A DNA stretch of 64,000 nt from the NCBI RefSeq assembly GCF_900110265.1, contig NZ_FODB01000003.1:1-64000 (forward strand), read 5' to 3'. Positions 1 to 64,000 of the stretch are shown here, one piece after another. Position numbers and translations under genes: made by a program. The notes under the pieces were generated by a model. The model saw nothing but the letters and a program-made list of their open reading frames with translations. It searched no databases and was not told the origin of the DNA. Each line of letters starts with the position of its first letter. Positions within the stretch are counted from its first letter, which is position 1. The stretch is from Vreelandella aquamarina. GTDB lineage: Bacteria > Pseudomonadota > Gammaproteobacteria > Pseudomonadales > Halomonadaceae.

Positions 1-254
1 GATAGCTATTGGGCTTCGAGTTTCATGGCCCTCTCGCCCAGATGTGGCTGCCTCATATGCGGTTCCTGTTCGTCGGGCCAGGAGTTTGCCTACAGCTTCC
101 TTCAGATTCCGCCTCACGACGAACACCCTTGCTGTTCAGCTAACGGTTCCCGCTATCAGGGTCCGTAGGGGACTTTCACCCCCAAGTCATCCGGCCAACC
201 ACCACGGCGGACCGGATAGCGCCTAATTGGCGCTGCGCGCCATGCCTGGCGCAC
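1..254 (-). mobile_element. Group II intron, 5' end (probably bacterial class C), truncated by window edge
   Basis: Read on the minus strand, the segment starts at 254 with GTGCGCC, matching the GUGYG start of group II introns. It contains a GGTGAAAGTCCCC motif (near 170-183) of the kind found in domain I of many bacterial introns. The start lies 10 nt past the stem of the dacA terminator, directly after its T-tract, which is the usual landing place of class C introns. The reverse-transcriptase ORF and domains V-VI would lie outside the window, so completeness is unknown. A 60-codon plus-strand ORF here (44-226) is most likely an antisense artefact. Class C membership is inferred from the insertion site. 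Confidence 0.7.
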
Positions 255-257
255 CAA

Positions 258-289
258 TAAAAAACCCCGCCAACGAGCCATTGGCGGGG
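258..289 (-). terminator. Rho-independent terminator of dacA
   Basis: A perfect 9-bp stem (CCCCGCCAA at 265-273 with TTGGCGGGG at 281-289) and a 7-nt loop are followed on the minus strand by six T residues. It sits 18 bp after the dacA stop codon. The intron begins at 254, just past the T-tract. Confidence 0.9.
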
Positions 290-306
290 CCTGAACCGCA
301 ATAGGG

Positions 307-1740
307 TTAGAGGCTGGCGTTAACCACCATGCAATCTATACCTTGCGCCTGAAGTGTTTGGCAGGCTTGGCGCGCCTGGGCTTCGTTAAGCGACACGACA
401 CGAGCGCGAAAGACAGGGGTTTGCCCTTGATGCTGATCAATCGCGACCTGCCCACCTACGCTACTAGGTAAGCGCTGGACGGCTTGGCGCGCAAGCTGCT
501 CTGCTTGCGACGCCTGACTAAACGCTCCCACTTGAATCCCCCAACCAGCGGGTGCCGACTGCCCGGAAGAAGACGCTGTTGCTAAAACGCGCTCTTGCTC
601 AATAAATGCCTGAAGCGGATCTTGCGAGGCGGTCTCCGGGCCATCTTCCCGGTCTTGCTGTGCCTGAATCAGCTGAGCCTCTACGTTTTGGGCTGACGCA
701 TTGGAGGCTGTGTTTGCAGGCACAGAGGCCTCAGAGGAAGGTCGCGTTGGTGATAGCGAGGTGGCGGACACATTAGCCATCATGGGCTGTGTGGCGGGCA
801 AAGCTCCGGGAGATTGAGGGCGCGGCTGTGAAAGTGGCTGAGCAGGCCCCGCAAACCCCATAAACTCATTGGAGAAGCTGGTATTAGCCAGCCAAGAGCG
901 CTGGTCACGTAGCGATGCCCGCATAAAGCTACGATCTAGAAGGTCTGCCATATGAGTATCGCGGGATGATGAGCTAAACCCACCCATGACCACCGCCACC
1001 ATTCGACGGCCATCGTGCACGGCGGTCGTGGCCACGTTAAAACCCGAGGCGCGAATAAAGCCGGTTTTAAGACCATCTGCTCCTGGGTAATCGCGCACTA
1101 AGCGGTTATGGCTGGTATGGCGAGTACCGCGATAGGTAAATTCCTGCAAACCAAAATAGTGGTAGTACTGAGGAAAATCCTGCATCACGCGGACCGAGAG
1201 TGTCAGCATATCGCGCGCAGAGGTAATTTGTTGGTCGTCTGGCAAACCTGAAGCGTTACGGAATGTGGTGGCGTTCATTCCAAGCTCGCGGGCTTTCGCC
1301 GTCATTAAGTTGGCAAATCGCTGCTCGCTGCCGCCCAACGCTTCAGCAACCACCACCGCCACGTCATTGGCTGAACGCACTGCCAAAGCACGTATAGCAG
1401 TATCCACCGGGATAGAACTGCCAGCCGACAGCCACAGTTTGGTTGCAGGCATCGCCGCTGCCTGCGCAGAGACAGACAGAGGCTGATTGAGACTTAACGT
1501 GCCGTTTTCTAACGCTTCAAACGTCAGATATAACGTCATCATTTTGGTTAACGAGGCGGGATAGCGCGGCTCATCAGCATTTTCGGCATACAGCACTTCA
1601 CCGTTTTCAAGGTCGACGACGATACCCGCGTAGCGCGGATTCGCGTGGGCACTCGTGCTCCCAATCAACGTCACGACCAGCATTACCAACCACCACTGAC
1701 ATACCCAAGGCACTGCGCCCATTCCGCGTGTTGTTGCCAT
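307..1740 (-). CDS. dacA: D-alanyl-D-alanine carboxypeptidase (PBP5/6 type) with C-terminal SPOR domain
   Basis: Serine DD-peptidase that trims the terminal D-Ala from peptidoglycan pentapeptides. An N-terminal signal peptide or membrane segment spans about residues 12-33. The penicillin-binding fold follows with catalytic SLTK (63-66), SAN (123-125) and KTG (225-227). A low-complexity Pro/Ser/Gln linker (about 295-390) leads to a C-terminal SPOR-like domain (about 398-477) starting near GWGIQVGAFS. SPOR domains bind denuded septal glycan, so this enzyme may act at the division site. Escherichia coli DacA has no SPOR domain. The ATG at 1740 is preceded by GAGG at proper spacing. A terminator follows; transcription looks monocistronic. 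Confidence 0.93.
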   Translation of the reverse strand: MATTRGMGAVPWVCQWWLVMLVVTLIGSTSAHANPRYAGIVVDLENGEVLYAENADEPRYPASLTKMMTLYLTFEALENGTLSLNQPLSVSAQAAAMPATKLWLSAGSSIPVDTAIRALAVRSANDVAVVVAEALGGSEQRFANLMTAKARELGMNATTFRNASGLPDDQQITSARDMLTLSVRVMQDFPQYYHYFGLQEFTYRGTRHTSHNRLVRDYPGADGLKTGFIRASGFNVATTAVHDGRRMVAVVMGGFSSSSRDTHMADLLDRSFMRASLRDQRSWLANTSFSNEFMGFAGPAQPLSQPRPQSPGALPATQPMMANVSATSLSPTRPSSEASVPANTASNASAQNVEAQLIQAQQDREDGPETASQDPLQAFIEQERVLATASSSGQSAPAGWGIQVGAFSQASQAEQLARQAVQRLPSSVGGQVAIDQHQGQTPVFRARVVSLNEAQARQACQTLQAQGIDCMVVNASL

Positions 1741-1904
1741 ACCGACCTCTTACTGATTGATCACCCCGCCCGATACGCTGCTACTCTCCACGGCGGCTGC
1801 TTTAGCCTAGCATGCCTACCATAGAAATTGAGCCTCCCACAGTTGATTCAGTCGAATCAGATGAATCGCCACAATACGCTTTGGTTTACTCATCGTACAG
1901 ACGT

Positions 1905-1933
1905 AAAAAAACCGACCCCAGAGGGCCGGTTTT
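1905..1933 (-). terminator. Terminator of the alpha operon after rplQ
   Basis: An AACCG/CGGTT outer stem with an inner CCC/GGG pairing closes a short loop. On the minus strand it is followed by seven T residues. It lies 28 bp past the rplQ stop and ends the long ribosomal protein cluster. The 1741-1904 stretch between it and dacA holds only a presumed, unidentified dacA promoter. Confidence 0.85.
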
Positions 1934-1960
1934 CATTGTGCCTGAAAGAAGGAGTAGTAC

Positions 1961-2347
1961 TTACTCAGCTACTGCTTCTTCTTCAGCTACCGGACGGTCT
2001 ACTAGCTCAACGTACGCCATAGGCGCGTTGTCGCCGGTGCGGAAACCGCACTTGAGAATACGGATGTAACCACCCGGACGCTCGGCGTAACGCGGACCCA
2101 GCTCGTTGAACAGTTTGCCGACGGCTTCTTTGGAGCGCGTACGAGCAAACGCCAGACGGCGGTTTGCAACGCTATCCTGCTTAGCCAGGGTGATCAGCGG
2201 CTCGATAACGCGACGCAGTTCCTTGGCTTTAGGCAGGGTTGTCTTGATAACTTCATGTTCGACCAGCGAGACAGACATGTTTTTAAACATGGCCTGACGG
2301 TGCGAGCTGGTGCGATTCAGATGACGACCACTCTTACGATGACGCAT
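1961..2347 (-). CDS. rplQ: 50S ribosomal protein L17
   Basis: Last gene of the alpha operon, 128 residues (Escherichia coli 127). The N-terminus [17 protein letters not shown] and the following helix-rich core are typical of L17, which binds 23S rRNA near the exit tunnel. The tail after about residue 118 (VAEEEAVAE) is acidic. It starts 39 bp after the rpoA stop and is followed by a strong terminator. Confidence 0.98.
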
Positions 2348-2386
2348 GGTTGTGATTCCTTACCAAACTGGGACTCAAGTCGACAC

Positions 2387-3382
2387 TCACGCGGAGGCCT
2401 TGTCGTCCTTCAGGCTAGCGGGTGGCCAATTTTCCAGCCGCATACCGAGGGACAAGCCACGCGCCGCCAATACATCTTTGATTTCATTCAAAGACTTTTT
2501 ACCGAGGTTCGGGGTCTTCAGCAGCTCCACTTCCGTGCGCTGAATCAGATCACCGATGTAGTAGATATTCTCGGCTTTGAGGCAGTTAGCGCTGCGTACG
2601 GTCAACTCAAGATCGTCTACGGGGCGCAATAGGATCGGATCGACGTGATCCTCTTCCTCTTCGACTTCCTGCTCTTTATCAGCTTCCAGGTCGACGAAGG
2701 CGGCCAGCTGCTCTTGCAGAATGGTCGCACTGCGACGGATAGCCTCTTCCGGATCCAGGGTACCGTCAGTTTCCAGGTCGATAATCAGCTTATCGAGGTC
2801 GGTGCGCTGCTCAACACGAGCGGCTTCGACCGAGTAGGAAACACGACGAACAGGGCTGAAGGTGGCATCCAGCTGCAGGCGGCCAATAGCACGGGTCTCT
2901 TCATCAGAGCCACGAGCGTCAGCCGGTTCGTAACCACGACCCAGCGCTACTTTAAGCTGAATTTTCAGCTCGGCACCTTCATTGACATGTGCAATGACGT
3001 GGTCCGGGTTGACGATTTCGACGCTATGATCAAGCGCAATGTCGCCAGCGGTGACGACGGCTGGGCCCTGCTTGTTCAGCGAGAGCACCGCCTCATCGCG
3101 GCTGTGCATCTTGATCGCAACATCTTTCAAGTTCAGGAGGATTTCGATGACATCTTCCTGCACCCCTTCGAGTGCACTGTATTCGTGCTCTACACCGGCA
3201 ATTTCAGCCTCTACCACGGCAGCGCCGGGCATGGATGAAAGCAGAATGCGACGAAGTGCATTCCCCAGGGTGTGGCCAAAGCCGCGCTCGAACGGTTCGA
3301 GAACGATTTTGGCATGATGTGCGCTGATTTCTTCGACCTTGATGTCGCGAGGGCGAAGAAACTCTGTCACTGAACGCTGCAT
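2387..3382 (-). CDS. rpoA: RNA polymerase alpha subunit
   Basis: 331 residues. The N-terminal dimerisation domain carries [15 protein letters not shown] (39-53), which nucleates beta and beta' assembly. An acidic linker (about 233-247, Glu-rich) joins it to the C-terminal domain with [12 protein letters not shown] (262-273), whose Arg corresponds to the UP-element-binding R265 of Escherichia coli, and [10 protein letters not shown] near 288-297. It is the fourth gene of the rpsM-rpsK-rpsD-rpoA-rplQ set, the usual gammaproteobacterial arrangement that ties polymerase to ribosome synthesis. Confidence 0.99.
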
Positions 3383-3507
3383 ATGAACACCTTTCAGGCT
3401 GCCAAACGGATACTGAGTACTCTAAAGCACGATACTCAAGAGCATCTGGGCGGTTAGCTTTGCTATCCCGCCCAGGCCTCAAGAAGCAGAAACGTAAATC
3501 AAACTGC

Positions 3508-4128
3508 TTACTTGGAGTACAGCTCGACGATCAGGTTTTCGTTGATGTCGGCAGTCAGGTCACCGCGTTCAGGCAGAGCCTTGAAAGTGCCTTCCATCTT
3601 CTTGGCGTCGATTTCGATCCAAGTGATGTCTCCACGGTTGGCAGCAATGCTCAACGCGCTTTGAATACGAGCTTGGTTCTTCGCCTTTTCGCGAACAGAT
3701 ACCACGTCACCCGGCTTCACTTGGTAGGAAGCTACGTTAACGGTGCGGCCGTTCACGGAAATCGCCTTGTGGCTGACCAGCTGACGCGCTTCAGAGCGAG
3801 TCGAGCCGAAGCCCATACGGTAGACGACGTTATCCAGTCGGGATTCAAGCAGCTGCAACAATACTTCACCCGTCGCACCTTTCAGGCGAGCGGCTTCTTT
3901 GTAATAGTTGCGGAACTGCTTTTCGAGTACGCCATACATACGGCGTACTTTCTGCTTCTCACGAAGCTGCAAGCCGTAGTCGGAAAGACGCTGACGACGC
4001 TGGCCGTGTACACCCGGGATTTGCTCGGATTTACACTTTTTCTCGAAGGGAGTCACGCCACTCTTCAGGAAGAGGTCGGTGCCTTCACGACGAGACAATT
4101 TGCACTTAGGTCCAATATAACGAGCCAT
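3508..4128 (-). CDS. rpsD: 30S ribosomal protein S4
   Basis: 206 residues, the same length as Escherichia coli S4. It has the [17 protein letters not shown]-terminus and an S4 RNA-binding domain (about 95-160) with [11 protein letters not shown]4 is a primary 16S rRNA binder and, in enterobacteria, the translational repressor of the alpha operon acting at the rpsM leader. It starts 12 bp after the rpsK stop. Confidence 0.98.
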
Positions 4129-4140
4129 GAATCTGTCTCC

Positions 4141-4527
4141 TTAAACGCGGCGTTTCTTAGGCGGACGGCAGCCATTATGGGGAATGGGCGTCGCGTCTAC
4201 GATGCTTTGCACGCGGAAGCCGGCGGCATTCAGTGCGCGCACGGCGGATTCACGGCCGGGACCGGGGCCTTTGACCAGCACGTCTACGTTTTTCACACCA
4301 TACTCGGCTGCAGCAGTCGCTGCACGTTCACTTGCTACTTGAGCAGCGAACGGGGTGCTCTTGCGAGAACCACGAAAACCCGAACCACCGGCTGTTGCCC
4401 AAGAGAGAGCATTGCCCTGGCGGTCTGTGATCGTCACGATCGTGTTGTTAAAAGAGGCATGGATGTGCGCTACGGCGTCCACTACCTGCTTTTTAACCTT
4501 TTTACGGTTACTACGCGGGTTAGCCAT
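4141..4527 (-). CDS. rpsK: 30S ribosomal protein S11
   Basis: 128 residues. Contains [17 protein letters not shown] and the C-terminal [15 protein letters not shown] characteristic of S11, a platform protein beside the Shine-Dalgarno helix. It lies between rpsM and rpsD in the alpha operon. Confidence 0.98.
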
Positions 4528-4579
4528 GTTGATGTCTATTCCTGTCTTAACGTCAGCTCTCTATTAAAGAGCCTGCGTG

Positions 4580-4936
4580 TTATTTGCGGATCGGCTTACG
4601 CGGGCCCTTACGGGTACGCGCGTTAGTCTTAGTCCGCTGACCACGCAGCGGAAGACTACGACGATGACGCAGACCACGGTAGCAGCCTAAGTCCATGAGA
4701 CGCTTGATGTTAAGCGTGACATCACGACGAAGGTCGCCTTCTACGGTAAACTTACCAACTTCAGAACGCAGGGTATCCAGCTCGTCGCCAGACAGATCCT
4801 GGATCTTGGCAGTCGGCGCAATACCGGCAGCAGCACAGATGTGCTGAGCGCGAGTACGGCCAATCCCGAAGATATAGGTCAGCGAGATCGCCGCATGCTT
4901 GTTGTCCGGGATATTGACGCCTGCAATACGGGCCAT
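4580..4936 (-). CDS. rpsM: 30S ribosomal protein S13
   Basis: 118 residues. [15 protein letters not shown] start, a helix-two-turn-helix ([13 protein letters not shown]) and a basic tail ([18 protein letters not shown]) that reaches the P-site tRNA. First gene of the alpha operon; the preceding gap carries an inverted repeat that may be the S4-responsive leader. Confidence 0.98.
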
Positions 4937-4994
4937 CAGCTTACTCCGAAATTTGAGCGGCTTGCTCGTTTATTCATCTACAAAAGGCGCAACA

Positions 4995-5031
4995 GCATAC
5001 CCCTTTAAGAGCCCTAAGGCAAGGGGTATGC
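4995..5031. promoter_or_regulatory. 11-bp perfect inverted repeat between rpmJ and rpsM
   Basis: GCATACCCCTT (4995-5005) pairs with AAGGGGTATGC (5021-5031) across 15 nt. On the minus strand no T-run follows closely, so it does not read as a simple terminator. It lies 59 bp upstream of rpsM, where Escherichia coli carries the alpha-operon leader bound by S4. A regulatory role is inferred from position only. Confidence 0.5.
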
Positions 5032-5057
5032 CGGCACCGGCTTAATACAGCCCAGGT

Positions 5058-5171
5058 TTAGCCCTGGCGCTGTTTGTGCCGCGGTTCGATGCAAATGACG
5101 CGAACAGCGCCATTGCGACGAATAATCTTACAGTTACGGCACATCTTCTTTACGGAAGCTCGAACTTTCAT
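5058..5171 (-). CDS. rpmJ: 50S ribosomal protein L36 (zinc-binding form)
   Basis: 37 residues, [15 protein letters not shown]... to ...RHKQRQG. Cys11, Cys14, Cys27 and His32 form the zinc site of the C+ type. It follows secY by 28 bp as the last gene of the spc operon. Confidence 0.96.
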
Positions 5172-5199
5172 CGTTCTCTCCAATTCGCAACGGCGCGCC

Positions 5200-6531
5200 T
5201 CAGCGCATGATGCCGCCGCTACCGTAGCCTTTCAGGTTGGACTTCTTCATCACTGAGTCATATTGATGCGACATGAGATGCGACTGCACCTGGGCCATGA
5301 AGTCCATGATGACCACTACCACGATCAGAAGCGACGTGCCGCCGAAGAAGAACGGTACGTTCCACGCTACGATCAGGAACTGGGGCATCAAGGAAACCGC
5401 AGTGATATACAAGGCACCGAACAGAGTGAGACGAGTCATCACCTTGTCGATATAGCGAGCGGTCTGCTCGCCGGGGCGAATGCCCGGCAGGAAGGCGCCT
5501 GACTTTTTCAAATTGTCAGCCACATCCTTGGGGTTGAAGACCAGCGCTGTGTAAAAGAAGCAGAAGAATACCACTGCCGCCGCGAAAAGCAAGATGTAAA
5601 GCGGTTGGCCGGGGCCTAACGCTTGTGATGCACGCTGCAACCACTCCATTCCTTCACCAGCACCCACCCACTGACCGATAGAGGCCGGGAAGAGAAGAAT
5701 ACTGGAAGCAAAAATAGCTGGAATAACACCCGCCATATTCACTTTCAAAGGTAAGTAGCTGCTTTGGCCTGCATACATCTTATTGCCGACCTGACGTCGC
5801 GGGTAGTTCACTTTAAGGCGGCGTTGACCGCGCTCAATGAACACCACAAACGCAACGGTGGCAATACCTAGCACTGACAGCGCTAACAGCGGAAGAACAT
5901 TCCAGGCCCCTTCATTGCGAGCAAGCTCAAACGCTTGCCCCACGGCACTGGGCAGCCCAGCGACGATCCCTGCGAAGATCAGCAGCGATATGCCGTTGCC
6001 GATACCCTTCTCAGTGATCTGCTCACCTAGCCACATCATAAACACCGCGCCTGACACAAATGTGATGATCGCAGTGAAATAGAAGCTGAAGTCAGCGCTG
6101 TAAGCGATGCCTTGGCTAGCCAGACCCACGGACATACCGGTAGCCTGGACAAGTGCCAGTATCACCGTGCCGTAGCGGGTGTACTGGCTGATCTTGCGGC
6201 GGCCAGCCTCACCCTCTTTCTTGAGCTGTTCAAGATGAGGGGAGACCGCAGTCATAAGCTGCATGATAATCGACGCCGATATATAAGGCATAATGCCCAA
6301 GGCGAGGACGCTCATGCGCTCCAGGGCGCCACCCGAGAACATGTTAAACATGCCTAGGATGGTGCCCTGTTGCTCCCTAAACAAGGCAGCAAGCTGGTCA
6401 GGATTGATACCGGGAACGGGAATGTGGGCACCGATACGGTACACCACGATGGCGAGGAGCACGAAGCGCAAACGCGCCCACAGTTCACTCAGACCGCTGC
6501 CCATCGCCGGCATATTTCCTGACTTGGCCAT
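5200..6531 (-). CDS. secY: Protein translocase subunit SecY
   Basis: 443 residues with about ten transmembrane helices, the channel of the inner-membrane Sec translocon. Typical segments are [15 protein letters not shown] and the cytoplasmic loop [19 protein letters not shown]. It partners with SecE (32346-32729) and SecG. The start codon directly abuts the rplO stop. Escherichia coli SecY has the same length. Confidence 0.98.
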
Positions 6532-6966
6532 TTAGTCCTCTACCTTGCCGCCAGCGGCTTCGATCGCTTCACGGGCACCTTTGGTGACCTTGATACCACG
6601 AACGGTAACCGCCTTGTTCAGTTCGCCAGAAAGGATGATCTTCGCGTGTTGCGTAGCATCCTTCAGCACGTTGGCTTGCTTCAGAGTTTCCATGGTGACT
6701 TCGTCACCGGCAACCTTGGCAAGCTCGGCCAGGCGTACTTCTTCAGACACCAGCGACTTAGCAGACGTGAAGCCGAATTTCGGCAGACGACGCTGCAGCG
6801 GCATCTGACCGCCTTCGAAACCAGGCTTGACGCTGCCGCCACTGCGTGATTTCTGACCTTTGTGGCCACGGCCGCCGGTCTTACCAAGACCGGAACCGAT
6901 ACCACGACCAACGCGCTTTTCAGCGTGTTTGGAGCCCGGTGCCGGGCTCAGGGTATTGAGTTTCAT
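6532..6966 (-). CDS. rplO: 50S ribosomal protein L15
   Basis: 144 residues. N-terminus [18 protein letters not shown] followed by a Gly-rich basic extension ([19 protein letters not shown]) that threads through 23S rRNA. Located between rpmD and secY, the spc operon position. Confidence 0.98.
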
Positions 6967-6969
6967 GGA

Positions 6970-7152
6970 TTACTCTCCCTCAACGCGCACAAGGTAGTTA
7001 ACCTTGTGGATCATGCCGCGTACGGCAGGGGTGTCTTCCAGCTCAACCGTATGACCGATGCGACGCAAACCCAGGCCTTTCATAGTAGCCTTGTGCTTGG
7101 GCAAAACGCCGATGGTGCTGCGGATCTGGGTAACCTTGATCGTTGCTGCCAT
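6970..7152 (-). CDS. rpmD: 50S ribosomal protein L30
   Basis: 60 residues, the usual bacterial short form. [19 protein letters not shown] and [19 protein letters not shown] are family hallmarks. Three bases separate it from rplO. Confidence 0.97.
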
Positions 7153-7158
7153 GGTGCC

Positions 7159-7659
7159 TTACCCCGTGATCGCTTCGACAGACAGACCGCGCTTAGCGGC
7201 CACGTCTTCCGGTGCTTGCATGGAGGAGAGACCTTTGACAGTCGCCCGTACCACGTTAACCGGGTTGGTGGAACCGTAGCACTTGGCCAGTACATCGTGA
7301 ACGCCGGCCAGCTCTAATACAGAGCGCATGGCGCCACCAGCGATGATACCGGTACCTTCAGAGGCCGGCTGCATGTACACCTTGGAAGCACCGTGACGGG
7401 CTTTTACCGGGTACTGCAGTGTGTGGCCTGCAAGGTTAACCTTGACCATGTTGCGACGAGCTTGGTCCATCGCTTTCTGGATTGCGACCGGCACTTCACG
7501 CGCCTTGCCACGACCGAAACCGACACGACCTTTACCATCACCAACGACGGTCAGTGCGGTGAAGCCGAAAATACGACCACCTTTGACCACCTTGGCGACG
7601 CGGTTGACCTGCACTAACTTCTCTTGCAGATCGCCGCTTTGCTGTTCGTTCTTCGCCAT
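7159..7659 (-). CDS. rpsE: 30S ribosomal protein S5
   Basis: 166 residues. Double-stranded RNA-binding N-domain with [19 protein letters not shown], then the S5 C-domain with [18 protein letters not shown]. It contacts S4 and S8 and affects decoding fidelity. Spc operon, between rplR and rpmD. Confidence 0.98.
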
Positions 7660-7670
7660 CGTAAAACCCT

Positions 7671-8021
7671 TTAGAATTCCAGGCCGCCTTCACGAGCGGC
7701 GTCGGCCAGAGCCTTGACGCGACCGTGATACTTAAAGCCAGCACGGTCGAAGGCCACCTGGGTGATGCCTGCTTCTTTAGCGCGCTCAGCAATCAGAGCA
7801 CCGACCTTAGAGGCCGCGTCTGTGTTGCCGGTCGCACCCTCGCGCAGTGCTTTGTCCAGCGTAGAAGCACTGGCTAGCACTTTGCCACCATCCGGCGAGA
7901 TAATCTGCGCATAGATGTGACGCGGGGTACGGTTGACGCACAGGCGATACACGCCCAGCTCGCGGATCTTGGCGCGAGCGCGGCGGGCACGACGGAGACG
8001 AGATTCTTTCTTCGCGTTCAT
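7671..8021 (-). CDS. rplR: 50S ribosomal protein L18
   Basis: 116 residues (Escherichia coli 117). Basic N-terminus [19 protein letters not shown], then the 5S rRNA-binding fold ending [18 protein letters not shown]. It joins L5 and L25 on 5S rRNA. Confidence 0.98.
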
Positions 8022-8030
8022 AACCCTGCC

Positions 8031-8561
8031 TTACTTCTTCTTGGCTTCTTTGCGACGCACCTGCTCGTCGGCGTACCGTACACCTTTGCCTTTATACGGC
8101 TCTGGCGGACGGAAGGCGCGGATTTCCGCGGCGCACTGACCGAGCATCTGCTTGTCCGCGCTTTTCAGCACGATCACGGTGTTTTTCGGCGTTTCCGCTG
8201 TAACACCCTTAGGCAGTTCGTAGTCGACCGGGTGCGAGAAGCCCAGTGAAAGATTGAGCGTCTGGCCCTTAGCTTGGGCACGATAACCGACGCCAACAAT
8301 TTCGAGAGTTTTTGTGAAACCCTCGGATACGCCCGTTACCAGGTTCTGAACCAAGGCGCGGGTAGTACCGGCCATTGCCCAGCTCTTGGCAGACTCACTC
8401 GGGGCGAAGGTCAGCTGACCATCTTCTTGAGCGATCACCACGTCTTGGTGAACGGTCATAGATAGTGTGCCCTGGCCGCCTTTGGCGGTCAGCTGGTCGG
8501 CATTGATTTTAATCTCAACGCCGGCAGGCACTTTAACCGGATATTTCGCTATGCGGGACAT
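8031..8561 (-). CDS. rplF: 50S ribosomal protein L6
   Basis: 176 residues with two L6 repeats. [18 protein letters not shown] opens the first; [19 protein letters not shown] closes the second near the sarcin-ricin loop. Follows rpsH by 9 bp. Confidence 0.98.
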
Positions 8562-8570
8562 TCCAGCCTC

Positions 8571-8963
8571 CTAGAATACGGTGCAGATGACTTCGCCACC
8601 GACGCCTGCTTGGCGCGCGGCACGATCGGTCATGACACCATTAGAGGTGGTGACAATCGCGATACCCAGACCATCGGCGACCTTAGGCAGGTTGTCCTTG
8701 CCTTTGTACTGGCGCAGAGACGGCTTGGAAACCCGCTGAATGTGCTCAATAACCGGCTTGCCCTCAAAGTACTTGAGAGTAACGGTCAGCTCGGGTTTAA
8801 CGCCTTCAGCCACCGTAAAGTCAGTAATGTAGCCTTCTTCCTTTAGCACTCGGGCCACTTCAACTTTCAGCTTGGAGGACGGCATGGTAGCCGTCTCCTT
8901 GGTGGCCATCTGCGCATTGCGGATACGGGTAAACATATCCGCCAGAGTGTCTTGCATGCTCAT
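8571..8963 (-). CDS. rpsH: 30S ribosomal protein S8
   Basis: 130 residues. N-terminus [19 protein letters not shown] and C-terminal [19 protein letters not shown] are typical. In Escherichia coli S8 is the translational repressor of the spc operon, acting near the start of rplE. Confidence 0.98.
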
Positions 8964-8995
8964 TTAATGTGCGCTCCTGATGATTCTACGTAGCG

Positions 8996-9301
8996 TTACC
9001 AGCTGGACTTTTTCAGACCAGGGACGTCGCCACGCATGGCGGCTTCACGCAGCTTGTTACGGCCGAGACCGAACTTGTTGTAAAAACCGTGCGGACGGCC
9101 AGTCACGCGGCAGCGGTTACGCTGACGCACCGGGCTTGAGTCGCGCGGCAGTTGCTGCAGCTTCAGCGTCGCCTCGAAACGATCTTCTTCAGAAGCGTTC
9201 ACGTCCGAGATGATTTTCTTGAGCTCTGCGCGCTTAGCCGCATACTTCTCGACTAGCTGAGTACGCTTGAGCTCACGCTCTACCATACTTTTCTTAGCCA
9301 T
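8996..9301 (-). CDS. rpsN: 30S ribosomal protein S14 (zinc-independent form)
   Basis: 101 residues, the long C- form: no CxxC pairs, unlike the 61-residue zinc form. C-terminal [18 protein letters not shown] is conserved. The contrast with the zinc-type L36 of the same operon matches the Escherichia coli pattern. Confidence 0.98.
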
Positions 9302-9311
9302 GATCCAACCC

Positions 9312-9851
9312 TTATTTCTTGAACGGGAAGTTCAGTGCTGCAAGCAGCGCACGACCTTCCTCGTCGGTGTTGGCGGTAGTAGTGATAGTGACGTCCAGCC
9401 CCCGTACGCGATCGATTTTATCATACTCGATCTCTGGGAAGATGATCTGCTCACGCACACCCATAGAGTAATTGCCGCGACCGTCAAAAGACTTCGGATT
9501 GAGACCACGGAAGTCACGCACGCGAGGAATCGCAATGTTCACCAGACGGTCCAGGAAGTCCCACATACGCGCGGAGCGCAGTGTTACTTTAATACCGATC
9601 GGCCAACCTTCGCGCACCTTGAAGCCCGCGATGGACTTACGTGCTTTAGTTACTAGCGGCTTTTGACCAGAGAGCTTCTCCAGATCGCCGATAGCGTTGT
9701 CGATCAGTTTTTTATCACTGACCGCTTCGCCGATACCCATGTTCAGAGTCACTTTCGTGATCCGGGGTACCTGCATTACGTTGGCGTAGCTGAACTGCTC
9801 TTTGAGTTGAGCCACCACCTCGTTTTGATAACGTTCTTTCAAGTTCGCCAT
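9312..9851 (-). CDS. rplE: 50S ribosomal protein L5
   Basis: 179 residues, as in Escherichia coli. [20 protein letters not shown] start, the [17 protein letters not shown] strand, and C-terminal [19 protein letters not shown]. It anchors 5S rRNA in the central protuberance. Confidence 0.98.
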
Positions 9852-9869
9852 TTTGCTACCCGACTCGCG

Positions 9870-10184
9870 TTAGGCGTCGATCTGCGTCTGCGTCGACTTG
9901 TAGATACGTACCTTGGTACCGTCTTCCTTAACTTGGAAGCCGACGCGATCCGCCTTACCGGTCTCCGAATTGAAGATGGCTACGTTGGACGCGTGAATCG
10001 GAGCCTCACGCTCGACGATACCGCCCTGATTACCCGCCATGGGATTGGGCTTGGTGTGACGTTTAATCATGTTCACACCGGACACCACGAAGCGGTTGTC
10101 TAACACCCGCTTAACGGTGCCGCGCTTGCCCTTATCCTTCCCGGCGATGACGATGACTTCATCGTCACGTTTGATCTTTTGCAT
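9870..10184 (-). CDS. rplX: 50S ribosomal protein L24
   Basis: 104 residues with an N-terminal KOW motif ([20 protein letters not shown]). An early assembly protein that nucleates 50S folding. Lies between rplN and rplE. Confidence 0.98.
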
Positions 10185-10198
10185 ATCCGCCTCGCTCC

Positions 10199-10570
10199 TT
10201 ACAGCACTTCAGGCGCTAGGGAAATGATCTTCATGAACTTCTCATTACGAAGCTCACGAGTTACCGGCCCGAAGATACGCGTGCCGATCGGCTGTTCGTT
10301 GGTGTTGTTCAACAAAACTGCCGCATTTCCATCGAAACGGATCAGCGAACCGTCACTACGACGGACGCCACTACGGGTACGAACGACTACCGCTTTCAGC
10401 ACTTGGCCTTTTTTGACCTTACCGCGCGGAATCGCTTCTTTCACCGTTACTTTAATGACGTCACCAACGCGGGCGTAACGACGGTGTGAACCGCCTAGCA
10501 CCTTGATGCATTGCACCCGGCGCGCTCCGCTGTTGTCGGCGACATCCAGCATTGTCTGAGTCTGAATCAT
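10199..10570 (-). CDS. rplN: 50S ribosomal protein L14
   Basis: 123 residues, as in Escherichia coli. [18 protein letters not shown] start and the [17 protein letters not shown] end are diagnostic. First gene of the classical spc operon; only about 50 bp separate it from rpsQ and no separate promoter is evident. Confidence 0.98.
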
Positions 10571-10620
10571 CGGTTTTCTCCAAACCTAATCTGACTGCAC
10601 TGGTTGGACAGACGCAGGGG

Positions 10621-10881
10621 TTAACCTTTGGCCTGCTCGACCACCTCGACCAGCGTCCAGGCTTTCTTCTTGGAAAGCGGACGGCACTCCTGAATGGAAA
10701 CCGTATCGCCTGCCTTTGCCTGGTTCGCCTCATCATGGGCGTGCAGCTTGGTGGAGCGCTTAACGTATTTTCCGTAGATCGGGTGACGCTCACGACGCTC
10801 GATCATAACGACGATGGACTTATCCATCTTGTCGCTGACCACCTTGCCGGTCAGCGTACGTGTTTTCTTCTCTTCGGCCAT
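10621..10881 (-). CDS. rpsQ: 30S ribosomal protein S17
   Basis: 86 residues from the chosen ATG at 10881, reading [23 protein letters not shown] at 10890 would add three residues and overlap rpmC. The ATG lies one base after the rpmC stop with AGGTGA upstream. [19 protein letters not shown] and [11 protein letters not shown] are S17 hallmarks. Confidence 0.96.
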
Positions 10882-10882
10882 C

Positions 10883-11077
10883 TCAATCACCTGCCTTCTC
10901 GTTGAGCACAGTCTTAACGCGGGCGATATCCCGACGGACCTGCTTGAGCAGATGAGTCTGGCTCAGTTGGCCAGTGGCCTTCTGCATGCGCAGGTTAAAC
11001 TGCTCGCGGAGGAGCTCGAGGAGCTGCTCTTTGAGCTCTCCTGCGGACTTTTCACGAATTTCCTGGGCTTTCATCAC
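10883..11077 (-). CDS. rpmC: 50S ribosomal protein L29
   Basis: 64 residues, two-helix protein at the exit tunnel rim where trigger factor docks. [18 protein letters not shown] is typical. Its start overlaps the rplP stop by 4 bp (ATGA), suggesting translational coupling. Confidence 0.97.
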
Positions 11078-11487
11078 ATCACCGTCCGTTTCGCAAAGGT
11101 GGTGGACAGGGGCATCTTCTGGGCGGCCAGTTCAAATGCTTCACGGGCCAGCTCTTCGGATACACCTTCAATTTCGTACAGGACCCGACCCGGCTGGATC
11201 TGGGCTACCCAGTACTCAACTGAACCTTTACCCTTACCCATACGAACTTCGAGCGGCTTCTTGGAGATCGGCTTGTCAGGGAATACGCGGATCCAAATCT
11301 TACCGCCACGTTTGACGTGACGTGTGATCGCACGACGGCCGGCTTCGATCTGACGCGCAGTGATGCGGCCACGACCGGTTGCTTTGAGACCGTACTCCCC
11401 GAAGCTGATCTTGCTTCCGCGATGCGCTAGGCCACGGTTGCGGCCTTTCATCATCTTGCGGAATTTCATACGCTTGGGCTGTAACAT
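11074..11487 (-). CDS. rplP: 50S ribosomal protein L16
   Basis: 137 residues. [19 protein letters not shown] start; contains [19 protein letters not shown] and [20 protein letters not shown]. It sits at the A site and is needed for peptidyl transfer. Between rpsC and rpmC. Confidence 0.98.
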
Positions 11488-11502
11488 CGACTCGCTCTCC
11501 CC

Positions 11503-12207
11503 TTACCTGGAACCTTTCTTCTTGGGCGCGTTGCCGGCAGGCTGCTGTTGCTTAGCCTTGGCACGTACTTCCTCGATACCGCCGAGGATTTCGCCCTTGA
11601 AGATCCACACTTTGACGCCGATGACGCCGTAGGTGGTGTGAGCTTCGTAAGTGGCGTAGTCAATGTCCGCACGCAGAGTGTGCAGCGGAACGCGACCTTC
11701 GCGGTACCATTCGGTACGTGCGATTTCGGCACCACCCAGACGACCTGACAGCTGAATCTTGATGCCGCCAGCGCCAAGACGCATTGCGTTTTGTACCGCG
11801 CGCTTCATCGCACGACGGAACATAACGCGACGCTCAAGCTGACCCGCTACGTTAGCAGCAACCAGCTTGGCATCCAGCTCCGGCTTGCGAACTTCTTCAA
11901 TGTTCACATGAACCGGAACACCCATCATCTCGGTGAGATCGCGACGCAGACGGTCGACATCTTCACCTTTCTTACCAATCACGATACCCGGACGGGCAGT
12001 GTGAATGGTGATGCGGGCATTGTTAGCCGGACGCTCGATGTGAATGCGGCTTACGGAGGCGTTTTTCAAACGCTCTTCCAGGAAGCTGCGCACTTCGAGA
12101 TCGTTGTTGAGCTTATCGGCATAGGCGCCGCGCTCGGCATACCAGACAGAAGCATGGTCTTTGACGATGCCCAGTCGAATGCCTGTTGGATTGACTTTCT
12201 GACCCAT
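11503..12207 (-). CDS. rpsC: 30S ribosomal protein S3
   Basis: 234 residues. N-terminal [18 protein letters not shown], a KH domain with [16 protein letters not shown], and the C-domain with [19 protein letters not shown]. It lines the mRNA entry channel. Confidence 0.98.
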
Positions 12208-12218
12208 CTGGTCGACTC

Positions 12219-12551
12219 CTACTTCTCGGCTACCTTGACGGTGATGTGGCAGGTGCGCTTCAAGATACGATCCGCACGGCCTTTGGCGCGCGGCTTGATA
12301 CGCTTAAGCGTCATGCCCTCATCGACGCAGATGGTCGAGACACGCAGCTCGTCGATGTCCATGCCGTTGTTTTCTTCCGCATTCGCGATGGCGGACTGAA
12401 GCACTTTCTTGACCAGTTTGGCAGCCTTCTTCGGGGAGAAGGTCAGCAGGTCAAGAGCTTCGGCGACCGGTTTACCGCGCACCTGGTCAGCCACCAAACG
12501 GGCCTTCTGTGCGGATAAAGCAGCGCCACTCAGCTTAGCTGTGACTTCCAT
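12219..12551 (-). CDS. rplV: 50S ribosomal protein L22
   Basis: 110 residues, as in Escherichia coli. [20 protein letters not shown] and the extended hairpin (about 80-100) that lines the exit tunnel, a site of macrolide-resistance changes. Between rpsS and rpsC. Confidence 0.98.
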
Positions 12552-12569
12552 CTCTTAATCCTCTCTGGC

Positions 12570-12845
12570 TTACCGTTTGGCTTTCTTGTCCGCCGCATGC
12601 CCGCGATAAGTGCGAGTAGCAGCGAATTCGCCCAGCTTGTGACCAACCATTTCCTCGGAGACATGCACCGGGACGTGTTGGCGACCGTTATGGACAGCGA
12701 TTGTGAGGCCTACCATGTTTGGCAGGATCATCGAACGACGCGACCAAGTCTTGATCGGTTTACGGTCGTTCTTCTCCACTGCAGCCTCTACCTTCTTCAA
12801 AAGATGAAGGTCAATGAAGGGACCTTTCTTTAGTGAACGTGGCAC
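12570..12845 (-). CDS. rpsS: 30S ribosomal protein S19
   Basis: 91 residues. [19 protein letters not shown] start and [19 protein letters not shown] near the end are diagnostic. Pairs with S13 in the head of the small subunit. Confidence 0.98.
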
Positions 12846-12878
12846 AGCCGTTACCTCTTAATGTCTTGGCAATTTAGA

Positions 12879-13709
12879 TCAACGTGTCTTATTACGACGA
12901 CGAACGATCAGCTTGTCGGTGCGCTTGTTCTTACGCGTCTTGTGACCCTTAGTCGGCACGCCCCATGGGGATACCGGGTGACGACCACCACTGGTGCGGC
13001 CTTCACCACCACCGTGCGGGTGATCCACCGGGTTCATCGCGACACCGCGAACAGTCGGACGCACACCTCTCCAGCGCTTCGCACCGGCCTTGCCAAGTTG
13101 ACGCAGGCTGTGCTCGGAGTTGCTCACTTCACCCAAGGTTGCGCGGCATTCAGCCAAAACCTTGCGCATTTCGCCAGAGCGAAGACGCAGGGTGGCGTAA
13201 TTACCTTCACGAGCAACCAGCTGAGCGCTAGTACCGGCACTGCGAGCAATCTGCGCGCCTTTACCCGGCTTCAGTTCGATACCGTGAACGGTAGAACCCA
13301 GCGGGATGTTACGCAGAGGCAAGGCATTGCCTTTCTTGATGGGCGCGTTAACACCAGATTCCAGCACGTCACCCGCGCTGACACCTTTCGGTGCAATGAT
13401 GTAACGACGCTCGCCATCGGCATACTTCAGCAGCGCAATGTGCGCACTGCGGTTCGGGTCGTGCTCCAGACGCTCAACAGTAGCAGGAATGCCATCTTTG
13501 GTGCGTTTGAAGTCGATCAACCGATAGTGATGACGGTGACCACCGCCCACGTGGCGGGTGGTGATGCGACCGTAGTTGTTACGGCCACCGGACTTGGACT
13601 GTTTTTCCAAAAGCGGTGCATAAGCACGGCCCTTGTACAGCTCCTCACCAACGATCTTGACGACGTGGCGACGACCGGCGGATGTGGGTTTGGTCTTGAC
13701 GATTGCCAT
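12879..13709 (-). CDS. rplB: 50S ribosomal protein L2
   Basis: 276 residues. Contains [19 protein letters not shown] and [18 protein letters not shown] with the conserved peptidyl-transferase-centre histidine. It binds domain IV of 23S rRNA. Confidence 0.98.
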
Positions 13710-13726
13710 TATCCGTACTCCTGCCC

Positions 13727-14023
13727 TTATTCGGCGCCAGAGAAGTCTTCGAGCGTTTCACCCGCAGCCAGGGTCACATACGCTTTGCGGTAACCCTTAC
13801 GCAGGCCAACGCCGTGAGCAGTACGCTTTGTTTTACCCTTAACGTTCAGCACCTGAACGCTGCCGACCTTCTTGCCGAACAGTGCTTCAACGGCTTTCTT
13901 GATCTCGGGCTTGGTAGCATCGCTTGCCACCTTGAAAACGTACTGGTTGCGCTCGGCTGCCATCGCGGCCTTTTCGGTCACGTGCGGTCCAAGCAGAACC
14001 TTGAATACGCGTTCCTGGTTCAT
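13727..14023 (-). CDS. rplW: 50S ribosomal protein L23
   Basis: 98 residues. [19 protein letters not shown] start; exit-tunnel protein and docking site for trigger factor and SRP. Its start overlaps the rplD end by 4 bp. Confidence 0.98.
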
Positions 14024-14625
14024 GCCAGCTTCTCCTCGAATTTACGCAGGGCGGAGACGGTGACCAGGACCTTATCAAAGGCAACCAGGCTCACCGGATC
14101 AGCTGCAGCGACATCCACCACATCGACGTGGGGAAGGTTGCGTGCGGCCAGATAGAGCGTTTCGTCAACTTCTTCAGTGACGATCAACACTTTCTCAAGG
14201 TTGAGCTCTTTCAGCTTGGCAGCTACCTGCTTGGTCTTCGGCGCTTCTACGCTGAACTCTTCAATAGCGACTAAACGCTCTTGACGTACCAGCTCAGACA
14301 GGATGGAACGCATCGCCGCGCGGTACATTTTGCGGTTAACTTTCTGGGTGTAGTCCTGTGGACGCGCCGCGAAAGTCACACCGCCGCTGCGCCACAGCGG
14401 AGAGCGGATAGTACCGGCACGTGCACGACCGGTACCCTTCTGACGCCACGGCTTCTTACCACCACCACGTACGTCGGAACGGTTCTTTTGAGCGCGCGTA
14501 CCCTGACGGCCACCAGCCAAGTAGGCGGTAACGACCTGGTGCACCAGCGCTTCGTTGAATTCTTTGCCAAAAGTGGCGTCGGCTACTTCAACGGTACCCG
14601 TGCCTGCAGCAAGATTCAGATTCAT
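14020..14625 (-). CDS. rplD: 50S ribosomal protein L4
   Basis: 201 residues, as in Escherichia coli. The tunnel loop carries [19 protein letters not shown]. In Escherichia coli L4 is also the autoregulator of the S10 operon through a leader hairpin before rpsJ. Confidence 0.98.
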
Positions 14626-14640
14626 TGGTAATTATCCCCT

Positions 14641-15279
14641 TCAGCCAGCTTTCACGGCGCTGCGAACGATAACGTCGCTACCGGTAGCACCCGGTACTGC
14701 GCCTTTGATCAGCAGCAGGTTACGCTCGGCGTCGACACGGACGATCTCAAGGCTCTGTACGGTGCAACGGGTGTTACCCATTTGACCGGCCATTTTCTTG
14801 CCTTTGAATACGCGGCCAGGTGTCTGACACATGCCGATAGAACCCGGCGCGCGATGCGACAGGGAGTTACCATGGCTGTTGTCTTGGGTACGGAAGTTCC
14901 AGCGCTTAACAGCACCCTGGAAGCCTTTACCCTTAGAGGTGCCGGTCACGTCGATCATTTGACCAGCTTCGAAGAGGGATACGGTGAGTTCGCCACCCAC
15001 TTCAGGAGCTTCTTCGCCTTCTGCAAGACGGAATTCCATCAGTGAACGACCAGCCTCAACACCCGCCTTGGCAAACTGTCCAGCTTGCGCTTTGGTGAGG
15101 TGCTTGGCTTTACGAGAACCTGTAGTCACCTGAACCGCTGCGTAGCCGTCAGACTCAATGGTCTTAACGCGCGTTACACGGTTAGGATCAACTTCAATAA
15201 CGGTCACGGGCACGGATGCGCCATCTTCGGTAAAGACACGGGTCATCCCGGCCTTTTTACCGACTAAACCGATAGTCAT
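14641..15279 (-). CDS. rplC: 50S ribosomal protein L3
   Basis: 212 residues. [19 protein letters not shown] start; the central loop with [13 protein letters not shown] and [15 protein letters not shown] contains the Gln methylated by PrmB in enterobacteria. AGGAG precedes the ATG. The unusually long gap upstream is listed separately. Confidence 0.98.
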
Positions 15280-15430
15280 ACTCAGTCTCCTATAGTGTAC
15301 GGGGCTATCACCCGCTATGGCTGCCCTTTCCAGAGCATTCCACTAGCACATTGTGTGGCGCCTCACGGCGCGGCGGCTGCTGCTCACATACTAAAAACGG
15401 TGAGCGCTGGGCCGCGAAGTGTCTAGTGTA
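15280..15430 (-). promoter_or_regulatory. Structured 151-nt gap between rpsJ and rplC
   Basis: Two clean hairpins are visible: GCTCAC/GTGAGC (15382-15387 with 15400-15405) and GCGCC-tetraloop-GGCGC (15358-15371). CTAGTG and CACTAG arms flank the region. There is no T-run fit for termination and no convincing promoter. The Escherichia coli gap here is much shorter. A translational control or processing role is an inference. Confidence 0.4.
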
Positions 15431-15742
15431 TTAGTCGAGCTTGATTTGCACGTCTACGCCAGCGGCGAGATCGAGCTTCATCAGCGCATCAACAGTTTTC
15501 TCGGTCGGCTCAACGATGTCGAGCACACGCTTGTGAGTACGAATCTCATACTGATCACGCGCATCTTTGTTGACGTGCGGTGAAATCAGAATGGTATAGC
15601 GCTCGCGGTTGGTCGGCAGCGGAATCGGCCCACGAACCTGAGCACCAGTACGCTTAGCGGTTTCAACGATCTCCGCTGTGGACTGATCAATCAGGCGATG
15701 GTCGAACGCCTTCAACCGAATGCGAATCTTTTGGTTCTGCAT
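15431..15742 (-). CDS. rpsJ: 30S ribosomal protein S10 (NusE)
   Basis: 103 residues, as in Escherichia coli. [19 protein letters not shown] start and [20 protein letters not shown] are diagnostic. It also acts as NusE, binding NusB and NusG in antitermination. First gene of the S10 operon with its own strong promoter about 70 bp upstream. Confidence 0.98.
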
Positions 15743-15766
15743 TTGCCCTAAACTCCAATGGATGTC

Positions 15767-15782
15767 GACGGCGCGAGCCGTC
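15767..15782 (-). promoter_or_regulatory. Leader hairpin upstream of rpsJ
   Basis: GACGGC pairs with GCCGTC around a 4-nt loop in the 5' untranslated region of rpsJ. The leader is only about 58 nt, much shorter than the L4-binding S10 leader of Escherichia coli, so the classical L4 attenuation structure does not appear to be present. Confidence 0.4.
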
Positions 15783-15806
15783 TACCCACGCATTCAAAGG
15801 ATGCGC

Positions 15807-15835
15807 ATTATAGGCACGCCAAAAGCCCATGTCAA
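15807..15835 (-). promoter_or_regulatory. Near-perfect sigma-70 promoter of the S10 operon
   Basis: On the minus strand a TTGACA -35 box (15830-15835) and a TATAAT -10 box (15807-15812) are separated by exactly 17 bp. It lies just downstream of the tuf terminator, so S10-spc-alpha is probably transcribed independently of str. Confidence 0.9.
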
Positions 15836-15856
15836 ACATTTGCTATTGGTGCGCAG

Positions 15857-15881
15857 AAAAAGGGGCTCGCAAGAGCCCCTC
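15857..15881 (-). terminator. Terminator of the str operon after tuf
   Basis: AGGGGCTC pairs with GAGCCCCT around TTGC, followed on the minus strand by a T-run. It lies 22 bp after the tuf stop. Confidence 0.92.
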
Positions 15882-15902
15882 TTGATCAATCATCAAGCAA
15901 GT

Positions 15903-17096
15903 TTACTTGACGATTTTTGCAACAACGCCAGCACCAACGGTACGACCACCTTCGCGGATTGCGAAGCGCAGACCTTCGTCCATAGCGATTGGAGCAATCA
16001 GGGTAACAACCATCTTAACGTTGTCGCCCGGCATTACCATTTCAACGCCTTCCGGCAGTTCACAAGTACCTGTTACGTCAGTGGTACGGAAGTAGAACTG
16101 GGGACGGTAGCCTTTGAAGAAAGGCGTGTGACGACCACCTTCTTCTTTGGACAGTACGTAGACTTCGGCTTCGAAGACAGTGTGCGGGTTGATGGTGCCC
16201 GGCTTCGCCAGTACCTGACCACGCTCAACGTCATCACGCTTAGTACCACGCAGCAGAGCACCAACGTTCTCACCTGCACGACCTTCGTCGAGCAGCTTAC
16301 GGAACATTTCTACGCCAGTAACGGTGGTTTTGGTGGTGTCGCGGATACCCACGATTTCCACTTCTTCACCAGCTTTAACGATACCGCGCTCTACACGACC
16401 GGTAACAACGGTACCACGGCCAGAGATAGAGAATACGTCTTCGATCGGCATCAGGAACGGCTGGTCGATCGCACGCTCCGGCTCAGGGATGTAGTCATCC
16501 AGAGCTTTGATTAGGTTAGCTACCGCAGTAGTACCCATGCCGTTCTCGTCTTCACCGTTCAGCGCCATCAGCGCAGAACCAGTGATGATCGGCGTGTCGT
16601 CACCCGGGAAGTCGTACTCGGACAGAAGTTCACGAACTTCCATTTCGACCAGCTCGAGCAGCTCTTCGTCATCGACCATGTCCGCTTTGTTCAGGAACAC
16701 AACGATGTACGGAACGCCAACCTGACGAGACAGCAGGATGTGCTCACGCGTCTGCGGCATGGGGCCGTCAGCGGCAGAACATACCAGGATCGCGCCGTCC
16801 ATCTGGGCAGCACCGGTGATCATGTTCTTGACGTAGTCAGCGTGTCCCGGGCAGTCAACGTGTGCGTAGTGACGCACTTCAGACTGGTATTCAACGTGAG
16901 ATGTCGCGATGGTGATACCACGCTCACGCTCTTCCGGAGCGTTATCGATGGTATCGAATTCACGCCAGTCGCCGCCGAAAACCTCAGCAGACACGCGGGT
17001 CAGGGCCGCTGTCAGAGTCGTTTTACCGTGGTCGACGTGACCGATGGTGCCGACGTTGACGTGCGGTTTGGAACGTTCAAATTTTTCCTTAGCCAC
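15903..17096 (-). CDS. tuf: Elongation factor Tu
   Basis: 397 residues. GTPase that delivers aminoacyl-tRNA to the ribosome. G1 is GHVDHGKTT (about 18-26), G3 is DCPGH (81-85) and G4 is NKAD (about 136-139); domains 2 and 3 follow, ending [14 protein letters not shown]. Last gene of the str operon, just before its terminator. It is the only tuf in this window; the usual second-copy site beside tRNA-Thr is empty. Confidence 0.99.
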
Positions 17097-17125
17097 TGCT
17101 ATAACCTCTTTACGTTAGCTAACGG

Positions 17126-19249
17126 TTAACCGTTTTGGTTGATGACGGCTTCAACGACGCTGGAGGGCGCCTCCTCGTACTTCGCGAACTCCATAGAGTA
17201 GCTCGCACGGCCCTGGGTCTGTGAGCGCAGATCGGTTGCATAACCGAACATCTCACCCAGTGGCACCGTTGCACGAATGACTTTACCAGAGGAAGAGTCA
17301 TCCATGCCCTGCACCAGGCCGCGACGACGGTTCAGGTCGCCCATGACGTCACCCATAAACTCTTCGGGGGTCACGACTTCGACCTTCATCACCGGCTCCA
17401 GCAGCACGGCCTTGGCCTTCCTGGCACCTTCTTTCACTGCCATAGAAGAAGCAATCTTGAACGCAGTCTCGTTAGAGTCCACGTCATGGTAGGAACCATC
17501 AAACAGCGTGACTTTGACGTCGATCATCGGGTAACCCGCGATGACACCATTTTGCAGCTGCTCGAAAGCACCTTTCTCAACCGCAGGTACGTATTCCTTC
17601 GGAACCACACCACCTACGATCTCAGAGTTGAACTTGAAGAAGATCTCTTCTTCGCCTTCACCCTTCTCTTCTGCAGTCAGCGGCTCGATACGCAGCCACA
17701 CGTGACCGTACTGACCACGACCACCGGACTGACGTACGAATTTACCTTCCTGCTCGACGCTGCCACGAATCGTTTCACGGTAGGCAACCTGCGGCTTACC
17801 GATGTTCGCTTCTACCTTGAACTCGCGACGCATACGGTCAACGATGATATCCAGGTGCAGCTCGCCCATACCCGAGATGATGGTCTGGCCGGTCTCTTCG
17901 TCGGTCTTCACCTGGAAGGAAGGATCTTCCTGGGCCAATTTACCCAGCGCAACACCCATTTTTTCCTGGTCAGCTTTCGACTTAGGCTCTACGGCAACAG
18001 AGATAACCGGATCCGGGAACTCCATGCGCTCAAGCACGATCTTGTGATCGATATCACACAGGGTATCACCTGTAGTGACGTCCTTCAGACCGATACAAGC
18101 AGCGATGTCGCCTGCGAGTACTTCTTTGATCTCTTCGCGAGAGTTGGCGTGCATCTGAACGATACGACCAACACGCTCTTTCTTCTGCTTAACGGAGTTA
18201 TAAACACCATCACCAGATTTCAGAACGCCTGAGTAGACGCGAATGAAGGTCAGCGTACCAACGAAGGGGTCGGTGGCGATCTTGAACGCTAGTGCAGCGA
18301 ACGGAGCGCTATCGTCTGCTTCACGAGTCGCGATGGTGCCGTCTTTGTCGTCCAGCTCACCTTCGATTGCTTTAACTTCTGTCGGCGAGGGCAGATACTC
18401 AACAACCGCATCCAGGACTGCTTGAACACCCTTATTCTTAAAGGCAGAACCACAGGTCACTAGAACGATTTCGCTAGCCAGTGTGCGCGCACGAAGGCCT
18501 GCTTTGATTTCTTCAATGGTCAGCTCCTCACCTTCGAGGTACTTATCCATCAATTCATCAGAGCCTTCAGCTGCGGCTTCGACCATTTGCTCGCGATATT
18601 TTTCGGCAGTCTCTTGTAGCTCAGCAGGAATATCGACAAGCTCATACGAAGTGCCTAAGTCTGCCTCATTCCAGAGGATAGCCTTCATCTCGATCAGGTC
18701 GATAACGCCTTTAAAGTCTTCCTCTGTACCCCAGTTAATCTGGATTGGCACAGCGTTAGCACCTAAGCGCTCCTTCAACTGGTCAACAACCATGAAGAAG
18801 TCTGCACCGGTACGGTCCATCTTATTGACGAAGACCATACGCGGAACTTCATATTTATTAGCCTGGCGCCATACGGTTTCGGTCTGCGGCTGAACGCCGG
18901 AAGAACCGCACAGTACAACCACAGCACCATCAAGAACACGCAAAGAACGCTCAACTTCGACAGTGAAGTCAACGTGCCCAGGGGTGTCGATGATATTAAT
19001 GCGGTGCTCATCAAACTGGTGATTCATACCTTTCCAGAAGGTAGTAACAGCAGCCGAGGTGATAGTAATACCACGCTCCTGCTCTTGCTCCATCCAGTCA
19101 GTAGTCGAAGCACCTTCATGGGTTTCGCCCAGCTTGTGGTTTACGCCAGTGTAAAACAAAACACGTTCTGTCGTGGTTGTCTTACCTGCATCAACGTGGG
19201 CAACAATACCCAAGTTGCGATAGCGATTAAGCGGTGTTTTGCGTGCCAC
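17126..19249 (-). CDS. fusA: Elongation factor G
   Basis: 707 residues. Translocation GTPase with [15 protein letters not shown] (G1), DTPGH (G3) and NKMD (G4), then domains II-V ending in the [12 protein letters not shown] region. The start is taken as GTG at 19249 ([12 protein letters not shown]), which aligns with the Escherichia coli start and has GGGAG eight bases upstream. An in-frame ATG at 19273 would add eight unconserved residues. Between rpsG and tuf. Confidence 0.98.
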
Positions 19250-19416
19250 GGTGAAGCTCCCGTTAGTTGGCAATGCCCGTTAATTCAGCAGTGTTCATTT
19301 TGCTTATCCCACCGCCGCCACCCTCAAAGGTAGCGGCAGTGTGTTGCAGCATGGCGAAAAAACTCTTTAGCGCAGCACAACCAACAAAATCAAACACAAA
19401 CTCAGAAACGCCGAGT

Positions 19417-19887
19417 TTAGAAACGATAGTGAGAGAAGGCCTTGTTGGCTTCTGCCATACGGTGCACATCTTCACGCTTCTTAACAGCCGAGCCTTTGCC
19501 TTCAGCGGCATCCAGCATTTCACCTGCCAGACGCTGTACCATCGTTTTTTCACCGCGACGACGCGCAGCGTCTACCAGCCAGCGCATAGCCAGCGCTTGG
19601 CGACGTGACGGACGAACTTCAACCGGCACCTGATAAGTAGCACCACCCACGCGGCGCGACTTTACTTCGACCATCGGCTGGATGGTTTCCAGCGCCTTGT
19701 CGAAGATTTCCAGCGGCTCTTCTTTACTACGCTCGGCAACCTTGTCCAACGCACCATAGACGATGCGCTCAGCTACGGACTTCTTGCCGCTGACCATCAG
19801 GTGGTTCATGAACTTCGCCAGACGCTCACTTCCGAACTTGGGATCCGGCAGGATTTCGCGTTTAGCTACAACTCTTCTTCTAGGCAT
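19417..19887 (-). CDS. rpsG: 30S ribosomal protein S7
   Basis: 156 residues. [19 protein letters not shown] start; nucleates 3' domain assembly of 16S rRNA. In Escherichia coli S7 represses the str operon through the rpsL-rpsG gap, which here is about 142 bp and holds a long palindrome. A 167-bp gap separates it from fusA. Confidence 0.98.
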
Positions 19888-19999
19888 GATAAGCCCTCAA
19901 TTAAGGATCCTTCAGGTAAACTCGGAACCTGCTTGCGCTCTTGGCGCCGCCCGACCTTACTCTTATCAGACCGTCATATTCGTATTAAGGTAACAACGC

Positions 20000-20017
20000 C
20001 AGCGTCTTAAGACGCTG
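20000..20017. promoter_or_regulatory. 18-bp perfect palindrome in the rpsL-rpsG gap
   Basis: CAGCGTC-TTAA-GACGCTG is a perfect palindrome 13 bp past the rpsL stop. The Escherichia coli S7 binding site for str autoregulation is also intercistronic at this place. As RNA it could form a 7-bp stem with a UUAA loop. No T-run follows. Confidence 0.5.
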
Positions 20018-20029
20018 CAACAAGACGCC

Positions 20030-20404
20030 TTAGGACTTCGGACGCTTGGTACCGTACTTAGAACGACCCTGCTTACGGTTCTGTACGCCAGAGGTGTCAA
20101 GGGCGCCACGAACGGTGTGATAACGCACACCTGGCAAATCCTTTACACGACCGCCGCGAATCAGAACAACAGAGTGCTCCTGGAGGTTGTGACCTTCACC
20201 ACCGATGTAAGAAGAGACTTCGAAACCGTTGGTCAGGCGCACACGGCAAACCTTACGCAGGGCCGAGTTCGGCTTCTTGGGGGTGGTGGTGTAAACGCGC
20301 GTACAAACGCCGCGCTTTTGCGGGCATGCCTGAAGCGCAGGCACGTCACTCTTGGTGACGGGGCGCTTGCGCGGCTTGCGCACTAGCTGATTAATCGTTG
20401 CCAT
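20030..20404 (-). CDS. rpsL: 30S ribosomal protein S12
   Basis: 124 residues. [19 protein letters not shown] start; decoding-centre loops [13 protein letters not shown] and [13 protein letters not shown] hold the Lys and Pro residues linked to streptomycin resistance, all in wild-type form. An upstream ATG at 20452 would add 16 unconserved residues. First gene of the str operon. Confidence 0.98.
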
Positions 20405-20495
20405 GGTGTTTAGCTGACTCCAATGGTTGCCTTGGCCTATTAACAAATACAAGCAGCGGATGCGGGCGCACCCACCCCACTGTTAAAGGCTGCGC

Positions 20496-20525
20496 ATTCT
20501 AAAGGCTGCCCCTGCCTGGCGTCAA
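20496..20525 (-). promoter_or_regulatory. Sigma-70 promoter of the str operon
   Basis: On the minus strand TTGACG (20520-20525) and TAGAAT (20496-20501) are separated by 18 bp. It lies between rpoC and rpsL and gives a leader of about 85 nt. Confidence 0.75.
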
Positions 20526-20527
20526 GC

Positions 20528-20550
20528 CCTGGCGGTGGTTTACCGCCAGG
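20528..20550 (-). terminator. Hairpin after rpoC, possible partial terminator
   Basis: CCTGGCGGT pairs perfectly with ACCGCCAGG around five bases, 51 bp past the rpoC stop. No T-run follows; the str promoter starts right behind it. It may slow read-through or stabilise the rpoC 3' end. Confidence 0.5.
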
Positions 20551-20601
20551 TTCCTGCCATTCAGGGTCAGCCGCTCTTGGCTGCTCGTGGCCTGTCCTGG
20601 G

Positions 20602-23600
20602 TTACAGATCGTCGTCTGAATCCAGGGCGGTCAACTGAGCACCCAGCTCCTGCTCAACCTCGGTAGCCGAGGGGTTGAACAGACGCTCTACGTCTTCGCG
20701 CTTGCGACGACGCTCTGCGTGGTGAGTCAGACCGGTACCTGCCGGAATCAGACGTCCAACTACCACGTTTTCTTTCAGGCCGCGCAGGTAGTCGCGCTTG
20801 CCGGTTACCGCTGCTTCGGTCAGTACGCGGGTCGTTTCCTGGAACGACGCCGCCGAAATGAACGATTCGGTGGCCAAGCTGGCCTTGGTGATACCCAGCA
20901 GCAAACGTTGATACTTGGCCGGGAACTTGCCTTCTTTCTCCAGGCGCTCGTTCTGCTCCAGTACGCGCACCAGTTCCGCCTGGTCGCCGGTAATGAAGTC
21001 AGAGTCGCCGGAATCGGTGATCTCCACCTTGCGCAGCATCTGACGCACGATGACTTCGATGTGCTTGTCGTTGATGCCTACGCCCTGTAGACGATAAACG
21101 TCCTGTACTTCGGCGGTGATGTACTTGGCCAGCTCCGCGACACCCAGCAGACGCAGGATATCGTGCGGGTTGCTTGGGCCATCGGAGATCACCTCACCCT
21201 TCTCGACCGTCTCGCCTTCGAACACGGCGATTTGACGCCATTTCGGGATCAGCGCCTCGAACGGATCGCCAGACTCAGGCGTAATCGTCAAACGACGCTT
21301 ACCTTTGGTCTCTTTACCGAAGCTCACCACACCGCTGATTTCCGCCAAAATGGCAGGCTCTTTGGGTTTACGCGCTTCGAACAAGTCAGCCACGCGGGGC
21401 AGACCACCGGTGATGTCCTTGTTACCCGACGCCTCGACCGGTATACGCGCAACGACCTCACCTACACCGATGGTCGCACCGTCGTCCACCGAGATGATGG
21501 AGTTACCCGGCAGCAGGTACTGAACCGGCGTATTGGAACCGGACACGGATACATACTCACCAGCGGCATCTTTCAGCATCACCATCGGGCGCTTGTCACG
21601 ACCCGCCATTGGGCGTGCGGCCGACTCGATCACTTCGATGGACGACAGACCGGTCATTTCATCGACGCTGCGGTGCATGGTGACACCCTCGTCGAGATCG
21701 ATGAACTGCGCCTTACCTTCTACTTCCGCAATGATCGGGTGCGTGTGCGGATCCCACTTAGCCACTACCGCACCGGCATCAACCACGTCGCCGTCACGTA
21801 CGGAGAGTTCAGCACCATAGGGCAGCTTGTAGTACTCACGCTCACGACCGTGATCGTCGGCAACCGCCAAGGCGCTCGAACGAGAGACCACGACCAGCTT
21901 GCCGTCGGCACGTTCAACGTGCTTGATGTTATGCAGGCGCACTTTACCGCCGTGCTTGACCTGAACGCTGTCGACCGCAGACGAACGCGATGCTGCACCA
22001 CCGATGTGGAACGTACGCATGGTCAGCTGGGTACCCGGCTCACCGATCGACTGTGCGGCGATGACACCTACAGACTCACCGATGTTGACCTGGTGGCCAC
22101 GGGCAAGGTCACGTCCGTAACAGGCGGAACACACGCCGTGAGCCGTATCACAGGTGATGGTGGAGCGTACGACGATTTCGTCCACGCCCATGGTGTCCAG
22201 CGAGGCACACCACTTCTCGTCGAGCAGCGTATTACGCGGAATCAGTACTTCTTCGGTACTCGGATCGACAACATCAATGGCCACAACACGACCCAGTACG
22301 CGCTGAGACAGCGGTACGATGATGTCGCCACCCTCGATGATCGGGTGCAGCGTCAGGCCGTTTTCGGTGCCACAGTCGGTCTCGGTAATCACCAAGTCCT
22401 GAGCAACGTCTACCAGACGACGAGTCAGGTAACCGGAGTTGGCCGTTTTCAGGGCCGTATCCGCCAGACCTTTACGTGCGCCGTGGGTCGAGATGAAGTA
22501 CTGAAGTACGTTCAGACCTTCACGGAAGTTCGCCACGATCGGCGTTTCAATGATCGAGCCATCCGGCTTGGCCATCAGGCCACGCATACCCGCCAGCTGG
22601 CGAATCTGTGCCGCAGAACCACGGGCACCGGAGTCGGCCATGATGAAGACACTGTTGAAGGAGTCCTGCTCGACTTCATTGCCGTCACGATCAACAACCG
22701 TCTCTTTCGAGATGCCGACCATCATCGCCTTGGCGACTTTATCATTCGCCTTGGACCAGATATCGATGACCTTGTTGTACTTCTCGCCTGCGGTTACCAG
22801 GCCAGAGGAGAACTGGTCTTCGATCTCTTTGACTTCTGCTTCAGCGGCATCAACGATCTCGGTCTTGGCATCGGGGATAACGAAGTCGTTAACACCGATC
22901 GAGGCACCGGACCAGGTCGCCAGACGGAAGCCGGTGTACATCAGCTGGTCAGCGAAGATAACCGTGGGCTTGAGGCCCGCACGACGATACACCTCGTTGA
23001 TCAGGCTGGAGATCGCCTTCTTCTTCATCGGCTGATCGATCAGCGCGAACGGTACGCCTTCCGGCAGAATGCGGAACAACAGCGCACGACCGACGGTGGT
23101 GTCGTAAAGACGGCGGTGCTCGGAGCGCTCGCCAGTCTCTTCGTCGACGTCCACTTCGTCCAGACGCACCTTGACGCGGGCATGCAGCGACACGGACTGT
23201 GTGCCGAAGGCGCGCTCTACCTCATTGAGGTCGGAGAACACCATGCCTTCACCCTTGGCGTTGATCTTTTCACGGGTCATGTAGTACAGACCCAGAACAA
23301 CGTCTTGCGACGGTACGATGATCGGCTCGCCGTTGGCCGGCGACAGCACGTTGTTGGTCGCCATCATCAGCGCACGGGCTTCGAGCTGTGCTTCCAGGGT
23401 CAGCGGTACGTGGACCGCCATCTGGTCACCGTCAAAGTCGGCGTTGTAAGCCGCACACACCAGCGGGTGCAGCTGGATCGCCTTACCTTCGATCAGCAGT
23501 GGCTCAAACGCCTGGATGCCCAAACGGTGCAGCGTCGGCGCGCGGTTAAGCAGTACCGGGTGTTCGCGGATAACGTCGGCCAGGATGTCCCACACTTCCG

Positions 23601-24816
23601 GCAGCTCGCGCTCAACCATCTTTTTCGCGGCTTTAATCGTGGATGCATGGCCCAGCGACTGCAGCTTGGAGTAGATGAACGGCTTGAACAGCTCAAGCGC
23701 CATTTTCTTCGGCAGACCACACTGGTGCAGACGCAGGGTCGGGCCCACGGTAATGACCGAACGGCCTGAGTAGTCTACGCGCTTACCCAGCAGGTTCTGA
23801 CGGAAACGACCCTGCTTACCTTTGATCATATCGGCAAGCGATTTCAGCGGGCGCTTGTTAGAGCCGGTAATCGCACGACCACGGCGGCCGTTATCCAGCA
23901 GCGCGTCGACCGCTTCCTGGAGCATCCGCTTCTCGTTACGCACGATAATATCCGGTGCGTTAAGATCCAGCAGTCGCTTCAGACGGTTGTTGCGGTTGAT
24001 CACACGACGGTAAAGGTCGTTAAGATCGGAGGTCGCAAAGCGGCCGCCGTCCAGCGGTACCAACGGACGCAGATCCGGCGGCAGCACGGGCAGCACTTCC
24101 ATGACCATCCACGCCGGCGCATTGCCGGAGTGGTAGAACGCTTCCAGCAGCTTCAAGCGCTTCGACAGTTTCTTGATCTTGGTTTCAGAGTTGGTCTGCG
24201 GAATCTCTTCACGCAGCGTATTGATCTCTTCTTCCAGATCGATATCTTTCAGCAGCTCCTGAACCGCTTCGGCACCCATACGGGCATCGAAGTCGTCACC
24301 GAACTCTTCCAGCGCTTCGAAATACTGCTCGTCGTTGAGCAGCTGACCACGCTCCAGCGTGGTCATGCCGGGATCGATGACCACAAAGCTTTCGAAGTAC
24401 AGCACGCGCTCGATATCACGCAGGGTCATATCGAGGAACATGCCGATACGTGACGGCAGGGATTTCAAAAACCAAATGTGAGCCACCGGCGATGCCAGCT
24501 CGATGTGACCCATGCGTTCACGGCGCACGGCCGCCTTGGTCACTTCGACACCACACTTCTCACAGATAATGCCGCGGTGCTTCATGCGCTTATATTTGCC
24601 GCACAAGCACTCGTAGTCTTTAACCGGGCCGAAAATCTTGGCACAGAACAGACCATCCCGTTCCGGTTTAAAGGTACGGTAGTTGATGGTCTCAGGCTTC
24701 TTCACCTCGCCGAAGGACCAGGAGCGAATCATGTCCGGCGACGCCAGGGTAATCTTGATCGCGTCAAACTCATCGGACTGAGATTGCGATTTGAGTACTT
24801 TCACCAAATCTTTCAT
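20602..24816 (-). CDS. rpoC: RNA polymerase beta' subunit
   Basis: 1404 residues (Escherichia coli 1407). The N-terminal zinc site has Cys70, Cys72, Cys85 and Cys88. The catalytic [12 protein letters not shown] binds the active-site magnesium, and the second zinc cluster includes [16 protein letters not shown]. The start is 10 bp after the rpoB stop. It ends in an acidic tail (ALDSDDDL). Confidence 0.99.
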
Positions 24817-24826
24817 GGGACGGCTC

Positions 24827-27800
24827 CTAGCTCTCTAACTCGATATCGATGCCCAGCGAGCGGATTTCCTTCACGAGTACGTTGAAGGATTCCGGCATGC
24901 CTGCCTGCATGGTGTGGTCGCCATCCACGATGTTCTTGTACATCTTGGTGCGGCCTTCGACGTCGTCCGACTTGACGGTGAGCATCTCTTGCAGCGTGTA
25001 CGCGGCGCCATAGGCTTCCAGCGCCCACACTTCCATCTCACCAAAGCGCTGACCACCGAACTGCGCCTTACCACCCAGCGGCTGCTGCGTAACAAGCGAG
25101 TAAGAACCGGTAGAACGCGCGTGCATCTTATCGTCTACCAGGTGGTTGAGCTTCAGCATGTACATGTAGCCAACGGTCACCGGACGGTCAAACGCATCGC
25201 CGGTACGACCATCGTACAGCGTCATTTGGCCCGACTCCGGAATGTCCGCCAGCTTCAGCAGGTGCTTGATTTCGTGCTCTTTGGCACCGTCGAACACCGG
25301 CGTGGCCATCGGCACACCGCCCTTTAGGTTCTTCGCCAGCGCGATGACTTCGTCATCGGTCAGCGAGTCGATATCCTCAACGCGGGTACCGGGCGTGTTA
25401 TACACCTGACCCAGGAAGTCGCGAATTTCAGCAACCTGCTGACCGCGGGCGTCGCGCAGCATGGCGTCAATCTTGACCCCGAGACCACGTGCCGCCATAC
25501 CCAGGTGAGTTTCCAGGATCTGACCAACGTTCATACGCGACGGTACGCCCAGCGGGTTCAGCACCACGTCCACCGGCTCGCCCTTCTCGTCGAACGGCAT
25601 GTCTTCGATGGGCATGATCGCGGAGATAACACCTTTGTTACCGTGACGACCGGCCATCTTGTCACCGGGCTGAATGCGACGCTTGACCGCCATATAGACT
25701 TTGACGATTTTCAGCACGCCCGGTGCGAGGTCGTCGCCCTGGGTCAGCTTGCGCTTCTTATCTTCGAAACGCTCGTCCATCTCTTTACGGCGGTTCTCAA
25801 GCTGTTCGTCGGCCTGGGCCAGTAGCTCGTTGTAGGCTTCATCCTGCATGCGCAGTTTGAACCACTGCTGACGCGGCAGTTCGTCCAGGTACGCCTCGCT
25901 CAGCACGTCGCCTTTCTTCAGGTTCGGGCCGCCATTAACCGCTTGGCCATCCAGCGTACGCTTCAGACGCTCAAAGGTTGCGTCTTCGGCAATACGGTAG
26001 GTTTCCTGAAGATCCTTGCGCACTTCGTCCAGCTGCATCTGCTCGATGGAGAGCGCACGGGAGTCTTTCTCAACGCCGTCACGAGTAAACACCTGAACGT
26101 CGATAACCGTACCTTTCATGCCGGTCGGGGCACGCAGGGAAGTATCTTTAACGTCAGACGCTTTCTCACCGAAGATGGCACGCAGCAGCTTCTCTTCTGG
26201 CGTCAGCTGGGTTTCACCTTTCGGTGTTACCTTACCGACCAGAATGTCACCGGGGCCAACTTCAGCGCCGATGTACACAACGCCCGCCTCGTCCAGTTTA
26301 CCCAGTGCGGATTCACCGACATTGGGAATATCAGAGGTAATCTCTTCCGGCCCTAACTTGGTGTCGCGAGACACGCAGGTCAGTTCCTGGATGTGGATGG
26401 TGGTGAAACGGTCTTCTTGAACCACACGCTCAGAGAGCAGGATGGAGTCCTCGAAGTTGTAGCCGTTCCAGGGCATGAACGCGATGCGCATGTTCTGGCC
26501 AAGCGCCAGGTCGCCCATGTCGACAGACGGGCCATCGGCCAGAATATCGCCACGGGCAACGCTGTCACCAGGACGCACGATGGGGCGCTGGTTCATACAG
26601 GTATTCTGGTTGGAACGGGTGTACTTGGTCAGGTTGTAGATATCAACGCCAGCTTCACCGCCGATGATTTCATCTTCGTTCACCCGAACCACGACACGAC
26701 GCGCATCGACGGAGTCGATTACGCCGCCACGACGCGCCACGGCACAGACGCCGGAGTCACGGGCAACGAAACGCTCCATGCCGGTACCGACCAGCGGCTT
26801 GTCGGCACGCAGGGTCGGAACGGCCTGACGCTGCATGTTCGCCCCCATCAAGGCGCGGTTGGCATCATCGTGCTCCAGGAACGGGATCAGGGCCGCTGCG
26901 ACAGATACAACCTGACGCGGAGACACGTCCATCAGCGTCACCTGCTCAGGACGCATAAAGGTGGTCTCACCGCGGTGGCGTACCTGTACCAGGTCATCAA
27001 TCAGTTTGCCGGACTCGTCAACCGCCGCAGACGCCTGGGCGATAACAAAGTCACCTTCCTCAATCGCTGACAGGTGGACGATATCGTCAGTGACCTGACC
27101 GGCATTCACTTTGCGGTACGGTGTTTCCAAGAAGCCGTAGCTATTGGTATGACTGTACGTTGCCAGCGAGTTGATCAGACCGATGTTCGGGCCTTCCGGC
27201 GTTTCGATCGGGCACAGGCGGCCATAGTGCGTGGCGTGTACGTCGCGCACTTCGAAGCCTGCACGCTCACGGGTTAGACCACCCGGGCCGAGTGCCGACA
27301 CACGACGCTTGTGGGTCACCTCGGAGAGCGGGTTGTTCTGGTCCATAAACTGAGACAGCTGGCTGGAGCCGAAGAACTCTTTCACCGCTGCCGCAACTGG
27401 CTTGGCGTTGATCAGGTCTTGCGGCATCAGGCCTTCGCTTTCCGCCATGGAAAGACGCTCTTTCACCGCACGCTCGACACGCACCAGACCGACGCGGAAC
27501 TGGTTCTCGGCCATTTCGCCCACGCAGCGAATACGACGGTTACCCAGGTGATCGATATCGTCCACGTCGCCGAAGCCGTTACGGATATTGATCAACTCAC
27601 GCAGCACATCCAGGATGTCTTTGCGATCCAGCACGCCGGAGCCCGTGTCACTTTCACGGCGCAGACGGCGGTTGAACTTCATCCGACCAACGCCCGACAG
27701 GTCGTAACGGTCTTCGGTGAAGAACAGGTTATGGAACAGCGTCTCGGCAGCCTCTTTGGTAGGCGGCTCGCCTGGGCGCATCATGCGGTAAATCTCTACC

Positions 27801-28903
27801 AACGCTTCCAGCTGAGAGCCGGTGGTATCCAGCTTCAGAGTGTCGGAAATGAACGAACCGCAGTCGAGGTCGTTGGTGTAGAGGGTTTCGATATGCGTGA
27901 TACCGCCCTGCGCCATACGCTCGAGGACTTCCGGAGTGATTTCCGTGTTACACGGGCAGATCAGCTCACCGGTTTTGGTATCGATTTGGTCTTTGGCCAG
28001 CGTTTTGCCGAACAGATACTCCATCGGCACTTCCAGACGCTCAAGGCCGGCTTTTTCAAGCTGACGAATGTGCTTCTGAGTGATCCGGCGACCCTCTTCG
28101 ACGATGACGCTGCCTTCGCCATCTTTGATGTCGAACGTGGCCGTTTCACCGCGCAGGCGTGATGGCACCAGCTCCACAAAGAAGCCGGTCTTCTCGATGT
28201 GGAATTTGCTGGTTTCGAAGAACTCAGCCAGGATCTCTTCGGTGCTCATACCCAGCGCACGCATCAGTACCGAGGCCGGCAGTTTGCGGCGGCGGTCGAT
28301 ACGCACGAAGACGTTGTCTTTCGGGTCGAACTCGAAGTCGAGCCAAGAGCCACGGTAAGGAATCACGCGAGCAGAGTAGAGCAACTTCCCTGAGGAGTGG
28401 CTCTTGCCTTTGTCGTGATCGAAGAACACACCGGGCGAACGGTGGAGCTGAGAAACGATAACCCGCTCAGTGCCGTTGATGACGAAGGTACCGTTCTCGG
28501 TCATCAGGGGGATCTCCCCCATGTAGACTTCCTGCTCTTTGATGTCTTTGATGGCCTTGTTCGAAGAGTCGCGATCGTAGATGATCAAGCGAACCTTGAC
28601 ACGCAGCGGAGCGGAGTAGGTCACGCCACGCAGCTGACACTCTTTGACATCGAACGCTGGCGTACCGAAACGGTAGCTCACGTACTCCAGGGCCGCATTG
28701 CCGGAGAAGCTCTCGATCGGGAACACGGACTTGAACGCCGCGTGCAGGCCAACCTCGTGGCGCTCGTCGGGCGAACGATCCTGCTGGAGAAAGTCGTAGT
28801 AGGAATCAAGCTGGATGGCCAGCAAGTAAGGCACATCCATCACTTGGGGCAGTTTGCCGAAATCCTTGCGGATGCGTTTTTTCTCAGTATATGAGTAAGC
28901 CAT
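24827..28903 (-). CDS. rpoB: RNA polymerase beta subunit
   Basis: 1358 residues (Escherichia coli 1342). [19 protein letters not shown] start. The rifampicin region reads [20 protein letters not shown] with wild-type residues, and [14 protein letters not shown] and [14 protein letters not shown] are conserved near the active site. It is preceded by the rplL-rpoB attenuator and followed closely by rpoC. Confidence 0.99.
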
Positions 28904-29264
28904 CTGTATTCCCCAGCTTGTTCACCATGGGTGACCGATGCGTGGTCATCTGCCCCGCGGGCGTTTCAGACGCAGACAGCAAGCTCCTAAATCGGTAGCT
29001 CGCCGTCAAAAATCTTGATAGATAACAGTGTTACAGTAGTGCTGTTCGCGCTTTGCTGTCGCTTGCTAGCATCACTCGCGCTTCACAACTTACGCGTTAC
29101 AACAACGTACGCTTCACAACAACGGTCTTACTGTTTTGCTGCTTTTTACCGCAGCGCTTCTGCTGTTGCCTTGCAGCATACTACAACAGAAAAAGGCCGG
29201 CAGCGGGATAGCCCGCCGCCAGCCGTGGAAGCTTACGCAGCGCGTAAAGCCATCAGCACAAGGA
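28904..29264 (-). promoter_or_regulatory. rplL-rpoB intergenic leader
   Basis: 361 bp without a gene. It carries the attenuator hairpin at 29190-29224 and a T/A-rich stretch with a GCTTCACAAC direct repeat further downstream. In Escherichia coli the equivalent region has a partial terminator and an RNase III site that set rpoBC expression below rplJL. No strong internal promoter is evident. Confidence 0.6.
29190..29224 (-). terminator. Attenuator hairpin between rplL and rpoB
   Basis: A G+C-rich stem (GGC.GGCGGCGGG with CCCGC.GCC.GCC around CTAT) is followed on the minus strand by TTTTT. It lies 40 bp after the rplL stop, matching the Escherichia coli attenuator that passes only part of the transcripts into rpoBC. 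Confidence 0.8.
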
Positions 29265-29636
29265 TTACTTGAGCTCGACGGTTGCGCCCGCTTCTTCCAG
29301 CTTCTTCTTAGCTGCTTCAGCGTCGTCTTTAGACATCGCTTCTTTGATGGTCGCCGGCGCGCCGTCAACGGCACCTTTGGCTTCTTTCAGGCCAAGACCG
29401 GTGATTTCACGAACAGCTTTGATGACGTTAACTTTCTTGTCACCAGCAGAAGCCAGTACCAGATCAAATTCAGTCTGCTCTTCAGCAGCTGCTTCGCCGC
29501 CGCCAGCCGGGCCAGCCATAACGGCTGCCGCTGCAGAAACGCCGAATTTCTCTTCCATTGCTTCGATCAGCTCAACAACTTCCATTACGGACATGTCGGC
29601 TACAGCATTGATGATATCGTCTTTGGACAGTGCCAT
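29265..29636 (-). CDS. rplL: 50S ribosomal protein L7/L12
   Basis: 123 residues from [16 protein letters not shown]; an upstream in-frame start at 29690 adds 18 unconserved residues and is rejected. N-terminal dimerisation helices, an Ala/Gly-rich hinge (about 35-52) and the factor-binding C-domain with [14 protein letters not shown]. It forms the stalk with L10. Confidence 0.98.
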
Positions 29637-29748
29637 TGTTTCATTCCTAACTTTGCGGGAGTCTCGGTCAGCCGAGGACTCGGGGTTCATTGCTTGGTTC
29701 AGGCAGCGTACCGATCACATCGTTCACGCCGCCTGCAAGAAACACTGC

Positions 29749-30255
29749 TTAGGCAGCTTCGGCTTCTTGCTTCTGGTCGCGCAGGGCGGCCAGAGTACGA
29801 ACCAGCTTGCCAGCGGAGGCTTCTTTCATTACCGACATCAACTTGGCAATTGCCTCGTCGTAAGTCGGCAGGGTTGCCAGACGATCGATGTCAGCAGCCG
29901 GAATCAGCTCACCTTCGTAGGCCAACGCCTTAACTTCGAAGTTCTTCTCGTCTTTAGCGAACTCTTTGAACAGACGAGCAGCAGCGCCCGGGTGTTCAGT
30001 AGAGAAAGCCAACAGAGTAGGACCAACAAAGCTCTCGTTCAGACACTCCCACTGAGTGCCTTCGAGTGCGCGGCGAGCCAGCGTGTTACGAACAACACGA
30101 AGCTCTACACCGTTTTCGCGGGCCTGCTTACGCAGATCGGTCATTTTGCTGACCGTAACACCACGAGAATCGGCAACTACGACGGAGAGTGCGCCCTTGG
30201 CCGCTTCACTGACCTCGGCAACAATCGCTTTCTTGCCTTCAAGTGCTAGTGGCAC
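29749..30255 (-). CDS. rplJ: 50S ribosomal protein L10
   Basis: 168 residues from a GTG at 30255 with AAGGAG eight bases upstream; the next residues [14 protein letters not shown] align with the Escherichia coli start. An ORF opening at 30438 is an upstream extension through the leader. [15 protein letters not shown] and [19 protein letters not shown] are diagnostic. L10 carries the L7/L12 dimers and represses its own mRNA. Confidence 0.97.
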
Positions 30256-30394
30256 AGTGATCACTCCTTCGTGCCGGAACCCATCAAGGCTCCGGTGGTT
30301 ACCATCTCTTCCAAGGCATACTGCTGGCCTTGGAAGCCTTAGGGGATGGTGCTCACCAGAAAGCGGCTTGCGAAAAGCGTTAACCAACTGGCGG

Positions 30395-30480
30395 CCACAC
30401 CATCTGCGCAGGCGCTCTAGGGCGATTAAGCCGCCCAATCTTCAAAAGACAAGGCGGCACCTGCGGTCTTTGACGGCGCC
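30395..30480 (-). promoter_or_regulatory. L10 leader (rplJ mRNA autoregulatory element)
   Basis: On the minus strand CCGTCAAAGACCGCAGGTG (30458-30476) followed by CCTGCGCAGATGGTG (30398-30412) closely matches, from memory, the Escherichia coli rplJ leader, where the L10-L12 complex binds and blocks translation. It lies about 140 bp before rplJ inside a 299-bp gap after rplA. Confidence 0.85.
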
Positions 30481-30554
30481 TCGCTCGACTAACTACCTAG
30501 CGAGGGACCGCAAAGTTCTTGCTCGGCACTTACTAAAACCTGCCGACGACTCGC

Positions 30555-31247
30555 TTATACCAGCGCAGAGTGGTCGATGGTCAAACCCGGGCCCATGGTA
30601 GTGGACAGGGTAATTTTCTTAAAGTAGACGCCTTTGGAGGAGCTCGGCTTGAGCTTCTTCAGGTCAGCTACCAGTGCTTCCAAGTTGCCCTGAACGGACA
30701 CCGCGTCAAAACCCACTTTACCCAGGGTAGTGTGGATGATGCCGTTTTTGTCGGTACGGAAACGCACCTGACCCGCTTTGGCGTTCTTGACCGCAGTTGC
30801 CACGTCGGGCGTTACGGTGCCCACTTTCGGGTTCGGCATCAGGCCACGCGGACCAAGAATCTGACCCAGCTGACCCACAACGCGCATTGCATCCGGAGAA
30901 GCAATGACCACGTCGAAGTCCATCTGGCCTTTTTTGACTTGCTCAGCCAGATCGTCCATGCCCACGATGTCAGCACCGGCTTCTTTAGCAGCGTCGGCAT
31001 TCGCACCCTGGGTGAAGACGGCTACGCGTACGTCTTTGCCGGTACCGTTAGGCATAACGGTGGCGCCACGCACAACCTGGTCAGATTTACGCGGGTCAAC
31101 GCCAAGGTTGATCGCCACGTCCAGAGACTCTTTGAACTTAACGGTAGACAGCTCGGAAAGCAGCGCAACCGCTTCTTCCAGAGAGTACGCTTTGTTCGGG
31201 TCTACTTTCTCGCGAATCACTTTCGCGCGCTTAGACAATTTAGCCAT
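30555..31247 (-). CDS. rplA: 50S ribosomal protein L1
   Basis: 230 residues. [16 protein letters not shown] start; [20 protein letters not shown] and [18 protein letters not shown] are typical. It forms the L1 stalk that releases E-site tRNA and, in Escherichia coli, represses rplKA translation. It starts 2 bp after rplK. Confidence 0.98.
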
Positions 31248-31249
31248 GA

Positions 31250-31681
31250 TCAGAGACCCTCCACGTTTAAGCCCATGCTACGAGCGCTGCCAGCGATGGT
31301 GCGCACCGCGGCGTCGAGATCAGCCGCCGTTATATCCGGCTCTTTGGTTTTGGCGATCTCTTCGAGCTGCTCGCGAGTCACGGTACCGACTTTCTTCTTG
31401 TTCGGCTCACCAGAACCGGACTTGATGCCGGCTGCTTTCTTGAGCAGAACGGCGGCCGGCGGTGTTTTGGTGACGAACGTGAAGCTACGGTCAGAGTAGA
31501 CAGTGATCACGACAGGCGTCGGCAGGCCCGGCTCAATCTCTTGAGTCGCAGCGTTGAACGCCTTACAGAATTCCATAATATTCACGCCGTGCTGACCCAG
31601 CGCGGGGCCTACGGGCGGACTCGGGTTGGCTTTACCTGCAGCAACCTGCAGTTTGATATAAGCCTGTACTTTCTTGGCCAT
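31250..31681 (-). CDS. rplK: 50S ribosomal protein L11
   Basis: 143 residues. The N-domain has [19 protein letters not shown]; the C-domain binds the GTPase-associated centre and ends [17 protein letters not shown]. It is needed for the RelA stringent response. Confidence 0.98.
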
Positions 31682-31731
31682 GGTAAATACTCCAGTTGGG
31701 TGATAGCGCCTGACGGCTCCCCGGTACGCGC

Positions 31732-31752
31732 AAAGCAGCGCTGGGCTGCTTT
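31732..31752 (-). promoter_or_regulatory. Hairpin between nusG and rplK
   Basis: AAAGCAGC (31732-31739) and GCTGCTTT (31745-31752) form a perfect 8-bp stem about 50 bp upstream of rplK. No T-run follows. It could belong to the L1-responsive leader of rplKA; the role is a guess from position. Confidence 0.4.
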
Positions 31753-31803
31753 ACATGAATCCAGACTGGCGCGCATAGGACACCAGCCTGCAACATTTTG
31801 AGA

Positions 31804-32337
31804 TTACTCTTTTTCAACCTGCGAGAATTCGAGTTCCACAGGCGTTGCTCGCCCAAAGATCAGCACGCTGACCTGCAGGCGGCTCTTGTCATAGTTCACC
31901 TCTTCAACGACACCGTTGAAGTCAGCAAACGGACCATCGATGACACGGACGGACTGACCCGGCTCGAACATGGTCTTGGGACGCGGCTTGTCGGTACCAT
32001 CTTTGACACGACGCAAGATCGCCTCTGCTTCGCGTGAGGTAATCGCAGCGGGCTTCTCTTTGGTGCCGCCAATGAACCCCATGACACGCGGCGTCTCATT
32101 CACCAGGTGCCAAGTTTCATCATCCATTTCCATCTCGACTAACACGTAGCCCGGATAGAACTTACGCTCACTCTTGCGACGCTTGCCGTCACGCATCTCA
32201 ACCACTTCTTCCGTCGGCACCAGGATCTCGCCAAAGCGATCTTCCATGCCGTACATCTTCACACGCTCGATAAGCGAGCGCATGACATGCTTTTCGAAGC
32301 CGGAATAAGCGTGGACGACGTACCAACGTTTGGACAT
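31804..32337 (-). CDS. nusG: Transcription termination/antitermination factor NusG
   Basis: 177 residues from ATG 32337 ([17 protein letters not shown]), with GGAG six bases upstream; an earlier in-frame start at 32397 is inside secE. The N-terminal NGN domain contains [15 protein letters not shown] and the C-terminal KOW domain contains [17 protein letters not shown]. It binds RNA polymerase, Rho and S10. Confidence 0.98.
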
Positions 32338-32345
32338 GAATGCTC

Positions 32346-32729
32346 CTAACCAATGACGCCGGACATCGCCCAGCCAAGAAGAGTATCGATCAACCACAGC
32401 ATCAGACCCACCACCAGCACAGCTACCAGCACAATGGCGGTTGTCTGAATGGTTTCAGGACGGGTCGGCCATACAACGCGCTGAATCTCTTTCTTGGCGC
32501 TTATGGCAAGCTCAACTAAATCGCGACCTTTTGTGGTTGTTAAGGCGATCAAACCAGCAAGCGCACACAACACCACCACACCCAAGACGCGGTAGAGCAG
32601 ACCAATATCGGCGAAATAGGTATTACCAACGACTGCAACGACAAGCAGCGCCACAACCGCCGCCCACTTGAGCCCGTCATGGCGCGTCCGTTGCACCTCT
32701 GCGCCATGTTTTACGGAACTAGGCTTCAT
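32346..32729 (-). CDS. secE: Protein translocase subunit SecE
   Basis: 127 residues. Three predicted transmembrane helices (about 20-38, 45-65 and 96-118), the long Escherichia coli-type layout. The amphipathic [18 protein letters not shown] segment clamps SecY. Followed by nusG after 8 bp and preceded by tRNA-Trp. Confidence 0.97.
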
Positions 32730-32801
32730 AAAAACGAGACTCCTAAGGGTGCAGCGAGCGACAAAGGAATTCTAGAAAAGACATACCAACCTGGGGAAGG
32801 C

Positions 32802-32877
<76 letters not shown>

Positions 32878-32922
32878 GTATCGTCATGCGCGCAAGCAAA
32901 CGCCTACGCAACAGCGGGCGCC

Positions 32923-32951
32923 ATAATAGCGGAGAAACCTCCGCCTGACAA
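32923..32951 (-). promoter_or_regulatory. Promoter of tRNA-Trp-secE-nusG
   Basis: On the minus strand TTGTCA (32946-32951) and TATTAT (32923-32928) are 17 bp apart, about 45 bp upstream of the tRNA. It makes this unit independent of the tRNA-Tyr-Gly-Thr transcript. Confidence 0.75.
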
Positions 32952-32989
32952 CCCTTACTTTCACCCCCAAACCACCGGAGGGCAGAGAC

Positions 32990-33020
32990 AAAAAAAAAGC
33001 GAGCATCGCTCGCTTTTTCC
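32990..33020 (-). terminator. Terminator after tRNA-Thr
   Basis: AAAGCGAGC-GAT-GCTCGCTTT stem followed by a long T-run on the minus strand; it is A/T-flanked on both sides. It directly follows tRNA-Thr, at the place where tufB lies in many gammaproteobacteria. Confidence 0.9.
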
Positions 33021-33026
33021 GCAATA

Positions 33027-33101
33027 TGGAGCTCATGGACGGAATTGAACCGTCGACCTCACCCTTACCAAGGGTGTGCTCTACCCCTGAGCTACATGAG
33101 C
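33027..33101 (-). tRNA. tRNA-Thr (anticodon GGT)
   Basis: 75 nt. Acceptor stem GCTCATG/CATGAGC, anticodon loop TTGGTAA, encoded CCA. Third tRNA of the Tyr-Gly-Thr set. Confidence 0.97.
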
Positions 33102-33115
33102 CAAACACATCAAAC

Positions 33116-33189
<74 letters not shown>

Positions 33190-33295
33190 CGAACTTGCCT
33201 ATAGAATGACAATCCGCTGCACGAGTAACAGTAGCTAATGCCCGCTTACCGGCGTTTCATTCCCAGACGCTGACTAGCTCAACGCCTGCTCAATC

Positions 33296-33379
<84 letters not shown>

Positions 33380-33393
33380 AGCTGTGGCGGCAC

Positions 33394-33421
33394 ATTATGC
33401 CAGCCTCCAAAACGGTGTCAA
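33394..33421 (-). promoter_or_regulatory. Promoter of the tRNA-Tyr-Gly-Thr operon
   Basis: On the minus strand TTGACA (33416-33421) and CATAAT (33394-33399) are 16 bp apart. A G+C-rich discriminator follows, as at many stringently controlled stable-RNA promoters. Confidence 0.8.
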
Positions 33422-33506
33422 GCCTGCAAACTCTTTATTTATCAAAGCCTGCTGGATGCAACGCCTTCTCAAGCGCAGCTTCCGCTCTGGAACGCGCTGC
33501 ATTCTG

Positions 33507-34346
33507 TCAAAGCAGCATCGAGAATGCAAGGCCTGCGCGAATTTTTTCTAATGATACCGGCTCTGGAACCCGAGGAGCACCTGACATCTTGCCCGCCCGT
33601 TCGGCAAAGGTGAGCGGAAAACTGGCCTCAAGCCCGCCATATACCATATCGGGCCATACCGCATGGGGCACCTGCACACCGCGGGAAACGACTCTGGCAT
33701 CACCACCGGTGAGCAGCACTGGTAGCGCCACCCCCTGCTGGTCACACACTTCGCTATAGATACGGTTAATCGCACTGACGGCCGCCATATAGATACCGTG
33801 ATTCACCGCATCCACCGTGCGCCGCCCTGGCTCTAGCAATGCATCGGCTTCGCTTTCCGGGTCGATGGCGACGTTGCGCGTCCCTAGCTTCAGGCTCTCT
33901 TTCATGAGCCGCAGGCCGGGAATAATGAAACCACCCAGGTGCACACCGCCAGGTAGTACGAAGTCAATGGTAATGGCGCTACCGCAATCCACCGCGCAGC
34001 AACCACCCGCCAGCTGGTAGCCCGCCAGCGCCCCCATCCAGCGGTCAACGCCCAACCGGCCCGGCTCTTCATAACCATTGACCACGCCGAGCGCTTCTGG
34101 CGTTGAGCGCGCCACATAAACGTGACGCACCTGACGGCGTAGCAACGTCACAGTCTCATCCAGCACAGCGGCCCTGGCTACACTGGATATCCGCACGGCT
34201 TCGACGACATCCAGGTCGGGAATATCCGCCCCCGGGCGCCACTCTTCCCGTGTCCACACGGCACCTCGCGAGCGGATCTCACTGCTCTCGGCATCTTTAA
34301 GCCGCCATTTCGACAGCGTGTTGCCGATATCCAAATCCAAAATCAT
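33507..34346 (-). CDS. coaX: Type III pantothenate kinase
   Basis: 279 residues. First step of coenzyme A synthesis, phosphorylating pantothenate; type III enzymes resist CoA feedback. ASKHA-fold motifs: DIGNT (6-10) for phosphate binding, LGVDRWMGALAG and AVDCGSAITIDFV. It overlaps the birA end by 4 bp, a birA-coaX pairing common in this clade. Confidence 0.95.
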   Translation of the reverse strand: MILDLDIGNTLSKWRLKDAESSEIRSRGAVWTREEWRPGADIPDLDVVEAVRISSVARAAVLDETVTLLRRQVRHVYVARSTPEALGVVNGYEEPGRLGVDRWMGALAGYQLAGGCCAVDCGSAITIDFVLPGGVHLGGFIIPGLRLMKESLKLGTRNVAIDPESEADALLEPGRRTVDAVNHGIYMAAVSAINRIYSEVCDQQGVALPVLLTGGDARVVSRGVQVPHAVWPDMVYGGLEASFPLTFAERAGKMSGAPRVPEPVSLEKIRAGLAFSMLL

Positions 34347-35326
34347 AGGCGCCTACGTACGCTGATCTCACCGCCCGATAGGCGTCGCGAGTGACCGTTT
34401 TCAGTAACCCACAGGTTACCACTCTCATCCACATCTCCCGCCACAGCATCGCTTGAGCGCTCACCTTGAATCACTCGGATGGGTAGGCCTGCATAAGCAT
34501 GGCGCTGATTCCACGCATCGAGCCAAGGCGCAAAGCCACTGTTTTCAAAGCCCGCCAGCATACCCAACAGCCCCGACACCATATCGGCAGCCAACTGGTT
34601 GCGGGAAATACCTGCCTTGGCATCAAACAGCGCCGCCACCGGCTGGTCAATGGTGGCCCGCAGGCTATCCGGTAGCGACAGGTTCATGCCCATGCCTATC
34701 ACTACTTCACAAGGGCCTGCCGCATCACCGGTCACTTCAATCAAAATACCGGCTAACTTACCAAGCTCGCTGCCCTGCTCGGCTAGTAGCACATCGTTCG
34801 GCCACTTTAGTTTGGGCGATACGCCATACTGCTCAAGCACCTGAGAGACCACCACACCCACCGCCAGGCTTAACCCCTCCAGAGCATTGATACCTGATTC
34901 GAAGCGCCAGCCCATTGACACCATGAGGCTCTGCCCCCAGGGCGTCGACCACACCCGGCCACGGCGGCCACGCCCAGCCGTTTGCAGCTCGACGAAGCAG
35001 ACCTCGCCATGCCCTGCCCCTTGAGAGAAGCGCTCGCGCAGGTATTCGTTGCTTGAAGGAAGCTGATCTTCCACGAACAGTCGCGCCAGCAGGTGGCGGG
35101 CATCGGCGGGCAGCCGCTCGACGATTTTGGCGCCATCCAGCGGCTCTAACGGGTGAGCCAACCGGTAGCCACGCCCTTTCACAGCGACCAGCTCTACGCC
35201 CAGCGCCTCTAATTTTTTTAGCTGTTTCCACACGGCGGCTCGGGAAACGCCCAGCGCTTCGCCTAATTGTTCACCGGAATGAACCTCGCCATCGCTTAAC
35301 AAACGCATCAGGTTACCGATGGTCAT
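34343..35326 (-). CDS. birA: Biotin-protein ligase / biotin operon repressor
   Basis: 327 residues. The N-terminal winged helix (about 1-62, with GVSRAAVWKQLKKLEALG) implies repressor function. The ligase domain has GRGRRGRVWSTPWGQ for biotinyl-AMP binding and KWPNDVLL, followed by a small C-terminal SH3-like domain. It attaches biotin to carboxylases such as AccB. Divergent from typA. Confidence 0.96.
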   Translation of the reverse strand: MTIGNLMRLLSDGEVHSGEQLGEALGVSRAAVWKQLKKLEALGVELVAVKGRGYRLAHPLEPLDGAKIVERLPADARHLLARLFVEDQLPSSNEYLRERFSQGAGHGEVCFVELQTAGRGRRGRVWSTPWGQSLMVSMGWRFESGINALEGLSLAVGVVVSQVLEQYGVSPKLKWPNDVLLAEQGSELGKLAGILIEVTGDAAGPCEVVIGMGMNLSLPDSLRATIDQPVAALFDAKAGISRNQLAADMVSGLLGMLAGFENSGFAPWLDAWNQRHAYAGLPIRVIQGERSSDAVAGDVDESGNLWVTENGHSRRLSGGEISVRRRL

Positions 35327-35453
35327 GTGCTTGCCCCAACTGGGAAAACGCCTATCTTAACGGAAGCGCCACAACAGCGAAAACTGCCGCGTTTAGGTTA
35401 TTGACTTGCTGCTTTATTTAAGACAGCGCTGGTAGTGGACCACCCCCAGACCC

Positions 35454-35459
35454 TATAAT
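35454..35459 (+). promoter_or_regulatory. typA: -10 box of typA
   Basis: A perfect TATAAT lies 30 bp upstream of the typA start; no good -35 hexamer is seen at 16-18 bp. A TTGACT at 35401 is too far to pair with it. Confidence 0.5.
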
Positions 35460-35489
35460 GCCGCCCTATTTTTCCAGCAGGATCGCGTC

Positions 35490-37316
35490 GTGATCGAGAA
35501 TCTTCGCAACATTGCCATCATCGCCCACGTTGACCACGGTAAAACTACCTTGGTAGACAAACTGTTAAGCCAGTCCGGCACGCTCGACCGTAAGGCCGAA
35601 GGCCAAGAGCGTATCATGGACTCTAATGACCAGGAGAAGGAGCGTGGTATTACCATCCTGGCCAAAAACACCGCTATTCAGTGGCAGGATGGTAATGGTA
35701 CGGGCTACCACATCAACATCGTGGACACCCCTGGGCACGCCGACTTCGGTGGCGAAGTTGAGCGTGTTATGTCCATGGTGGACTCGGTTCTGCTGCTGGT
35801 TGACGCCGTAGACGGCCCGATGCCGCAAACCCGCTTCGTGACACAAAAAGCCTTCTCCCAGGGCCTGAAGCCGATCGTGGTGGTTAACAAAATCGACCGC
35901 CCCGGTGCACGCCCTGATTGGGTTATCGACCAGATTTTTGATCTGTTCGACAACCTGGGTGCCACTGACGAACAGCTCGATTTCCCGATTATCTACTGCT
36001 CGGCGCTGAACGGTATTGCTGGTATGGATCCGGAAGCGCTGGCCGACAACATGGATCCGATGTTCCAAGCGATTGTGGACATCGTTGAGCCACCGAAAGT
36101 TGAAGTAGATGGCCCCTTCCAGATGCAGATTTCTGCCCTGGACTACAACAGCTACGTCGGCGTTATCGGTCTTGGCCGCATTAAGCGCGGTTCTGTGAAG
36201 CCTAACCAGCAGATTTCAGTCATCAGTGTTGATGGTACGACTCGGAAAGGCAAAATCGGTCAGGTCATGACCCACATGGGCCTTGAGCGAGTTCAAACCA
36301 CCGAAGCCACCGCTGGCGATATCGTATGCATCACGGGCATCGAAGACCTGGCCATCTCCGACACTCTGTGTGACCCGAGCGCCGTTGAAGCGCTGCCGCC
36401 GCTGTCTGTTGATGAGCCGACCGTTTCTATGACCTTCCAGGTCAACGACTCGCCGTTCGCGGGTAAAGATGGCAAGTTCGTCACCAGCCGTAACATCAAA
36501 GATCGCCTGGATCAGGAGCTGATTCACAACGTCGCCCTGCGCGTCGAGCAAGGCGAAACGCCCGAGAAGTTCAAAGTCTCTGGCCGTGGCGAACTGCACC
36601 TGTCGGTACTGATCGAAACCATGCGTCGTGAAGGCTTCGAGCTGGCCGTTGGCCGTCCGGAAGTTATCATCAAAGAGATCGACGGTGTTAAGCAAGAGCC
36701 CTACGAAGAAGTCATCATCGACTGTGAAGAACAGCACCAGGGCTCCATCATGGAGGAGCTTGGCTACCGTAAAGGTGAGATGACCAACATGAACCCGGAT
36801 GGTAAAGGCCGAGTTCGTTTGGACTTCATTATCCCGGCGCGTGGCTTGATCGGTTTCCGTGGCCAGTTCCTGACGCTAACTTCCGGCACCGGCATCCTGA
36901 CCAGCCGTTTTGACCACTACGGCCCGCTGAAGCCCGATGCGTCTATCGAGCGTCGTAACGGCGTGCTGGTGTCTATGGTAGGCGGTAAAGCGCTGGCTTA
37001 CGCACTGTACGCCCTTCAGGAGCGCGGCAAGCTCATCATCGACCACGCGACCGAAGTGTACGAGGGCATGCTGATCGGTATTAACAACCGTGCCAACGAC
37101 ATGGTGGTGAACCCGACCAAGGGTAAAAAGCTCGATAACATGCGCTCTACCGGTAACGATGAGAACATCGTTCTAACGCCGCCGATCAAGTTTACCCTTG
37201 AGCAAGCCATCGAGTTCCTGGACTCCGATGAGCTGGTAGAAGTCACGCCCAGCCACATCCGCCTGCGCAAGAAGCACCTGACCGAAAACGAGCGTAAGCG
37301 CGCTAGCAAAAAGTAA
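35490..37316 (+). CDS. typA: Translational GTPase TypA/BipA
   Basis: 608 residues from a GTG start ([19 protein letters not shown]). EF-G-like GTPase acting in 50S biogenesis and stress adaptation. G1 [11 protein letters not shown]3 [15 protein letters not shown] and G4 [13 protein letters not shown], then EF-G-like domains and a TypA-specific C-domain. AGGA lies about 8 bp before the GTG. Monocistronic by spacing. Confidence 0.97.
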
Positions 37317-37740
37317 GCTAACCCCGCCTCATTCACGAGGGCGCTGATTGAGCGGTCTGAAGGTACTGGCTGTTGGCATTGCTTATCAGGATTCGCATCT
37401 TCAGCGCGAGTGGCTGTTGAGTAATGCCAAAACGCTGGAATTTTCCCGCTTTCTTATAGCTCTTTGGAATCAATTGCGGCCGTCCAAGCAGCCGCGACAG
37501 CGTGGCTTGAGACGGCCGGTCCTGGACCAGGGGCGTCATGCCGCGTGCATCGCCGTTGCATGAGGGCGTCCAGATGGATAGGCTTTCACCCATAGCGGAT
37601 GGCTCTCTTGGTTCAGGTTCTTGGCGGAACACACTGAATTTTCAAGAGAATACCATTCGCTATCTTCGTTATCAGGCCGGCCTCATGAATAAGCCGGGCT
37701 TAATCTGGAACCGTCGCGCCAAAAACACAAGCAACGGTTT
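37317..37740. other. 424-bp region without a recognised gene
   Basis: Between typA and the small membrane gene. A 99-codon minus-strand ORF (37333-37632) and short plus-strand ORFs (37348-37563 and 37538-37744) cross it, but none resembles a protein I know or has a convincing ribosome site. It could be a decayed insertion or simply intergenic; I cannot tell. Confidence 0.4.
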
Positions 37741-38004
37741 CTAACGCTCGTGGTTTTCTGACGCCGACGCGTCGAGTCGCTCTGCCAAGCGCTTCTGGCG
37801 GCGCTTGTTGCGGTACATACGCACCAGCGCAATGACCAGTGCACACGCCACCATAGCGGCCAGCACACCGCCCTGCCAGGGGCGTGCGGCGTCGCCGAGG
37901 ACGGTTTCGAGGGTAATGATGAGCGCCAGGCCAAGTGCCTGGGTACCTATGGCCAGGGCGCGCAGGGTGTCAAAAGAGGATTGCGGCATCGACATCTCCG
38001 TCAT
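37741..38004 (-). CDS. Small two-helix membrane protein, unknown function
   Basis: 87 residues. Two hydrophobic segments (about 14-34 and 44-62) followed by a basic stretch YRNKRRQKRLAERL and a polar tail. No family recognised. The topology rule predicts the basic C-terminus in the cytoplasm. A second start three codons in (MSMPQSS) is possible. It is divergent from the thioredoxin-like gene. Confidence 0.6.
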   Translation of the reverse strand: MTEMSMPQSSFDTLRALAIGTQALGLALIITLETVLGDAARPWQGGVLAAMVACALVIALVRMYRNKRRQKRLAERLDASASENHER

Positions 38005-38055
38005 GTGAAGCGTGCATGGTATGGTTGCCCAGTGTACCTGCTTATCGGAACGACT

Positions 38056-38859
38056 ATGAATGCCATTGCTCTCGGTCCACTGCTGATTTCCACTCCCCGC
38101 CTCTATGCGTTTGGCTGTGCACTGCTGCTTTTATTAAGCAGCCGCTTCCTGCTGGGGCTGTCTACCAAGCAGCATGGCCGCTGGTTTAATGGCTTGCTGG
38201 TGGTGTGGCTATTAGCAGCGCGCGTCACGTTTGTGGCCTTCAACTGGGAGAGCTACAGCGCCACCCCACTCGACGCCCTGAAGGTATGGCAACCGGGCTA
38301 TCACGCGCTTGGTGGGCTACTTGCCGGTTTACTGTGGACCGCCTGGACGCTGCGTGCACGTCTGCTGGCGATGATCGGCGGACTCGCCATGACGGTGGGG
38401 GCCGTTAGCCTCTGGTTAGTGTTGGTCACGCTGGCCCCGCTAGGCCAGCAATTTGCCGTGGCATCGCTGCCCGACGTCACCCTGGAAGATCTCGATGGAA
38501 ACGCGGTTAGTCTCTCCTCGCTGACGAATCAAGATGAGCTCATTATCGTGAATTTATGGGCCACCTGGTGTCCCCCCTGCCTGCGTGAAATGCCGCTGCT
38601 GGAAGAGGCCGACCAGCGCGAGGGCGTTACTGTCGTGGTGGCCAATCAGGGCGAGGACTTACTACCTATCGCACGCTACCTAGACGAGCAGTCGCTGAGC
38701 TTTCGCTACCCGTTGCGCGACCCACAGCAAACCCTAATGGCCCAGTTTCAAGCCCCAGGCCTCCCCACTACTGTGCTATTTGACCAGACAGGCAAGACGC
38801 TGGACGTTCATGTGGGAGAGCTCACTCGAGCGCAGTTAGAGCGCTGGTTAAGCGATTGA
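38056..38859 (+). CDS. TlpA-family thioredoxin-like protein with N-terminal membrane domain
   Basis: 267 residues from ATG 38056 (MNAIALGPLL); a longer in-frame ORF from 37981 has no support. About four transmembrane segments lie in residues 15-125, then a periplasmic thioredoxin fold with WATWCPPC (Cys172, Cys175) and the cis-Pro segment APGLPTTVLFD. The fold and redox site suggest a membrane-tethered thiol-disulfide reductase, perhaps for cytochrome c or envelope proteins. The substrate is unknown. Confidence 0.85.
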   Translation: MNAIALGPLLISTPRLYAFGCALLLLLSSRFLLGLSTKQHGRWFNGLLVVWLLAARVTFVAFNWESYSATPLDALKVWQPGYHALGGLLAGLLWTAWTLRARLLAMIGGLAMTVGAVSLWLVLVTLAPLGQQFAVASLPDVTLEDLDGNAVSLSSLTNQDELIIVNLWATWCPPCLREMPLLEEADQREGVTVVVANQGEDLLPIARYLDEQSLSFRYPLRDPQQTLMAQFQAPGLPTTVLFDQTGKTLDVHVGELTRAQLERWLSD

Positions 38860-38972
38860 CCACGATAGACCTTAATACCCCCGCTGCTTTGCGTTAGAAT
38901 CCCCCGCCCTGTTTGCCACTGGTGACCTGCCCAGCGGCGCACGACCGATTTTGACGACTTCCTCGAGGCATC

Positions 38973-41918
38973 ATGAGCGATTTTTCTCCCGGCCAGCGCT
39001 GGATTAGCGACGGCGAGGCTGAGCTTGGACTCGGCACCGTGCTTAACTGCGACGCCCGTAGCGTTACCATCTTGTTCAGTGCCAGCCAGGAAACCCGCAC
39101 CTACAACACCCGTCAAGCACCGCTCACCCGCGTCATGTTCGGCAGCGGCGACCGCGTGCTCTCTGCCGACGGCTGGCAGATGATCGTTGATGACAGCAAA
39201 GAGACCCGCGGCCTGATCACCTACATTGGTGAAGATAGCGAAGGCAACCTGCGCGAACTGCCTGAGGCGAAGCTGGCCGACACCATGCAGTTTGACCAAG
39301 CCCGTGACCGCCTGCTGACCGGTCAGGTAGACCGTAACGACTGGTTTGATCTGCGCTTTCGTACGTTGCACCACTATCAGCGCATTGAGCAGCACAGCGC
39401 GCTGGGCTTTGCTGGGCCGCGTATTGATCTCATTCCCCACCAGCTCTATATCGCCGACGAAGTGGCCGGACGCCATGCGCCGCGGGTACTGCTGGCCGAC
39501 GAGGTAGGCCTGGGCAAAACCATTGAAGCGGGCTTGATTCTCCACCGCCTGCTGCTGGCAGGCCGGGTAGAGCGCGCGCTGATTCTGGTGCCCGACAGCC
39601 TGACCCACCAGTGGCTGGTAGAGCTGCTGCGCCGTTTCTCACTAAACGTGACACTGCTGGACGAGCACCAGAGCCAAGCCCACGGCAGCACCAACCCGTT
39701 CGAGAGCGCCCAGCTCGTGCTGGCCAGCCAAGGCTGGCTGTTCGCCAACATTCATCGCCAGGACCAAGCCCTGGCCAGCCGCTTCGACCTGCTGATTGTC
39801 GATGAAGCGCATCACCTGGACTGGAGCCCAGAAAGCAGCGGCCCCGGCTACCAGTGCGTGGAACAGCTCGCCTCTGAGATCCCGGGCTTGCTGCTGCTCA
39901 CCGCCACGCCAGAACAGATGGGGCTGGAGAGCCACTTCGCGCGCCTGCGCCTGCTGGATGCCGAGCGCTACCACGATATCGAGCGCTTCAAAGAGGAGGA
40001 GCAGCACTACGTGGCGGTGGCCGAGGCCATCGATGCTCTCGAGGAACTGCCCCAGACCGCGAGCGCCCGTGAACGCGTCGCCGCCGTAGCCGACGACCGA
40101 GATAGCCAAGCGCTGCTCGCCACGCTGTGCCACCCAGAGGCAAGCCCTGAGCAGCAGGACGCCGCCCGCGCCCAGCTGCGCGATGCGCTGTTAGACCGCC
40201 ATGGCACCGGCCGCGTGATGTTCCGCAACAGCCGCCGTCACGTAGGCGGCTTCCCCGAGCGACGCCTGCATCAGGCATCACTGGAACTGCCGTCGGCTTA
40301 CCGCCGCGTGCTGCGCCGCCTGGAGCGCGACGACGACTACCTGGACGAGCTGCTGATCGAAACCGGCATGGACCACCCGGATGTACTGATCTACCCGGAC
40401 GCCATGTACCGCGAGTTAAGCAACGATCCGCTGAACACCGAGTCCTGGTGGCATATCGACCCACGCGTCAACTGGCTGCTGGAAAAACTCAGCGACGACA
40501 GTGAATCCGGCTTTGCCAACGACAAAGTGCTGGTGATTGCCCACCATCGCGAAACCGCCGAAGGGCTCGCGGAGGGCCTGCGGGTCTTGGGCGGCTACCA
40601 TGCGCCGGTCTTCCACGAAGGCCTGTCACTGATAGAGCGCGACCGGGCCGCCGCCGCGTTTGCCGATGAAGAGGATGGCTGCCAGGTGTTGGTGTGTTCT
40701 GAGATTGGCTCCGAAGGGCGTAACTTCCAATTCTGCCGCCACCTGGTGATGTTTGACATGCCGCAGCATCCCGACCAGCTAGAGCAGCGCATTGGCCGTC
40801 TGGATCGGATCGGCCAGCGCCACGCCATCGAGCTGCACGTGCCCAACTTCACCGGCAGCCCCGGCGAGCGCTTGCTGCGCTGGTACCACGAAGGCATGGA
40901 CGCGTTCAGCGCGCCCCATGGGGTGGGCAGCGACCTGTTCGATGCCTTTGGCGATGCCCTGGCCGAGGCGCTGCTCGACGATGAAGCGCTCGACGAGATT
41001 ATCGAAGAGACGCGCGAGATGTTCACTGCCAAGCTCGCCGAGCGGGATGCGGGTCGCAACCGCCTGCTGGAGCTTAATGCTTGCCGCCCAGCACGAGCAC
41101 AGCAGGTGATTGAGGCGGTACGCGAGCTGGACGAGGACCCGGCACTGCCCCGCTACGTGGAGCGCGCGCTGGATATCTTCGGCGTCGATAGCCAGGAGAT
41201 CGGCAATGGCCTGCTCTACCTTCAGCCCAGCCAGCACATGCTGGATGGCCTGCCGGGGCTGGTCAAAGGCGAAGAGGGCTTTTCCGCCACCTATAGCCGC
41301 GCTCAGGCGCTGGCACGGGATGATGTTCAGCGGCTCTCCTGGGAGCACCCGCTGCTGCGCGAAATGATGGGCCGCATTCTCGACGGCACCATGGGCAACA
41401 CGGCGCTGGCGCTGCTGCGCCACCCAGCGATCCCCAGCGGGCGCTTAATGGCGGAACTGGTGTTCCGCACCCACTGCCCGGCACCCAAATCGCTGCACCT
41501 GAACCGCTTTTTGCCACCCACCGCCGTGCGGGTACTGTTGGATGAATCAGGGGCTAACCTGACCAGCAAGATCTCCTTCACCGGGCTGGGCAAAAATCTG
41601 CAGAAGGTGAACAAGTCGCTGGCGCGGGACTTGATCAAAAGCCGCCATGACCAGTTACGCGAACTCCTCACCCAAGGGGAAGGCGAAGCCGAACGGGAGC
41701 TGCCGAGCATTGTTGAGGCCGCTGAAACCCGTATGCGTGCCCAACTGGATGCCGAACTGGCCCGCCTGACGGCGCTGGCAGAGCACAATCCGGCAGTACG
41801 CAGCGAAGAGCTGGAAGCGCTGAAACAGGAGCGCCAAGCACTGAGCAACGCGATTGAGAATACCCGCCTGCGGCTTGACTCCGTACGGGTCATTATCACC
41901 GTCGACCCGAACGCTTAA
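38973..41918 (+). CDS. rapA: RNA polymerase-associated ATPase RapA (HepA)
   Basis: 981 residues (Escherichia coli 968). SWI2/SNF2-type ATPase that recycles stalled RNA polymerase. Tudor-like N-domains (about 1-105), Walker A region LLADEVGLGKTIEAG (173-187), DEAH box (277-280), the second RecA lobe with QRIGRLDRIGQRH, and the RapA-specific C-terminal half. A TAGAAT -10-like box lies at 38895-38900. Confidence 0.96.
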   Translation: MSDFSPGQRWISDGEAELGLGTVLNCDARSVTILFSASQETRTYNTRQAPLTRVMFGSGDRVLSADGWQMIVDDSKETRGLITYIGEDSEGNLRELPEAKLADTMQFDQARDRLLTGQVDRNDWFDLRFRTLHHYQRIEQHSALGFAGPRIDLIPHQLYIADEVAGRHAPRVLLADEVGLGKTIEAGLILHRLLLAGRVERALILVPDSLTHQWLVELLRRFSLNVTLLDEHQSQAHGSTNPFESAQLVLASQGWLFANIHRQDQALASRFDLLIVDEAHHLDWSPESSGPGYQCVEQLASEIPGLLLLTATPEQMGLESHFARLRLLDAERYHDIERFKEEEQHYVAVAEAIDALEELPQTASARERVAAVADDRDSQALLATLCHPEASPEQQDAARAQLRDALLDRHGTGRVMFRNSRRHVGGFPERRLHQASLELPSAYRRVLRRLERDDDYLDELLIETGMDHPDVLIYPDAMYRELSNDPLNTESWWHIDPRVNWLLEKLSDDSESGFANDKVLVIAHHRETAEGLAEGLRVLGGYHAPVFHEGLSLIERDRAAAAFADEEDGCQVLVCSEIGSEGRNFQFCRHLVMFDMPQHPDQLEQRIGRLDRIGQRHAIELHVPNFTGSPGERLLRWYHEGMDAFSAPHGVGSDLFDAFGDALAEALLDDEALDEIIEETREMFTAKLAERDAGRNRLLELNACRPARAQQVIEAVRELDEDPALPRYVERALDIFGVDSQEIGNGLLYLQPSQHMLDGLPGLVKGEEGFSATYSRAQALARDDVQRLSWEHPLLREMMGRILDGTMGNTALALLRHPAIPSGRLMAELVFRTHCPAPKSLHLNRFLPPTAVRVLLDESGANLTSKISFTGLGKNLQKVNKSLARDLIKSRHDQLRELLTQGEGEAERELPSIVEAAETRMRAQLDAELARLTALAEHNPAVRSEELEALKQERQALSNAIENTRLRLDSVRVIITVDPNA

Positions 41919-41943
41919 ACCAGGCAAGTACCCGCTGGTGGCG

Positions 41944-42846
41944 CTATAAAATCGCCGCCAGCGCTTGCTTCAGCGTCGGGTATTGGAAATGAAAGCCTGC
42001 CTCGCTCAAGCGTGCCGGGCGCATATCCGCACCGGTAAGCAGCAGTTGCGACATCTCCCCAAAGCCCGCTTTCAGCACAAAAGCGGGCACCGGAAACATG
42101 GCCGGACGATGTAACTGCTTAGCCAGCGTTTGGGTAAATTCAGCGTTGGTCACTGGGTGGGGCGCGCTGCCGTTAAAGGCACCTGACAAGGTCGGCTCGT
42201 TGATCAGAAACATAATCGCCGCTACCAAGTCATCCCGGTGAATCCAGGGCATAAACTGTGTGCCATCGCCAAATCGCCCGCCTAATCCCAGCTTGAACGG
42301 TGGCAGCATTTTCTGCAGCGTACCGCCTCCCGCCTCTAGCACTAAGCCAATCCGTAAAACTGCTAGCCTAACCCCCATGGCTTCAATCGGTTTTGCCGCG
42401 GCTTCCCATTGGGCGCAGAGCCGATGGGCGAACTCATCATGAGGGGACGTGGATTCATCCACCACTTTGCTGCCCTGATCACCGTAATAGCCCATGGCCG
42501 AACCGCTCACCATCACTTTCGGTAAGGGCTGACCATTGGCCGCCAGCTGCTCACAGAGCGCAATCAGCTGCTGAGTACTTTCCACCCGTGAACGAATCAG
42601 CCGCTCTTTCTGCTCGGCGCTCCAGCGCTTTGCCGCGATGGACTCCCCCGCTAGGTTTACCAACGCATCCGGCGGTGTATCCACAAAGGCTTGGGCACTA
42701 TCACGGATATCGCATGCCTTGGGTAGTTTTCCCCGCACGTCGTGGGGCGTGCGAGATACCACCTGTACATCGTGCCCCTGGGCAATGAGCTGTTGGCAGA
42801 GCCGTTGGCCTACAAAGCCGCTTCCCCCGGTAATTAATACCCGCAT
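41944..42846 (-). CDS. TIGR01777-type SDR-fold epimerase-like protein (YfcH/SDR39U1 family)
   Basis: 300 residues. An N-terminal Rossmann motif ITGGSGFVGQRL binds NAD(P); NLAGESIAAKRW, VSGSAMGYYGDQG and the C-terminal PARLSEAGFHFQYP are marks of the TIGR01777 family. The substrate is unknown. SDR genes of this kind often accompany LitR and photolyase genes, and this one is divergent from that locus across the dyad at 42966-42997. Confidence 0.88.
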   Translation of the reverse strand: MRVLITGGSGFVGQRLCQQLIAQGHDVQVVSRTPHDVRGKLPKACDIRDSAQAFVDTPPDALVNLAGESIAAKRWSAEQKERLIRSRVESTQQLIALCEQLAANGQPLPKVMVSGSAMGYYGDQGSKVVDESTSPHDEFAHRLCAQWEAAAKPIEAMGVRLAVLRIGLVLEAGGGTLQKMLPPFKLGLGGRFGDGTQFMPWIHRDDLVAAIMFLINEPTLSGAFNGSAPHPVTNAEFTQTLAKQLHRPAMFPVPAFVLKAGFGEMSQLLLTGADMRPARLSEAGFHFQYPTLKQALAAIL

Positions 42847-42965
42847 GGTGTCACTCCTTTGGCGTTGGACGTCACTTGCGCCAGCGTAGTCGCCACTACT
42901 GATCCATCAGATGGTTGATATCAAAAAGTGGTCACCGCACCGTCGCGCACGTTGCATAGCGCTTA

Positions 42966-42997
42966 ATTGTACAATATTTATACATAACTGCTACAAT
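42966..42997. promoter_or_regulatory. Symmetric divergent promoter/operator of the LitR locus
   Basis: ATTGTA (42966-42971) and TACAAT (42992-42997) form a perfect inverted repeat 20 bp apart. Read either way it gives TTGTA(C/G), 19 bp, then TACAAT: a -35/-10 pair with the long spacer typical of MerR-family promoters. One direction faces the SDR gene, the other the oxidoreductase remnant. LitR control is an inference. Confidence 0.6.
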
Positions 42998-43033
42998 AAA
43001 TTTAGTTGAGCACTACCTTACTCGCGAGGATTT

Positions 43034-43300
43034 ATGGCTGAACCGGCAAGTGTAACCTTCACTCCCTCCACCGCGCCCACCTTTGCGAGCAAAGTTGCCG
43101 ACTGAACAGTATGGCCACTTCGATCATGTGGTGATCAGCGCGCCGCCTCCCCAGGCAAAAGCGCTGCGGGCAGTCAGTCATTCTTATACAGCGAGCGCGG
43201 TTTATGGCTATACGGCGGCAGCTTTCGTGGCAGCCGCGTGGAGGATGCATGGCTCTCCGATGACGAGTTGGGAGAGGCATTATTAGGCCGGTCGGTCTAA
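43034..43300 (+). pseudogene. Remnant of an FAD-dependent (renalase-like) oxidoreductase
   Basis: A good GAGGA site precedes ATG 43034, but the frame stops after 23 codons. Downstream, one frame reads HFDHVVISAPPPQAKAL and another reads ERGLWLYGGSFRGSRVEDA followed by WLSDDELGEALLG and a stop at 43298. These match the strand and C-terminal FAD-contact regions (typically FD.VV.A.PAPQ and GDW..GGRVEGAWLSG) of oxidoreductases found beside photolyase genes. Most of the gene, including the GxGxxG motif, is deleted and the remainder is frameshifted. Confidence 0.5.
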
Positions 43301-43343
43301 TGGAAGCTAACGCGAGGCTACACCCAAAGGGACACAGCAAAGG

Positions 43344-43384
43344 TTGTACCTAGTAGCCACAAGTTGTACAAAGGTGCCTATAAT
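43344..43384 (+). promoter_or_regulatory. Promoter with TTGTAC repeats upstream of the LitR-like gene
   Basis: TTGTAC at 43344 and TTGTACAA at 43364 are exactly 20 bp apart, in direct orientation, and a perfect TATAAT follows at 43379-43384. The -35 position is poor. The second repeat shares its TTGTACAA core with the dyad at 42967. Autoregulation is a reasonable guess. Confidence 0.5.
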
Positions 43385-43527
43385 AGCGTGACCCTATCTA
43401 ACCGATTAGGTGCTATTCAGCAAACCGCTACACGACTAAGTGGCCTAGCGCCGAACTGGCGCGACAACACGGCCACCGCAATTATTGACAGACCCCTGCA
43501 GCGCTTGTTGCAGGCAACCAAGAGGCA

Positions 43528-44457
43528 ATGGCGCCCATGAGCAACAAGGCGACCCACCCACCCGATACCCCGCTCTATCCGATTCGGGAAGTTTCCCGCT
43601 TAACGGGTGTGAACTCGGTCACCCTGCGCGCCTGGGAGCGACGCTACGGATTAATTCGCCCACAGCGGACCCCTAAGGGTCACCGGCTCTATGCCCAGGA
43701 CGATATCAGCCGTATTGAACGCATTCTCCAGTGGCTCAACCGAGGCGTGCCGGTCAGCCAGGTCGCCGACCTGCTTGACCAGCCCGAAACGGTAGAGGCC
43801 CCCGCCCCAGATGCCGGGGACTGGTCTAGCCAGCGCCAGCAGCTTCTGGCGGTCATTGAAGCCGTCGACCTTCCCAAGCTGGAAGCGCTCTACCATCAAA
43901 GCCTAGCGCTCTATCCGCTAAGCGTGGCGATTAACGAGCTGTGGCAGCCTGTCATTCTGACCCTAGAAGCTAAATGGGCGGCGCAGCCAGATGATTTGGT
44001 GCGCCGCACCTTTGAGGCCTTTTTGCGTAGTCAGGTGGGTACTCGCCTGCACTACGCCAACCAGGCAACCCGCGGCCCGCTGATTCTGCTCAGCGCCATG
44101 CCCGACGATCCTGGCCCGCTGTGGGTACTGATGAGTGCACTGATGGCCAGCGAGCAGGGCTACCGAGTCCAGCTGTTTGATCATTCGCTGGCACTCGAAG
44201 ACCTTGCACAAGCGGTGTCTCGCCTGCACTCCTCAATGGTTCTGCTCTCTAGCGGCCAGCGGGAATGCGACAACTATATTCGCGTAGCGCTACCCAAAGC
44301 CGCTGAAGCGCTGGGCGTGCCTATCGGCGTATGCGGTGAAGTCGCGCGCCTGCGTGAGAACGATCTGCGCGATGGTCCTGTTCATATGCTGGGCGACGAT
44401 CTACCCCAGGCGATCGCCCGGCTACGCCCTCTTCTGCGTGAATCAGGCATTCTTTAA
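43528..44457 (+). CDS. MerR-family LitR/CarH-like transcriptional regulator without B12 signature
   Basis: 309 residues. The winged-helix MerR domain (about 16-85) has YPIREVSRLTGVNSVTLRA and WERRYGL. The C-terminal half resembles the helical plus Rossmann cobalamin-binding region of LitR/CarH, but where the ExHxxG B12-ligand motif is expected it reads MPDDPGPLWVLMSAL, so the axial histidine is missing. This is the pattern of class II LitR proteins, which I recall rely on partner LOV photosensors. Located 33 bp before phrB, likely its regulator. Confidence 0.85.
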   Translation: MAPMSNKATHPPDTPLYPIREVSRLTGVNSVTLRAWERRYGLIRPQRTPKGHRLYAQDDISRIERILQWLNRGVPVSQVADLLDQPETVEAPAPDAGDWSSQRQQLLAVIEAVDLPKLEALYHQSLALYPLSVAINELWQPVILTLEAKWAAQPDDLVRRTFEAFLRSQVGTRLHYANQATRGPLILLSAMPDDPGPLWVLMSALMASEQGYRVQLFDHSLALEDLAQAVSRLHSSMVLLSSGQRECDNYIRVALPKAAEALGVPIGVCGEVARLRENDLRDGPVHMLGDDLPQAIARLRPLLRESGIL

Positions 44458-44490
44458 GCGTACGAAAAGTCGCCACCCTAAGGACTTTGC

Positions 44491-45903
44491 ATGAACCTGC
44501 AGCTTGTTTGGTTTCGCAGCGATCTACGTATTCATGACAATTCCGCACTCGCCGCCGCTGCCGCCAAAGGGCCGGTAGTGGCGGTTTTTTTGCGTAGCAT
44601 TGAGCAGTGGCGTGACCACGGCCACGGCGCAAATAAGCTCGATTTCTGGGCGCGTGGTGTTAGCGCGCTTAAGGCCTCGCTCAATGGCTTGAATATTCCG
44701 CTGTTGCATCGCGATATTGGGCGTTTCGACGACGCCCCCAAGGCGCTTTTAGAGGTTGCCCGCGAACATGGCATCAAGCAGCTCCACTTCAATTATGAGT
44801 ATCCGCTGAACGAGCAGCGCCGCGACCAGTCGGTACTGGAGGCTTTTCAGCAGGTCGGTATTACCGCCCAAGGCCATCACGACGCGGTGGCGTTTGCCCC
44901 CGGTACCTTGCTGACAGGCAAAGGCGACTACTACGGCGTCTTCACCCCGTTTTCAAAAGCGTGGCACAAGCAAGTTACCGCCGAGCAGTTAGCCCTGCGC
45001 GACACGCCCAGCGCGCAGTCACCGCTAGCCATTGACAGTGATCCATTACCAGCACTGCCAACGCTAGAGGATGAGCCGCTGGATGGGCGTCTCTGGCCTG
45101 CGGGTGAAAATACTGCCAGCGATAACCTTGAGCGCTTTTTACGCTTTCGGGGGCGTCACTATAAAGATCAGCGTGACTTTCCTAAGGTGCGCGGCACGAG
45201 CGAGCTTTCGCCCTACTTAGCGCTGGGCGTTATTTCCCACCGCCAGTGCCTGCAAGCGGTCATGAGCGAAAATGGCGGGCACCTTGCCGATGGCGATGCA
45301 GGCCTTACCACCTGGGTAAACGAACTCATCTGGCGCGAGTTTTATCAGCATGTCGCGGTCGGCTTTCCTCAGGTATGCCGCTACCAGCCGTTTCAAGCGC
45401 ACACCAAGCAGTTGCAATGGCGGGATGACGACGAAGGGTTTGCCGCCTGGTGCGAAGGCCGCACCGGTTATCCGATTGTGGATGCCGCCATGCGCCAGCT
45501 AGTAACGACCGGCTGGATGCACAATCGTCTGCGAATGATTACGGCCATGTTTCTCAGCAAGCATCTGCTGATTGACTGGCGGCGGGGCGAAGCCTTTTTT
45601 ATGCGCCACTTGGTCGATGGCGAGTTTTGCGCCAATAACGGCGGCTGGCAGTGGGCAGCCTCAACGGGTACCGATGCGGCACCTTACTTCCGCATTTTCA
45701 ACCCCACGACCCAATCCACGCGCTTCGACCCAGGCGGCGAATTTATTGCTCAGTGGCTACCCGAGCTCAAGACGTTGCCTGCCAAAGCGCGCCATGCGCC
45801 GCCTCAGGACATGCTCAACCCGATTGACTACCCAGCGCCCATCGTTGACCACAAAGCGGCTCGCCAGCGGGCGCTGGATGCCTTCAAAGCGCTCTCCAAA
45901 TAA
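44491..45903 (+). CDS. phrB: Deoxyribodipyrimidine photolyase (CPD class I)
   Basis: 470 residues. Blue-light enzyme that splits cyclobutane pyrimidine dimers using FADH-. The N-terminal antenna domain starts LVWFRSDLRIHDNSAL; the FAD domain contains GRTGYPIVDAAMRQL, GWMHNRLRM and NNGGWQWAASTGTDAAPYF. AAGGA precedes the ATG. It follows the LitR-like regulator in the same direction. Confidence 0.97.
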   Translation: MNLQLVWFRSDLRIHDNSALAAAAAKGPVVAVFLRSIEQWRDHGHGANKLDFWARGVSALKASLNGLNIPLLHRDIGRFDDAPKALLEVAREHGIKQLHFNYEYPLNEQRRDQSVLEAFQQVGITAQGHHDAVAFAPGTLLTGKGDYYGVFTPFSKAWHKQVTAEQLALRDTPSAQSPLAIDSDPLPALPTLEDEPLDGRLWPAGENTASDNLERFLRFRGRHYKDQRDFPKVRGTSELSPYLALGVISHRQCLQAVMSENGGHLADGDAGLTTWVNELIWREFYQHVAVGFPQVCRYQPFQAHTKQLQWRDDDEGFAAWCEGRTGYPIVDAAMRQLVTTGWMHNRLRMITAMFLSKHLLIDWRRGEAFFMRHLVDGEFCANNGGWQWAASTGTDAAPYFRIFNPTTQSTRFDPGGEFIAQWLPELKTLPAKARHAPPQDMLNPIDYPAPIVDHKAARQRALDAFKALSK

Positions 45904-45928
45904 CGTTAACCTCAGCACCTCTCCATAG

Positions 45929-46072
45929 CGGCGTCCCGCCGCTATTTTAGGCGGTGCAGCGCTAGCAAACGTTAGCTTGGCACCGTGGCTACTTCCAGCA
46001 CAGGCCGTCATCTGGGCAGCGCTCTGCTGGGGCATCAGCCGTTACATTCAGCGTTTAGCCGCTAGCGATTAA
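45929..46072 (+). pseudogene. C-terminal gene remnant after phrB (possibly DUF2878-like)
   Basis: An open frame without a start reads RRPAILGGAALANVSLAPW and then a hydrophobic stretch AQAVIWAALCWGI, ending at a TAA at 46070-46072. This looks like the end of a small membrane protein. DUF2878 proteins, which often sit in photolyase/LitR clusters, end similarly, but the assignment is from memory and weak. It ends 1 bp before the convergent PAS-GGDEF-EAL gene. Confidence 0.35.
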
Positions 46073-47911
46073 TTAATATGCGCCTTCTGCCTGCGTTAGC
46101 GGTGCCCAGCGCTGCTCAAGCTCGGCGGCGGGCATCGGTTTAGCAAAGTAAAATCCTTGTACCAGGGTGCAGCCTGCTTCTACCAGGAACTGACACTGGG
46201 CCTGGGTTTCGACTCCTTCGGCGATCACTTCCAGCCCCATGCCTTTTGCCATGGCCAGTACCGCTGTAACAATCGCGGCATCTGCTTGGTCGTTGGGCAA
46301 CTCGCTAATAAAAGCGCGATCTAATTTAATTTTATCTACTGGTAGCCGCTTCAAATATCCCAGCGACGAGTAGCCGGTGCCAAAGTCGTCAATAGCGATT
46401 GAGTAGCCAAGCTCTCTTAGTACCTGCAGACGTGGCCCCATGTCCCCTGCTCGTTCGTCTAGTAACACCGATTCGGTCAGCTCCAAACCAAGTTGTGACG
46501 GCTCTAACTGGTAACGCTCAAGACAGGTGGCAAGCTGGGTTTCTAGATCGCCCTGAAAGAGCTGAAGGGCAGAGATATTGACCCAAACAGTGGTCTTCGG
46601 CATGCCGCTATTTTGCCAATGCGCTTGCTGAGCACAGGCCTTTTCGATCACCCAACTGCCTAACTCTGCCATCAAGCCGTGACGCTCGGCCAGGGGAATA
46701 AACTCTCCCGGCGATATCATGCCACCTTTGGGGTGACGCCAGCGCAGCAGTGCTTCCATACCTACCAACTCACCGCTACCGGGATGGTGTTGGGTTTGGT
46801 AGTGAAGCTCTAACTGGTCACCGGAGATCAGCGCGGCACGCAGGTCGCTGACTAATGCTAATTGGGGATTATCCTGTTTATCCAGCGCGGGGCAAAACCG
46901 CAGGCTGTGGTTGCGACCCAGCCGCTTGGCGCTGTAAAGCGCTGACTCTAAACGCTGAAACAGCACGCTGGAATCTTGACCATCTTCCGGCGCACGGCAG
47001 CTACCAATGGTGAGGCCTAATCGTAGCGACTGTTCATTAATCTCGAAGGGGCGGCACATATGGTCGCGCAGATTCCCTAGCCACTTGTCGTGGTCATCAA
47101 AGGTGGTGGTGCGAATCACCATAAACTCATCACCACCCAGCCGCCCCACTACGCTTCCCGCCATATAGCTGGTGAGCCGCTGGGCAAATCGAGCCAGCAG
47201 CCGGTCGCCCTGCTCAACGCCTAAGCTATCGTTAACCGACTTAAGTCCGTCAATATCAATCAACGCCATATCCAAGCTTTCACCTGCACGCAGGTGGCGC
47301 AGCCTGGACGCCATTAAGTCATGCAAGCGACGCCGGTTAGGTAGGCCTGTTAGCGGATCTTCATAGCCGATACGCCTTAAATCGTTCTCACGAGCTTTTT
47401 GTGCCGAAATATCGGAGAACCAGCTGATAAAGTGGGTGATTTTGCCTCGCTTGTCGGTGACGGCACGCACTTTGAGCCATTCAGGGTACTCATCGCCATG
47501 TTTGCGACGGTTCCACATTTCGCCTTCCCACCGCCCAGTGGCTTTTAGGGTGCTCCAAAAGTTTTCATAAAACGCTTTGTCATGGCGCTGAGCCGCCAGG
47601 GTGTCTAGTTTTCGGCCTATCATCTCTTGGCTTTCATAACCGGTAATTTCGGTAAACGCCGGATTCACCGCTAGCACACGGTTTTGGACATCACTAATGA
47701 CCACCGCATCACCAGACAACCCCAACGCATCCTGTGAAAGGCGCAGGCGCAGACGCTGCTGACGCACTTGGTTCCAAGCATCCCACAAGCCTAAAGTAAC
47801 GAAGCTAGCCGCGACCATACGCAGCGCCGCACCGGGGATCCACACGCAGGCAGGTAGCGCCATCAGCGCCACCCATACCAACGGGCGATTAAGAGAGACA
47901 GGCAGCCACAT
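46073..47911 (-). CDS. PAS-GGDEF-EAL cyclic-di-GMP signalling protein
   Basis: 612 residues. Two short hydrophobic segments (about 9-45) probably anchor it in the inner membrane. A PAS domain (about 58-172) with TEITGYESQEMIGRKL follows, then GGDEF (about 180-340; motif GGDEF at 259-263) and EAL (about 355-605; E386-A-L). Both catalytic signatures are intact, and DDFGTGYSSLGYLKRLPVDK is present. No RxxD inhibitory site precedes GGDEF. It could make or break c-di-GMP; the net activity cannot be read from sequence. Confidence 0.93.
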   Translation of the reverse strand: MWLPVSLNRPLVWVALMALPACVWIPGAALRMVAASFVTLGLWDAWNQVRQQRLRLRLSQDALGLSGDAVVISDVQNRVLAVNPAFTEITGYESQEMIGRKLDTLAAQRHDKAFYENFWSTLKATGRWEGEMWNRRKHGDEYPEWLKVRAVTDKRGKITHFISWFSDISAQKARENDLRRIGYEDPLTGLPNRRRLHDLMASRLRHLRAGESLDMALIDIDGLKSVNDSLGVEQGDRLLARFAQRLTSYMAGSVVGRLGGDEFMVIRTTTFDDHDKWLGNLRDHMCRPFEINEQSLRLGLTIGSCRAPEDGQDSSVLFQRLESALYSAKRLGRNHSLRFCPALDKQDNPQLALVSDLRAALISGDQLELHYQTQHHPGSGELVGMEALLRWRHPKGGMISPGEFIPLAERHGLMAELGSWVIEKACAQQAHWQNSGMPKTTVWVNISALQLFQGDLETQLATCLERYQLEPSQLGLELTESVLLDERAGDMGPRLQVLRELGYSIAIDDFGTGYSSLGYLKRLPVDKIKLDRAFISELPNDQADAAIVTAVLAMAKGMGLEVIAEGVETQAQCQFLVEAGCTLVQGFYFAKPMPAAELEQRWAPLTQAEGAY

Positions 47912-48181
47912 GGCGATTCTTGTTGTCCTGATCAGTCACTAACAAAAACAAACGATGACGACATCATGCCGTCTCACTAAAATCTTGGATAGAGCATATT
48001 ACGTCAATACACCGTTTATTGGGCGAATTCACTAATCCGAACAACACAATAAGGCAACCTGGATTATCGGCAACCCATTAAAAAGTGTTAGAACGTTACG
48101 ATAAGCCGCTCGCGACGTGCATTCAGCGGTTTCGGGAAGTAGACTAGGCGCAACAATCATCTTCATACTCGGAACGACTCA

Positions 48182-48697
48182 GTGACCAAGCAACATTCCT
48201 TTGATCGCGAAGAACTGCTGGCCTGCTCGCGCGGCGAACTATTTGGCCCCGGCAATGCACAGTTGCCAGCTCCTAACATGCTGATGCTTGATCGCATTAA
48301 GCACATTCACGAAGAGGGCGGTGAGCATGGCAAGGGCGAACTGATCGCCGAGCTGGATATCACACCTGATCTGTGGTTTTTTGATTGCCACTTCCCAGGA
48401 GATCCAGTGATGCCCGGCTGCTTAGGGCTTGATGCGATGTGGCAGCTGGTGGGCTTCTATCTGGGATGGCTTGGCCATCCTGGCCGTGGCCGTGCGCTAG
48501 GCTGTGGCGAAGTGAAGTTCAGCGGCCAAATTTTGCCCGATGCACAAAAAGTGACGTATCGCATTAATATGAAGCGCGTCATCACTCGTCGGCTTATCCT
48601 AGGCATTGCTAACGGCACCGTGTCCGTTGACGGACGCGACATCTACCAGGCTAATGACCTGCGCGTTGGCCTATTCACCTCCACTGCGAATTTCTAA
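48182..48697 (+). CDS. fabA: 3-hydroxydecanoyl-ACP dehydratase/isomerase
   Basis: 171 residues from a GTG start, as in Escherichia coli. It dehydrates 3-hydroxydecanoyl-ACP and isomerises trans-2 to cis-3-decenoyl-ACP, the branch point to unsaturated fatty acids. Active His70 in [12 protein letters not shown] and Asp84. A 270-bp gap upstream, divergent from the c-di-GMP gene, must hold its promoter; no clear FabR or FadR site was recognised. fabB follows after 12 bp. Confidence 0.97.
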
Positions 48698-48709
48698 CAG
48701 GAGGCTCCC

Positions 48710-49927
48710 ATGCGACGAGTGGTAGTCACCGGCCTTGGCATCGTGTCGTGCTTAGGTAACGACCAGCAACAGGTCCTAGACGCGCTCAAAAACGGGCGCA
48801 GCGGTATTCGTTTTAAGGAAGAGTACGCTGAGCGTGGCTTCCGTAGCCATGTAGCAGGCAGCGTTGATATCGACTTGGACGCGTTAATCGACCGCAAACT
48901 GCGCCGCTTTATGGGCGACGCAGCAGCCTATGCGTATGTCTCCATGGCTCAAGCAGTCGAAGACGCCGGGCTAACTGAAGCCCAGGTTTCTGACGTGCGT
49001 ACGGGGCTGATTGCAGGCTCGGGGGGGGCATCAAGCGCCAACCAAGTTGAAGCTGCCGACGCCATGCGCGAGAAAGGCCTGCGCCGCGTAGGCCCCTACC
49101 GTGTTACCCGCACCATGGGCAGCACAGTGTCTGCGTGCTTGGCAACGCCGTTTAAAATCAAAGGTGTGAATTACTCAATCTCTTCCGCCTGCGCAACCTC
49201 AGCTCACTGTATCGGCAATGCCATGGAGCAGATCCAGCTAGGCAAGCAAGATGTGGTATTTGCGGGTGGTGGCGAAGAGGAGCACTGGACGCTCTCGTGC
49301 CTGTTTGATGCAATGGGCGCCCTCTCCACCCACTACAACGATACGCCTGACAAGGCTTCTCGCCCCTACGACCAGGCGCGCGACGGCTTTGTGATCGCTG
49401 GCGGCGGCGGCATGCTGGTGCTTGAAGAGCTGGAGCATGCCAAAGCTCGTGGCGCGAAGATTTACGGCGAGCTGGTGGGCTATGGCGCAACGTCTGATGG
49501 CTACGACATGGTGGCTCCCTCTGGCGAAGGTGCTACACGCTGTATGCACCAAGCGATGGCGACCGTGCAGGGCGATATCGACTATATCAATACCCACGGC
49601 ACCTCTACGCCGGTTGGTGATATGGCTGAGTTGAAGGCCATCCGCAATGTGTTTGGCAACTCAACGCCTGCTATGAGCTCGACCAAGTCGCTAACGGGCC
49701 ACTCCCTGGGAGCAACAGGCGTACAAGAAGCCATCTACTCACTGTTGATGATGCAGCACAATTTTGTAGCTGCCTCGGCAAACGTTGATCAGCTGGATGA
49801 GCAGGCCGATGGCTTCGATATTGTGACCCAGCGTCGCGATAACGTCACCATCGACCGCGTGCTGTCTAATAGCTTTGGCTTTGGCGGTACGAACGCTTGC
49901 TTAGTCTTCCAGCGCTATAACGGCTGA
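48710..49927 (+). CDS. fabB: 3-oxoacyl-ACP synthase I
   Basis: 405 residues. Condensing enzyme that elongates cis-3-decenoyl-ACP. Catalytic triad Cys161 ([12 protein letters not shown]), His296 ([11 protein letters not shown]) and His331 ([10 protein letters not shown]). GGAGG lies just before the ATG. Forms an operon with fabA and ends at a terminator. Confidence 0.97.
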
Positions 49928-49945
49928 TCAGCACTTAAGCAGCAT

Positions 49946-49974
49946 AAAAACGGCGCCTTTCGAGGCGCCGTTTT
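49946..49974 (+). terminator. Bidirectional terminator between fabB and plsC
   Basis: AAAACGGCGCCT-TTCG-AGGCGCCGTTTT: a perfect stem with a UUCG loop and T-runs on both strands. It serves fabAB on the plus strand and plsC on the minus strand. Confidence 0.93.
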
Positions 49975-49988
49975 GCGTTATAAAACGA

Positions 49989-50723
49989 TTAGCGAGACGC
50001 TGGCCGTGGCACCTCTGAAATTTCCTGTAGCTGACCCTCTATCCAAGCCTCTACATCTTCCAAGACTTCATCGGGCGTACGCCCGGAGGTCTCAATGGGC
50101 TCTCCAATGCGCACCCGCAGTACACCCGGGCGCTTGACCCAGTGACGACCAGGCCAGCGCTCACCGGCATTGTGAGCGACGGGAAGCACCGGCACACCGG
50201 CTCGGCAAGCAACGACACTACCGCTTTTGTTATAGCGCTTGCGCACGCCAGGATCTACCCGCGTGCCCTCTGGGAAAATCAGGACAGACAGGCCAGTGCC
50301 CAGGCGTTCGACGCCCTGCGTCAGCACCTGTTTCATGGCTCGCGCGGGCTTGGAGCGATCCAAACTGATCGGGCGTAGCAAGCGCAGCCCCCACCCAAAA
50401 ACGGGAATGCGCAGCAGCTCGCGCTTGAGCACGGTGCACACCGGCGGCTTCATCACCTGCAGAAAGAGCGTCTCCCACTCACACTGGTGATTGGCTTGAA
50501 TGACGCAGGGCCCTGACGGGATATTTTCCCGCCCCTGAATCTCATAGCGCACACCGCAGGCAATGCGGAACCACACCATCAAGAAGTAGTTGTAGAGATT
50601 CAACAGCCGATAGCGAGCCGCCAGTGGCAGAAACGGTGCGATGGGTAAAAAAAGCACCCCAATGAGCAGCATGGCAGTGAAATAACCTAAATAAAACAGC
50701 AGGCTGCGACCCACATTGATCAA
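49989..50723 (-). CDS. plsC: 1-acyl-sn-glycerol-3-phosphate acyltransferase
   Basis: 244 residues. Makes phosphatidic acid from lysophosphatidic acid. A hydrophobic N-terminus (about 8-32), then the catalytic box NHQCEWE (78-84), an H-x4-E variant of the usual H-x4-D, and FPEGTR (150-155) for glycerol-phosphate binding. It overlaps the RmlD-like gene by 4 bp. Confidence 0.93.
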   Translation of the reverse strand: MINVGRSLLFYLGYFTAMLLIGVLFLPIAPFLPLAARYRLLNLYNYFLMVWFRIACGVRYEIQGRENIPSGPCVIQANHQCEWETLFLQVMKPPVCTVLKRELLRIPVFGWGLRLLRPISLDRSKPARAMKQVLTQGVERLGTGLSVLIFPEGTRVDPGVRKRYNKSGSVVACRAGVPVLPVAHNAGERWPGRHWVKRPGVLRVRIGEPIETSGRTPDEVLEDVEAWIEGQLQEISEVPRPASR

Positions 50724-51613
50724 ACTGACTCTCCTGTCCCAACGTCATCACGCTGCTGGTCACGGGTTAAGCACCACGCATCTAGCATGCGTCCCACTTC
50801 CAGCCGCCAAGGTTTTTGATGCACACCAAAAACATCCAACACTCGACGGCAGTTTAATACCCGACGCAGCTTGGCGTCGTGATGATGATTAAGGGCCTGT
50901 ATCTCCCCTAAATCAATATGTTCGCCACGCCCTTCTAGGTGAGTGGCCAGCTGAGTACGCACCATTGATGTAAAAGTGAACGCACTGACCGGCTCAGTGC
51001 CCGCCAAATGATAGGCTCCCCAGGCGTCAGCGCCGCAGGCCTGCTGCTGTAGCATGCCAATCAACGCCATGGCGACCGCGTCGGCAGAGGTGGGGCAAAA
51101 CACTACGTCCTCTGCTGCGCGCACCGTCTGCCCCGTGATAAAGCTGTCGATAATTTCACTTAGCCAGGCGTGGCTACCTTCCAACGCAAACAGCGGCCCT
51201 AAGCGCACAATCAGATGGCGATGGTATTCGGCACGGATACGATCGCCTGTTTGCACCAATCGACGCAAACACTCATCACGTGGGGCAGGCACGACATGCT
51301 CATCAATCGGGATATCAAATCCCTCTTCATAGAGCTGATCCGAGACACACCACACCAGCGCCACGTCTTGGGCTTGGCAGGCATCCACACAGCGATCAAC
51401 GGCATCCGCATGGGCTTTCACCTCGGCGGGCGTCATGCTCAGCGGGTGCGCCAGCGGGGGAATGAGCACCGCATCGGGCGCTATCGCCTGTAGCTGACTC
51501 GGCGAAACAGCAAGGCCTTGCTCAATGACTAGCTCGGTATCCGCGCGCCGGCTCGCTTCACGGGCTAGCGCTAAACTTAAGCAGTGCCCGGCATCTAGTA
51601 TCAGCAGCTTCAA
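50720..51613 (-). CDS. RmlD-like sugar nucleotide-binding (SDR) protein
   Basis: 297 residues. The Rossmann start MKLLILDAGHCLSLALA lacks a clean GxxGxxG (it reads DAGHCLSLA), so cofactor binding may be altered. A segment CVSDQLYEEGFDIPIDEH parallels SS..VF.G.....EdD of RmlD, but the catalytic YxxxK is not evident, so it may not be an active dehydratase or reductase. Role unknown; it is coupled to plsC. Confidence 0.65.
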   Translation of the reverse strand: MKLLILDAGHCLSLALAREASRRADTELVIEQGLAVSPSQLQAIAPDAVLIPPLAHPLSMTPAEVKAHADAVDRCVDACQAQDVALVWCVSDQLYEEGFDIPIDEHVVPAPRDECLRRLVQTGDRIRAEYHRHLIVRLGPLFALEGSHAWLSEIIDSFITGQTVRAAEDVVFCPTSADAVAMALIGMLQQQACGADAWGAYHLAGTEPVSAFTFTSMVRTQLATHLEGRGEHIDLGEIQALNHHHDAKLRRVLNCRRVLDVFGVHQKPWRLEVGRMLDAWCLTRDQQRDDVGTGESV

Positions 51614-51688
51614 GACAGCCTCTCCCCCTCAACCCAAAACCGTGGCGGCAACTGCGCCACGCATCGACGAACGTGTGTAAGGTACTTT

Positions 51689-52279
51689 CTAGAACGGAAT
51701 TTCGTCGTCGAAATCATCAAAATTACCCGGATCGGGGGCGCCATAGCTGTTGTTTTGGTTATTCGGTGCCGGCTGCTGCTGCGGCGCTGGCTGTCCACCT
51801 CGCTGAGGGGCCCCACCCTGAGGCGGGTAGCCGCCCTGCTGGGGCAGGTTTTGGCCATAGTTCTGTTGAGGAGGCGCTTGCTGAGCCGGGGCCTGCTGAG
51901 CGTAGCCACCCTGCGGGGCACCACCGCCCTGGAAGTCGCCGCCACGGCTATCCAGCATTTGCATATCGTTAGCCACGATCTCCGTGCTGTAACGATCTTG
52001 ACCGTTCTGGTCCTGCCATTTGCGCGTTTGCAGGCGGCCCTCAATATACACTTTTGAGCCTTTTTTAAGGTACTGCTGGGCGATTTCAGCGGTTTTGTTG
52101 AATAGCACCACGCGATGCCACTCGGTGCGCTCCTGGCGCTGGCCACTTTGGCGATCCATCCAGGTATCGGAAGTGGCTAGGTTTAAGTTTGCTACCGCTG
52201 TGCCAGAAGGGGTGAATCGCACTTCAGGATCTTGGCCCAGGTTGCCAATCAAAATAACTTTGTTAATACCGCGCGCCAT
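51689..52279 (-). CDS. ssb: Single-stranded DNA-binding protein
   Basis: 196 residues. The OB-fold (about 1-110) has [19 protein letters not shown] and [17 protein letters not shown] long Gln/Pro/Gly-rich linker follows, and the acidic tip DFDDEIPF is the docking site for SSB partners. Adjacent to yajR and uvrA, as in Pseudomonas. Confidence 0.97.
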
Positions 52280-52325
52280 GAGGTCGCTCCTTTACGTAAT
52301 CGGACAAATAACTGAGTAGGTCGCT

Positions 52326-52345
52326 ACCTGCTGTTTTTAGCAGGT
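52326..52345 (-). terminator. Weak hairpin after the YajR-like gene
   Basis: ACCTGCT/AGCAGGT, a perfect 7-bp stem, lies 13 bp after the stop of the MFS gene and before ssb. No T-run follows, so termination may be inefficient. Confidence 0.4.
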
Positions 52346-52358
52346 GAGCGCTCATTCT

Positions 52359-53738
52359 TTAGGGTCGCGGCGGTGGAATCAGTTTTGCCAGCGCCGCTTG
52401 ATCGAGTTCTTTGCGGTTTACCTTCAAATACATGAGGCGCTCCTCCGGCACGACCATCACATCTTCCACACCAACCACGTCGGCAAGATGCTCCATCAAT
52501 AAGTTGATCGCATCAGGCTGCGTATCGTGTAACGCCACCACCTCGCTGGAGAGCGGCGGAGGAGAAGGCATCCGCCACATGGCTACCCACCACGCCAGCG
52601 CTAGCACCGCGCAACCAATAAATACCGCGTTAAGCCCCCAGGTATTCGCCAGCAAGCCGCCCAACGTGCCACCTAAAAAAGCGCCGAGAAACTGGCTGGT
52701 GGAATACACCCCCATTGCGGTGCCCTTAGCACCCGCTGGGGCCAACTTGCTAAGCATGGAAGGCAGCGTTGCCTCCAGCAAATTAAAGCCGGTAAAGAAA
52801 ACAAATAGCCAAACAAACAGCCAATGCCCCTGGGAAAGCGACAACCCTAGGCTGGCTAGGCTGGCAGCGATGGCTCCAATCGCCAATAGGCACATCAGCC
52901 TCATACGCTGGCGCTTTTCCGCTATGATCACCAGCGGCACCATCGCCACAAAAGAGAGTGCCATAATGCCTAGGTAGGCTAATCCATGGTACTCCACTGC
53001 TACCCCCGCATTGAGTAAGCGGAAGGGGATAGCCACAAAGATTGCCATGAGGACAAGATGCAGCGCAAAAATCGATAGATCAAGCCGCCACAAATCCGGC
53101 CGGGTAATCACACTTTTAAACTGCTTCCGGTCCAGCCCTACGTCACGGTGGCGTAACCGGCGCGGCGCAGGCGGCACCCAGCGCCAAAGGACTAACAGTC
53201 CCACCAATGTTAGGAGTGCGGTAAACCAAAACACCCCAGAGAGCCCCGCCCAGGAGGCTAACCAAGGACCAAGCACCATGGCAATGGCAAACGATACGCC
53301 GATCGAAAGGCCAATGGTGGCCATGGCCGCCGTGCGTACCTGCTCGCGGGTTTGATCTGCCAATAGAGCCATTATGGCGGCCGCCACGGCACCGCCCCCC
53401 TGAAGGGCGCGACCTAAAATTACCCCGCCAATGCTATCTGCCATGGCCGCTACCACGCTGCCAAAAGCAAAAATCAGCAGCCCCATCGCAATGACACGCT
53501 TACGACCAATGCGGTCAGAGAGCAAACCAAACGGGATTTGCAGCGTCGCCTGGGTTAAGCCATAAATGCCTAACGCCACGCCAACCAGTAGCGGCGTAGC
53601 GCCTGTCAACGTGTCGGCATAAAGCGCGAGCACCGGCAGAACCATGAACAGTCCCAGCATACGAGACGCATAAAGGCCGGCCAAGCCGCTGATTGCACGG
53701 CGTTCAGCGGCCAGCAGCAGTGCGGAAACCTTGCGCAT
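52359..53738 (-). CDS. yajR: YajR-like MFS transporter with C-terminal ferredoxin-like (YAM) domain
   Basis: 459 residues from ATG 53738; a longer in-frame extension to 53945 overlaps the uvrA start and is rejected. About twelve transmembrane helices with motif A GLLSDRIGRKR. After the last helix comes a soluble tail (about 390-459) with VGVEDVMVVPEERLMYLKV and a beta-alpha-beta look, as in Escherichia coli YajR (454 residues). Substrate unknown. Divergent from uvrA. Confidence 0.85.
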   Translation of the reverse strand: MRKVSALLLAAERRAISGLAGLYASRMLGLFMVLPVLALYADTLTGATPLLVGVALGIYGLTQATLQIPFGLLSDRIGRKRVIAMGLLIFAFGSVVAAMADSIGGVILGRALQGGGAVAAAIMALLADQTREQVRTAAMATIGLSIGVSFAIAMVLGPWLASWAGLSGVFWFTALLTLVGLLVLWRWVPPAPRRLRHRDVGLDRKQFKSVITRPDLWRLDLSIFALHLVLMAIFVAIPFRLLNAGVAVEYHGLAYLGIMALSFVAMVPLVIIAEKRQRMRLMCLLAIGAIAASLASLGLSLSQGHWLFVWLFVFFTGFNLLEATLPSMLSKLAPAGAKGTAMGVYSTSQFLGAFLGGTLGGLLANTWGLNAVFIGCAVLALAWWVAMWRMPSPPPLSSEVVALHDTQPDAINLLMEHLADVVGVEDVMVVPEERLMYLKVNRKELDQAALAKLIPPPRP

Positions 53739-53849
53739 AGTGCCCTTGTGTATGGTGGATGGGCCAGAACGGCCTGAGGTAACCCCCCATTCTAGCGCTT
53801 TGTCATCACGCTGGAAACGCCAAGCGCGGTGACGCAGGCAGAGACAGTT

Positions 53850-53879
53850 TTGCCGGGAAGGGGACAGCAATCGTATAAT
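53850..53879 (+). promoter_or_regulatory. uvrA: Promoter of uvrA
   Basis: TTGCCG (53850-53855) and TATAAT (53874-53879) are 18 bp apart, 30 bp before the chosen ATG. No CTG-N10-CAG LexA box was seen nearby, unlike Escherichia coli uvrA. Confidence 0.65.
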
Positions 53880-53909
53880 TACGCTTTTGCCACGCGATTC
53901 GAGGTGTTG

Positions 53910-56759
53910 ATGGACAGCATTCTGGTCAGGGGTGCCCGCACCCACAACCTCAAGCAGATCGATGTGGAGCTGCCTCGCGACAAGCTTATCGTCATTACCG
54001 GGCTTTCCGGTTCCGGTAAGTCATCGCTGGCGTTTGACACGCTCTATGCCGAGGGGCAGCGTCGCTACGTGGAGTCGCTCTCTACCTATGCACGCCAATT
54101 CCTCTCGATGATGGAGAAGCCCGATGTGGACCACATCGAAGGTCTCTCTCCTGCGATCTCTATTGAGCAGAAATCCACCTCCCACAACCCGCGCTCAACC
54201 GTGGGCACTATCACCGAAATTTACGACTACCTGCGTCTGCTGTTTGCCCGCGCAGGCACGCCCCGTTGCCCAGAGCACGGTGAAGACTTAGAAGCCCAGA
54301 CCATTTCGCAGATGGTCGATCAGGTAATGAACCTCGCCGAGGGCACCAAGCTAATGCTGCTGGCCCCTATGGTGAAGGGCCGCAAAGGCGAGCATTTACA
54401 ATTGCTCAGCGAGCTGCGTGCCCAGGGGTTCGTGCGGGTGCAGATCGACGGTCAAGTGCTCGAACTCGACGACATCGCACCATTGGATAAGCGTAAAAAA
54501 CACGATATCAGCGTGGTAGTGGACCGCTTTAAAGTGCGCGACGATATCGCCCAGCGCTTAGCGGAATCGTTTGAGACCGCGCTAAACCTGGCCGACGGCA
54601 CGGCGATGATTCACTTTATGGATGGCGAGCAGGAAGACCTCGCCTTCTCCTCGCGCTTTGCCTGCCCGGTATGTGGCTACTCGCTCTCAGAGCTTGAGCC
54701 GCGCATGTTCTCTTTTAACAACCCTGCGGGCGCCTGCCCTACCTGTGATGGCCTCGGCGTTCAGCAGTACTTTGACCCAGATAAGCTGATTAGCCATCCA
54801 GAGCTTTCCCTCGCAGAAGGCGTCATTAAAGGCTGGGATCGGCGCAACATTTACTATTTCACCCAGTTGCAGGCACTCGCCAAGCACTACCGCTTCGAGC
54901 TGGAAACCCCCTGGCAGGAGCTGGCTCGCCACGAGCGTGAGATCATCCTCAACGGTAGCGGCAATGAGCAAATTCCGTTCGTGTACGTGGGGGATCGCGG
55001 CCGCAAAGTCACCCGGGAGCATGCCTTTGAAGGCGTGCTGCCCAACATGCAGCGCCGCTATCGGGAAACCGAATCCAACATGGTGCGTGATGATCTCGCC
55101 AAGTATATCGCCGTGCAGCCGTGTACCACCTGCGGCGGCTCGCGGCTGCGCAAAGAGTCGCGCCATGTGTACGTGGATGACCACAACATTGCGGATATCG
55201 TTCACCTGCCGATTGGCGACGCGTGGCGCTACTTTGCCGAGCTGGCCCTGCCGGGGCGTAAAGGCGAAATTGCCGACAAGATCGTCAACGAGATTCACGC
55301 GCGCCTAGAGTTCCTGGTCAACGTGGGCCTGGACTACCTGAACCTAGAGCGCAGCGCCGACACCCTCTCCGGCGGCGAAGCCCAGCGTATCCGTCTGGCT
55401 AGCCAAATCGGCGCGGGGCTGGTGGGCGTCATGTACATTCTGGACGAGCCCTCTATCGGCCTGCATCAGCGGGACAATGACCGCCTGTTGAAAACCCTGG
55501 AGCGACTGCGCGACCTGGGCAATACCGTGATTGTGGTCGAACACGACGAAGACGCCATTCGCGCGGCAGACCATGTGCTGGATATCGGCCCCGGTGCTGG
55601 TGTGCATGGCGGTGAAATCGTCGCCCAAGGCACGCCCCAGCAAGTGATGGATAACCCCAACTCGCTCACCGGTCAGTATCTTTCCGGCACTCGTGAAATC
55701 GCCGTGCCGCCCTACCGTATTCCCAGCAATCCGGAAAAGCAGTTGGTCGTGCGCGGCGCGACAGGCAATAACCTGCAAAACGTCACGCTGAGCCTGCCTT
55801 TGGGGCTGTTTATTGCCGTGACGGGGGTTTCTGGCTCGGGTAAATCAACGCTGATTAACGGCACGCTGATGCCCATTGCCGCCCGTGAGCTTAACCGCGC
55901 CACCACCTTGACCCCAGCGCCCTATGAGAAGGTTGAAGGGCTTGATCAGCTCGATAAAGTGATCGATATCGACCAGAGCCCCATTGGCCGTACGCCGCGC
56001 TCTAACCCTGCGACGTACACCGGTATTTTCACGCCCATTCGCGAGCTATTTGCGGGTACCCAAGAGGCGCGCTCACGGGGCTATAAGCCGGGCCGCTTCA
56101 GCTTTAACGTTAAGGGCGGGCGCTGTGAAGCGTGTCAGGGCGAGGGCATGATCAAGGTAGAGATGCACTTCCTGCCGGATATCTACGTACCCTGCGATGT
56201 ATGTAAAGGTAAGCGTTACAACCGCGAAACGCTGGATATTCACTATAAAGGCAAGACCATCCACGAAGTGCTGGAAATGACCGTGGAAGACGCGCTGGCA
56301 TTCTTCAGCCCGGTGCCCGCCATTGCCCGCCGCCTGCAAACGCTAATGGACGTAGGGCTCTCGTATATTCGCTTAGGGCAAAGCGCCACCACGTTATCCG
56401 GCGGTGAAGCACAGCGTGTCAAACTGGCCCGAGAGCTAGCTAAGCGCGACACCGGCAAAACGCTCTACATTTTGGATGAACCTACCACAGGCCTACATTT
56501 TGAAGATATTCGCCAGCTGCTGACCGTACTCCACCGACTGCGCGATCACGGCAATACGATTGTCGTGATTGAGCACAACTTGGATGTGATCAAAACCGCC
56601 GACTGGCTCATTGATCTTGGACCGGAAGGTGGCTCTGGCGGCGGGCAAATTATTGCTGAGGGCACGCCCGAGCAGATTGCCAAGCAGAGCGTTTCGCATA
56701 CCGGGCGCTTCCTGGCGCCACTACTGGAGCGGGCCAAACGCGCATCATCCACTTCCTAG
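53910..56759 (+). CDS. uvrA: Excinuclease ABC subunit A
   Basis: 949 residues from ATG 53910 ([16 protein letters not shown]) with GAGGTG upstream; an in-frame start at 53829 is rejected. Damage-recognition ATPase of nucleotide excision repair. Two ABC modules: Walker [16 protein letters not shown] and [15 protein letters not shown], each with an LSGGEAQR signature; zinc modules include CPVCGYS...CPTCDG and CEACQGEG...CDVCKGKR. It ends 103 bp before the transposon. Confidence 0.97.
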
Positions 56760-56862
56760 CGCTTAGCTACCCGGTGCCCGAAGCCAATCACGATATTAGT
56801 GGCCAATTCCGCCTGCCGCTCTCCCAGGAGCAGCTGGCGGACATTCTAGGCTTAAGTCCAGT
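56760..56862 (+). pseudogene. Crp/Fnr-type HTH gene fragment interrupted by the transposon
   Basis: In one frame (codons from 56780) the sequence reads EANHDISGQFRLPLSQEQL then ADILGLSP, the first helices of a Crp-family winged helix. It breaks off exactly where TGTCATTTTCAG begins at 56863. There is no room for the cNMP-binding N-domain, since uvrA lies just upstream, so this was already a remnant or was rearranged. The last five bases before the end, CCAGT (56858-56862), are the candidate target duplication. Confidence 0.55.
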
Positions 56863-57001
56863 TGTCATTTTCAGCAATTAGTGCGACCCTCAGGGCGTAA
56901 TATCGGGCTATTATGGTAGTCTATGCAGGATTGAATGCGACAGAATTAATAGCAATTGCTGCGACAGGCCACGTTTTATTCAACATTTGGTGCGACTGCT
57001 C
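56863..57001 (+). mobile_element. Left end of a Tn7-superfamily transposon with terminal inverted repeat and TnsB-site repeats
   Basis: The end begins TGTCATTTTCAG, which I recall as the terminal repeat start of Tn402/Tn5053 elements. Four ATT-NN(N)-TGCGAC repeats follow, with TGCGAC at 56882, 56936, 56960 and 56991, arranged like TnsB/TniA binding sites. The last repeat runs up to the tnsA start. No matching inverted end was found further right, so the element extends beyond the window. Confidence 0.8.
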
Positions 57002-57682
57002 ATGCCACTGCCTACATCTGTTCGTAAAATCGGCCCTACCCGACGAAGTGTGTCTGGCTACTATGCCTTTCGCGGGGAGGAGTCTATTGCGTTCGAGTCG
57101 ACGCTCGAACGTGATTTCCTCATAAAGGCTGACTTTGATGTGAGCGTCCTTGGTGTGATATCCCAGCCGTGCGAGATCTCGTTTCATCATCCAGTGACCG
57201 GTAGGCGTTACACCTACACGCCGGATTATTTAGTTTATTACCGTCTCGGTAACCGTCATTACAAGGACTACCCGAAACCTCTCCTGGTGGAAGTCAAACC
57301 ACGGGAAAAGTGGCAAGCACATTGGCGTGAATGGTCGCCTAAATGGAAGGCGGCGATACGGCATGCCAACAATGAGGGCTGGGCGTTTCGCATTCATGAT
57401 GAAAGCCGCATTCGTGATAAGACCTTGGACAACATTACCTTCCTAGCGCGCTACAAGCGGATGGTGTTTCCCTCTGTCGAAAGCCAGGCAGTCCTCAACA
57501 CGGTGAGGGAAATGGGGGTGGCGACCTTGGATTACCTGCTTTCTCGGCACTTTATGGGCGATATTTACCGGGCAGAGGGGATTGCGCATTTATGGCATCT
57601 ACTGGCGACTCGGCAGTTAGATTGCGATATGGCCCAATCCTTCAGTCCTCTATCGGAGGTATGGGTACCCGATTATGAATAA
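57002..57682 (+). CDS. tnsA: TnsA-type transposon endonuclease (TniC-like)
   Basis: 226 residues from ATG 57002; a TTG start at 56987 lies inside the last end repeat. A restriction-endonuclease-like fold is suggested by FESTLERDFL (31-40), TYTPDYLVYY with Asp75, and LLVEVKPREKW with Glu97 and Lys99, the E/D/E-x-K set of TnsA. Such proteins cut the 5' ends so that the element moves by cut-and-paste. It overlaps tnsB by 8 bp. Confidence 0.88.
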   Translation: MPLPTSVRKIGPTRRSVSGYYAFRGEESIAFESTLERDFLIKADFDVSVLGVISQPCEISFHHPVTGRRYTYTPDYLVYYRLGNRHYKDYPKPLLVEVKPREKWQAHWREWSPKWKAAIRHANNEGWAFRIHDESRIRDKTLDNITFLARYKRMVFPSVESQAVLNTVREMGVATLDYLLSRHFMGDIYRAEGIAHLWHLLATRQLDCDMAQSFSPLSEVWVPDYE

Positions 57683-59603
57683 CCATCGTGGCAGCGCAAC
57701 TGAACCCAATAACGGCGTCGCCCAAACACGCCAACACTTGCAGATTATGGTGGGTGAGCAGGTTCAGAAAGATGGCACCGTTTACCGAATTTCCCAGGTG
57801 CTCGATTTTGAGACAGTCATTGGCATTGCCGTTGAGTCCGGGCGTAGTTGCCCGCTTCGCATCAAAGAACTAGCGCCTCTCAATAGCGGGTCCGTATCCC
57901 CTGAGCAGGATATGTCCGAGATTGGGGATACCGATTGGCGGGAGGCCGAGCATCGCTTTTCCATCATTAAGCCCTTGGTGGATCGCCATACGGTGGGGCG
58001 GGATGCAGCGGAGGAGCGTGCGAAACAAACGGGGGTTGATACGGCTACGATCTACCGTTGGTTGAAGCGGTATAAAGCGACGGGCTCGGTGCTCGCATTG
58101 ATTCCTCAAAAGCCAGGGTGGAAGAAGGGAAAGTCGCGTATTCCCGCGCATGCCGAGGCAGTGATTCAGGAAGTCATCAAAGAGGTGTATTTGACGCTGC
58201 AGCGTCCGTCCGCACAAAAAGCGGTACAGGAAGTCATGCGGCGCTGCCATGAACGGCGCATCGACCCGCCGAGCCCTGGTACCGTTCGTGCTCGTCTGCG
58301 TGATATCCCAGAGCGTGACCGGTTGCGTGGCCATGGTTTTAGAGACAAAGCCATTAACAAGTTCCAGCCGGCTGCCGGAAAATTTCCCAATGCGGACTAT
58401 CCGTTAGCCGTTATGCAGATTGACCACACGCCTGCCGATATTATTTTGGTCGATGACGTGTATCGCAAGCCGATTGGTCGCCCATGGATTACGTTGGCCA
58501 TGGACGTGTTTACTCGCATGGTCACGGGGTATTACTTGTCGTTTGACCCGCCCTCTGAAACATCTGTCGGCATGTGTGTGGCGCACTCCATGCTTCCTAA
58601 AGATGAGTGGTTGCTACTGCATAATGTGGAGGCTGAGTGGCCGGTATGGGGCACACCCGCCACGATTCATGTCGATAACGGCCCAGATTTTCGCTCTGAG
58701 ACGTTTCGGCGCTCATGCCTAGCCTATGGGGTCAACCTTGAGTTTCGGCCTGTTAAGCAGCCTCGTTATGGTGGCCACATTGAGCGGGTACTGGGCTCTC
58801 TTCTAAAGGAAATCCATAACCTGCCTGGGACGACCTTCTCCTCCATTAAAGAGAAAGAGGGATACGATCCAGAGAAGCACGCGGCCATGACGAAAAGCGA
58901 GTTTGAAGAGTGGCTGGTGACGTTGATTTGCAAGGTTTACCACCAGCGCCTTCATTCTGGGATTGGTATGTCGCCGATGAAAAAGTGGGAAATTGGTGTG
59001 TTTGGCAATGCGGATGTGCAGGGAGTGGGATTAGCGCCGAGGCCTGCTGACAGGCTCTCTGTATTGCTCGATTTTTTGCCCAGCTTTCAGCGTACGATCC
59101 AGACCTTTGGTGTGACCATCGATGGCATAAACTATTACGATGAAGCGCTAAGACCTTGGATCAATGCCAAAGATCCAGACATGCCAGACAAGAAACGCAC
59201 CTTTGTTTTCCGGCGCGACCCTCGCGACATTAGTGTCATTTGGTTCAAAGACCCGGAGCTCGGGCACTATTTTCGCGTGCCCTTTGCCAATCTTGCCCTC
59301 CCCTCGATGAGTGTTTGGGAGTATGCCCAAGCTAAAGCGCGCCTTCGGCAGGAAGGAAGAAACTCGGTCAATGAGACTGAAATTCTACGCGCTATTAGTG
59401 AGCTGCGAACCCATGTGGAGGAGTCGCAAGCACGTACTAAGCGAAGTCGCCGTCAGGCACAACGACGTAAAGAGCATGAGAAGAAGGTGACGCCTGCAGA
59501 TCCCCTTTTACATGCGCCCTCAACTGCGGCCCCTAAAGAGACACCCGCTCAAGGGGACGGTCTTTTAACGGGTGATATCGATGTGAACTGGGACATAGCA
59601 TGA
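57675..59603 (+). CDS. tnsB: TnsB/TniA DDE transposase
   Basis: 642 residues. N-terminal DNA-binding helices include TGVDTATIYRWLKRYKATG. The RNase H-like core carries D250 (MQIDHTPAD), D334 (HVDNGPDF) and E370 (RYGGHIERVLG), a complete DDE triad. A Mu/TniA-like beta-barrel and a basic C-terminal tail (TKRSRRQAQRRKEHEKK) follow; the tail end would contact TnsC. It overlaps tnsC by 4 bp. Confidence 0.95.
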   Translation: MNNHRGSATEPNNGVAQTRQHLQIMVGEQVQKDGTVYRISQVLDFETVIGIAVESGRSCPLRIKELAPLNSGSVSPEQDMSEIGDTDWREAEHRFSIIKPLVDRHTVGRDAAEERAKQTGVDTATIYRWLKRYKATGSVLALIPQKPGWKKGKSRIPAHAEAVIQEVIKEVYLTLQRPSAQKAVQEVMRRCHERRIDPPSPGTVRARLRDIPERDRLRGHGFRDKAINKFQPAAGKFPNADYPLAVMQIDHTPADIILVDDVYRKPIGRPWITLAMDVFTRMVTGYYLSFDPPSETSVGMCVAHSMLPKDEWLLLHNVEAEWPVWGTPATIHVDNGPDFRSETFRRSCLAYGVNLEFRPVKQPRYGGHIERVLGSLLKEIHNLPGTTFSSIKEKEGYDPEKHAAMTKSEFEEWLVTLICKVYHQRLHSGIGMSPMKKWEIGVFGNADVQGVGLAPRPADRLSVLLDFLPSFQRTIQTFGVTIDGINYYDEALRPWINAKDPDMPDKKRTFVFRRDPRDISVIWFKDPELGHYFRVPFANLALPSMSVWEYAQAKARLRQEGRNSVNETEILRAISELRTHVEESQARTKRSRRQAQRRKEHEKKVTPADPLLHAPSTAAPKETPAQGDGLLTGDIDVNWDIA

Positions 59604-60484
59604 GCACACACCTTCATCCTGATCTTCGTCACGTCTTGGGGCTGTCCGCTAAAGAGCGAATGGAGTTTATGGATCAACCGCGCTGGTTGGGCTATCCATT
59701 GGCCAATCGTGTCATTGAGGTCATGCGTGGGTTGATGGAGAAGCCCAGTCGTCCTCGTATGCCTAACCTCTTGCTCGTGGGTGACTCCAACAACGGAAAG
59801 ACAACCATCGTTCAACGGTTTCGTAAGCAGTACGGTGAAGGCTACGTGAATGAAGACGTAGAGCCCGTGAAGCCTGTTGTTGTCACTCAGGCTCCCCCGA
59901 GTGCCGATGAGAAAAGTCTGTATATCGCAGTGCTAGAGAGTTTCTGGGCTCCCTACCAGCCTACAGATCCTGTTCCCAAGCTGCGCTACCAGGTGATTCA
60001 TCAACTGCGTGCTTGCCATACGCGCTTACTGATCATCGATGAGTTTCACTCTCTGTTAACCGGTGGTGCTGTTAAGCAGCGCGAAACGATGAATGCCATT
60101 AAGCTTTTATGCAATGAGCTAATGATTCCCATCGTTGGTGTGGGGACGCAAGATGCTGTGCGTGTGCTGCATTCAGACCCACAGCATGCGAGTCGCTTTG
60201 ATGTGGTCGCGTTACCAAAGTGGGAGCTCAATCAGGAGTTTCAGAAGCTGCTCGCTGGCTTTGAGAAGATATTACCTCTCAAACATCCTTCCCAACTGCA
60301 TGAGCCCCAATTGGCGACCCAGCTCCACGCGATTTCTGGCGGTAATTTGGGTGACCTGCACCGGCTGCTGATTGAGTGTGCAAATGCCGCTATTTTGTCT
60401 GGAGCTGAGTGCATCGATGAGAAAATTATTCAGAGTAAATCATGGGTGCGGCCCACCCGTGGCATTAGGGAAGTGATGCTGTAA
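59600..60484 (+). CDS. tnsC: TnsC/TniB AAA+ transposition regulator (short form)
   Basis: 294 residues, close to TniB of Tn402 and far shorter than Tn7 TnsC (555). Walker A GDSNNGKTT (61-69) and Walker B LLIIDEFHSLL with D147/E148 are intact. It should form filaments on target DNA and link TniQ to the transposase. It overlaps tniQ by one base. Confidence 0.92.
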   Translation: MSTHLHPDLRHVLGLSAKERMEFMDQPRWLGYPLANRVIEVMRGLMEKPSRPRMPNLLLVGDSNNGKTTIVQRFRKQYGEGYVNEDVEPVKPVVVTQAPPSADEKSLYIAVLESFWAPYQPTDPVPKLRYQVIHQLRACHTRLLIIDEFHSLLTGGAVKQRETMNAIKLLCNELMIPIVGVGTQDAVRVLHSDPQHASRFDVVALPKWELNQEFQKLLAGFEKILPLKHPSQLHEPQLATQLHAISGGNLGDLHRLLIECANAAILSGAECIDEKIIQSKSWVRPTRGIREVML

Positions 60485-61572
60485 TGACCTGGGCGCTGAG
60501 TGTGCCCCTGCTGCCTGAGGAGTCCCTTTCATCATGGCTCGTTCGGGCGGCGTTGCGACAGGGGTGTGATCCTTTGTCGCTCACCGGGGCTATTTGGCCA
60601 ACATGGCGTATATGGACGAGGGACATTGATAGGGAAATACCCCTCGCAAGAATGCGCCCATTAGTGAATGCCTCGGGGATATCTTCCGCTAAGTTTCAGA
60701 AAGCGGGGATGCGGGACGATTGTGAGAAAGTGGTCGGTTACTCGTTACCGGAAACCCGGACTTGGCCCTGGTTGTTGGCACTCGGCAGCCGAAATCGAAC
60801 CCGCCATGGAGGACAACAGGTATGCACGTTGTGCTTGGCAGAGGACTCAACCCCCTACTTGCGCCGGCACTGGCGATTCGCTTGGCACACTGGGTGCCGC
60901 TTTCATGGGGTGCAGCTGGTAGATGAGTGCCCAGCATGCAAGGCCCCTATAGAGCCCCATCGCCTGACAGCGGAAGATCAACATTTAGCTCAATGCAGCC
61001 GGTGTCATAACGATTTTAGAAAGGCGGTATGCACGTCGCCTTTACCTGAAGCGTTCAGTGTTCAAGTGATGGCTGATCGTGTGTTAGAACAGGATAAGGT
61101 GACGTTTAGGCAGGCCTCTATCGCACCCGCCGATTGGTTTTCTATGGTGGCCTTTTTTATTGGCGTTATACGGCGTGCAAGTCGGCGGCCTGTGTCACCC
61201 CTGGCCGATGCGCTTCTTTCATTGGGCATTTCGGTTACGGATTGCCGAATGCCTGTGTCTGGCCTGGCGTTTGAGCTGCTGGCTGTCAGCGAGCGTTGTG
61301 CCTTATTGGTAGCGTTGGAACGCTTGCTCAGTATGGGCCTTGAAGAAACGTTCAGCGTTCTGGTCGCGTGCAATGTCAAAACGAGCGCGCTTCATGATCC
61401 CCGAAGGTCGCCCCCCGTTGTGTTGTTGCCGCTGCTATCACGGTTATCTCACCACCCTCATGGGCCGCATCGCCGCCGTGTTCCCCCGGCTTGTCGCCCC
61501 ATGTCGGAACGCGCTGTTAGAGCCTCATGGGCGCGTTTAAAACGCAGAATGAAAGCGGAGCCAACCTCTTGA
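60484..61572 (+). CDS. tniQ: TniQ-family target-site selector
   Basis: 362 residues. The N-terminus PLLPEESLSSWLVRAA is the TniQ signature. Zinc-binding pairs are C114/C117 (CTLC), the HTGCRFHG segment with His135 and His141, C149/C152 (CPAC) and C171/C174 (CSRC). The C-terminal third is helical, then becomes Arg/Pro/His-rich and overlaps the next gene by 46 bp. A TnsD-like role in choosing the attachment site is inferred. Confidence 0.85.
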   Translation: MTWALSVPLLPEESLSSWLVRAALRQGCDPLSLTGAIWPTWRIWTRDIDREIPLARMRPLVNASGISSAKFQKAGMRDDCEKVVGYSLPETRTWPWLLALGSRNRTRHGGQQVCTLCLAEDSTPYLRRHWRFAWHTGCRFHGVQLVDECPACKAPIEPHRLTAEDQHLAQCSRCHNDFRKAVCTSPLPEAFSVQVMADRVLEQDKVTFRQASIAPADWFSMVAFFIGVIRRASRRPVSPLADALLSLGISVTDCRMPVSGLAFELLAVSERCALLVALERLLSMGLEETFSVLVACNVKTSALHDPRRSPPVVLLPLLSRLSHHPHGPHRRRVPPACRPMSERAVRASWARLKRRMKAEPTS

Positions 61573-62996
61573 ATCAACACCAAACGGTCGACTGCGATGA
61601 GTGTGGCCGAGAAGTCTCCAAATTGTGGCGACGCCATAAAGGGCACGGCTACTGTTCAACTTGCTATGCTCGTGTGTTTAAGCGGCGGATGTGCCCACGA
61701 TGTGGTGAGTTAGCCCGTCTGCCTAAGAATGACCCAGACGCCGTCTGTCGTCAGTGCAACGTTGACAAACCGTGTGCACGATGTGGAAAAGCCAGTTCAG
61801 ACTACAACATCGGCAAGGTCACTCCCTACGGCCCTGTCTGTATCGCCTGCGCTCCCTATTTCAAAGAACCAGAGCCCTGCGAGGCGTGTGGGAAAGCATC
61901 TCAACGTCTTACCCGAGTGGCGCGTATGGGGCATGATCATCGCTTATGTCCACGCTGTTCGACAGCAGACCACGGTACCTGTTCTGCATGTCGTCGACAT
62001 CGTTTATTGGTGGTGGCACCCAACGGGGATGCGTTGTGCAAAGCCTGTAATGAGCAAGGGGAAATTGCCTGCCCATCGTGTGGTAATCCCATGCCAGCGG
62101 GTCGAGGTGATGCCTGTGAGCCCTGCTATTGGACGCGAACATGCCGTAAACGCATCACCATTGGCCAAGCCGGTATCACTACCAAAGCGTTAAGTGAGGC
62201 CTTTGGGGAATTTGGTGAATGGCTGATTCGTATCACTGGGCCGCATAAGGCTGCCCTCAAGATCAATCATTTCTTCTCGTTCTTCCTTGAGCTCGACCAG
62301 GCATGGTCACGGATACCGAGCTATTCGGAGCTACTTCATCACTTCGGGGCGGAGGGCTTGCGGCGTGTGAGGCTTCCCATGCGATGGTTGCATGAAGAGC
62401 AAGGGGTAGAGCCGGATCACCAAGCAAAGCGGATCGACTCAGAGAAAAGACGTATTCAAGCGTGTCTCAGTTCTATGCCGTTCGCTTCGCTATCAGACCA
62501 AGTGCTGCAAGCCTATTGGCTGCAATTGGAAACCCGTATAGAGGCGGGCAAAACGTCCCACACCTCCGCACGACTTGCACTAAGAGCGGCAGCCGCATTG
62601 CTACTCGCTACTAACCGGGAGGGGCAGCGACTGCCTCAACAGGGCGATGTGGACAACTATTTGCATGCGGTGCCCGGACAAGCAGCCTCGGTCACGGGGT
62701 TTACTAATTTCTTAAATCGCCAACATGCCACCACGTTGGCTCCTCGGGTGGATGTAAAACGGGCAAGAAAGCGGCGAAAAGAAACACTAGCCCGCACCCT
62801 GATGACGATGGCCCGGTGTGCTGATCAAGGAGAGGCCTGGAGGGAGGCATGGATCGTTGCTGCCATGGAGTATTTCCATGACACAAAATTAACGCAGAAA
62901 ATGCTTCGACAACAGACCGTAGAGCGGACGACAGACGGGATACAGGTGGTAGTGGGTGGCGTTACCTACTGGCTGCCTCTGGATATTGAGTGCTAA
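61527..62996 (+). CDS. Transposon protein with six tandem zinc ribbons and helical C-domain (TniE-like)
   Basis: 489 residues. Twelve CxxC pairs fall in the first 200 residues (C23, 43, 56, 74, 83, 105, 118, 141, 152, 171, 182 and 197, each with a partner +3). They group into six four-cysteine ribbons. Residues 210-489 look helical, with a stretch around 340-410 reminiscent of tyrosine-recombinase core-binding domains, but no R..HxxR..Y catalytic set is visible. Its position after tniQ resembles tniE of Tn6022/AbaR elements. It may read DNA at a specific target. The ATG lies inside tniQ; a TTG at 61569 is an alternative. Confidence 0.8.
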   Translation: MGAFKTQNESGANLLNQHQTVDCDECGREVSKLWRRHKGHGYCSTCYARVFKRRMCPRCGELARLPKNDPDAVCRQCNVDKPCARCGKASSDYNIGKVTPYGPVCIACAPYFKEPEPCEACGKASQRLTRVARMGHDHRLCPRCSTADHGTCSACRRHRLLVVAPNGDALCKACNEQGEIACPSCGNPMPAGRGDACEPCYWTRTCRKRITIGQAGITTKALSEAFGEFGEWLIRITGPHKAALKINHFFSFFLELDQAWSRIPSYSELLHHFGAEGLRRVRLPMRWLHEEQGVEPDHQAKRIDSEKRRIQACLSSMPFASLSDQVLQAYWLQLETRIEAGKTSHTSARLALRAAAALLLATNREGQRLPQQGDVDNYLHAVPGQAASVTGFTNFLNRQHATTLAPRVDVKRARKRRKETLARTLMTMARCADQGEAWREAWIVAAMEYFHDTKLTQKMLRQQTVERTTDGIQVVVGGVTYWLPLDIEC

Positions 62997-63122
62997 GACA
63001 CTGATAGCGCGCAGTCACTTGGAGGGCCCCGCGACTCTGTAGGCGAATGTCGCCCCGCCGTTTGGACGGGGCTATGGCTCTCTACCTATATGCCAGGGCT
63101 CAACGGGGTGCCAAAAGGCGTG
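62997..63122. other. Intergenic region between the transposon gene and the L,D-transpeptidase gene
   Basis: 126 bp between convergent genes. It has an imperfect CCCCG/CGGGG hairpin near 63053-63071 without a T-run. No copy of the transposon terminal repeat was seen on either strand. Confidence 0.6.
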
Positions 63123-64000
63123 TCATGACCGTTGAGATGACGTCAAAACCAGGTCTTCATAAATGCCCTTGATAGCCTTCTCTTCTGGGCTGTGGCGCTG
63201 TGGCTCCTGTTCCTGCTTTGGATGTAGTGGGGTTATAAGCCCGTTAGAGAGTGACAGGACATCGCTGAGCTGCTCGTAATCGAGGTTTACGTTATCGACA
63301 TTGTATTGGTTAAGGCGTGTCATGGTCTCTGTGAGTGCGGTCATACTGTGCTCTTCTTCTCCAAGCGGCGGAAAGGCTTGAATCAGCGGCTGACCGCCTT
63401 CCCAACCTATCTTGATCGGCTGATTGATGATGTTGACTTGGGTGCCGGGTGGAATGCGGTCAAATATAGATTCGATGTCTTTGGGTAACATGCGGATACA
63501 ACCTCGGCTTGCGCGCATGCCAATGCCATCGGGCTGGTTGGTGCCGTGAATCAAATAGCCATCGAAGCCTAGGATGATGGCATGGTCTCCTAGCGGGTTA
63601 TCGGGGCCGGGCGGTACAACGCTTGGTGCGGTTTCGCCGCGTGCTTCCGCTTCACGTTTTACCGACTCAGGCGGGTACCATGCGGGGTTTTTAATGTTCA
63701 TGGTGGTCTCGGTCACACCAAGGGGTGTATCAAACCCTTCGCGACCGATGCCGATAGGATAGGTCTCAACGCGCGGTGTCTCACCGGTTTTGACATCTGG
63801 GTAGTAGTAAAGCCGCAGCTCGGCGATATTGATGACGACCCCAGTACGCTCGACATTCGGCAGGATGAAGCGTCCTGGAATGGTTACTTCAGTACCCACT
63901 CCGGGCACCCAAATACTGACCTCTGGGTTAGCACGTACAATCTCCTGGTAGCCAAGGTTGTGACGTCTGGCAATATCAATCAGAGTATCCTCGTAATTCT
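63123..64000 (-). CDS. LysM and L,D-transpeptidase (YkuD) protein, 5' end beyond window
   Basis: Partial; the frame continues through the window edge. The N-terminal part visible beyond the in-frame ATG (63908) reads EDTLIDIARRHNLGYQEIV, a LysM-type repeat. The YkuD catalytic motif includes HGTNQPDGIGMRASRGCIRM. Enzymes of this ErfK/YbiS class make 3-3 crosslinks or anchor lipoprotein to peptidoglycan. Whether it belongs to the transposon cargo or the chromosome cannot be decided here. Confidence 0.88.
   Translation of the reverse strand, partial: NYEDTLIDIARRHNLGYQEIVRANPEVSIWVPGVGTEVTIPGRFILPNVERTGVVINIAELRLYYYPDVKTGETPRVETYPIGIGREGFDTPLGVTETTMNIKNPAWYPPESVKREAEARGETAPSVVPPGPDNPLGDHAIILGFDGYLIHGTNQPDGIGMRASRGCIRMLPKDIESIFDRIPPGTQVNIINQPIKIGWEGGQPLIQAFPPLGEEEHSMTALTETMTRLNQYNVDNVNLDYEQLSDVLSLSNGLITPLHPKQEQEPQRHSPEEKAIKGIYEDLVLTSSQRS

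Follow-up and report, generated by a model that had tools for sequence, protein, structure and literature searches.

Genes and features between the oxidoreductase and photolyase genes

The DNA analysed here is a 64,000-nucleotide stretch from Vreelandella aquamarina (the window). It carries litR (43528–44457, plus strand), encoding a 309-aa MerR-type regulator of the LitR/CarH family that lacks the cobalamin-ligand histidines. Downstream lies phrB (44491–45903, plus strand), for a deoxyribodipyrimidine photolyase of 470 aa (NF007955 at 557 bits, cut-off 506; also matched by Pfam). Upstream is a divergent gene for a TIGR01777 (YfcH-like) oxidoreductase (41944–42846, minus strand; TIGR01777 at 339 bits, cut-off 207), separated from litR by a gap of 681 bases. 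A PAS-GGDEF-EAL protein is encoded directly past phrB, in convergent orientation (46073–47911, minus strand).

The TIGR01777 gene, litR and phrB stand together in all 35 of the same-genus loci compared (L034–L068). An orthologue of LitR (at least 71% identical) was found in 36 of 37 genus genomes, own genome included; among the 47 named loci, the LitR of V. lionensis is the most similar, at 97% identity over the best segment.

The gap also holds the remnant of a decayed FAD/amine-oxidase-like gene (43034–43301, plus strand), with a 23-codon leader frame at its start. Pieces of the remnant match residues 165–186 and 294–354 of an intact 354-aa FAD/amine-oxidase-like relative. This gene is absent or shortened at some of the L034–L068 loci, and several further species have it in shortened or interrupted form or not at all. 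Both the window and V. lionensis (L124) show a decayed copy with large internal losses. Despite this decay, the neighbouring 32-bp element described below, P1, is intact in both. It may be that P1 now serves litR-phrB, or that it serves the divergent gene, or that there has been little time for it to decay.

The regulator

LitR has an N-terminal MerR winged helix (PF13411, 63.6 bits) and aligns to Thermus CarH over residues 8–242 (E = 1.7e-23); the DNA-reading stretch, LRxWERRYG...RTPxGHRLY, is very similar in the two proteins. An AlphaFold model of LitR built with 23 sequences (pLDDT 84, pTM 0.67) gave as its top PDB matches the CarH chains 5c8f, 5c8e (DNA-bound) and 5c8d. Its cobalamin domain superposed on that of CarH with an rmsd of about 3–5 Å. 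Full-length superpositions were loose, at 12–16 Å, and the domain arrangement is not fixed by the model. As modelled, LitR has the predicted C-terminal helical bundle and Rossmann-like domain of CarH. PF02310 scored below its cut-off (21.7 vs 32.1 bits). The best NCBIfam models were CarH (NF052513, 104 bits, cut-off 400) and, second, E. coli-type MlrA (96 bits); neither score came near the cut-off of its model.

The cobalamin ligands of CarH are lost. The histidine of the CarH stretch ERHEIG, which we take to be the second cobalamin ligand, is aligned to G196 of LitR, a glycine invariant in the 23 sequences. The EH of Wx9EH, described as the cobalamin-ligand motif of CarH (PMC8156234), is aligned to R160-T161. 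With these ligand histidines absent, LitR is not a class I regulator, that is, a cobalamin photoreceptor. Nor can it be filed as class II, since the operator of the Pseudomonas class II regulators was looked for and not found (see below).

A sharply bounded element between the divergent genes

P1 (42966–42997, without strand assignment), which we read as a putative operator-promoter element, opens with ATTGTA (42966–42971) and closes with TACAAT (42992–42997). An earlier note, drawn from this DNA by a model reading only the letters, had described this dyad as having 19-bp spacing on both strands. Direct reading and a pattern search bear this out: the plus strand has TTGTAC (42967–42972)-N19-TACAAT (42992–42997), and the minus strand TTGTAG (42996–42991)-N19-TACAAT (42971–42966). 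TTGTAN-N(18–20)-TACAAT has two matches in the window, both of them P1, vs 0.01 expected. With spacers of 17–21 over the whole genome (3,497,205 bases), there were three matches, two being P1, and the backward control also gave three; the match at C75:6944 has a spacing other than that of P1. The one-strand pattern is therefore at chance level genome-wide, and its coincidence on two strands occurs in this 3.5-Mb genome at P1 only. TTGTAC by itself was no commoner in the window than chance (16 found vs 18.8 expected). The inner palindrome, ATTGTACAAT, is perfect in just 2/82 intergenic stretches, those of the window and of V. lionensis (L124).

Conservation was measured across 85 loci: the window, 37 loci (L034–L070) and 47 loci (L079–L125), with species overlap between the latter two sets. 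L070 (which had no TIGR01777 match), L118 and L121 had no usable intergenic stretch, leaving 82; the outgroup L069 was set aside, leaving 81 rows for the P1 stack, the repeat-core and the P2 comparisons. Identical segments were collapsed. The P1 stack held 43 unique segments with at least 23/32 identity to the consensus, 27 of the 81 rows falling below that cut-off. Segments of the P1 stack, and 15 divergent elements considered below, were picked by similarity to consensus, and a set of 47 unique elements by the repeat core described below, so that conservation values are inflated, comparisons between columns less so. The 47 core elements include L052, L053, L107 and L108, which have a similarity of 11–12 of 32 and are possibly chance cores.

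In the 43 unique segments strong conservation starts at 42966 and stops at 42997, the three bases leftward showing an A/T preference only. The best-conserved part is the centre, TATAC (42979–42983), with T42979, T42981, A42982 and C42983 in 43/43 and A42980 in 42/43. In a set of 15 elements, any two of which differ at no fewer than 4 of the 32 bases, TATAC was kept in 15/15, the other spacer columns averaging 0.66. A mirrored promoter pair with free spacers does not predict such a centre. The sharp edges and the conserved spacer centre also make it very improbable that P1 is a chance resemblance or a plain promoter without a regulator, despite two results that would fit that explanation: the genome-wide frequency of the one-strand pattern, about that of the backward control, and a promoter scan whose yield was not above that of shuffles (1 found vs 0.5 expected).

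The P1 pattern, with at most one mismatch, was present at the litR locus in 22/37 genus genomes, with one site in the own genome; a version one base shorter, which served as an unplanned control, was present there in 0/37. The repeat core was lacking from 16/81 rows. Six of these have an intact FAD gene (L046, L049, L050, L054, L101 and L114) and ten have no FAD frame; both sets count against reading P1 as an operator. The group scored as having no FAD frame of 330 codons includes four full-length interrupted genes (L086, L091, L117 and L123).

Tandem repeats resembling the CarH operator

The operators of CarH are described as tandem 11-bp repeats, nAnnTnnACAn, with three copies in Thermus, four copies in Bacillus and an overlap with the -35 or the -10 (PMC9304148, PMC8156234). 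P1 can be divided in the same way on the plus strand. The first repeat, DR1, is TAATTGTACAA (42964–42974). The second, DR2, is TATTTATACAT (42975–42985) and contains the best-conserved bases (42979–42983, at 42–43/43). The third, dr3, is AACTGCTACAA (42986–42996) and is imperfect, with G for the T of TnnACA. This is the sole mismatch against three strict repeats: when ANNTNNACA is laid down three times at 11 bp, 14/15 specified bases fit at 42965–42995.

We treat this strict triple motif as the decisive test, earlier scans having relaxed the T of the third repeat after the site was seen. Allowing at most one mismatch, P1 is the only site in the 3.5-Mb genome; at two mismatches there was one further site, and the backward control had 2. 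By chance the triple-repeat search should yield 0.03 matches in the window. Versions with periods of 10 and 12 bp had 0 matches there, a weak control since just 0.05 and 0.01 were expected. Judged by its sequence, P1 is arranged as a CarH-type operator is, with three tandem 11-bp repeats over a predicted promoter.

Some features of the relatives speak against a CarH-type operator. DR1 reads TnnACG in most of them (base 42973 is G in 36/43 unique segments), the T of dr3 is replaced by G or A, and in most species DR2 alone matches TnnACA perfectly. In distant members, the first repeat has TATACA and the second TGTACG (L066) or TGCACA (L067). Here the T and AC positions are constant and the letters between them vary, which indicates repeats rather than fixed hexamers.

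A second putative operator before litR

The earlier note had also pointed to TTGTAC repeats ahead of the regulator gene, and these are indeed present, at 43344 and 43364. They belong to P2 (43342–43372, plus strand), a putative operator recognised by its conserved bases and its pattern across the genus, with the layout GGTTGTACC-N6-GCnACAAGTTGTACAAA. Across 57 unique segments, conservation is 52–57/57 at every position of GGTTGTACC and ACAAGTTGTACAAA. TTGTAC-N14-TTGTACAA precedes litR exactly in 33/37 genus genomes and with at most one mismatch in 34/37; at the level of sequence, P2 is better conserved than P1. Overlapping P2 is a candidate litR promoter, GCCACA-N17-TATAAT (43356–43384, plus strand), with T43379 in 48/57, A43380 in 42/57 and T43384 in 51/57; it had no match in a consensus scan of 42700–43560. 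A further match to the P2 pattern, on C108, recurs in G026 and G028; since it falls within a reading frame of 204 codons, we take it as chance rather than as a LitR site.

P2 could be the sole LitR site, with P1 bound by a different regulator. The layouts of the two are unlike, an 11-bp tandem in P1 and a 20-bp pair in P2, and P2 is found in more genus genomes (34 vs 22 of 37 at no more than one mismatch). We consider such a division of labour improbable, given that P1 fits the CarH operator at 14/15 positions and is the sole genome site within one mismatch. The only genus genome without litR (G003, which also has no close TIGR01777 homologue; best 26%, E = 2.5e-4) lacks both patterns, P1 and P2. 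This too argues against a separate regulator, but weakly: it is a single case, and the P1 pattern is likewise absent from 14 of the 36 litR-bearing genomes.

Predicted overlapping promoters within P1

On the plus strand, TG stands one base upstream of the -10 hexamer (TGCTACAAT). The result, TGC-TACAAT (42989–42997), is a putative extended -10 of the form TGnTAnnnT, with a predicted start near 43004. Its columns are well kept: T42989 in 41/43, G42990 in 39/43, T42992 in 42/43, A42993 in 43/43 and T42997 in 36/43. G42990 is the position at which dr3 would need T. Operator and promoter would compete for this one base, G serving the extended -10 and T the repeat, and from the alignment the promoter seems to have prevailed here. 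The consensus scan of 42700–43560 returned one promoter-like match, TGTACA-N18-TACAAT with TG; shuffles gave 0.5 on average, so the scan proves nothing alone. It covered spacers of 16–18 only, which placed a 19-bp minus-strand promoter outside its reach.

That minus-strand candidate consists of a -10, TACAAT (42966–42971), and a -35, TTGTAG (42996–42991), at a spacer of 19, with a predicted start near 42959. Its -10 columns are likewise conserved (A42966 41/43, T42970 40/43, A42971 42/43), and A42966 is left free by the repeats. Among the 47 unique elements with the repeat core, TAnnnT is kept in 36/47 on the minus strand, in 35/47 on the plus strand and in 29/47 on both.

The earlier note had proposed that this one element could drive two promoters. 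Part of that is supported: between the divergent genes, P1 forms a conserved regulatory site beside a regulator of the LitR/CarH type, and -10-like hexamers are conserved on both strands. The minus -35 is weak. P1 might instead be a one-way promoter serving the rightward genes, the minus -10 arising incidentally from DR1 and AT-richness, and a separate promoter driving the TIGR01777 gene. This departs from our preferred explanation in a single step, and we hold it to be a serious though less probable account. It would be in keeping with a minus promoter that has no TG extension and whose -35, TTGTAG, matches TTGACA at 3/6, and with a consensus scan that picks the plus promoter only, 19-bp spacers being outside that scan. 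Among unique elements with an intact FAD gene, six retain TAnnnT on the plus strand alone, but five retain it on the minus strand alone, and A42966 would not be expected at 41/43 if only the repeat constrained DR1. Further, L081 and L119 have lost the FAD gene and have a broken plus -10, yet both retain DR1-DR2 and TAnnnT on the minus strand. On these alignments, a divergent minus-strand start is likely but not firm.

The 19-bp spacing

Classical MerR-activated promoters have spacers of 19–20 bp, and P1 is like them in having a MerR-type regulator and 19-bp spacing of its hexamers. LitR might bind within the spacer, twist the DNA and so align TTGTAC and TACAAT on one or both strands, as the earlier note suggested in calling this the long spacer that MerR proteins remodel. 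The exact N19 on both strands, kept in relatives, would suit such activation, and so would the conservation of A42966 (41/43) and T42967 (42/43), which the repeats do not require. MlrA, the second-best NCBIfam match of LitR at 96 bits, is an activator. The activation mechanism at such promoters has been described, and there is a precedent in the MerR-family protein SoxR, reported at a bidirectional promoter of E. coli to activate one direction and block the other (PMC12825309).

We nonetheless judge activation of P1 unlikely and did not retain it as the leading reading. MerR proteins are said to have typically palindromic or pseudopalindromic sites (PMC8156234), and the most conserved columns of P1, TATAC at 42–43/43 in mid-spacer, belong to a direct repeat and break the dyad; by sequence, the spacer does not appear to hold a palindromic regulator site. 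The spacer centre and the ends of the element together make up the three 11-bp CarH-type repeats. The plus promoter needs no MerR-remodelled 19-bp spacer since it has an extended -10, and besides the N19 of both strands the same letters offer an 18-bp alternative on the plus strand, TGTACA-N18-TACAAT. The relatives CarH, CarA and PmlR2 are described as repressors that act by covering the promoter. P1 is thus unlike the classical MerR-activated promoters in its direct rather than inverted repeats, its extended -10 and the repressor character of the regulator's relatives.

A model for light control

Our preferred reading, to which we assign a probability of roughly 0.7, is that in P1 a LitR operator is superimposed on a sigma70 promoter, subject to repression in the dark in both orientations and to release in the light, with P2 acting likewise for litR-phrB. 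DR1, DR2 and dr3 span the plus -35 region into the extended -10, and the minus -10-like hexamer is inside DR1. In the dark, LitR made from the adjacent gene would bind DR1-DR2-dr3 head-to-tail and cover the whole P1 promoter, as we infer from the repressors CarH and PmlR2; such coverage would exclude polymerase in either orientation. Dark repression probably includes the divergent TIGR01777 oxidoreductase gene.

Light, acting through some receptor, would release LitR from P1. Rightward transcription would then yield the FAD oxidoreductase gene and probably litR-phrB in relatives, and the gene remnant and litR-phrB here. Leftward transcription, probably weaker, would enter the TIGR01777 gene. 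Given the extent of the overlap between the two promoters, polymerase would use one at a time. The same dark and light control at P2 would make litR-phrB autoregulated. The 19-bp spacing would be a by-product of two repeat periods, which set TACAAT and TACAAT 22 bp apart, rather than a MerR activation spacer.

This model raises the question of how LitR would sense light, given that its cobalamin ligands are absent and that neither a short LOV nor a BLUF protein was found. BLUF genes were found in none of the 37 genus genomes, so there is no candidate BLUF partner for the light input. The exact LOV motif has a single match in the own genome, in an 809-codon open frame with GGDEF/EAL-like sequence as judged from its translation (contig C73, L073, about 21872); with no stand-alone LOV found there by exact motif, there is no such LOV candidate either. 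Another genome of the genus (G015, L075) has a short LOV-like frame (159 codons) that stands alone, on a different contig from litR.

Several departures from known systems may coincide at this locus: a cobalamin-free LitR acting with neither a short LOV nor a BLUF partner; one three-repeat operator with two mutually exclusive promoters; a receptor new to LitR, for example PhrB or the C73 LOV protein; and an operator layout changed to an 11-bp tandem and a 20-bp pair, from the 18-bp pair seen in Pseudomonas and in three same-order outgroups, while the DNA-reading segment stayed very similar. That all of these hold together we consider doubtful.

Comparison with known light switches and divergent promoters

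The tandem 11-bp nAnnTnnACAn repeats of P1, placed over promoter elements, resemble the CarH operators described from Thermus thermophilus and Bacillus megaterium (PMC9304148, PMC8156234), and LitR shares the fold of CarH and a very similar DNA-reading segment. Unlike those operators, P1 has its third repeat sacrificed to the extended -10 and divergent genes on both sides; unlike CarH, LitR lacks the cobalamin histidines and stands among photolyase and oxidoreductase genes, with no carotenoid genes.

Class II LitR proteins, for which cobalamin binding is not expected, are reported from Pseudomonas mendocina (PmlR2) and P. putida (PplR1); like them, LitR here is a LitR-type regulator with TnTACA boxes over a sigma70 promoter (PMC9758184). 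The same source describes a Pseudomonas LitR homologue that represses by binding over the -35, with repression lifted by light, and a rise of about 27–33 fold in P. mendocina phrB in the light. The pmlR1 region of P. mendocina is also similar in clustering phrB, an FAD oxidoreductase and a short-chain dehydrogenase (PMC9758184). By contrast, the class II operator given there, T(G/A)TACA-N12-TGTA(C/T)A, has 0 matches in the own genome and none at P1 or P2 within 2 mismatches, and no short LOV partner was found by exact motif.

Bidirectional sigma70 promoters of E. coli and Salmonella are described as sharing a -10, with starts 7–25 bp apart (PMC10268837, PMC12825309). P1 is like these in the overlap of opposite strands and in its predicted use by one polymerase at a time, and a MerR-family case, SoxR, is among them. 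Unlike bidirectional promoters as defined by Warman and Grainger, P1 has separate -10s and starts that, predicted from the -10 positions, lie about 45 bp apart (43004 and 42959).

Among the papers searched, none that mentions LitR or CarH with Halomonas or Vreelandella is, by title and abstract, about this locus. As read from the DNA, P1 would extend the LitR/CarH light switch, with an exact operator, to Vreelandella/Halomonas.

A site of the form TGTACA-N12-TGTATA, related to the class II operator pattern, recurs in several genus genomes before a gene that, by its reading frame, is efflux-adaptor-like (L130, about 1474–1497, in G005; L131 in G003); the own genome has no exact match. It was rejected as a LitR site, being present also in the litR-less G003.

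The class II pattern was found 0.1–2.4 kb from the LitR homologue in all three same-order outgroups with a clear homologue (G056, G053 and G038). In G056 (L069, 7640–7740) there are two Pseudomonas-like TnTACA-N12 pairs, the second imperfect. They precede a gene that reads like TudS/DUF523 (RudS-like, as judged solely from its first residues); litR and phrB come next. In G053 (L070, contig C16), a BLUF-domain gene lies about 1.1 kb from the LitR homologue, and the class II pattern is 2.4 kb off; a LitR-BLUF pairing is possible there.
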